A DNA stretch of 28,395 nucleotides. Origin: a virus. Position numbers and translations under genes: made by a program. Position 1 is the first letter of the stretch; every line of letters begins with the position of its first letter. Positions 1 through 28,395 of this stretch are shown here, piece by piece. The notes under the pieces were generated by a model. The model saw nothing but the letters and a program-made list of their open reading frames with translations, was not told the origin of the DNA and did no database searches. The stretch is taken from IMG/VR virus record IMGVR_UViG_3300038701_001346, positions 1-28,395 of that record. The stretch is one strand, 5' to 3'.

Positions 1-340
1 AATACACGCCACTAAGGGCGATGCCCAAAGCGGGAGACAAAGCGCAATCATTCGACTTCGGAGCGGCATTGATACGGTCCTCCAGATTTAGCTGTTGGGA
101 TTGGTCAGAGGCCCGGCGGTCTTGACGGCTGATCGCGGAAGCAAGAACCGTGTCTTGCCATGCCGCTTCGAGTTCAAGGATCGCCACCTCGCCGCGTAAG
201 CGTTCGCGGTCTTTCAGCGCGTCGTGGTATCTGATCCAGTGAAAGCCGATGAAGCCGACTAGGCCGACAATGATCGCGCCTTGGACAACACCGAAAGAGC
301 CGCCGAAAAGCCATTTGAAGGCCGCTGCAATAAAGCGCAT
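1..340 (-). CDS. Rz-like inner-membrane spanin (partial, runs off left edge)
   Basis: The frame is open from an ATG at 340 to the first base of the window, giving 113 residues with no stop, so the C-terminus is missing. An SD-like GGCGAGG lies just upstream. Residues about 16-36 form one strongly hydrophobic segment. A charged, helix-prone stretch follows (about 39-92), and then a tail with Cys99 and the pattern SPALGIALSGV. One N-terminal anchor, a periplasmic coiled coil and a Cys/Pro tail with a hydrophobic end is the build of Rz-type i-spanins, which fuse inner and outer membranes at the end of lysis. It lies downstream of the lysis cluster but is cut off from it by the plus-strand cassette at 434-1350. 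The function is inferred from architecture. A generic membrane-anchored coiled-coil protein is the alternative. Confidence 0.6.
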   Translation of the reverse strand, partial: MRFIAAAFKWLFGGSFGVVQGAIIVGLVGFIGFHWIRYHDALKDRERLRGEVAILELEAAWQDTVLASAISRQDRRASDQSQQLNLEDRINAAPKSNDCALSPALGIALSGVY

Positions 341-358
341 AGAGCCTCGCCTTTATTG

Positions 359-387
359 TTGACGCATGATTATCGTGCGTGTATAGA
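359..387 (+). promoter_or_regulatory. sigma70-type promoter for the plus-strand cassette
   Basis: TTGACG (359-364) and TATAGA (382-387) are separated by exactly 17 bp and lie about 46 bp upstream of the first plus-strand start codon at 434. The -35 matches the consensus at 5/6 positions and the -10 at 4/6. It is one of the best promoter matches noticed in the window and faces against almost all other genes. Confidence 0.65.
363..379. promoter_or_regulatory. imperfect palindrome inside the promoter (candidate operator)
   Basis: The 17 bases CGCATGATTATCGTGCG match their own reverse complement at 14 of 17 positions. They fill most of the -35/-10 spacer of the plus promoter. A dyad there is a classic place for a repressor to exclude polymerase. 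The XRE protein encoded at 969-1160 in the same operon is the obvious candidate ligand (inference). Confidence 0.5.
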
Positions 388-433
388 ATGGGCATAGACA
401 GGCATTGGGCCTGCCACCGAAAGGAAGAAAAAG

Positions 434-697
434 ATGACAAACCTCAAAGCATTTAAGGCGGAGTTTCCGTTTCTGACAGACGCAGAGGAATTAAACGACA
501 GCCAGCGCGCATTTTTATTAGACTGCAAAGACGCGGTGCGTGACGAATATGCTAACACTCGTCACAAGAGTGACTATTCGCGACCCGACACAGCTATGAA
601 AATGCTTGGCAATATCGAAGACCATTTGAGCGAATACGCTCTGCAAATGGCCGATGACCGCGCCTATGACCATTGGGGCGCATACGACCGCCGCTAA
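434..697 (+). CDS. small hypothetical protein, first gene of the plus-strand cassette
   Basis: This 87-residue protein is preceded by AAGGAAGAAAAAG, nearly the same ribosome-binding region as the gene at 1153. It is rich in Asp, Glu, Lys and aromatic residues, with no membrane segment, signal peptide or recognisable motif. Predicted character is soluble and mostly helical. It is the first gene behind the strong plus promoter at 359-387 and is separated from the next gene by 95 bp holding two hairpins. Early-expressed small proteins in such positions are often host-takeover or regulatory factors, but nothing in the sequence says which. I do not recognise the family. Confidence 0.7.
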   Translation: MTNLKAFKAEFPFLTDAEELNDSQRAFLLDCKDAVRDEYANTRHKSDYSRPDTAMKMLGNIEDHLSEYALQMADDRAYDHWGAYDRR

Positions 698-710
698 CCC
701 TCACCGCTTA

Positions 711-730
711 CCCCTCGTTACGGCGAGGGG
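711..730 (+). terminator. GC-rich hairpin after the first plus-strand gene (weak terminator or processing site)
   Basis: CCCCTCG (711-717) pairs with CGAGGGG (724-730) around a six-base loop, 13 bp after the stop of the gene at 434-697. No T-tract follows, so a clean intrinsic terminator is doubtful. It may instead be an mRNA stability or processing hairpin. A second smaller hairpin (CCCGC 760-764 with GCGGG 770-774) lies just before the next ribosome-binding site. Confidence 0.4.
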
Positions 731-792
731 CTTGCCGTAGGGATTAGCCTTACAGAAGCCCCGCATGACGCGGGCCTAATTGGAGAAAGAAA

Positions 793-972
793 ATGGCTTA
801 TCAACATTCAGCAGCAGAGCGCGTTGCCCTCGCAGAAACTATCGTACGTCAAGCGCGGCGAAATGGCCGAGGTATAGACTTTGAAGATTTGCCTGACGTT
901 GACTTTGCAATAAGCGAACTGTCGAGAATACTCCGCGACCTAAACGCCATCACAAAGAGGATGAGCGGATGA
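793..972 (+). CDS. small hypothetical protein (59 aa) upstream of the XRE regulator
   Basis: This 59-residue ORF begins MAYQHSAAERVALAET and ends ITKRMSG. It has a purine-rich ribosome-binding region (GGAGAAAGAAA) directly before the ATG, and its TGA overlaps the next ATG as ATGA (969-972). Such coupling strongly supports translation despite the short length. The protein is charged and predicted helical, without TM segments or cysteines. Its position directly before a Cro/XRE-type regulator suggests a regulatory partner or accessory early protein, but the family is not recognised. Confidence 0.7.
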   Translation: MAYQHSAAERVALAETIVRQARRNGRGIDFEDLPDVDFAISELSRILRDLNAITKRMSG

Positions 973-1160
973 CCCCCAAACAATTCAAAAAAGCGCGGCA
1001 GGCTTTGGGCCTGTCGCAGCGTGAGTTAGCCGCCCGCATTGGCTATGCGGACAAGGCTGGTCGAAATAATATCTTAGACTTTGAAAGTGGACGCCGCGAA
1101 GTCCCACCTTGGATCGCGCAGCTTGTTCGGTTTTACGTAAAGGAAGAAAAAGATGGATGA
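969..1160 (+). CDS. XRE/Cro-type helix-turn-helix regulator (63 aa)
   Basis: The N-terminal part carries a clear lambda-repressor-like HTH: KARQALGLSQRELAARIG (about residues 8-25), then an asparagine/aspartate-rich turn and FESGRREVP, matching the ExG-rr-P end of the XRE fold. At 63 residues it is little more than the DNA-binding domain, like Cro. It is coupled to the gene before by ATGA and overlaps the next gene by 8 bp. The likely role is autoregulation of the plus-strand cassette through the palindrome inside the promoter at 359-387. The residues show DNA binding; the target is inference. No dimerisation domain is visible beyond the short C-terminal helix (VRFYVKEEK). Confidence 0.85.
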   Translation: MTPKQFKKARQALGLSQRELAARIGYADKAGRNNILDFESGRREVPPWIAQLVRFYVKEEKDG

Positions 1161-1350
1161 TTTAGATTATCGCTACGCGGTTATGATGGACCGCTTGCAA
1201 TCTGCACAGCTTGGTCTCGAACCAGCCTTACAGCTTCTTCCACGTCACATAGATTGCAAGGCCCCAGCAGATGAGAATAGCGAGGGTCAGGATGACGGCT
1301 TTCACGTCCAAGCCCCCCATGATGCGTTTCCGTCGCGCCAATCGAGATGA
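1153..1350 (+). CDS. hypothetical protein, last gene of the plus-strand cassette (extent uncertain)
   Basis: The start is well supported: ATG at 1153 sits behind AAGGAAGAAAAAG, the same ribosome-binding region as at 434, and overlaps the TGA of the XRE gene. The first 30 or so residues (MDDLDYRYAVMMDRLQ onwards) look like ordinary protein. From about residue 26 the frame runs antisense to a minus-strand 30-aa TM ORF (1228-1320) and to the end of the endolysin gene, and the composition becomes Pro/His/Ser-rich and less natural. Either this is a true tail-to-tail overlap of about 120 bp, or a formerly shorter gene has lost its stop. Confidence 0.45.
   Translation: MDDLDYRYAVMMDRLQSAQLGLEPALQLLPRHIDCKAPADENSEGQDDGFHVQAPHDAFPSRQSR
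1228..1320 (-). CDS. 30-aa single-TM micro-protein overlapping the endolysin gene end
   Basis: ATG at 1320 lies inside the last codons of the endolysin gene in another frame (19-bp overlap), preceded by the SD-like ACGGAAACG. The product starts MGGLDVKAVILTL and ends YVTWKKL. A hydrophobic stretch of about 18 residues (8-25) is followed by a basic WKK end. This is the build of a small inner-membrane lysis or accessory peptide, and its place directly after the endolysin fits a holin- or pinholin-like role. It is short enough to be chance, but the uninterrupted TM helix with positive-inside end and the embedded coupled start argue for it. Confidence 0.5.
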   Translation of the reverse strand: MGGLDVKAVILTLAILICWGLAIYVTWKKL

Positions 1351-1718
1351 ATGAATTTCGAGCGGGGATAGCGTCCAATTCCTGTCGCGCCGTGTTGACG
1401 TGCAAGCGCTTCCAGACGCCGCCCCTCTTCGCTATCTTTGACCGCAATATCGAAGGCTGTCGTGATAAGGTGCTGGCTATGCTTTGCGCCACCGACCGCC
1501 TCATTATGCGCAGGATTGCGATATGCGGACGTTATGAACATGGGCTTGCCCCATGCACTCCGAATGGCTTGGAGCGCGTCTAAGGCCCGCTCATCGAACC
1601 GGAGACTATAGTCACGGCTTGCGAGTTCACGCGGGCTAAAATTAGGCCAGCGCCGCTGAAACGCTACCTTGTCCGAGTAGGGCATTGTCAGGACGTTTTC
1701 GATATAGCGGATCGTCAT
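1302..1718 (-). CDS. endolysin, peptidase M15-type (D-Ala-D-Ala peptidase fold)
   Basis: This 138-residue zinc peptidase likely cuts the peptide cross-links of host peptidoglycan during lysis. Visible features: an N-terminal FSPRELASRD segment typical of phage M15A enzymes, ITSAYRNPAHN (Arg67), the zinc signature SQHLITTAFD with His83 and Asp90, and the third ligand His124 in FIHLDW. The usual Gly in SxHxxGxAxD is replaced by Thr88. The length fits the compact M15A family. There is no signal peptide, so release needs a holin. GAGGGGG lies 6 nt before the ATG at 1718 and fixes the start. Neighbours are small membrane and secreted proteins. Confidence 0.88.
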   Translation of the reverse strand: MTIRYIENVLTMPYSDKVAFQRRWPNFSPRELASRDYSLRFDERALDALQAIRSAWGKPMFITSAYRNPAHNEAVGGAKHSQHLITTAFDIAVKDSEEGRRLEALARQHGATGIGRYPRSKFIHLDWRDGNASWGAWT

Positions 1719-1728
1719 ACGCGCCCCC

Positions 1729-1947
1729 TCAAATTAGCTGGCAAGGCGGATCGACGCCTTGGTCGTAGGTCTGTGTCTCATCCATGACCTTCGTGCATTT
1801 CAGATGATCGGGATGGATTTCCCACCGGATGCAGATGGGCTTCTCAACGGGACAAGATTCTTTGAACGGAACGGGCTTGTCTGGAACGGGCTGAGGGTCT
1901 GGAACGGTGCTGCAAAATGTCAGAAACACCATTGCCAGAATGCGCAT
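1729..1947 (-). CDS. small proline-rich secreted protein, candidate o-spanin
   Basis: This 72-residue protein starts with a short hydrophobic leader (MRILAMVFLTFC) followed by a proline-rich segment (PDPQPVPDKPVP) and a Cys-containing C-terminal half (C32, C39, C51, C69). Short proline-rich lipoproteins of this size next to endolysins are often Rz1-type outer-membrane spanins. The lipobox would be LTFC with Cys12, but Phe at -1 is atypical, so lipidation is doubtful. Disulfide-stabilised export is the alternative. Its ATG overlaps the previous stop (TAATG), so it is translationally coupled to the membrane protein before it. Confidence 0.55.
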   Translation of the reverse strand: MRILAMVFLTFCSTVPDPQPVPDKPVPFKESCPVEKPICIRWEIHPDHLKCTKVMDETQTYDQGVDPPCQLI

Positions 1948-2396
1948 TAGCTAGGCCAAGGCAGGCAAAGCAGAGCGAGCGCAACAACACCGCCCACGCC
2001 CAAAGTCTTCAGGACAAACCGAGTAGCTTGCGGCCCGTCCGTTTCAGGCGCAGCAATGAGATAAGCGCGGTAGTGACAGTATGCCGAGATGAGCAAGAAT
2101 CCATTTCGGAAGATCGCCACGCTCCAAATGCCATAGGATTGCACCTGATCGGCAGCGGCGAACTGGAAATAGTCCAGCACCCAGAACACCTGCCAGTAGG
2201 CGGAGTCGATAAACGCGCCCAAAAAGCCGAGCGTTATGCCTGTCATTAACCAGCCCGTCATGGTCCGGTTTTTCGCAGACGCAAAGAACGCCCGCGCATG
2301 AGGCCCGTAATGCTTGACCGTCTGCCCAGCCGCCAAGATCGCCGCTATGCCAATCCAGAGCGAAAGAAAAAGCCCCACCGTGTTAATCAAACTCAT
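1947..2396 (-). CDS. multi-span membrane protein in the lysis cluster (holin candidate)
   Basis: The 149-residue protein has about four hydrophobic segments (roughly residues 4-24, 47-66, 88-106 and 128-146) joined by short charged loops. There is no enzymatic motif. Large polytopic proteins beside an endolysin can be holins, but 149 residues with four spans is more than the common classes. The small single-TM proteins at 2551-2730 and 1228-1320 are rival holin candidates. The start overlaps the preceding gene as ATGA, and its stop is shared with the next start (TAATG), so it lies in a tightly coupled string of five or six small genes. Confidence 0.65.
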   Translation of the reverse strand: MSLINTVGLFLSLWIGIAAILAAGQTVKHYGPHARAFFASAKNRTMTGWLMTGITLGFLGAFIDSAYWQVFWVLDYFQFAAADQVQSYGIWSVAIFRNGFLLISAYCHYRAYLIAAPETDGPQATRFVLKTLGVGGVVALALLCLPWPS

Positions 2397-2554
2397 GACG
2401 CCTTCGCCCCTTTGTTACTCTGACGGACGATTTCAAAGGCGAGTATTTCCCGCGCTGCCTCTGCCCCAAGTTTCTCCAATGCCTCATGCGCCTTGCGCTG
2501 GCGTTCATCCTCTTGCGGCTTGCAAGATTTCGGCTTTTTCTTCCGGCGCATCAT
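2393..2554 (-). CDS. small basic coiled-coil protein (53 aa)
   Basis: A 53-residue ORF begins MMRRKKKPKSCKPQ and continues as a charged, helix-prone chain (ERQRKAHEALEKLGAEAAR) to SNKGAKAS. Both ends are locked to the neighbours: its ATG at 2554 overlaps the upstream TGA (ATGA) and its TGA overlaps the downstream ATG. That arrangement supports real translation. No TM helix or motif is present. The function is unknown. In context it could be a cytoplasmic partner or antiholin-like modulator of the flanking membrane proteins, which is speculation. Confidence 0.65.
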   Translation of the reverse strand: MMRRKKKPKSCKPQEDERQRKAHEALEKLGAEAAREILAFEIVRQSNKGAKAS

Positions 2555-2730
2555 GAGTAACCCGCCTTCCTCAGAAGCCGGTCAATCAATGCCTGACGCG
2601 CCGCCCGTTCGTCCTTGAGGTCGTCTTCCAGCTTCTTAATGCGCTGCAAAAGATACCAAATGCCATAGGCCAAGAACGGCACTGCTGCCGCGCCTGCGCG
2701 TTCTAGCATGTCTAGGATTTCGGGCGTCAT
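2551..2730 (-). CDS. single-TM coiled-coil protein (59 aa), holin-like
   Basis: The start is taken at ATG 2730, four bases after the tail-fibre stop, giving 59 residues. An upstream ATG at 2787 would overlap the fibre gene by 53 bp. The protein has one TM helix (about 13-29, AAAVPFLAYGIWYLLQ) followed by a charged coiled coil (IKKLEDDLKDERAARQALIDR) and a basic tail. This resembles small phage membrane proteins located between tail fibre and endolysin, where holins often lie. It overlaps the next gene by ATGA. The holin role is plausible but unproven. Confidence 0.65.
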   Translation of the reverse strand: MTPEILDMLERAGAAAVPFLAYGIWYLLQRIKKLEDDLKDERAARQALIDRLLRKAGYS

Positions 2731-2734
2731 GGCG

Positions 2735-5188
2735 TTAGCGCCCAATTTCCACCACGGCGCGACCATACGATCCGGGAACGCTGACACGAAGCCCGCGAGG
2801 TGTCACAACATCATCGCTGATGAGGGTGAACCCTGTGCTATCCAAAACCGTCACCGGACGCCCAATCAGGTCATCTGGCAAATCAAACCATTCCGCTGTT
2901 GCTGTGCGGTGAAGATCAATAATCCAGTGGACAGTGCCATCTGCATACTCGACTAAGGAGTTTACCGTTTCGTCAGGTGTCCCGCTCATGTCTTGGATAG
3001 CGTTCCAGCAAACCGCCGTGTAATGCTCACCCGCCGACGCGGTAGCGCCCGCCCCAGCATCCACCGCATAAGGGTATTGCTTTTCAGAGCTTGATAGCTC
3101 GAAAATGTCCGTTGTCACAGCCGCCCGCGTTGCCGGAACGCCGATGCCGATATGTCTTGCATAACCATGTGAAAAAGCTCGGACTGGAGAGCCGCCCGAT
3201 TGTATTTGCTGAGTGAAGTGAGAAGCCGGATTGTCCGCATCAACGCAGGACGAGCGGGGAACTGTAACGGCAGATGAATTGCTCGTAATATCCGCAATGC
3301 CCGTCAGGTCATAACCGCCCACAGTGCCAGATAAATCCGGCACATACTGGTGAAGTGTCTCTCCGCCCAAGCGGTAAATCGCCTGCCATTGCTGGCCGCC
3401 CCAATAATCGGCGCTGCCCCTTGCATAATCCTGCAAAACATAGTGATCGACATAGATCACGTTGGACCCGTAACGGTCAAACTGGTGCGAGAAACTCACA
3501 TCAATATGACGATCAATCGCCGCGTCTGTGACCTCTTTTGGCGTTCCAGTTCCCCGCTCTGCAATGAGCGTGGTCAACCAGTCAGCAGGGTTCGGGATTT
3601 TGTAGCTTTCACGGATTTCCGCCCGCTGGCCCTTGCCTGTGCCATCAGCGGCCACCGCCACGCCGTCAACATAAACAGCGACCGAGTAATCCGCGACATA
3701 GGGGTAAACCTGGAACGAGCTGTCCGCCGTAAATGTGAACGCACCCGCGTTTGCAAAGGTGATGGTGGACCCTGTGATCGCTCCCGTAATCACCCATGCG
3801 GTTGCCGTGCCTGTATTGGCAGGGATAACCTCAATCGTGTCTGCATCCACGATGTTTGTAAGCACCCACGACTTAGCTGCCCCGTCTGTGCCTGTGTCGC
3901 CAACATCGGTCGCATTCAGGCCGTGGCTTGTCTTCGTAAGCCGCCTCCCGACAACACCGTGATTGCCGCCGAGATACATTCCGTTCAGCCTCTCCGGTGG
4001 CGAGTGATCCGATGCCTGCATGTAAATTTCAGTAGACGCATCAAACGCCGCAATAGTGTTGGCGTCTAACGTGTCGAAGGGAATGAGCCGAATGCGCTCA
4101 TGATCGACCGTGCCGGATAAAGTCGCGCTCGGCGTTTCACCAACTTTCAAACGGCGAACAACATCTCGGGTCGCGTCAAAGTGCTGACGAACGTAAGTAT
4201 CATCCCCGTCTCGCGTCACGTAAACGGGCATTGGCCTTATATCGACATCGGCGGGAATCGTGCCGTTCAACGTGAACCGAACGCGGATCGGCGCGCTCGT
4301 CACGGCGCTTGCATCTGTGAAATCTCCGTTGGAGCCAGTTGTGCCATTGAACCAACCCGGCGCGGTTGTGCCTGCTCCAAATCGGACGTTTCCCCCCTTC
4401 AAGCCGACATATTGCCCGGCAGTCACTGCTAGGCTTAAAGAAACCGTGTTTTCACCAGCCGTAACTGAAAATGTCTCCCGCGCCGAAACTGTCCAATCGT
4501 CTCCATCTTTATCCCAGACCAGTGCTTCCTCTGTGGAGCTAATAGCGTTGAAATACCCAGTAAGCGTCATGGATGTAGCAACCAGAGTTGCAGCTTGGTC
4601 TAAAATAAAGAAACCGCTTGATAGAGTGCCAGTGCCAGCCGCAATGTCCTCTGCGCCAATCGTTTCAGCGACCGGGTAAGTCAGCCCCGCTATTGCTGTT
4701 TCAGCCGCCGCCGCCGCAGTTGACGCCTTCAATGCGTGGTGCTTAGCCGAATACTGACCCGTCTCGACCTCTACATCTTCCGCTTCCTCTGCCCAGTCTT
4801 CGGCTTTGTCGCGGGCCGCTTCTGCGCCTGTCTGGGCCGTCTCAGCCGCAGATTGCGCCGATTCCGAGGCGGTCTGTGCGGCCTCCGACGCCGTTTGCGC
4901 CGTTTCTGATAGACCTTGCGCAGTTTCCGCCGCTGCTTGTGCCGTCTCGGCGTTCGTCTCAGCAGTTTCGGCACCCGTTTGAGCTGTCTCGGCTGCGGCT
5001 TGTGCTGCTTCTGCCGCCGCCTGCGCGGTTTCCGCGTCAGCCGTTGCGTCCGCCGCTATGCTATCAAGATAGTCTTGTTCGGTCCCTGTGTTTCCTTCCG
5101 CAAGCCAAATGTCATAGGCAGATGCAGCGCGAAGGTAGCGCGGGCCAACAATAACTTCCGTGCCGTCATTCGTGGTGATAGTCGCCAT
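2735..5188 (-). CDS. large tail fibre / receptor-binding protein
   Basis: This 817-residue protein starts with a virion-attachment style head containing SAYDIWLAEGNTGTEQDYL (about residues 23-41), seen in many phage fibres. A heptad tract of AETAQxx-type repeats (about 47-140) follows and predicts a long trimeric coiled coil. Then comes GQYSAKHHALKAS, a common shaft element. The remaining 600 or more residues are beta-rich (many T, G, S, V, D) and are likely the receptor-binding or polysaccharide-recognising part. No catalytic motif is evident, so depolymerase activity cannot be claimed. The start has GAGG upstream. It is the last structural gene before the lysis cluster. Confidence 0.85.
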   Translation of the reverse strand: MATITTNDGTEVIVGPRYLRAASAYDIWLAEGNTGTEQDYLDSIAADATADAETAQAAAEAAQAAAETAQTGAETAETNAETAQAAAETAQGLSETAQTASEAAQTASESAQSAAETAQTGAEAARDKAEDWAEEAEDVEVETGQYSAKHHALKASTAAAAAETAIAGLTYPVAETIGAEDIAAGTGTLSSGFFILDQAATLVATSMTLTGYFNAISSTEEALVWDKDGDDWTVSARETFSVTAGENTVSLSLAVTAGQYVGLKGGNVRFGAGTTAPGWFNGTTGSNGDFTDASAVTSAPIRVRFTLNGTIPADVDIRPMPVYVTRDGDDTYVRQHFDATRDVVRRLKVGETPSATLSGTVDHERIRLIPFDTLDANTIAAFDASTEIYMQASDHSPPERLNGMYLGGNHGVVGRRLTKTSHGLNATDVGDTGTDGAAKSWVLTNIVDADTIEVIPANTGTATAWVITGAITGSTITFANAGAFTFTADSSFQVYPYVADYSVAVYVDGVAVAADGTGKGQRAEIRESYKIPNPADWLTTLIAERGTGTPKEVTDAAIDRHIDVSFSHQFDRYGSNVIYVDHYVLQDYARGSADYWGGQQWQAIYRLGGETLHQYVPDLSGTVGGYDLTGIADITSNSSAVTVPRSSCVDADNPASHFTQQIQSGGSPVRAFSHGYARHIGIGVPATRAAVTTDIFELSSSEKQYPYAVDAGAGATASAGEHYTAVCWNAIQDMSGTPDETVNSLVEYADGTVHWIIDLHRTATAEWFDLPDDLIGRPVTVLDSTGFTLISDDVVTPRGLRVSVPGSYGRAVVEIGR

Positions 5189-5190
5189 AA

Positions 5191-5490
5191 TCAGGGCCTC
5201 ACTTGCAGATCAATTTCAAGATATGTGTAGAGCGTCCCGCTTCCGGCCATGCGGATGCGAAGCTCTGGATCACGGGCGCGCTCAAGCAGTCTGTCGCGGG
5301 TCGCGTCGATGGGGAGTTCAACCGTCAGATCGAGCGGGTTGGCTTGTTCGACCGTCACAGTTGGCGAGGCGAGAAGATTGCCGCTCACATCCCGAATTTC
5401 AGCGATAGGCGTCACCCCGGTCGCGTCAAATGTCGGGTCCGTTAGGCCATAGTCGTTCGTCTCGCCGCAGCGATAAATGAGAGCGGGCAT
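5191..5490 (-). CDS. small virion-associated protein next to the tail fibre
   Basis: The 99-residue product starts MPALIYRCGETNDYG and is beta-rich throughout (alternating V/T/L with D/N turns), ending in TYLEIDLQVRP. GGAG lies about nine bases before the ATG. It sits between the ejection-type gene and the fibre gene with only 2-12 bp on either side, so it is likely a structural protein of the tail or fibre base. No known motif is recognised. Confidence 0.65.
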   Translation of the reverse strand: MPALIYRCGETNDYGLTDPTFDATGVTPIAEIRDVSGNLLASPTVTVEQANPLDLTVELPIDATRDRLLERARDPELRIRMAGSGTLYTYLEIDLQVRP

Positions 5491-5502
5491 AGGTGGCTCC
5501 GA

Positions 5503-7038
5503 TTAGTTGAGGGCGGCAAACGCCCCGGCGCGGGCAAGAAGCTCTTGGATGCGCGGGTTTTGGGCGGCTTGAGAGGCTACTGTCGGCGCGGGAGCGGTGG
5601 ATTGACCGGACAATATTTGTTGCAGCAAGCTATTGACGTTCTGACGGGTGGATCGCTCCGCGCCCCGCTTTGCGAAGACACCCGCGATATTCAGCGGGAC
5701 AGTCACGGGGGCGGCGGGTGACACCGCGCCGCCAACGCTCATCATGGAAGTCAGCCCGCCCGTTTCAGGCGAAAACTTCCCAATCGACCGCATCAGATTA
5801 CCGCTAGGTGTTCCCTTGATAATGCGATCCATCGCAGCGATTTCGTCAGCCGTGAAGAACCGAGCCTTCTTTTCATTACCGCGAATTTGCTCAATGTAGG
5901 TCCGCAGACTGTTGTCGATATTGCCGCCCGAACCGCTCTTAGCGGCCATGCGCTCTGCCTTATCGACCGCCTTTTGAACGGTCTTCGCCCCCATTGCCCG
6001 ACGATAGGCAGCATCGCCTGCCTTTCGGCTTTGAGCGATTTGAGGGACATTAGAGTTCAGAAAGTCGTCAATGTTCTCGCGAATAATTCCAGCGGTGTAA
6101 CCGTCTTCGCCGCCCCGCGCCTCAAGCCGCTTGGCACGCTTCAAAAGGCTGTTCAGGTAGCTGGTGTGAAGGTCGCTATCGGTCTTTGCCGACAAGTCCT
6201 TGAACAGCTTCGCCGTCCCACTATTCAGTGACTCGTCATAGCCGACGGCGGGATTGCTCAATGCGTCCGATACTCCGCTCTGCAATTCTTTCAGCTTGTT
6301 GACGGGGAGCGCCTCATCAATCCGGTCGGCTTGATTGTAGAACGCCGTAGCCTGTCCCTTGAGTTCCTTCGCGGTTGGCACAGGGGCAGTCAGTGCGGGT
6401 TTGCGTTGCAAGAGCTTGCCGACGCCCTGCCCCAGCTTCTGCGTCCCGTAATGCGTTCCAGCGCCGACAAGCGCGCCGACCCCCGCACCCTTCACACGGT
6501 CCATGAGTCCGCCGTCAGCCGTGCCTGCGCCGTAGGCTGCGCCGAGTCCCGCACTGCCCTTGATGCCTGCCATGCGAGCGCCGCCTGACAGCCCTGTGGC
6601 AAGCCCGCCGCCGATTTCGCCCGCTGTGAAGGCAACGGGATTGCGGCCCTTCTGCTCATTCACATAATCGCGGGTCTGATCCGTTGTTTCGCGGTAGGCT
6701 TCCGCTGGTGAGCGTCCGCCCGGAACCAAAGCGCCCAAAGCCGCTGCGCCGCCCGCAATTTCATCCATGAAGCCAAGGGAAACGCCCTGCCCGATGCCCG
6801 TCTGTGCCGCGTCCATCATTTGACGGCGTTTCAGGTCAGCGCCCGCAATGCGCTCCATGACGGTGGGGGTGGGTTTTGGCTCTTGGGCAGGCTGTGACGC
6901 TAGGCCAATTTTTGTATTGAATTGCGAGCGGTCCATATCGCTGTAGTGCTTCTTGTAGAGCGCATCCGCGAGTTGGTTGTCGTCCATGTCATCATAAGCG
7001 CCGGGGTGCTTTCGGCGAATGTCTGCGAGTGTCGTCAT
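5503..7038 (-). CDS. DNA-ejection / internal virion protein
   Basis: ATG at 7038 is preferred because GGAG lies 6-9 bases upstream. An in-frame ATG at 7050 is possible but has no Shine-Dalgarno sequence of its own, only the terminator just before it. The 511-residue product opens with LADIRRKHPGAYDDM and NQLADALYKKHYSDM, an N-terminal motif frequent in phage DNA-transfer and internal proteins. Two Gly/Ala-rich tracts (about 80-105 and 140-200) look like membrane-inserting glycine-zipper segments. The middle is helical and charged. Ejection proteins are packaged with the DNA and form the conduit across the host envelope. The gene is cut off from its two likely partners (8660-11918) by the accessory island. 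Confidence 0.75.
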   Translation of the reverse strand: MTTLADIRRKHPGAYDDMDDNQLADALYKKHYSDMDRSQFNTKIGLASQPAQEPKPTPTVMERIAGADLKRRQMMDAAQTGIGQGVSLGFMDEIAGGAAALGALVPGGRSPAEAYRETTDQTRDYVNEQKGRNPVAFTAGEIGGGLATGLSGGARMAGIKGSAGLGAAYGAGTADGGLMDRVKGAGVGALVGAGTHYGTQKLGQGVGKLLQRKPALTAPVPTAKELKGQATAFYNQADRIDEALPVNKLKELQSGVSDALSNPAVGYDESLNSGTAKLFKDLSAKTDSDLHTSYLNSLLKRAKRLEARGGEDGYTAGIIRENIDDFLNSNVPQIAQSRKAGDAAYRRAMGAKTVQKAVDKAERMAAKSGSGGNIDNSLRTYIEQIRGNEKKARFFTADEIAAMDRIIKGTPSGNLMRSIGKFSPETGGLTSMMSVGGAVSPAAPVTVPLNIAGVFAKRGAERSTRQNVNSLLQQILSGQSTAPAPTVASQAAQNPRIQELLARAGAFAALN

Positions 7039-7050
7039 ATTTGACTCCAT

Positions 7051-7074
7051 GAAAAAACCCCACCGAAGCGGGGC
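7051..7074 (-). terminator. intrinsic terminator with UUCG loop
   Basis: On the minus strand, GCCCCGC-TTCG-GTGGGG is followed by six T residues. The C(UUCG)G tetraloop is exceptionally stable. It ends transcripts from the HNH endonuclease gene and lies directly upstream of the ejection-protein start. Confidence 0.85.
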
Positions 7075-7090
7075 CTGCTTTCAAACCTGC

Positions 7091-7110
7091 TCTCGCGGCA
7101 ACAAGCGAGA
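7091..7110. repeat. short perfect hairpin at the end of the HNH gene
   Basis: TCTCGC (7091-7096) and GCGAGA (7105-7110) form a perfect six-base stem with an eight-base loop, just outside the HNH stop codon. It may assist the terminator at 7051-7074 or mark an insertion boundary of the endonuclease cassette. Confidence 0.4.
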
Positions 7111-7114
7111 TGAA

Positions 7115-7687
7115 TTATGAAATGTGGCCCCACACCTTTCGGCTGCGAACCATTGAGATAAGTGACTCCGAAACTCCAAAACGACGCGCTAACGGTTTCA
7201 GTTTGTCCGAACTATTTCGGATTAAGCGCACGTCACTCTCAGTCAGTTTTGCGTTTCCGTTGGCTTCGCCAAACGTGACCGTTCCTGCGACGGCCTTATC
7301 GTCTATATTTTCTTGGCGCGTGGCCCATCGTAGGTGATAGGGGTTCACGCAAGACGTGCTCGAACACCGATTTGGGCAATGCGCTGCCTCCATGTTTTGA
7401 TTTGGTGGAGACCCTACTCGACGCAAAAGCACCTCTCGTGTCACCATAACTTTTTCACCAAAGGAAACCGCCATTGGATAACCAGCTTGAGTTTTACTGT
7501 AAGGCCAAATGATGCACTCGCCTGTCTCCGCCAAGACCGCTGCGTTGATAAATGCCTCCGTAGCCTCCGAGCAGTGCGTTTTTAGCGGTTCGAGTAGATC
7601 ACGCCCCTTATACTTTCTCTGCAGGTGATGTGCGCACATTCCCGCACTCTTTACGGTGCGCCTGCATAGCCAGACAGAACATTCCAT
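7115..7687 (-). CDS. free-standing HNH homing-type endonuclease
   Basis: With ATG at 7687 (TGATG coupling to the previous gene; a GTG at 7690 is also possible) this is 190 residues. The N-terminus has a Cys/His cluster (C3, C8, C18, H21) of the type found before many HNH domains. The catalytic core is EAAHCPNRC...SCVNPYHLRWATRQENIDDK, with His103, Asn115 and His118 as the H-N-H triad. A C-terminal DNA-binding segment follows: GEANGNAKLTESDVRLIR, then a helix-turn-helix (LARRFGVSESLISMV). Such enzymes nick or cut phage DNA and spread by copying themselves into related genomes. The gene ends at a terminator, consistent with an inserted module. Confidence 0.88.
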   Translation of the reverse strand: MECSVWLCRRTVKSAGMCAHHLQRKYKGRDLLEPLKTHCSEATEAFINAAVLAETGECIIWPYSKTQAGYPMAVSFGEKVMVTREVLLRRVGSPPNQNMEAAHCPNRCSSTSCVNPYHLRWATRQENIDDKAVAGTVTFGEANGNAKLTESDVRLIRNSSDKLKPLARRFGVSESLISMVRSRKVWGHIS

Positions 7688-8004
7688 CACGCCGCATTCC
7701 TTGCATCAATTCTCGAATTTCCAAACTCCGCAGCATCATTACCCTTCATCGCGACCAGAGCGTCTTTCTGATCGCCCATCATTTCCATCGCAGCATGAAG
7801 TTTCGCTTCGATAAAATCCGCCAGAATGTGCATTCCATTTTTCTCCAACGGAGACGCTAGGTCATCAATTTGAGGTATCAATGCGGCAACACTCATAGCC
7901 TCGTAAACGAGGTCAGTCGCGTTGAGGTTTACCATCGTGGCGCTCTCCAGCGCGGCAGAATGGGTCAATGGTTGCTTTTCGGAGTGATAATTTTTACTAG
8001 TCAT
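7687..8004 (-). CDS. small hypothetical protein coupled to the HNH gene
   Basis: The 105-residue acidic, helical protein (core ATDLVYEAMSVAALIPQIDD, then many Met residues) has no TM helix, cysteine or recognised motif. Its TGA overlaps the HNH start (TGATG), so the two are co-translated. It is transcribed away from the XRE gene at 8162 across a gap holding a decent minus promoter, two hairpins and an inverted repeat. An internal Met at residue 24 could be the true start. It may be a regulated target of the divergent XRE protein. The function is unknown. Confidence 0.6.
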   Translation of the reverse strand: MTSKNYHSEKQPLTHSAALESATMVNLNATDLVYEAMSVAALIPQIDDLASPLEKNGMHILADFIEAKLHAAMEMMGDQKDALVAMKGNDAAEFGNSRIDARNAA

Positions 8005-8024
8005 GCTCAGCCTGCGAGGGTTGT

Positions 8025-8064
8025 GGACCGGGTGAGAAGGTAGAAGAGTTCACCCGGTCCTTTT
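8025..8064. terminator. perfect 11-bp stem hairpin followed by TTTT (plus direction)
   Basis: GGACCGGGTGA (8025-8035) and TCACCCGGTCC (8050-8060) are perfect inverted repeats with a 14-base loop. On the plus strand TTTT follows directly, so read that way it is a terminator-like structure, although no plus-strand gene lies immediately to its left. Read on the minus strand it forms a strong hairpin in the 5' leader of the gene ending at 7687, ending 20 bases before its ATG. There it may act as an attenuator or insulator. Confidence 0.6.
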
Positions 8065-8071
8065 CCATAGC

Positions 8072-8088
8072 TAAGGGCCAATCCCTTA
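8072..8088. repeat. second leader hairpin
   Basis: TAAGGG (8072-8077) and CCCTTA (8083-8088) form a perfect six-base stem around CCAAT. Together with the hairpin at 8025-8060 it puts two structures in a row in the leader of the minus-strand gene. Confidence 0.45.
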
Positions 8089-8152
8089 ACTGTCCACTCT
8101 CATATCAGTAGGCGGTTAATATGGCAAGGCTTTGATTGCAAAGTGAACAGTT
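8088..8152. promoter_or_regulatory. widely spaced inverted repeat (candidate regulator sites)
   Basis: AACTGTCCACT (8088-8098) and AGTGAACAGTT (8142-8152) are inverted copies matching at 10 of 11 bases, with 43 bp between them. Their centres are 54 bp apart, about five helical turns. They bracket the minus promoter at 8099-8127, and the right copy lies just upstream of the XRE start at 8162. The right copy also starts a small dyad, ACAG-TTTT-CTGT (8148-8159). This suggests cooperative or looping repression by the XRE protein (inference). Confidence 0.5.
8099..8127 (-). promoter_or_regulatory. putative sigma70-type promoter for the 8004-7115 gene pair
   Basis: On the minus strand TTGCCA (8122-8127, 5/6 to consensus) and TATGAG (8099-8104, 4/6) are separated by 17 bp. 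The predicted start, near 8092, falls inside the left arm of the inverted repeat. No equally good plus-strand promoter was found for the XRE gene. Confidence 0.45.
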
Positions 8153-8161
8153 TTCTGTCAT

Positions 8162-8428
8162 ATGTCGCGCGTGACGAAAAAAAATGTAACCCCTCAAGTA
8201 TTACGCACAGCGCGCGCGTGGCTGGATTGGACCGCCGTTGATTTAGCCGAAAAGGCAGATGTTGGAGTCGCGTCCGTTCGTCGGTTTGAAAGCGGCAAGA
8301 ATATCCGATTGGATACTATGGACGCCCTGATTGGCGCTATTGAGGCTGAGGGGCTTCGTCTCGATCTCATTGACAATGGAATTTACATCCGCCCCGCCAA
8401 CGACACAGATACCCGTGACTGCGCCTGA
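8162..8428 (+). CDS. XRE-type helix-turn-helix regulator in the accessory island
   Basis: This 88-residue protein carries a clear HTH (TPQVLRTARAWLDWTAVDLA, then EKADVGVASVRRFESGKNI; about residues 10-47), followed by a helix/strand tail (LDTMDALIGAIEAEGLRLDLID) typical of short XRE regulators common in alphaproteobacteria. It has no enzyme domain. No Shine-Dalgarno sequence is visible before the ATG, so it may be translated weakly or from a leaderless message. It lies in the middle of the virion operon on the opposite strand, upstream of a two-TM protein and divergent from the 8004-7115 pair. It probably controls this island. Confidence 0.85.
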   Translation: MSRVTKKNVTPQVLRTARAWLDWTAVDLAEKADVGVASVRRFESGKNIRLDTMDALIGAIEAEGLRLDLIDNGIYIRPANDTDTRDCA

Positions 8429-8465
8429 GTTGACCTAACCGCGCCGTTCAGTCTAAGAACGCGCC

Positions 8466-8663
8466 GTGAAAAACCTCATGCAGAACCGTTTCTTTCGTGT
8501 GGCGCTTGTGGTGGCGGGAGTCCCTACACTGCTTCTTGTCGTTTCGTCCCTTAGGAGCGCCCCTGAAAGGTGGTTTGAGTTTATCTCTAACGGGTTCATT
8601 TTCATGGCCGTGGTTATGGCCATTGTCGTGTGTTTTATATGGGCTTTAAGCCCGAGGCACTAG
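8466..8663 (+). CDS. small two-TM membrane protein, possible moron
   Basis: The frame starts at GTG 8466 (ATG at 8478 is an alternative) and gives 65 residues with two hydrophobic helices (about 11-28 and 42-60) around a short charged loop with a Trp-Phe-Glu-Phe motif. It lies 37 bp behind the XRE gene on the same strand. Its TAG overlaps the stop of the minus-strand ejection gene: both stops come from the palindrome CTAG at 8660-8663. Small membrane proteins with a private regulator inside structural operons are typical of morons, such as superinfection-exclusion proteins. That role is inference. Confidence 0.65.
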   Translation: MKNLMQNRFFRVALVVAGVPTLLLVVSSLRSAPERWFEFISNGFIFMAVVMAIVVCFIWALSPRH

Positions 8664-9856
8664 CGAATTCCCAGCGGATCGGCTGATCCCGACTGCTGAG
8701 CATCATCAAATCCAGCAAGCGTTCCGGTCTGTGCGAAATAGGCTGCTTTGGCGTCACGGTTCTGGATTGATGTGCGAACCTGATTAGCGAGGTTGTTTAG
8801 GCGCGCGATGTTCTCCTCTTCTGACAACATCGGATTGTAAGCTCGTTTAATCAGTCGCTCGCCTTCCTTCTCTGTGAATTGAGCGCCAAGGACTTCGCGA
8901 AGGTTTCGTTGGACAACCTCTTCAACGCGCTCACGCGCCGCGATGCGGGCGGACCCGATCGGGCTAAATGCAGCAAGCCGATCCGGGTGTTGACCAACGA
9001 ATGCACCCGTATAGTTCCCGCCGCTTCCCAGCATCTCGATAACGCTATCCAGTTGCTCCAAGTTCTTTTGAGCATCGGCGCGCTTCCCGCTCGTCCAGTC
9101 GTTGTATTCTTGCCCGAACGCCTTGTCCGCCGCCTCAAACCCCTTTGTCTCCGTCAGAGCGGGTCCGTTTGCAGCGCTTTCACGGTCAAAGTTGAGCCGC
9201 TCCCGCCCTGTCACGGCGCTGATACGCCCGGTTTGATTAGAGAAGTCGGTATTTTCATCTGTGAGGGTATTGTTGCGGATTGTCTCTTCGAGTTCGCGAC
9301 CGCGAAGATCTTGCGTGGCGATGTTGTTCTGCGACGTGATTGTATTTCGGTCTGCCTCATTCTGGTTCTTTCCAAGCCCTACTACATCAGGGTTATGGAA
9401 TGGGTCGCGTCCATTGCCAAATACGCGGGTTTCGCCCGCTCCAACATTCGCCGCACCGAAGTTCGAGGCGAGGTTTTTACCGTATTCGTCGCCATTGTAG
9501 TGCGCTGCCAACATAGCGGAGGCCGTCTGCGCATCAGGGCCGCCGCCCGAGGCGACTTTGACCATTTGATCGAGCCATTGCTGCTGCGCGTTATTCTGCG
9601 CCATTTGCTGATGTTGCACCATCTGCCCTTGTCGGCCTTGAATAAGCTGCTGCAACGTATTCGTGCCATTCTGCGCGTCACTGATTGCCGCACCGAATGT
9701 TTGCAACGCCCCGCCGATATTCTGACGTGCAGACCGCTTCTTCGGCCCTCCAATTATTGGGCGCGCTGGCAGCGATGAAGATTGGGTCCGTGGCGGCAAG
9801 GAAACAGGCCCTGTCACTCCCGGAACCGTGTTTTTTAGGCGTTTACTTCCATACAT
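8660..9856 (-). CDS. structural / ejection-associated protein
   Basis: The 398-residue product is hydrophilic and Gln/Asn-rich in its N-terminal half (LQQLIQGRQGQMVQHQQMAQ near residues 68-87). Its C-terminal half contains a segment common in podovirus internal and ejection proteins: NLREVLGAQFTEKEGERLI, then RAYNPMLSEEENIARLNN. No TM helix is present. It follows the repeat protein at once and ends in the CTAG shared with the plus-strand membrane-protein gene. It probably belongs to the set of internal proteins that leave the capsid with the DNA, together with 9858-11918 and 5503-7038. Confidence 0.7.
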   Translation of the reverse strand: MYGSKRLKNTVPGVTGPVSLPPRTQSSSLPARPIIGGPKKRSARQNIGGALQTFGAAISDAQNGTNTLQQLIQGRQGQMVQHQQMAQNNAQQQWLDQMVKVASGGGPDAQTASAMLAAHYNGDEYGKNLASNFGAANVGAGETRVFGNGRDPFHNPDVVGLGKNQNEADRNTITSQNNIATQDLRGRELEETIRNNTLTDENTDFSNQTGRISAVTGRERLNFDRESAANGPALTETKGFEAADKAFGQEYNDWTSGKRADAQKNLEQLDSVIEMLGSGGNYTGAFVGQHPDRLAAFSPIGSARIAARERVEEVVQRNLREVLGAQFTEKEGERLIKRAYNPMLSEEENIARLNNLANQVRTSIQNRDAKAAYFAQTGTLAGFDDAQQSGSADPLGIR

Positions 9857-9857
9857 C

Positions 9858-11918
9858 CTATGACCCTCCTACACCAAAAATACTTCCGGCAAGTGACCCT
9901 GTAGGGCCAGCCAAAATAGACCCTGCCGCCCCCATAAGCGGCCCAAGCAAGCCACCGCTTTGCGTGGTCGTGCCTTGGCTGTTAGTCGTGCTTGTTCCGC
10001 CCGCCTGCTGACCTGTGACCCATTGTGCCGGAAGCGCTCCGGTCAGCTCGGCAAGCAACTGCGCGAGCGCCAAATCAGCGCCCGCGCCCTGCTGGTTAAT
10101 ATCGCGCTGAATGCCGCCTGCCTGCAAGAGTTGAGCAATCTCAGCCCGCGCGTTGGCGTCCATATCGCCTTGGATGCCCGCTTGAAGCCCTGCGCTTTGC
10201 AGAGCGCGGCCAAGGGCGGCTTCACGCTGTCCGGCGTTGAACTGATTGTTCTGTTGCTCTTGTCCAAGGTTGAAGCGTGAGGCGTCATTCTGTGCGCCCA
10301 TATTCGCAAGCCCAGATTGTTGCAGCAGTTGCGCGTTGATCTGTGCGCGTTGGTTTTCAGCGCCCGCATTGGCAAGATTGGCCTGCTGATCGAATCCAGC
10401 TTGTGCAAGGTTGGCTTGGTTCAAAGCACCCGCGTTAAACTGATTGTTGCTCTGCGAAAGCTGCGCTTGCAATGCTGATACGCGGTTTGCCGCGTCCGCA
10501 TTTGTGAGGTTCGCCTGCTGATCGAAACCAGCCTGCGCAAGGATGCCCTGATTGTTTGCCGATTGGTTTGCTAATCCTGTCTGCTGTTCAAAACCCGCTT
10601 GTGCAAGGATGCCTTGGTTTGTGGCGGATTGGTTAGCAAGATTGGCTTGCTGTTCAAAACCTGCATCCGTCAAGGCAAAGCGATTGGCGGCATCGGCGTT
10701 GGCTAGGTTAGCTTGTTGCGTGAATCCCGCATTGGCAAGCGCCGCCTGATTGCGGGCCGACATATTTGCCAGCCCCGCCTGTTGGTCAAGGTTCGCCCCA
10801 AAGCGGAGATTGTCTTGCGCCGCGTTGAAGTTGGACAGGTTCGCTTGTTGATCCAGTTGCGCTTGTGCTTGTGCCGCCTGTGCCGAGAGGTTTGCATTGG
10901 CAAGGCTTGCGCTTGCATCCCGATCCGCGTCAGCCATGCCAAGCTGCGCGGCTGTGTTAAACCCGTCGCGCCGCATGTTGCCCGCTGTGGTCGCCCTAGC
11001 CCGCGCTAGGCTGTCTTCCGTCAATGCTTCGCGGATAGCATTGCGAGAGCCGCCAAATGCGCCCGTCGCTGCGGCCTGCGCTGCCTGTGCCGCCCGTGTC
11101 CGTCCGGCTTCCTCATCAAAGTCTGCAAGGGTCGCGTTGATTACGTCTTGCTCATAAGGGTTGCGGTAATCGTCCATGAATCCCGCCCCTTGCCGAGCGC
11201 TTGCACGGTCGAAAGCAGCAATCTGCGCTGCCTGTGCCGGATCAATCGAAGACGGGTCAAAGTTTGCACCGTCAAAGGTTGAAACCCGCCCGACGCTCGC
11301 CGCATTTGCATTTGTGGCTTGGCCTGCGCTCGCAGCATTAGCTTGCGCCATATCCCCTACAGAAACGCCGCCTGCTTGCGACATTGGCCCGACCTGCGCC
11401 GCGCCTGCGTTGAAGACAGGCCCGACATTAACCCCAGCGGATTGCGTTACGTCGCCAATTTGAGCCGCGTCTGCCTGCGTGGTCGGGTCCATTGTTGCCC
11501 CGCCAAATTGGCTCGCTGTATAACCGCCCGGCGAGGCTGCATAGGATGCCCCCGCAAGGCCAGCGGACCGCGCCATGCTCAATCCCGTATCAAATCCGCT
11601 CGGACCGCTCTTAGGTCCGTTTGTGAGTTGCCCTTGTCCAACGCTCGGACGCATCCCGCCCATGCCGTCCGGCATATATTTGATCGTTCCGCTCTGATTG
11701 CCGCCAATCCCGTTGCGCTGGGAGAGCATATCAAAGCCCGCTTGCTGCAAAGCGCTCGGCCCCGCCACAAAGTCAGAGCCTGAGCGACCGCGAAGCGTGT
11801 TGAGAAGATCGCTTTGTGACCGCACTTGATCTTGCAGGTAAGCAGGCGCGTCTGGCCGTGTGTAAGACGTGCCAGTCGTCGTGCTGGTCTCCTTGACCTT
11901 GGTTTTCTTTTTCCCCAT
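9858..11918 (-). CDS. large repeat-containing internal/ejection virion protein
   Basis: This 686-residue protein has a Lys-rich start (MGKKKTKVKE), a Gly/Ala/Val region of loose 10-11-residue repeats (AAQVGPMSQAGGVSVGDM type) and a conserved block (NPYEQDVINATLADFDEEAGR, then GAFGGSRNAIREALTED) seen in many podovirus structural proteins. A long Gln/Asn/Ala helix-like tract built of 22-residue units (AGFxQQANLANxxAxNxxxLA) follows, and then a Gly-rich C-terminal end (LLGPLMGAAGSILAG) that could insert in a membrane. It starts behind AAGGAG. The composition suggests an extended assembly that forms part of the DNA-injection conduit. This is inferred. Confidence 0.72.
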   Translation of the reverse strand: MGKKKTKVKETSTTTGTSYTRPDAPAYLQDQVRSQSDLLNTLRGRSGSDFVAGPSALQQAGFDMLSQRNGIGGNQSGTIKYMPDGMGGMRPSVGQGQLTNGPKSGPSGFDTGLSMARSAGLAGASYAASPGGYTASQFGGATMDPTTQADAAQIGDVTQSAGVNVGPVFNAGAAQVGPMSQAGGVSVGDMAQANAASAGQATNANAASVGRVSTFDGANFDPSSIDPAQAAQIAAFDRASARQGAGFMDDYRNPYEQDVINATLADFDEEAGRTRAAQAAQAAATGAFGGSRNAIREALTEDSLARARATTAGNMRRDGFNTAAQLGMADADRDASASLANANLSAQAAQAQAQLDQQANLSNFNAAQDNLRFGANLDQQAGLANMSARNQAALANAGFTQQANLANADAANRFALTDAGFEQQANLANQSATNQGILAQAGFEQQTGLANQSANNQGILAQAGFDQQANLTNADAANRVSALQAQLSQSNNQFNAGALNQANLAQAGFDQQANLANAGAENQRAQINAQLLQQSGLANMGAQNDASRFNLGQEQQNNQFNAGQREAALGRALQSAGLQAGIQGDMDANARAEIAQLLQAGGIQRDINQQGAGADLALAQLLAELTGALPAQWVTGQQAGGTSTTNSQGTTTQSGGLLGPLMGAAGSILAGPTGSLAGSIFGVGGS
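10330..10800 (-). repeat. 66-bp (22-residue) in-frame tandem repeats
   Basis: The codons for the Gly-Phe of the AGFxQQ motif occur at 10722, 10656, 10590, 10524 and 10392, exactly 66 bp (or twice 66) apart, and the related NLDQQ unit keeps the same register near 10790. Each unit looks like two 11-residue half-units, a pattern that gives a long, nearly straight helix. DNA copies are diverged, so this is an old expansion kept by selection on the protein. Confidence 0.8.
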
Positions 11919-11919
11919 C

Positions 11920-12276
11920 CTACAACTCCTTCACGACGCTTGTCGCAATCTCACGATAACCGAATGGCTGAACCGCTCTGCGCCACCCAACGCGGCCCGT
12001 TACCTCGCAGTGGCTACAATTATTTTCCCGCGCCCATGCTTCGACCTGTGGCCTAAGCACGTCGCACAACTCTGATAATTCGCCCCCGGCAATCACGACA
12101 TCGCAGATACGATTGCCTTTGGCGGGGTAGTCTTCAATCTCAGCAATCAAGATTGCCTTTTCGGTCGCGAAAACATGAAACCGACCGTCTTCTAAGCCGT
12201 CCGCTATGTCGTTTGGCGTAACCCTAAGCGAGTATCCGCAGGCCTTGCGGATGAGCGCGGCCTGTTGCTCGATCAA
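11920..12276 (-). CDS. GNAT-like small protein in the virion operon
   Basis: The 118-residue product has an N-terminal helical part (ALIRKACGYSLRVTPNDIADGL) and a C-terminal block VVIAGGELSELCDVLRP, then WARENNCSHCEVTGRVGW, then PFGYREIATSVVKEL. The layout resembles the acetyltransferase-like proteins that often lie next to the podovirus tail hub. The classical acetyl-CoA loop (Q/R-xx-G-x-G/A) is not evident, so activity is doubtful and the fold may be reused structurally. The start is TTG 12276, overlapping the previous stop as TTGA, with an AGGGGGCGG purine stretch upstream. Confidence 0.6.
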   Translation of the reverse strand: MIEQQAALIRKACGYSLRVTPNDIADGLEDGRFHVFATEKAILIAEIEDYPAKGNRICDVVIAGGELSELCDVLRPQVEAWARENNCSHCEVTGRVGWRRAVQPFGYREIATSVVKEL

Positions 12277-13805
12277 CGCCGCCCCCTTGCGGTCATGTCC
12301 ATTGTGATCGTGCCAAAGCGGGCGAAGGTCGGGCCTGTCTCGCCACTATATTTGATCTTTATATATCGCCCTGTGACGAAAAAATCCGCTTGTGCTTGGT
12401 CAGCGGTCAAAGTGACCATTGCCGTGTCTGTAGCGGCCCCTTGTGGCCTCTCATAGGCCGTTAAGGTCAACATCACTGGGCCCTCCTGGTCTTGGAAATC
12501 GGGAAAGCTGCCCTTGATCGTAAAAGAGCGGTCTCCGTCGCCGAGTCGAATATAACCGCTTTCGGCTCGCCAGTTGATCGCCCCGCCGTTCGCTGTGCGG
12601 TTGAGTTCATGCCAAAACACGCACCCGTTCGGATCAACGGCAATCGGGTAATCAGATGGGCCTGCGTCAATCGCGGCTGTGCGAGCCAAGTCGCCTTTGC
12701 CCCATTCTTCGGTTTGTGTGTTGAAGGACAGATATTCTGCGTTCTCGCCCGTCCCGACTGTTGGATAAAACCAGATGACTTCCTGAAACTGGTTGCGCGT
12801 GGTTGCGTAAATCTTCTCACGTTGCAGCGTGTCCATATCGTCATTCAGTGTCGCCACAACAGGCGTGATGAGGCGGGACGGTGTGCCGCCTAGCCCGTAG
12901 CGCCAGAACGTCCCGTCTTCCGCGATCCAGTAAGCGACATTCCCCGCCGCTGTAACTGCGTTCGGGCCTGCAAGCCCGCATCGGTCTGAAATCCTGTCAA
13001 ACCGCCAAGGTTGAGAAAAGTCGCCCGTAAATTGTTGTAGATAAGCCGTGCTGTCCGTCAAAATCAGGATAGCGTCGGCAAGTTCCACTGCGCCGACAAT
13101 GACACCTGATCCGCTTGTAATGTATTCACCCGCAAGATTGTCCGTGGCCGTGGTCCAATCCGTCAGGTCTTCTGCATCAGAAAAACGCACGGCGCGAGGG
13201 TTGAGCGTCCCGCTCACCTCTTCCGAACAAGAATAGGCGATGACTTGGCGCTGTTCGTCTGCCACAAGCATAAAGCCGCACTCATTCGGTGCGTTGGTAA
13301 TGGCAACGGCCTTCGTGGTCGGCGTGGCTAACAAGTCCGCCAAAACAAGCCGGAAAATCGTCTGCCCGCGTGGGTTAGCGAGTAGGTCTTCCCCCCAGTT
13401 ATCGAGCGACCATGTAAGGGCGAAAGTGGCGCTTGAACTTTCAACACCCCATTCCCCATCAGACCATCCGCCCGTTCCCCAACCTGCGCCGCCTGTCCCG
13501 TCTTCCGCGCCTGCCGTAAAACCCGATGCGGGCGTTACGTCATAAAGCGCCCCGCCTCGGTAGATGTAGAGTTTTGTGTTGGTTGCGAAAGCATAGCAAG
13601 TGACGCCTGCGTTATCGGTCCATTGGTGCATTCCCCGACATTTGCCGTCGAGTTGATCCGTGAAAATCGTTTCCCACCCGCCAATCGGCTGCATAGAGCC
13701 ACGCCAAGGACGGACGTTAGACACGTCCGTATAACCACCCTGTCGAACGCGGTTGGCTGTGTCGTCTGCTTGCAGGCCGGGGCGCAAGCGAATGTCGCGG
13801 CGCAT
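12273..13805 (-). CDS. tail nozzle / hub protein (beta-propeller-like)
   Basis: This 510-residue protein has repeated WD/YI-G-type strands: YTDVSNVRPWRGSMQPIGG at the start, then FATNTKLYIYRGGALYDVT, IILTDSTAYLQQFTG-like and WIAEDGTFWRYG motifs. These match the podovirus tail protein class that includes P22 gp10 and T7 gp12-like nozzle proteins, which close the DNA channel below the portal. The protein lies behind the adaptor and fibre-like genes as expected. Starting NIRPW-type motifs are typical of the family. Assignment rests on pattern and position. Confidence 0.75.
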   Translation of the reverse strand: MRRDIRLRPGLQADDTANRVRQGGYTDVSNVRPWRGSMQPIGGWETIFTDQLDGKCRGMHQWTDNAGVTCYAFATNTKLYIYRGGALYDVTPASGFTAGAEDGTGGAGWGTGGWSDGEWGVESSSATFALTWSLDNWGEDLLANPRGQTIFRLVLADLLATPTTKAVAITNAPNECGFMLVADEQRQVIAYSCSEEVSGTLNPRAVRFSDAEDLTDWTTATDNLAGEYITSGSGVIVGAVELADAILILTDSTAYLQQFTGDFSQPWRFDRISDRCGLAGPNAVTAAGNVAYWIAEDGTFWRYGLGGTPSRLITPVVATLNDDMDTLQREKIYATTRNQFQEVIWFYPTVGTGENAEYLSFNTQTEEWGKGDLARTAAIDAGPSDYPIAVDPNGCVFWHELNRTANGGAINWRAESGYIRLGDGDRSFTIKGSFPDFQDQEGPVMLTLTAYERPQGAATDTAMVTLTADQAQADFFVTGRYIKIKYSGETGPTFARFGTITMDMTARGRR

Positions 13806-13806
13806 A

Positions 13807-14220
13807 TTAGACCCGGTGGAAGTTCACGCGGAAAACGCTATGGCTTGCGGAGCCGCCTGACGTGTTCCGAATTGTCACGATTTCATTAACAGCGAGCGTT
13901 AAAGGTAAAAGCAACTGGATTCCATAGGATCGAGTTGTTCCGTTAGCGTTATCAACAGCGAAAGAACGCTCTGTCACACCATCAACCTGAATGGTGAAGC
14001 CTGTTGCGCTTGCCGCGCCGAAATTGATCGGAGTGTCAATCTCCAACTCATAATCCCCGGCCCGCAAACATTCCGCCCCCGTTGTGCCGTCAAGCTGAAA
14101 GTCTGCGCCCTTAATGTGGTCAATCGTAAAATCTGTCGCGTCCGCTGTGCCGAACGAATCCACAACAAACACCGTTTGCCTGTCGCGCTCGCTCGTTTGG
14201 CGTGTGTTAACAAGAGCCAT
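13807..14220 (-). CDS. hypothetical virion protein (137 aa)
   Basis: The product is beta-rich with many Thr/Gly/Asp turns (DFTIDHIKGADFQLDGTTGA, LEIDTPINFGAASATGFTIQ) and no TM helix or cysteine cluster. GGAGGG precedes the ATG. It is one of a run of small proteins between adaptor and nozzle, and so is likely a tail or head-surface decoration component. The family is not recognised. Confidence 0.65.
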   Translation of the reverse strand: MALVNTRQTSERDRQTVFVVDSFGTADATDFTIDHIKGADFQLDGTTGAECLRAGDYELEIDTPINFGAASATGFTIQVDGVTERSFAVDNANGTTRSYGIQLLLPLTLAVNEIVTIRNTSGGSASHSVFRVNFHRV

Positions 14221-14223
14221 GCC

Positions 14224-14529
14224 TTAGCCCTCCTGCGCAATAATCAGAACGCGCAAATCTGCGCCTGTGTTCTTTACCCATAGTGCGTTAGCACTGGTCA
14301 TTAGAATTGGACCGCCGGAAATGATACCATTCTCGCTAATCGTCTCTTTGTGAAAAGCGTCTGTGTCTGCCACCGTTGCGCCTGTGGCCTCAATCGCCAT
14401 CTGAACCGTCGCGTTCGTCGTCTCGAAGTTTTCAATCGAGTAACTGAAATCACTTTCCGCGCCAGGATCGTAAACCTTGGTCCACGTTCCTGTCGCGGTC
14501 ATCCGCGTTGTTGTGTTTGTTACCGCCAT
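14224..14529 (-). CDS. hypothetical virion protein (101 aa)
   Basis: The protein begins MAVTNTTTRMTATGTWTKVY and continues beta-rich to ALWVKNTGADLRVLIIAQEG, a style typical of small phage virion proteins and of the beta-sandwich proteins that decorate heads or tail bases. GGAGAC is upstream of the ATG. It sits three bases before the next gene, in the tail operon. The exact role is unknown. Confidence 0.65.
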   Translation of the reverse strand: MAVTNTTTRMTATGTWTKVYDPGAESDFSYSIENFETTNATVQMAIEATGATVADTDAFHKETISENGIISGGPILMTSANALWVKNTGADLRVLIIAQEG

Positions 14530-14541
14530 CTGTCCAGTCTC

Positions 14542-15222
14542 CTATCGGAAGCGCCAGCGGTTCGCCCGCGTGTTAATAATGCTCAACTGAGTGACCCAAT
14601 CAGGATCAGTCCCGTCGTGGGAAAGAATGTCACCCGCGCTCGGAGCCGGGTCTGTCAGGACGGTGTTAACTGTATCAAGAGCGTCGGCCTGTGCCGTGGT
14701 CAAAGCCCCGACTTGCAGGTCATCAATTTGCCCCTGAAGACTTGTCAGGTTTGACGTGATTTGGCTTTGCAGGTCATTGTCGAGAACCAGAACCGCCGCG
14801 TCGATTTCCGTTGTGATCTGTGCGGGCGTCCGCGTGTTCGTGTCGATCAGGGTCGCAAAGTCTGTGCCGTCATTGTAGATGAAGGCGTTGATCCCCGTCG
14901 CAATCTCCACTGTGTTTGTGCCGTTGGAAAGCGTCAGCGTCCCACTTGCATTGTTCTGCACCCAATAGGGTTTGGCCGTCGCCGGAACCGTGACCGTGCC
15001 GCTTGTGCCTGTCGCTGTAATCAGAAAGGCCCGCGCTTGGTCGGCTGCGTAGTTTGTCGCTGTGAGCGTGGTTGAACCACCGGAAAGGGTTACGTCTGTC
15101 TCGGAGACAATCGCGTCTTCCAGCAGGTCCAGATTGGTGTTGGTTTTTGTTCCCCATGTAGAGAGGTTTTCGCCCGTGGCTTGCAATTCAAGCCGGAGGG
15201 ATGTTGAGGCTGTGCTAGGCAT
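14542..15222 (-). CDS. fibre-like structural protein
   Basis: The 226-residue protein opens with STSLRLELQATGENLSTWG and TKTNTNLDLLEDAI, a head motif found in many phage tail and fibre proteins (GENxxTWG...N). Beta-strand repeats with the pattern GTSGTVTVPATAKPYWVQNN follow, then a coiled-coil-like stretch (LDNDLQSQITSNLTSLQGQI, about residues 148-167) and a short tail. This is consistent with a trimeric fibre or a fibre-attachment protein. AGGGGGATTT precedes the ATG, a strong ribosome-binding site. Confidence 0.72.
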   Translation of the reverse strand: MPSTASTSLRLELQATGENLSTWGTKTNTNLDLLEDAIVSETDVTLSGGSTTLTATNYAADQARAFLITATGTSGTVTVPATAKPYWVQNNASGTLTLSNGTNTVEIATGINAFIYNDGTDFATLIDTNTRTPAQITTEIDAAVLVLDNDLQSQITSNLTSLQGQIDDLQVGALTTAQADALDTVNTVLTDPAPSAGDILSHDGTDPDWVTQLSIINTRANRWRFR

Positions 15223-15231
15223 AAATCCCCC

Positions 15232-15429
15232 TTAGAGTGTGTTCCATGTGGTCCCGTCCGACCACTTCACTGCGCCGGAATGAATAACGATATGATTCGT
15301 CCAGTCAGCCGCCGCCGGAAGCGTGTCCACCTCCGCTAGAGGCTGCGGGCCAACGGGCCGTTCAAGTCGCTTTAGTCTCAAATCCAGATCGCCCGCTTGC
15401 GTTCCGGGCTGAAAATATTGACGGGTCAA
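15232..15429 (-). CDS. small structural protein (65 aa), TTG start
   Basis: The product is 65 residues with LDLRLKRLERPVGPQP and a C-terminal HSGAVKWSDGTTWNTL, a short beta-hairpin motif often seen at the ends of phage tail proteins. Translation begins at TTG 15429 overlapping the adaptor stop as TTGA, with no other in-frame start nearby. It links the adaptor gene to the fibre-like gene. Confidence 0.6.
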   Translation of the reverse strand: MTRQYFQPGTQAGDLDLRLKRLERPVGPQPLAEVDTLPAAADWTNHIVIHSGAVKWSDGTTWNTL

Positions 15430-16019
15430 ACAACCGCCCCCGATGGTGTGAGTTGCAGACTGGCCGTCATCGTCTCGGCCATAAGTTGCTTATTCGCCTT
15501 GGTGAGCTGATCAACGTAGAGCGCGCCCCATACGGGCAAGCGTTCATCTTCGACCAGAAACGGCGCAGAGTGTTTCAGAGCGCCGTAGAGATAGAGCGCG
15601 GGGAAACGGTCCAAGACTTCATTCGTGTCGTCATCCAGTTCCAGAACGGGCAGTGAGCGCTCATAAATGATGGTCATGTCCGTATCAGCGGCAGGCGTCG
15701 GATAGACCTCTATGATGTTCTGAATGATGCGGTAATAGCGGGGCTGTCCGGCTTGCGGTGTCACGCCGTCCAATCCCTGTCGTTCAATCGGGATCAGCGG
15801 CATTCCCTCAATCGAGACATTGAGAAGACGGCGGAAGTCGGTCGGCAGCTCCGCCGTTCCGTTTGTCAGCGTCAGAATACGGTCGTCTTCGCGGATCGAG
15901 CCGCGCACTTCGCTGTCAATCTCGGCATGGGCCAGCGTGACCAGAGACGGAATGATCGCTGTTAAGTCAGAGCGTTGTAGCCATGAAGCAATATCGGATT
16001 TAAGGGAGGAGTATGTCAT
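15426..16019 (-). CDS. head-tail adaptor protein (P22 gp4 / podovirus adaptor type)
   Basis: ATG at 16019 overlaps the previous TGA (ATGA) and gives 197 residues. The protein begins MTYSSLKSDIASWLQRSDL, then HAEIDSEVRGSIREDDRI, LTNGTAELPTDFRRLLNV and, later, YYRIIQNIIEVYPTPAADTD and FPALYLYGALKHSAPFLVED. This order is typical of podovirus adaptor proteins, which sit under the portal and connect it to the nozzle. The longer frame from 16052 would overlap the previous gene needlessly. Confidence 0.75.
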   Translation of the reverse strand: MTYSSLKSDIASWLQRSDLTAIIPSLVTLAHAEIDSEVRGSIREDDRILTLTNGTAELPTDFRRLLNVSIEGMPLIPIERQGLDGVTPQAGQPRYYRIIQNIIEVYPTPAADTDMTIIYERSLPVLELDDDTNEVLDRFPALYLYGALKHSAPFLVEDERLPVWGALYVDQLTKANKQLMAETMTASLQLTPSGAVV

Positions 16020-16372
16020 ACAACCAACTCGGCGCAGCGAAGATAACGCCACTCAGGATCGTTCAACTTTTGGCGTAGCTTTTTCTGGCAATCAGGGTCA
16101 GGGGACAGGCAGTCCCATCCTTCCTCTGTGAGCCATTTATATTGAACGCTGATCGGGATCGAGGCGACCTTGAAGCCCATGCGGCCCTTCTCTGTCGCTT
16201 TCCCCTTGGCGTTGTAGCGTTCTCGCTTATTGGCTTCCAGAATAGGCTCAACATCCTGCGTCGTCAGGAATTGCGTGGCTGTCCGATTGCCCTTGCTATC
16301 CCGCTCAAAACGAACATCCGTGCGGATGCCTGTGAACGGGTCGAAGTCGAAGAAGCGGAAATCATTCGACAT
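16016..16372 (-). CDS. conserved head/connector-region protein (118 aa)
   Basis: The 118-residue protein begins MSNDFRFFDFDPFTGIRTDV and contains the ordered blocks TTQDVEPILEANK, VASIPISVQYKWL and KLNDPEWRYLRCAELVV. This pattern recurs in small virion genes of podoviruses between capsid and adaptor. A role in the head-tail junction or as a minor head protein is likely from context, but the function is not established. Its TGA overlaps the adaptor start. Confidence 0.68.
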   Translation of the reverse strand: MSNDFRFFDFDPFTGIRTDVRFERDSKGNRTATQFLTTQDVEPILEANKRERYNAKGKATEKGRMGFKVASIPISVQYKWLTEEGWDCLSPDPDCQKKLRQKLNDPEWRYLRCAELVV

Positions 16373-16374
16373 GG

Positions 16375-16593
16375 TTAGTCGTCCATGATCTCAACAAGGC
16401 CACGGGCTTGCAAAGCCTTGGCAATGCTTGGCTCCGCCTCAAATTGCTCTTGGCGGGCGTAGTAAACATCAGAGTTGTTCTTGCGCTCGCCTGTGCTGAT
16501 ACGGTCCGCACCTGCTTTCAGAACCATGCAGGTCAGCGTGTCTTTTTTCGGTTTCGTTTCGGCCTTGGCGGCGTCTGTTTTCTTGGTCGGCAT
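16375..16593 (-). CDS. small hypothetical protein downstream of the capsid terminator
   Basis: ATG at 16593 has GGAG six bases upstream and is preferred over the in-frame ATGs at 16611 and 16605. The product is 72 residues: a Lys/Ala/Pro-rich N-terminus (MPTKKTDAAKAETKPKK), then VLKAGADRISTGERKN and a short helical C-terminus (AKALQARGLVEIMDD). It may be a head-completion or decoration protein, judged only by its place right after the major capsid gene. Confidence 0.65.
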   Translation of the reverse strand: MPTKKTDAAKAETKPKKDTLTCMVLKAGADRISTGERKNNSDVYYARQEQFEAEPSIAKALQARGLVEIMDD

Positions 16594-16610
16594 AAGCGTC
16601 TCCATTGGCA

Positions 16611-16640
16611 TAAAAAAGCCCCCCGCCCCGGAAGGCGGAA
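16611..16640 (-). terminator. intrinsic terminator after the major capsid gene
   Basis: On the minus strand CCGCC-TTCCGG-GGCGG, extended by further G/C pairing, is followed by GGGGC and six T. It lies about 30 bp after the major capsid stop and stops or attenuates transcription, so capsid messages can outnumber those of the connector genes. Confidence 0.8.
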
Positions 16641-16668
16641 GGCTGGGTTAGGTCTGAACACCTGACGA

Positions 16669-17634
16669 TTAAGTCAGGTCGCGGACAACCGCGTGGGCCT
16701 TCTCATTCAGGCATTTGAGCGTGGCCTCGCCAATAATCTGGAACTTCTCAGAGTCACCGGATTTGGCAAGCGGCTCACTGAACACCTTACGCAGCGTTGC
16801 AACCTTGAACATGGACGGGTCCACGATCAGGCAGTCACGGGTCAGGCCGTAAGCGTGAGGGATCGCTGTGATCTGGCCAAAGTTGCCGACATAAACGTCA
16901 GCAGCGCCGTAGATCACACGCTTGCCCTTTTTGCCCTGTACGCTGTCGCGTGTCTCGGACAGGCCAGCGAAGGCGGCGAACAGTTCCTTGTGATCGGCTG
17001 ACATGAAGGCCAGCAGATTGTCAGTCGTGTCGCCTGTGGTGTTGAAGCGTTGCTTCAGAACGTCCTTGAACAGCGTCTCCGTAAAGGTCCGCTGTGTGCC
17101 GTTCGTTGCAGCCGCAACCACGCCAGAAGAAAAGCCGCCGTCTGCGCCTGTGGAACCAACAGAGGTGTTGCTTTCAAGCCAAGCCAGTGCACCGCCCGCT
17201 TTACGGGTTGTTGAACCAGACTGAGCGACAGAAGCCTGATTGGAGATGAAAGTCGCCTCCATATCCCGCTTCATTGCTTTCAGCTTCAGCATCTTCTGGT
17301 GGTCGATTTCGTCCGCAACGGCGGCTTTATCGACGGCTTGCTGTGTGCCAGCAACGGAACCAGACTTCTTGAAGATCTGAGTGTGGTTACCAACACGGGT
17401 GCGGATGTTCGCAGCCTCAAGTGCCGTATCATCACCTTCAAGGTGTGAGTTTGACGTATTAACGGCTTCAAGTTCTTCCGTCTGCCATTCGGTGTAGGTC
17501 GCGTCAGCCGTGGCCTTGCCGATGTTGGACATGAATGGAGTTGCCTCCGGTGAGATCAAAGACAGCTCGTTAGAGAGGTCTTCGCGGTTGCCAACAGCCG
17601 CAATGGTGTTGAGCGTATTTGTAGGGACAGCCAT
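16669..17634 (-). CDS. major capsid protein, SU10/DUF5309 type
   Basis: The 321-residue protein opens AVPTNTLNTIAAVGNREDLS and SLISPEATPFMSNIGKA, the signature start of the SU10-type major head proteins with the HK97 fold. It continues with TYTEWQTEELEAVNTSN and later ETLFKDVLKQRF, SADHKELFAAFAGLSETRD and DPSMFKVATLRKVFSEPL, again in family order. It forms the icosahedral shell. It lies between scaffold and a strong terminator, as expected for the most highly expressed gene. No decoration or cleavage signal is seen at the N-terminus. Length fits the family. Confidence 0.88.
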   Translation of the reverse strand: MAVPTNTLNTIAAVGNREDLSNELSLISPEATPFMSNIGKATADATYTEWQTEELEAVNTSNSHLEGDDTALEAANIRTRVGNHTQIFKKSGSVAGTQQAVDKAAVADEIDHQKMLKLKAMKRDMEATFISNQASVAQSGSTTRKAGGALAWLESNTSVGSTGADGGFSSGVVAAATNGTQRTFTETLFKDVLKQRFNTTGDTTDNLLAFMSADHKELFAAFAGLSETRDSVQGKKGKRVIYGAADVYVGNFGQITAIPHAYGLTRDCLIVDPSMFKVATLRKVFSEPLAKSGDSEKFQIIGEATLKCLNEKAHAVVRDLT

Positions 17635-17651
17635 AGTAAAAAATCCTTTGT

Positions 17652-18752
17652 CTAAGCTGCGCCTGCCGTCCGCTTGGCTTTCTTGAAGGCGAGAACGTCC
17701 TCAAGGCTTCCCGTTTCTTTCGCGCGGGCCTCCAAGGCTTTCAGGCGGGCATTTATGGGTGATTTGCCGCTACCCTTGACACCGGGCCGGACAGGCTTGG
17801 CGGGGGGTTTCGGCTTTGGTTTTGGGCGGGCCGCGAGGCGGTCCTGACCTTGCTCATAGAGAAACGCCTTGTAGGCGATGTCCAAATGCGGGGCTTCCGT
17901 CCGAGAGATGTCTTCCGGCGTGATGCCCTTACCCGTCGCCCACGTCAGAAAAGGCTCGGCCTTCGCCGGGTCGAGTAGCGGGCTTTCCATGCGTTTCAGT
18001 TCGTCATTCCGCTGAACGAGGAAGGCTTTCTGCGCCACCTGCTCTTGGCGGGTTAGTTCTTCACGCTGGGCTGACAGTTCTTCATCCGCTTGCGCTTCGA
18101 GATCGGCCTGTGTGACACGGCCCTCTGCGATGGCGACGCGAACGTCAGGGTGTGCCGCATATTCCGAGATCAGACGCTGGCGCATGGCTCCGATAGAGGC
18201 GTCAAGCTGCTGTAGCTTGGCTTGTCGCTCTTCATTGGCCTGTCGCATTACGGTCTGAACCTGCGCGGCAAGGTCGTTGCGCGTTTTGGTCACGAACGCC
18301 TGTGCTTGCTTGTCCTGATCCAGCACGAATTGCTGGGTCTTCGGATCAAGGCTGGCAAAGTGTTCCTTTCCTTCCGCACTCCAAAAATGGGGGGCGTCGA
18401 TTGGCGCGTCTTGCGCTTCGTCGTCCTCCGCAGCTTCGTCGGGGTTCACCTCATCCGGCTCCCCGTCGTCTTCGGACGTTTGGGCGTCCAAATTCTCATC
18501 ATTCGCGCCATCAACCTCTAATTCGGCGTCAGGCTGCGTCTCTTGGCCGTCTGTGGCCTCTTGTTCGTCGTCTGTGGCATCGGGCGTCTCTTCCGCCGTT
18601 TGCGCTTGTGCGGCTAATTCTTCGCGTTTCTTACGTCTTGCCGCGACTAGGCCGTCAACATCGGTCGGGCCGTCATAGGTTTCCGCGTCAATGACCGCTG
18701 ACTCCGGCGCAGCCGTTTCCGTTCCCTCGGAAGGGGTAAATTGCTCTTGCAT
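17652..18752 (-). CDS. head scaffolding protein
   Basis: This 366-residue protein has a highly acidic N-terminal third (runs of D/E, residues about 45-118) and a motif APHFWSAEGKEHFASLDPKTQ common in scaffold proteins. Long charged helices follow (QQLDASIGAMRQRLI, ELSAQREELTRQEQ), and then a Lys/Pro-rich basic C-terminus (PKPKPKPPAKPVRPG), which is where capsid-binding helices of scaffolds lie. It sits directly upstream of the capsid gene. AGGAGA precedes the ATG. It guides procapsid assembly and leaves the mature head. Confidence 0.82.
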   Translation of the reverse strand: MQEQFTPSEGTETAAPESAVIDAETYDGPTDVDGLVAARRKKREELAAQAQTAEETPDATDDEQEATDGQETQPDAELEVDGANDENLDAQTSEDDGEPDEVNPDEAAEDDEAQDAPIDAPHFWSAEGKEHFASLDPKTQQFVLDQDKQAQAFVTKTRNDLAAQVQTVMRQANEERQAKLQQLDASIGAMRQRLISEYAAHPDVRVAIAEGRVTQADLEAQADEELSAQREELTRQEQVAQKAFLVQRNDELKRMESPLLDPAKAEPFLTWATGKGITPEDISRTEAPHLDIAYKAFLYEQGQDRLAARPKPKPKPPAKPVRPGVKGSGKSPINARLKALEARAKETGSLEDVLAFKKAKRTAGAA

Positions 18753-18763
18753 CGCTTGATCTC

Positions 18764-18988
18764 CTAAGACTGCGAGTTTTTGAGGGTGTAATTGTCGATG
18801 TGTCGTTGCAGCCGTGCCCCTATGCGGGTCAGCGCTTGCAATTCGTGTCTGGCTTCAATCGCCGTTTTGTCGCTCGCATCAGGGCGGGCCAGTTTCGTGA
18901 TGTATTCGGCTTTCAGGTCTTCAATCGCGACTTTGACTAAACCCAATTCTTCTTCAGCGGCTTTTGCCAGCCGTTCGTCTGAAATCAT
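18764..18988 (-). CDS. small helical protein between portal and scaffold
   Basis: The 74-residue product is almost entirely alpha-helical and charged (LAKAAEEELGLVKVAIEDLK, then ARHELQALTRIGARLQRHID). Its ATG overlaps the portal TGA (ATGA), indicating coupled translation. The position suggests an assembly helper or portal/scaffold accessory. There is no recognised motif. Confidence 0.7.
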   Translation of the reverse strand: MISDERLAKAAEEELGLVKVAIEDLKAEYITKLARPDASDKTAIEARHELQALTRIGARLQRHIDNYTLKNSQS

Positions 18989-20970
18989 CGGCCTACGTCA
19001 CCGCCGGGGCGAAGATCAGGCAGATTGGCCTGCGTCTGGATTTCCATTGCGGCGCGTTGCAAGCTGGTCTCCTGCTCTTTGTTAGCGCGGTAAATGTCAG
19101 CTTGCTGCTTGGCTTGGATTTTCTGCTGCTCAAGGCCCGCCTTCATCATCAATTCCGACTGCTTGGCTTCCAGTTCAGGGTCAGGCTCTTGCGCCTCCTG
19201 CGCCATCTGCATTTGCGCCTGTTCAGGCTCCATAAACAGGCCGGACAGACCCTTGACGGGCAACAGGTCAACATACTTTGTCAAGATACGATGAGCGCCT
19301 GTCACGTCGATCACTGGGCCTTCCAGCGAGCCTTGCAATGCGACCACCTTTTCCAGCAGCGATAGCACTTCCAGCACCGCCTGACGGCTAGCGTCCTTAC
19401 CACCGGAGCCAATCTCAATCGTCATGTCCTTGCGGGCGCCCCAGCTTGACGGGTCCACTTCCACCGTCTCGCCGTTGATCCGCTTACGCATTGGGCCAAG
19501 TGCGCTGTCTCGTAGCAGGCCGTGGATACCAAGGCACAAATCACGGAAGCCCGTTTCAGCAAAGGCCCGCGCAATCATGCGGGTGCGTCTTTGCCCCATG
19601 TTTTCCTGTGATCGCTGCCCTGACGCGGTTTCGTGCAAGGCGTCTCCGTTCAAGCCCATATTGTTACGGATGACGCCGGAGCGCATTTCGTTCTGCGTGG
19701 CCATATATTCCAGCGCTTGTGCTGCGTCGAAGCCAAGGCCGGGGCTGCTGATCACGTTGACCGCGTTCGCCTCCTTAACCCGAACAGGCTTGCCCGGAGA
19801 GTTGTCTAAATAGTCGTTGACTGTGTTCTCGTTAGATCGGCTCTCAACAAGTTCATGCCGCTGATTGAGCGCAAAGTAGCCGCTATCCAGCATCATACGA
19901 AGCAGACTGGTTTTGATCTTCTGAATTTCGTTGGTCTTGTCCATCATGGACTGACCGATCAGCCTGTGCGGATTGATAAATGGCGTGATGGAAGCGAACG
20001 GGATGCAAGCGACCTGTTCAATATCCAGAATAGGCTTGCAGGCTTCCCCTGTTACGATTTTCCAAGTCTTAATGCCGTCGCCGTCAAGGTCTGTCTTGAT
20101 ATAGTGGGACTGCACCTCGACCTTGCGCAGTCCGTTCATGCCGCCTCGGTCAGAGCCTTCCTCGCTTTCATTTACCGTGTCACGGGCAAGGCGGGTTTCG
20201 TCCTCATCCGTTGAATAGGTTTGAAGCTGTAACACCTTGTCTTCGTCAAAGCCGTCTTCGATCAGGTCTTGCTCACGAACACGGGCGCGCATCCCGACAT
20301 AGGTGCATTCACGCAACGTCGTTCCGTCATCTGAGAACCACACATCTTCCGGCGCAACCGCTTTGAAACAGACCTTCAGTTCGCGGCTCTCGCTGATAAA
20401 CGTTAGCTTGATAATCTGCGCGTCCCGATCAACCTCATAATCAGAGAGTTCCGCGCCCTGCATCTCGGCCTGATAGACCGCTGCAATCGCCTCAGCTTCG
20501 TTCTGCGTCTGGAACGTGTTTTCATCCGTCTCTTCGTCAATCTCCGCCCAAAAATGCCAGACGCCCATCTTGACCGTCAGAGCGTCCTTGAATGCCGTGT
20601 AGAGGTGAAGCCAACCCTTGTTCTCATTGAACAGAACGTGGCGGATAAAGTCTGTCTCTTGCCGCGCCGCTTCAACGTCCTCATCCCCTTGCGGCTCAAA
20701 CTCGACAATATCTTCTTCCGTAAAGATCGCCATGAGGTCAGGCAGGATCGTCTCAATCGTATCCGCACCCGTTGTATCAATGGCCTTGGATCGGTTCGCC
20801 AGCGAGGGAAGATCGTTCATCTCCCCCTTGAAGTATTCCAGCGCCCGCTTGCGTTCAGCGGATAGCGTGTCGTCATTCCAATCCATACCGATAGCGCTTT
20901 GCGCTTCATCTTGCAGGATTGCGCTCAGGTCTTCCTCTGGAATGTTGATCTTTGCGGAGGTGTCTTGCAT
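18985..20970 (-). CDS. portal protein (P22-type family)
   Basis: AAGGAGGGG eight bases before ATG 20970 fixes the start. An in-frame ATG at 20997 lies inside the end of the TerL gene. The 661-residue protein starts with a short acidic head and then ALEYFKGEMNDLPSLANRSK, TIETILPDLMAIFTEEDIVE and HLYTAFKDALTVKMGVWHFW, the conserved order of the P22-type portal found in podoviruses. The C-terminal part has a long Gln/Glu/Ala helix (EPEQAQMQMAQEAQEPD onward), the expected barrel. It forms the DNA entry ring at one capsid vertex and contacts terminase and adaptor. Confidence 0.9.
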   Translation of the reverse strand: MQDTSAKINIPEEDLSAILQDEAQSAIGMDWNDDTLSAERKRALEYFKGEMNDLPSLANRSKAIDTTGADTIETILPDLMAIFTEEDIVEFEPQGDEDVEAARQETDFIRHVLFNENKGWLHLYTAFKDALTVKMGVWHFWAEIDEETDENTFQTQNEAEAIAAVYQAEMQGAELSDYEVDRDAQIIKLTFISESRELKVCFKAVAPEDVWFSDDGTTLRECTYVGMRARVREQDLIEDGFDEDKVLQLQTYSTDEDETRLARDTVNESEEGSDRGGMNGLRKVEVQSHYIKTDLDGDGIKTWKIVTGEACKPILDIEQVACIPFASITPFINPHRLIGQSMMDKTNEIQKIKTSLLRMMLDSGYFALNQRHELVESRSNENTVNDYLDNSPGKPVRVKEANAVNVISSPGLGFDAAQALEYMATQNEMRSGVIRNNMGLNGDALHETASGQRSQENMGQRRTRMIARAFAETGFRDLCLGIHGLLRDSALGPMRKRINGETVEVDPSSWGARKDMTIEIGSGGKDASRQAVLEVLSLLEKVVALQGSLEGPVIDVTGAHRILTKYVDLLPVKGLSGLFMEPEQAQMQMAQEAQEPDPELEAKQSELMMKAGLEQQKIQAKQQADIYRANKEQETSLQRAAMEIQTQANLPDLRPGGDVGR

Positions 20971-20986
20971 AGTCCCCTCCTTCGCG

Positions 20987-22273
20987 TCAGGCTGCATAAT
21001 TCGGCACTTTTAGCGGTGTGGCTTTACGGACAACGCTGAGGTCGTCGATCTTGAGCGCCAACATCCCGAAAGCATCAGCACTATGGCTTGACCAATCATG
21101 TTCAGGCCCCAGCCCGATGTTGCGCGCTTCGTCTTTGCGTTCATGGTAGAAGCCCAGCGCATCCCGCCCCGCTTCCGTGTTCTCTTTGTGGAAGACAAAC
21201 TTCCCAAACTCTCTGCGCACCGCCTCAACACGCTGAGCCGCTGCCCCGCGTCCCTGATTAGGCACAACATCAACGGAGAAACCTGCATCGCGCCAGTGGT
21301 CGGCGTAACGCTTGCCCGTCACATTGTTTTCGTTCACTCCGTCATGGGGTAGCCAGATATGCGCCCGCTCATATCCGCGTTCCCGCATCCAGTTGACGTG
21401 ATAAGAAAGCGTCTGCCCTTGCGCCTCGTAGTGATCGACCACGTGAACCATCCCGTTCACAAACTGACAGACCCAAATGACATAGGCGTCGGCATTTCGG
21501 CCCGATCCACCAATGTCGTGAAAGCTGTGCAGGCTTAGCAGGTCGTCAATCGGCAAGTCATCCCGAATGCGCCCGTCCTGCTTCGCCTTCGTCAGCGCCG
21601 CCGCATAATAAGCGCCTTCGAACGCTGTCGCGTAAGCGCCTTCCCAAATATGCTCGTAGCGTTCTGGATTGTTCTTGAGGTCAAACAACCTCTCTTTTTC
21701 CAGCTCAGCCGGAAACCAAGGGTTATCGTTCCAGTTCGCCCTGACGACAATCGCGTCCTTGCCGTGATCCTTTTGCCTTAGCAGCACGTCAACAGGGTCT
21801 GTCTTGCGCCGTGGGTTCCATGTGAACCAGATTTGGCTTCCCGGCGCGCGAATGGTCGGCCTGAGCAATTCCATAGAGCGAGCCGATAGGGTTTGCGCTT
21901 CCTCAACCCATGCGCGCCCAAAGCCTTCAAGAGACTTCACACTTTCCGCCGTGTGATCCTGCATCCCTTGGAAGATGATCTGACCGCCGCCCGGTGTCTT
22001 AATCAAGTCCCGCTGCACCTCGAACATGGACCCAACGCCCATGTCCTGAATTTTCGTCTCCAATAGTCGCTTGGCAGAATCCTTGAGCGACTTCTGAACC
22101 TCACGAATGCAAACAGACGATAAGCCGGGGTAAAGTAGGTGATCTTCAATCAGCGCCTCGGCGCGGTCATGCGACTTACCGGACCCCCTGCCTCCATACG
22201 CAGCCTTGTAACGAGCGTCCGCCTTGTAGAGCGGGGCGAAAACCCTAGCGCTCTGGCGTTTCAGTATCGACAA
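20987..22273 (-). CDS. terminase large subunit
   Basis: The 428-residue packaging ATPase/nuclease carries a Walker A GGRGSGKS (residues 27-34), a Walker B region GRAWVEEAQ (119-127, catalytic Glu124/125) and a C-terminal nuclease domain with Asp253 (FHDIGG), Asp311 (LPHDG) and a late Asp in SHSADAFGML. This fits the Terminase_3 (PBSX-type) family. The ORF begins with TTG 22273, overlapping TerS by 29 bp, and no better start lies before the Walker A. It cuts the DNA concatemer and pumps it into the head through the portal. Confidence 0.92.
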   Translation of the reverse strand: MSILKRQSARVFAPLYKADARYKAAYGGRGSGKSHDRAEALIEDHLLYPGLSSVCIREVQKSLKDSAKRLLETKIQDMGVGSMFEVQRDLIKTPGGGQIIFQGMQDHTAESVKSLEGFGRAWVEEAQTLSARSMELLRPTIRAPGSQIWFTWNPRRKTDPVDVLLRQKDHGKDAIVVRANWNDNPWFPAELEKERLFDLKNNPERYEHIWEGAYATAFEGAYYAAALTKAKQDGRIRDDLPIDDLLSLHSFHDIGGSGRNADAYVIWVCQFVNGMVHVVDHYEAQGQTLSYHVNWMRERGYERAHIWLPHDGVNENNVTGKRYADHWRDAGFSVDVVPNQGRGAAAQRVEAVRREFGKFVFHKENTEAGRDALGFYHERKDEARNIGLGPEHDWSSHSADAFGMLALKIDDLSVVRKATPLKVPNYAA

Positions 22274-22661
22274 AAGCCCGCTCGATCTTCGTGACCGTTA
22301 CGCCACCCTCATGTTCGACCGTCTGCCGATCCCCGTATTTCTTCGGGGCCATCTTGCCGACCATCCATTTGCGCGTGTCAATTCTCAGCTTGGCTTTCGC
22401 CACGTCATCCGCGTTTGTGGCGTCAGCAATCTCTAGGCATTCCTCGAAGTGAAATAACGCTCTTTCATCACAGGCGCGCGCGTATTGTTCCGAAAACTCC
22501 ACGTCTTCTGCGAGCCATTTCATGACCGTGGACGTGACAGGCATTCCTTTGCCTTCACATGCCTTACGGAGAGACTTCCCTTCTGAAATAGCCTTCAACA
22601 GCTTTTGACGGACAGACTTGTCGTAGCCGGGGCGACCTGTTTTCTTTGCCTTCGGCTGCAT
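22245..22661 (-). CDS. terminase small subunit
   Basis: The 138-residue protein has a helix-turn-helix N-terminus (VRQKLLKAISEGKSLRKAC, then GMPVTSTVMKWLAE, residues 17-51), a central helical segment and the family-typical motif DTRKWMVGKMAPKKYGDRQT (95-114). It recognises the packaging site and recruits TerL. The start has GAGGCG upstream and lies three bases after the stop of the small membrane protein. No site it binds could be located from the sequence alone. Confidence 0.88.
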   Translation of the reverse strand: MQPKAKKTGRPGYDKSVRQKLLKAISEGKSLRKACEGKGMPVTSTVMKWLAEDVEFSEQYARACDERALFHFEECLEIADATNADDVAKAKLRIDTRKWMVGKMAPKKYGDRQTVEHEGGVTVTKIERAFVDTETPER

Positions 22662-22664
22662 GGC

Positions 22665-22835
22665 TTAAAGCGCCTCACCACCATTCAGATGCCGGATGAC
22701 CTGATAGAGACCGTAGGGCCAGATAGCGGCACTCAGAATAGCCTCACCAATCGTCTCACACTGTTCGTCCGCTGCGGCGATAGTGGCAACGTAGAGGAAG
22801 CCACCAAAGTAGAGGCCAAAGAGAAAAGCGATCAT
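22665..22835 (-). CDS. small membrane protein upstream of terminase
   Basis: ATG at 22835 follows GGAGG by six bases and is preferred to the in-frame ATG at 22847. The 56-residue product has a hydrophobic N-terminal helix (IAFLFGLYFGGFLYVATIAA) and a second amphipathic segment (GEAILSAAIWPYGLYQVI). It is a small inner-membrane protein of unknown role. It begins immediately after a terminator and runs into TerS, so it opens the packaging operon. Confidence 0.6.
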   Translation of the reverse strand: MIAFLFGLYFGGFLYVATIAAADEQCETIGEAILSAAIWPYGLYQVIRHLNGGEAL

Positions 22836-22848
22836 ACTGGCCTCCATG

Positions 22849-22875
22849 AATAAAAAGCCCGCCGCAAAGGACGGG
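22849..22875 (-). terminator. intrinsic terminator before the packaging operon
   Basis: On the minus strand CCCGTCC-TTTGC-GGCGGG is followed by CTTTTTATT. The stem has one bulged T. It ends transcripts coming from the 23275 gene and lies directly before the ribosome-binding site of the next gene. Confidence 0.8.
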
Positions 22876-22911
22876 AGTTGGCGCGGCTAGGAGGACGCGC
22901 TGAGGGAATAA

Positions 22912-22981
22912 GAAAGGTTGCCGGGTTCCAGCGGACCCCGCCCGGCTCAAGGTTCTCAAGGATGATGGAACAACACCTTCC
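22912..22981 (-). ncRNA. possible structured RNA element (intergenic)
   Basis: In the gap 22876-23056 no gene has good support. On the minus strand GGAAGGT (22981-22975) can pair with ACCTTTC (22918-22912), closing two inner hairpins: GTTC/GAAC, and GCCGGG (22946-22941) with CCCGGC (22925-22920). The second is extended internally by GGGTCC and GGAACCC. The element could be a three-way junction just before the terminator. An 84-codon frame crossing it (23010-22756) has no ribosome-binding site and overruns the terminator. Alternative pairings exist, so the fold is uncertain. Confidence 0.35.
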
Positions 22982-23056
22982 CGCTGAATAGGAAACCGAG
23001 CCACGCCCATTCGCTAAGGGTGCATGGTAGATGTGTGACGCGCTCGGTTTGTTCGA

Positions 23057-23275
23057 TTATCCGTTAGTTGGCGGTTCGTCCGCCCTGTAGTCTATCCGCT
23101 TTGCGCGCTCTACCTTGGCCTCATATTCGGCAAGCAAGCGCTCAGCGTTCGTCCGCTTGTCGAAGCGTCCTGTTTTCGTCGTTTTCGTTTCCAGCATGGC
23201 CTCTAAGCCCGCTGGTGCAGGACCATAGCCGATAGGCTGGGTAATAAAGCCGGAAGGGATAGAGCGGAGAGACAT
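23057..23275 (-). CDS. small hypothetical protein, first gene behind the 23.3 kb promoter
   Basis: The 72-residue protein begins MSLRSIPSGFITQPIGYGPA, with a Pro/Gly-rich head, then a charged helical C-terminus (ERLLAEYEAKVERAKRID). GGAGG lies about 11 bases before the ATG, within a leader that carries competing hairpins. It has no TM helix or motif I recognise. As the first gene behind a strong promoter it is likely highly expressed. Confidence 0.65.
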   Translation of the reverse strand: MSLRSIPSGFITQPIGYGPAPAGLEAMLETKTTKTGRFDKRTNAERLLAEYEAKVERAKRIDYRADEPPTNG

Positions 23276-23292
23276 GAGGAGCCTCCGTGTTG

Positions 23293-23322
23293 AAGGCGAA
23301 AGAGCGCCTTAATTCAAGGCGC
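23293..23322 (-). promoter_or_regulatory. leader with two mutually exclusive hairpins
   Basis: Three blocks occur in the 5' leader: AAGGCG (23293-23298), CGCCTT (23305-23310) and AAGGCG (23316-23321). The middle block can pair with either flank: the outer pair forms a 7-bp stem GCGCCTT/AAGGCGC with a five-base loop, the inner a six-base stem with a six-base loop. This resembles an attenuator or switch upstream of the ribosome-binding site. Confidence 0.45.
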
Positions 23323-23340
23323 AACTGTGCTATTATTCTA

Positions 23341-23369
23341 ACTATAGAAAATTTTGCAGAGAATTGCAA
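23341..23369 (-). promoter_or_regulatory. sigma70-type promoter
   Basis: On the minus strand TTGCAA (23364-23369) and TATAGT (23341-23346, 5/6 to consensus) are 17 bp apart. The predicted start near 23334 lies about 60 bp before the ATG at 23275. The surrounding bases are AT-rich against a GC-rich background. This is the best minus-strand promoter found in the window. Confidence 0.65.
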
Positions 23370-23372
23370 GCC

Positions 23373-23993
23373 CTAATTCCAGTCCTTGAACGCCCGCGCT
23401 ATATGAAGCCCCGACTTCTCCAAAATGGACAGAGTGATCGCGTTCACCGCCATTGTTTCCCGCGTCCGCATAAACTCATCCGCCCATCGCGCTACCCGCT
23501 TATCGAGTGTCTTGTTGAACCGCCGCAACTCGCCCGCCTTGATTAGCCATGCAGGGTCTTTGTCCTTGCCATCAATCGACCCGCCTAGCTTTTCCCCGTA
23601 AGCGGCTGTCTGCTTCGGCTGCGCACTTTCCCAAAGATCGGCATAACCGAGCCATCCGGTTTGCGCTTCCAATGTCAGGAAGTGAAGCACGTCGCTGACT
23701 TGTTGCACCATTGCCGCCCGCCCGCTCTTGTGCTTGTCGCCTGTGGCGTCTTGGTAGCGCATGGCGGTTATTCTCTCCGTCTGCGCGTCTGGAATGTTGG
23801 CAAGAGCCTCCAAAACGCTCTGAGGTTGCTCTGAACGGGCGTCTAAGCCTGCTTTTTTCAATTTCCGGCGCGTCACCGCGTCATAGCCCGGATCGCGCTT
23901 AGACGGCTGTTTAGCCGCCTCTGCTTGCTTTTGTGCCTGTCGCTCTATCGCAGCGCGTTTCATGCGCTCGGCGGTCTTTGGGTCTAGTTTCAT
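23373..23993 (-). CDS. basic hypothetical protein of the early region
   Basis: ATG 23993 has AAGGGGA seven bases upstream and is preferred to 24056, giving 206 residues. The N-terminal 50 or so residues are very basic (KLDPKTAERMKRAAIERQAQ, KRDPGYDAVTRRKLKKAG). The rest is helical, with KHKSGRAAMVQQVSDVLHFL and later GELRRFNKTLDKRVARWADE. It is the last gene of the replication block, right before the promoter at 23341-23369, and its basic head suggests nucleic-acid binding. It could be a late-gene regulator, but this rests only on position. Confidence 0.65.
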   Translation of the reverse strand: MKLDPKTAERMKRAAIERQAQKQAEAAKQPSKRDPGYDAVTRRKLKKAGLDARSEQPQSVLEALANIPDAQTERITAMRYQDATGDKHKSGRAAMVQQVSDVLHFLTLEAQTGWLGYADLWESAQPKQTAAYGEKLGGSIDGKDKDPAWLIKAGELRRFNKTLDKRVARWADEFMRTRETMAVNAITLSILEKSGLHIARAFKDWN

Positions 23994-24015
23994 GCGGTCC
24001 CCTTCTCGGCTCAGG

Positions 24016-24534
24016 CTAAATAGGCTTGCAAACGCCACACTTGCGGCATTGGTCATGTGTGGTCTTGAACTCCCAGTCGTGGACGCAGGGTTCGGGCTTT
24101 GGGTTGGATCGCGGTTGATCCCCCGCCATGATTGCTTTGAGAAAATCCCGCGTCTCTTTCGGTGCTTCGTAGCCTTCGCCCCAAATTGACCGGATGGTCA
24201 GACCGAGAGGCTTCAAAGCCCGTCGCGCCATTGCGACGTGGACGTGAATGACCTTTGGCGCGGACCCGCCGCTATCAATCGTTAGTTCGTCAATCGCCTT
24301 GATTGCCGTTGCACTCGCAAGTGCGTTGTGCGTTCGCGATCCATGCCTTGCTAAAGCGTGAAGCAGTCGTGCCACCGCTGGCGTGACTTTCAACGCCTCG
24401 CGCAAGTTGGTAATTTCCGCGTCAATCGTCGTGTCGCAGTCCGCCATGCGCGCCTGCAACTCATCGACCATCCAGATAATCGTCTCGCGGTCAAAGTCTC
24501 GCGGATCATCCATCAGCACGTTCGGGCGGTTCAT
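24016..24534 (-). CDS. winged-helix DNA-binding protein with C-terminal zinc-ribbon-like motif
   Basis: ATG 24534 overlaps the previous TGA (ATGA), giving 172 residues. An N-terminal helix (TIIWMVDELQARMADCDTTI) is followed by a segment resembling the OmpR/PhoB-type winged helix (about residues 50-123): LKVTPAVARLLHALARHG, KVIHVHVAMARRALKPLG and SIWGEGYEAP, where the GxGY hairpin is the wing. The C-terminal end has Cys150-x-His152 and C163-x2-C166 (CRKCG), a small zinc ribbon. There is no receiver domain. It is likely a transcription factor for phage promoters. Confidence 0.75.
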   Translation of the reverse strand: MNRPNVLMDDPRDFDRETIIWMVDELQARMADCDTTIDAEITNLREALKVTPAVARLLHALARHGSRTHNALASATAIKAIDELTIDSGGSAPKVIHVHVAMARRALKPLGLTIRSIWGEGYEAPKETRDFLKAIMAGDQPRSNPKPEPCVHDWEFKTTHDQCRKCGVCKPI

Positions 24535-24794
24535 GTCGGCCACCCGTTGCGCATATTGGACCGGATCGCGTATTTGTCCGCCTTCGCCCGATAGTCGTAA
24601 CCGAACGGTTCTAACTCCACCTCGACCTTGCGCCCACGTTCGGCCCAATAGGTTTTGATCCGCTTCGCCAGTTCCGACGCGCCGGAATAAGAGCAAGGAT
24701 CGGTCTGCGCCTGTCGCCGCGCCCTTTCATTCTTTTGGCGGTGATATGCCTGCCGATTGTCCTTCGGCTGTTCGATGACCATGAGCGCGTTCAT
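24531..24794 (-). CDS. conserved small protein (87 aa)
   Basis: The product starts MNALMVIEQPKDNRQAYHR, then a basic linker (NERARRQAQ), and ends with GASELAKRIKTYWAERGRKV, EVELEPFGYDYRAKADKY and AIRSNMRNGWPT. The C-terminal pattern resembles short proteins frequent in alphaproteobacterial phages and prophages. Function is unknown. It is coupled to the next gene by ATGA and overlaps the previous gene by four bases. Confidence 0.7.
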   Translation of the reverse strand: MNALMVIEQPKDNRQAYHRQKNERARRQAQTDPCSYSGASELAKRIKTYWAERGRKVEVELEPFGYDYRAKADKYAIRSNMRNGWPT

Positions 24795-25180
24795 GCGTTT
24801 CCTCCCTGTTTTGTGTTTGAGTGATTTCGTTCAGCACAGTTTCCGCAAACCGGAATGCGCGACTGGTAGCCGTCCACGATCCGCCAACCGTCGCCCAGCC
24901 GATCCCGGCAAATGGCGCAGCCGACAAACGGAAAAATTATGTGCAAGATTTCGCGCGGCCCCAAAGGGTGTGGTGGGCGTGTGTGCAACGCCACACCCAC
25001 CCCTTTAGGGGTGCACACTTTGCACACTTGCAACGCTTTGTTTTTCTTAGGTTTTTTCGAGAGTGTGCAAGCAAACGCTTTGCACATTTGCACACTTTTA
25101 GCCAAACTATTGAAAACATTGAATAAAACCGTGTGCAATCTGTGCATTTGCACACTTTGCACACTTGCACACTTGGTCAT
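24791..25180 (-). CDS. Zn-knuckle ORF carrying a repeat array
   Basis: ATG at 25180 overlaps the helicase TGA (ATGA) and has GGAGGTGG about eight bases upstream, so translation is likely. The 129-residue frame has a C-terminal half with two CxxC pairs (C88-C91 in CAICRD and C112-C115 in CGNCAER), a small zinc knuckle. The N-terminal 70 residues are a by-product of the DNA repeats at 24981-25175 (KCASVQSVQMH and the like) and read them in several frames. So a shorter protein from a GTG or TTG near residues 61-80 remains possible. Confidence 0.55.
   Translation of the reverse strand: MTKCASVQSVQMHRLHTVLFNVFNSLAKSVQMCKAFACTLSKKPKKNKALQVCKVCTPKGVGVALHTRPPHPLGPREILHIIFPFVGCAICRDRLGDGWRIVDGYQSRIPVCGNCAERNHSNTKQGGNA
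24981..25175. repeat. TGTGCAA iteron-like array
   Basis: Six exact copies of GCACACTT (25013, 25022, 25090, 25150, 25159, 25167) and one variant at 25082 occur on the plus strand, with inverted GTGTGC copies at 24981, 25063 and 25131. Blocks repeat about every 68-69 bp. Units within a block lie 8-9 bp apart. The array lies right downstream of the primase-helicase gene. It resembles iterons of replication origins or a binding platform for the phage regulator. Confidence 0.75.
24998..25013. repeat. perfect hairpin in the iteron region
   Basis: CACCCC (24998-25003) and GGGGTG (25008-25013) form a perfect six-base stem with the loop TTTA. It borders the first pair of GCACACTT units and could be a priming or nicking hairpin or a messenger structure. 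Confidence 0.5.
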
Positions 25181-27234
25181 TTTACCACCTCCAAAATGAG
25201 GTCGTTTCCAACCATTGAGACCCGCTTATTGGCTTGCTCAATCGGGCCAGTGGAGAGGCGGTTTTTCACTTTGTCAAAGACGCTTCTCCATTTGAAACCG
25301 AGCTTGTCATGGTTCGCATTTCGGGCATAAAAACTAACCGAACAGCGCCCGCCCTGACGTTCCAGAACGTCGATCACATCCTCTGTCAGAGCCGCCCAGA
25401 ACTTCTCGGCTTTGGCTTTTTCAGCGTCCTGTTTGAGAAGTGAGGGCGGGATCATATCGACTTCGTGAAGGGTCGCTACAATGTCACCTGACGCGATTTC
25501 GTGAGGCGTTTTCTTAAACCATGTGACGCCGTTGCCTGTTGGATCAGACATGTTTGCTTTGCCCATATCGAGACGGGCGTAGAGCTTCACTTTGTCCTTT
25601 TCGACGTTCAGCGCCTTGCCGTCTTTCTCTGACATGTTGAACAAGGTTGCCACAACGCGCGCCACGCCAACCATCGCGCCACCGCCGCGAATGACGTAAG
25701 GATCGCCCGCGTCTTCGCCTGTGGCGCTCTTAGGCGTGTGTGTGAAGGCAAGGACGGCGCAACCCGTTTCCATCGCGATGTTACGCATGATGCGCCCAAA
25801 CTCTTTTTGTTGAGGGTTTGAGTTTTCTTCGATGCTGGCAAGCTCCGCCGCAGGGTCCAAGATGATAAGTTTTGCGTTGATTGACCGCGCAGCGTCTATG
25901 ATGCGTTTGGCGTCTGCGCCTCTTTGAACAGTCTGTGACTTGGCGTCATAATGAGCCAGACAGATACCTTTCGGAAGATCATAACCTGACACCCAATGAA
26001 CACGGTTAGCAACTTCAGAAGGGTTGAAGTCATGCTCAACACACGCCGCCATGAACCGCCGACGAATTTCATGCTCCGGCTCTTCGCCGTTGACGATTAA
26101 GACGTTTCCAGCCTTCCAAGAGTGACATCCTGAAAAGGTCCGACCCATCGCAAAATTGACGGCAAGCTGTAGCGAAAAGGTTGTTTTGCCTGTTCCGGGC
26201 GGCGCGGGAATGACCGTGAGGCATCCGCCGATTAAAAGCGGCTCATATAACCAATCTCGCATTTGCGGGATTTCGCCATCTGCGAAGTTTGACAGGACTA
26301 AAGCGTCTTCGTCTGGCTTTGCCGCCCCCCTTAATATCGTCTCAACATCCTCACCGTCCGCCAAGGCGTCGGCTGCGTCCCATCCGCTGACACGCTCCGG
26401 CACGTTAACGCGCTCAACCTTGCAACCGAGTATGTCCAACTCGATTTCCAGCGCGTCCATTAACTCCTGCCCCGGCTCATCATTGTCCGGCCACAAGATG
26501 ACATGCTTGCCTGCAAGAGGCGTCCAGTCCGTTTGACTGAGAGGGGCTTTCGCGCCGCCCATGTGCGACGTGGCGTCAATCCCGACCGAGGCAAGCGCAT
26601 CAACGCACTTCTCACCTTCCACGACGACCACACGCGGCTTGTCGTGTATGTTTTCTAGGTTGTAGAGCGTCCGTATCTCCGGCGCTCGCCATTGCCCATC
26701 GGCGCGGCGCATACGGAAGGTCTTCGTTCCGTCCAGATTGCGGTAGCGGTAAACCGTGGCGTTGAGGTCGCCATTCTTTTGGCGGTATTGATATTGCGCT
26801 TCGCAGTGTAAGCGCTGATCTTTCGGCGGATCTGGCTTGTCTTTGTGCCGTTCAATCCGGCTTGTGATAACGTTGCGTGCGCGTGGCGTGTAAGACGCAT
26901 CACCCAGCCAATGAGACGTTTCCTGAACAGCAGTCGGAAAATCACACTTCATCACGGCTTGATAGAGAGACAGGAAGTCACCTCCTGCCTCGCCTGTCGC
27001 GTGGTCATACCATTTGCCCGTCTCAGGGCCATTAAGACAAATAGACAGCGAACCGCCCGGCTCACCGTCCACATTGCCAACGCGGGCTTCCTGCCCTGTA
27101 AAAATAGCGCGCGGCAGAATAGAGCGGACAAAAGCCCGCGCCGATCCGTTCAATCGGTCTTTGATTTCCTCTTTGTCCGTTGCGCGCGGCTGATCCCAAA
27201 AGGATTGCGGAAGCGCATCATTGAAATCAAGCAT
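25177..27234 (-). CDS. bifunctional primase-helicase (toprim + RepA-like AAA ATPase)
   Basis: ATG 27234 overlaps the nuclease gene by 8 bp, giving 685 residues. Residues about 45-90 hold a primase-type entry (GKWYDHATGEAGGDFLSLYQ). The toprim core shows VVVVEGEKCVDAL (Glu207) and ILWPDNDEPG (Asp250/Asp252). The ATPase follows with Walker A PPGTGKT (345-351) and Walker B LIILDPAAEL (Asp460), then FTHTPKS (His499) and RGGGAMVGVARVV. It synthesises primers and unwinds DNA at the phage fork. Its C-terminus ends just before the iteron array, the likely origin. Confidence 0.9.
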   Translation of the reverse strand: MLDFNDALPQSFWDQPRATDKEEIKDRLNGSARAFVRSILPRAIFTGQEARVGNVDGEPGGSLSICLNGPETGKWYDHATGEAGGDFLSLYQAVMKCDFPTAVQETSHWLGDASYTPRARNVITSRIERHKDKPDPPKDQRLHCEAQYQYRQKNGDLNATVYRYRNLDGTKTFRMRRADGQWRAPEIRTLYNLENIHDKPRVVVVEGEKCVDALASVGIDATSHMGGAKAPLSQTDWTPLAGKHVILWPDNDEPGQELMDALEIELDILGCKVERVNVPERVSGWDAADALADGEDVETILRGAAKPDEDALVLSNFADGEIPQMRDWLYEPLLIGGCLTVIPAPPGTGKTTFSLQLAVNFAMGRTFSGCHSWKAGNVLIVNGEEPEHEIRRRFMAACVEHDFNPSEVANRVHWVSGYDLPKGICLAHYDAKSQTVQRGADAKRIIDAARSINAKLIILDPAAELASIEENSNPQQKEFGRIMRNIAMETGCAVLAFTHTPKSATGEDAGDPYVIRGGGAMVGVARVVATLFNMSEKDGKALNVEKDKVKLYARLDMGKANMSDPTGNGVTWFKKTPHEIASGDIVATLHEVDMIPPSLLKQDAEKAKAEKFWAALTEDVIDVLERQGGRCSVSFYARNANHDKLGFKWRSVFDKVKNRLSTGPIEQANKRVSMVGNDLILEVVK

Positions 27235-27952
27235 CAGCCCAGCACTCCTCTTTGTAAGCGCAGAACCGACAGCCGAACCCGTCTGCGTCCGCGTAGGGAC
27301 GCGGAAGCATTTCGTTCGCTTCGTTTGCCTGTAAGATATTGACGGCTTTGTCGGTGACCTCCTGAGCGCGCTTCGCGTCAAACGGGATCATCTCAACGTA
27401 GCGTTCTTGCGTGTTGGCATTAGTGGCCATAAACATGGCGGGCGCGGTCAGATCGAGGTAGGCTTGATATTGCGTGATCTGGTCGTAATATTTCGGATAG
27501 GCTTTCTGAACGCCGCGCGATTGAACTGCCTTAAAGCCCTTCTCGGAAACCTCCTTGTGTTCCCATAGACAGGGCGTCTGGATGCCCTCCACAGGGCTTT
27601 CCAGAATAATTCCGTCCACGTGGCCCCGATAGCGGCCCTTGCCGCTGACAAAGCCAATTTGGTGGCCATTTTCTTTGTGTGTTTTGATCTTGAAGCCCGC
27701 CAACTTCATATGGCGGATCGCGCGCTCTTCACCGTCATGGCCGCGCTCGAAAATTCGGTATAGTTTCGCCGGAAACCGCTCCGGCTGTTTCATCTGATAT
27801 TGGATTTTGCGAGAGCATGGCTCGCCAATGGCGGACGCGCCGAGATAGTCTCTCTCGCTGCGCTCTTGCGCTTCCAGCGCCGCATCCATCACGTCGCACA
27901 CATCGCGCGCCGCTTTAGGGAGTTTGTGCTTATGGGAGTTTAGGTCGATCAC
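27227..27952 (-). CDS. Cas4/RecB-like PD-(D/E)XK nuclease with Fe-S cluster
   Basis: The GTG at 27952 overlaps the preceding stop (GTGA). The 241-residue protein has Cys46 (GEPCSRKI), a motif ERGHDGEE with His72, the nuclease core GHVDGII with Asp113 and WEHKE with Glu131/Lys133, a QITQYQAYL motif, and the C-terminal cysteines C228, C231 and C237 (CRFCAYKEECW). One N-terminal plus three C-terminal Cys is the [4Fe-4S] pattern of Cas4/AddB-type nucleases. It likely processes DNA ends for phage recombination or replication, next to the primase-helicase. Confidence 0.88.
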   Translation of the reverse strand: MIDLNSHKHKLPKAARDVCDVMDAALEAQERSERDYLGASAIGEPCSRKIQYQMKQPERFPAKLYRIFERGHDGEERAIRHMKLAGFKIKTHKENGHQIGFVSGKGRYRGHVDGIILESPVEGIQTPCLWEHKEVSEKGFKAVQSRGVQKAYPKYYDQITQYQAYLDLTAPAMFMATNANTQERYVEMIPFDAKRAQEVTDKAVNILQANEANEMLPRPYADADGFGCRFCAYKEECWADA

Positions 27953-28377
27953 GCCGCAATCTTCCCCGCTGGATTGTCAGGGAAAGGGATTTGGTCGAGC
28001 GTGTGCTTTTCAAAAAGCAGAGCTTGCGCCATGCCAGCCGAGATCAACCGGACCACATCCGACTTCTCCCATTCGGCAATCGGCTTGTCCCATGGCAATT
28101 CGAGATTGCCCAAAGCAGGCAAAGCCTTTTCAATGTAAGGCTCCAAAACCGGAACGCGGCCCGGTGTCTCTTTAAGCAGAGACCCGCCAATGACCGTCTC
28201 CGGCGCTTCCATGAGCATCACTTGAGAGCGTCCAGCCAGCCATGCGCTAATCACGTCCTGAGCCATGCTTTGCAGCTTGGATTTAGGAAGCCCGCTCACT
28301 GCTGACGTGCTGTCGCGTAAACCTTGGACCGCGCGTTCAAACGCGGCCCGTTCCTGTTCGTCGTGTTTTTCGCGCAT
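27949..28377 (-). CDS. hypothetical protein upstream of the nuclease
   Basis: ATG 28377 (a GTG at 28380 is also in frame) gives 142 residues, and TGATG coupling to a gene beyond the window is likely. The protein is helical and charged at the N-terminus (REKHDEQERAAFERAVQGLR). Its middle contains EAPETVIGGSLLKETPGRVP and ELPWDKPIAEWEKSDVVRLI. The last segment matches the style of small replication-associated phage proteins. The start region and coupling favour a real gene. The function is unknown. Confidence 0.65.
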   Translation of the reverse strand: MREKHDEQERAAFERAVQGLRDSTSAVSGLPKSKLQSMAQDVISAWLAGRSQVMLMEAPETVIGGSLLKETPGRVPVLEPYIEKALPALGNLELPWDKPIAEWEKSDVVRLISAGMAQALLFEKHTLDQIPFPDNPAGKIAA

Positions 28378-28395
28378 CACGCGGCCCAGCTAGGT

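Follow-up and report, generated by a model that had tools for sequence, protein, structure and literature searches.

Organization of the locus

The window, which is the complete 28,395-bp stretch of viral DNA analyzed here and an IMG/VR virus record, contains genes for the large and the small terminase subunit together with long ORFs that would fit phage structural genes, and most of its genes are located on the minus strand. Read in the direction of these genes, a gene for a Cas4-domain exonuclease is followed by a primase-helicase gene, a 129-aa ORF, an 87-aa ORF, two ORFs of about 226 aa and, further on, the terminase genes (Table 1). The 129-aa ORF overlaps both the helicase gene and the next ORF via ATGA, and because of these junctions at both ends it may well be translated. 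It matched nothing in Pfam or PHROG, and relatives of it were not found in any locus. For the ORF at 24016-24696 a weak match to the winged-helix family Trans_reg_C was obtained (E 2e-5, under the curated cut-off). At a distance from these genes, a 66-bp tandem repeat (10515-10661) is located inside a 686-aa repeat-rich protein encoded on the minus strand (9858-11918).

Pfam analysis of the primase-helicase identified an AAA_25 domain (PF13481, E=1.4e-33) and a Toprim domain (E=0.002) in addition to weaker overlapping matches to KaiC and DnaB_C, and the PHROG match is DNA primase/helicase. A D5_N or DUF5906 domain was not detected in this protein by Pfam, and among the eight window proteins scanned (the terminase gene and 23373-28380) Pfam revealed no initiator of the Rep_3 type. 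Using tblastn, the exonuclease gene was located directly upstream of the helicase gene in nearly all relatives, so that exonuclease, primase-helicase and the repeat array described below can be regarded as a conserved three-part cassette.

Table 1. Features of the replication region and neighboring genes in the window.
Feature	Position	Strand	Remarks
Cas4-domain exonuclease gene	27227..27952	-	PHROG 1990, E=3e-63
Primase-helicase, proposed initiator	25177..27234	-	Toprim, AAA_25 and predicted C-terminal winged helix
C-terminal domain of the primase-helicase, proposed iteron reader	25180..25434	-	Predicted winged helix
129-aa ORF	24791..25180	-	First half read from the array; CxxC...CxxC in the C-terminal part
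TGTGCAA iteron array, proposed origin	24940..25171		Three blocks and an outlying unit, 10 exact units in all, both orientations
Block 1	25131..25171		Three TTGCACA, one TGTGCAA and one TGTGCAT; 16-bp inverted arrangement
AT-rich spacer between blocks, candidate unwinding element	25096..25131		Sequence and GC minimum
Block 2	25062..25095		TGTGCAA opposite two TTGCACA; hairpin TGTGCAAGC-AAAC-GCTTTGCACA at 25064-25086
Second AT-rich spacer	25033..25061		Sequence and GC minimum
Block 3	24981..25032		TGTGCAA, G/C-rich hairpin, TTGCACA, then one-mismatch GTGCACA in the same orientation as TTGCACA
Perfect G/C-rich hairpin CACCCCTTTAGGGGTG, CACCCCT(TT)AGGGGTG	24998..25013		Stem 7, loop 2
Terminase small subunit	22245-22661		PHROG

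An iteron array directly 3' of the primase-helicase gene

The window contains 12 copies of the heptamer TGTGCAA. Only 232 bp (24940-25171) account for 10 of them, and this cluster starts about 5 bp past the stop codon of the primase-helicase gene. Shuffled versions of the whole window contained a mean of 5.3 copies and never attained 12. With about 0.04 copies expected per 232 bp, the Poisson chance of finding 10 is about 6e-21, a figure that is indicative only because the site was picked after looking. A scan of the whole window for clusters of 7-mers placed the array region alone on top.

Four units are oriented on the plus strand (24982, 25064, 25132 and the outlier at 24940) and six on the minus strand (25020, 25080, 25088, 25148, 25157 and 25165). 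The initial annotation had recognized the array and assigned it to 24981-25175; the array as such stands, whereas this extent does not, since the units reach down to 24940. The spacing described there was reproduced, with blocks recurring at 68-69 bp (25020/25088/25157 and 25064/25132) and units inside the blocks at 8-9 bp, and so was the reading of the units in different frames, which turned out to be frames 0, 1 and 2 of the ORF 25180..24791. With units in each of the three frames, the repeated entity is the DNA and not the peptide. The position just 3' of the primase-helicase, at a local AT-rich minimum and with a perfect hairpin at 24998-25013, was also seen as previously noted. The lowest-GC 30-mer of the array has a GC content of 23%, compared to a mean minimum of 38% elsewhere in the window, which corresponds to the 99th percentile. 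The GC skew of the window falls almost unbroken and gives no signal at the array, but it is uninformative because most genes sit on one strand.

Arrays at the same position in related phages

To collect relatives independently of the repeats, a protein profile of four homologs was used, which yielded 80 viral loci (designated by L numbers). The commonest 7-mer was counted on both strands, without overlaps, between -40 and +400 relative to the stop codon, and at least 5 copies were scored as an array. Using this criterion, 38 of the 54 non-redundant relatives carry an array just downstream of the gene, in comparison to 1/52 for the 5' flank, 0/54 for each of two regions of the gene body and 0/1080 for shuffled sequences. 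Further 3' the numbers were 2/46 at +600 and 0/40 at +1200, and both positives at +600 are loci with unusually short helicase frames that are probably broken. The set of 54 includes the window and L106, L253 (= L099) and L176, three loci from the repeat searches; after removal of these four, arrays were still present in 35/50. A second protein scan with an enlarged set revealed arrays in 56/82. The initial annotation had named missing repeats in relatives with the same helicase as a finding against its reading; in the two scans most relatives do have an array at this place, with a lineage-specific sequence.

About 30% of the relatives lack an array by the exact 7-mer criterion, and several of those are AT-rich. 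In L268 and L300, which have no array at the stop codon, the reading frames are truncated or frameshifted and the array lies further downstream, and L250 and L290 contain 4 exact iteron copies and are therefore under the criterion. Short repeats 3' of a homologous gene were also found in Wolbachia phage WO, in Acidithiobacillus phage AcaML1 and in the Agarilytica plasmid pSU2. In the accessible part of a genomics paper on phage WO, the term origin of replication is applied to the Wolbachia chromosome only.

The position is kept but the sequence is not: TGTGCAA, TGGGCAA, GCAACAC, GTGTTAA, GCCAACT, GCAATCT, CATTCTG, CCAGTTT and others serve as the repeated unit. Two further properties recur. Compared with stretches of equal length from the rest of each locus, the arrays reach a lower value for their lowest-GC 30-mer (Wilcoxon p=1.4e-7, median percentile 0.97). 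In addition, a strong hairpin with a short loop is present, after masking of the iterons, in 33/57 array regions as against 7/57 gene-body stretches and 26/570 shuffles. Most of the hairpins in the array regions have a polypyrimidine/polypurine stem, for example CCTCCCCCT-AA-AGGGGGAGG or AGAGGGAAC-GTTCCCTCT, and the window hairpin at 24998-25013 belongs to the same class. The hairpin seems to vary less across lineages than the iterons, and we conjecture that such a slower-changing element would be a fitting target for the conserved primase part.

The locus L302 (IMGVR_UViG_3300038701_001731) has TGTGGAA iterons, one base off TGTGCAA, after a homologous helicase gene, and it originates from the same metagenome as L004 and L005, the nearest relatives of the window. 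L004, whose contig end matches window position 25683, and L005 are near-identical phages with contigs that stop near or short of the array; perhaps the repeats broke the assembly.

The C-terminal domain and the type of iteron

A model of the C-terminus from its single sequence was poor and gave meaningless fold matches; therefore, AlphaFold2 was run on an alignment with eight relatives. In this model the window C-terminus reached a pLDDT of 82.6 and shows the order H-E-H-H-H-E-E-E, which is a winged-helix topology. In VIA-align, winged-helix domains make up many of the top matches (Cdt1, cullin WHB, CAP, Z-alpha, MCM C-terminus; Z 6-8), and Foldseek alone gave no significant match to the C-terminal model. 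The C-termini of L099, L270, L250, L262 and L277 match HTH_20, TrmB, ArsR or MarR with E values of about 1e-4 to 1e-6, and the window C-terminus by itself has no Pfam match. Together, these data lend moderate support to a winged helix at the C-terminus of the window protein. The likely binder of the iterons is this domain of the helicase and not the separate ORF at 24016-24696; a counterpart of the latter was not found beside the arrays of other phages.

Comparisons between relatives suggest that the type of iteron tracks the C-terminal domain and not the primase/helicase part. L106 and L250 share 84% identity in the N-part and 29-36% in the C-part, and their iterons are TGTGCAA and GCAACAC, respectively. 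L250 and L262 have one iteron in common, with 59% identity in the N-part and 62% in the C-part. Iterons one base apart were found for L311 and L312 (CAGAATG and CAGATTG; 92% N-part, 59% C-part) and for L106 and L270 (TGTGCAA and TGGGCAA; 75% N-part, 63% C-part). After controlling for the N-part, iteron similarity correlated with C-part identity, with a partial r of 0.24 for 40 loci and 0.32 for 57 loci (0/1000 permutations), whereas controlling for the C-part left no correlation with the N-part (-0.02 and 0.00, respectively). As the identities of the N- and C-parts correlate at 0.94, the covariation argument depends on the few pairs in which the two are decoupled. The window C-part is only 21-22% identical to those of L106 and L253 despite the common iteron. 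Segments that correspond to the putative recognition helix can be aligned without gaps between the window (DKLGFKWRSVFDKVKNRL), L106 (DKLGLDRSNAFKKLRVLE) and L270 (DKLGLDRSNAGKKLRALE). At one position the window, L099 and L106, all with TGTGCAA, have Phe and L270 has Gly, which is one observation and not a code. Covariation and natural swaps thus support the idea that the C-terminal domain of the helicase would set the iteron specificity.

TGTGCAA arrays in other sequence contexts

A three-unit TGTGCAA pattern matched 72 stretches in viral contigs compared to 8 for the reversed control pattern, which points to an enrichment of such arrays, although dinucleotides are not kept in this control. 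Arrays of mixed orientation were found repeatedly just 3' of replication genes of several kinds. In L099 and L106 the array follows a homologous Toprim-AAA_25 primase-helicase gene (35-36% identity), and in other loci it follows genes for a PrimPol-AAA_25 protein (L102), a DUF3987 helicase (L133), a DnaB-AAA_25 protein (L111) or D5/DUF5906 proteins (L093, L121). In L114 and L121 opposed iteron sets are arranged around AT-rich DNA. The matches in L098, L105, L128, L129, L141 and L143 are coding repeats and were dropped. An exact search of viral contigs with the iteron 24-mer of the window gave no match, a DNA-level search of annotated phages detected no relative of the window, and the matches obtained with the array alone were weak, short and low-scoring, in unrelated phages. 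A search of the open-access literature for TGTGCAA iterons found nothing.

A looser TGTGCAA hairpin pattern yielded 84 loci in genome contigs. Many of these adjoin housekeeping genes (MetG, EF-G, proline dehydrogenase) and are probable terminators or chance matches, and only loci with phage-type helicases, such as L176, L215 and L236, were kept. Among the Bacteroidota (Mucilaginibacter, Pedobacter and a Bacteroidetes MAG), L172, L192, L207 and L237 have TGTGCAA/TTGCACA hairpins close behind the genes for MetG and EF-G, perhaps as a lineage-specific terminator sequence. Arrays mixing TGTGCAA, TGTTCAA, TGTACAA and TTGGACA-type units are located near terminase genes in L142, L144 and L149, suggesting a wider TGTNCAA class of iterons. 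The TGTGCAA arrays of L112, L114, L137 and L153 adjoin tyrosine integrase genes and are possibly integrase arm sites instead of origins. Dense 7-mer clusters of other sequence occur in terminase-related phages (L008 near 907, 8x ACGACAG; L021 near 1448, 8x GCCGACA).

Comparison with known replication systems

The C-terminal domain of SaPI Rep helicases recognises an iteron origin directly downstream of the helicase's own gene (PMC7581432), and PICI origins have two iteron sets on either side of AT-rich DNA, directly behind the gene for the initiator (PMC6092414). The SaPI/PICI systems (SaPIbov1 Rep, SaPI5 Rep, EcCICFT073 pri-rep) are like the window in that an initiator helicase, which is sometimes fused to a primase, has its iteron origin just 3'. 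The window shows both elements of this layout, with iterons 3' of the helicase gene, the first unit directly behind the stop codon, and iteron sets around AT-rich DNA, here as three blocks with AT-rich spacers. In contrast, SaPI Reps are Cch (DUF927)- or D5/Primase_Cterm-related helicases and the primases of SaPIbov1 and SaPI5 are of the AEP type, whereas the window protein has an AAA_25 helicase (RSF1010 RepA/DnaB-like) and a Toprim (DnaG-like) primase. Moreover, the window belongs to a tailed phage with terminase genes and not to a satellite island without structural genes. By analogy, the cassette would work like a SaPI/PICI rep-ori but stands outside the SaPI/PICI family; the family of Toprim-AAA_25 primase-helicases shows a comparable layout, now in phages.

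In the alpha protein of P4, primase, helicase and origin-binding activities are combined in one polypeptide, which recognizes short iterons in both orientations. The alpha helicase is of the D5 type and ori of P4 is located apart from crr; the window protein differs by the absence of a D5 or DUF5906 match. The lambdoid O/ori-lambda system likewise couples an iteron origin encoded by the phage to the gene of its initiator. There the iterons are located inside the O gene and O is not a helicase, whereas in the window the array lies 3' of the gene and the candidate initiator is a helicase.

AAA_25 is the fold of the RepA helicase of RSF1010, and this domain (PF13481) is present in the window protein. 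RSF1010 uses three separate proteins (RepA, RepB' and RepC) and an AEP primase, in contrast to one polypeptide with a Toprim primase in the window. With one polypeptide instead of a separate AEP primase RepB' and initiator RepC, the window is not an IncQ replicon. A classical iteron-plasmid Rep (Rep_3, RepA/TrfA/pi) was not found by Pfam among the eight proteins scanned. The oriV of RSF1010 (IncQ) contains iterons and the primase-recognition sites ssiA and ssiB (PMC4538821).

Alternative functions of the array

The main rival to an origin is a site for control or partition to which the same C-terminal domain would bind. The helicase C-terminus or another regulator would then repress the operon or limit the copy number from this site, or the array would act in partition, and the origin would be located elsewhere. 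Covariation with the helicase C-terminus is also compatible with such a function, and iterons often combine control and origin roles, as exemplified by crr of P4 and the inc iterons of plasmids. However, the array region contains no promoter-like site, the array, which is part of a coupled operon, is located 3' and not 5' of the gene, its AT-rich minima and hairpins suit an origin better, and the whole-window cluster scan brought up only this region; we consider a control or partition site improbable. A function as RNA, in which the array would terminate or attenuate the replication transcript or form a structured element at its 3' side, would agree with the inverted units, which fold as hairpins in RNA as in DNA, and with the G/C-rich hairpin. 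The Rfam search of the window matched no family, no terminator-like site was called within the array, the units vary in orientation and spacing, and it is the identity of the heptamer, not pairing alone, that is kept per locus and that covaries with a domain of the DNA-binding type, which makes an RNA element very unlikely.

We assign an even lower probability to a packaging (pac/cos) site that the small subunit of the terminase would recognize. TGTGCAA arrays near terminase genes do exist (L123, L154, L155, L101), but the small terminase gene of the window is about 2.1 kb away from the array, the arrays follow the helicase gene and the helicase C-terminus, and a TGTGCAA array was present in 0/80 loci fetched with the large terminase, many of which are short contigs that may not extend far enough. 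Selection of the ORF for a Cys- and Val-Gln-rich peptide is hardly conceivable: the ORF is coupled at both ends and the unrelated pattern matches include coding repeats (e.g. L128, collagen), but units in three frames and two orientations contradict selection on the peptide, and the ORF has no relative in any locus.

Proposed mechanism and significance

Taken together, it is highly probable that the array is the replication origin of the phage and that the phage's self-loading primase-helicase binds it with the C-terminal winged helix. The initial annotation had favoured an origin over a regulator platform or an RNA element; the conserved position, the AT minimum, the recurrent hairpin and the covariation with the C-terminus, all read from sequence, point in the same direction. 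From this evidence we infer that the cassette acts as an origin and that its protein binds DNA, melts it, loads itself and primes. The primase-helicase would bind the TGTGCAA iterons through its C-terminal winged helix, assemble on the inverted iteron blocks and melt the AT-rich spacers. It would then load itself onto the exposed strands and prime synthesis there, and the G/C-rich hairpin may mark the place of priming or of loading. Gene and origin would move as one cassette, and the specificity, consisting of the C-terminal domain and the iteron, would switch as a unit.

A more far-reaching interpretation, to which we give even chances, is that a large family of phage-encoded Toprim-AAA_25 primase-helicases consists of self-loading, origin-binding initiators in which an exchangeable C-terminal winged helix reads a 7-9 bp iteron 3' of the gene and a conserved purine/pyrimidine hairpin primes. 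The pairs of domains and iterons (TGTGCAA/TGGGCAA, CAGAATG/CAGATTG and TGTGCAA/GCAACAC) would then represent a readable recognition code and evolved orthogonal origins.

The position of the origin in many uncultured phages would be predictable from sequence, directly 3' of the AAA_25 primase-helicase gene. The SaPI-type design, in which a helicase finds its own downstream origin, would be extended to another helicase fold and another class of primase, and the natural domain swaps may offer a route to how a winged helix reads its iteron. Finally, incompatibility or immunity of co-infecting phages could depend on the type of iteron.
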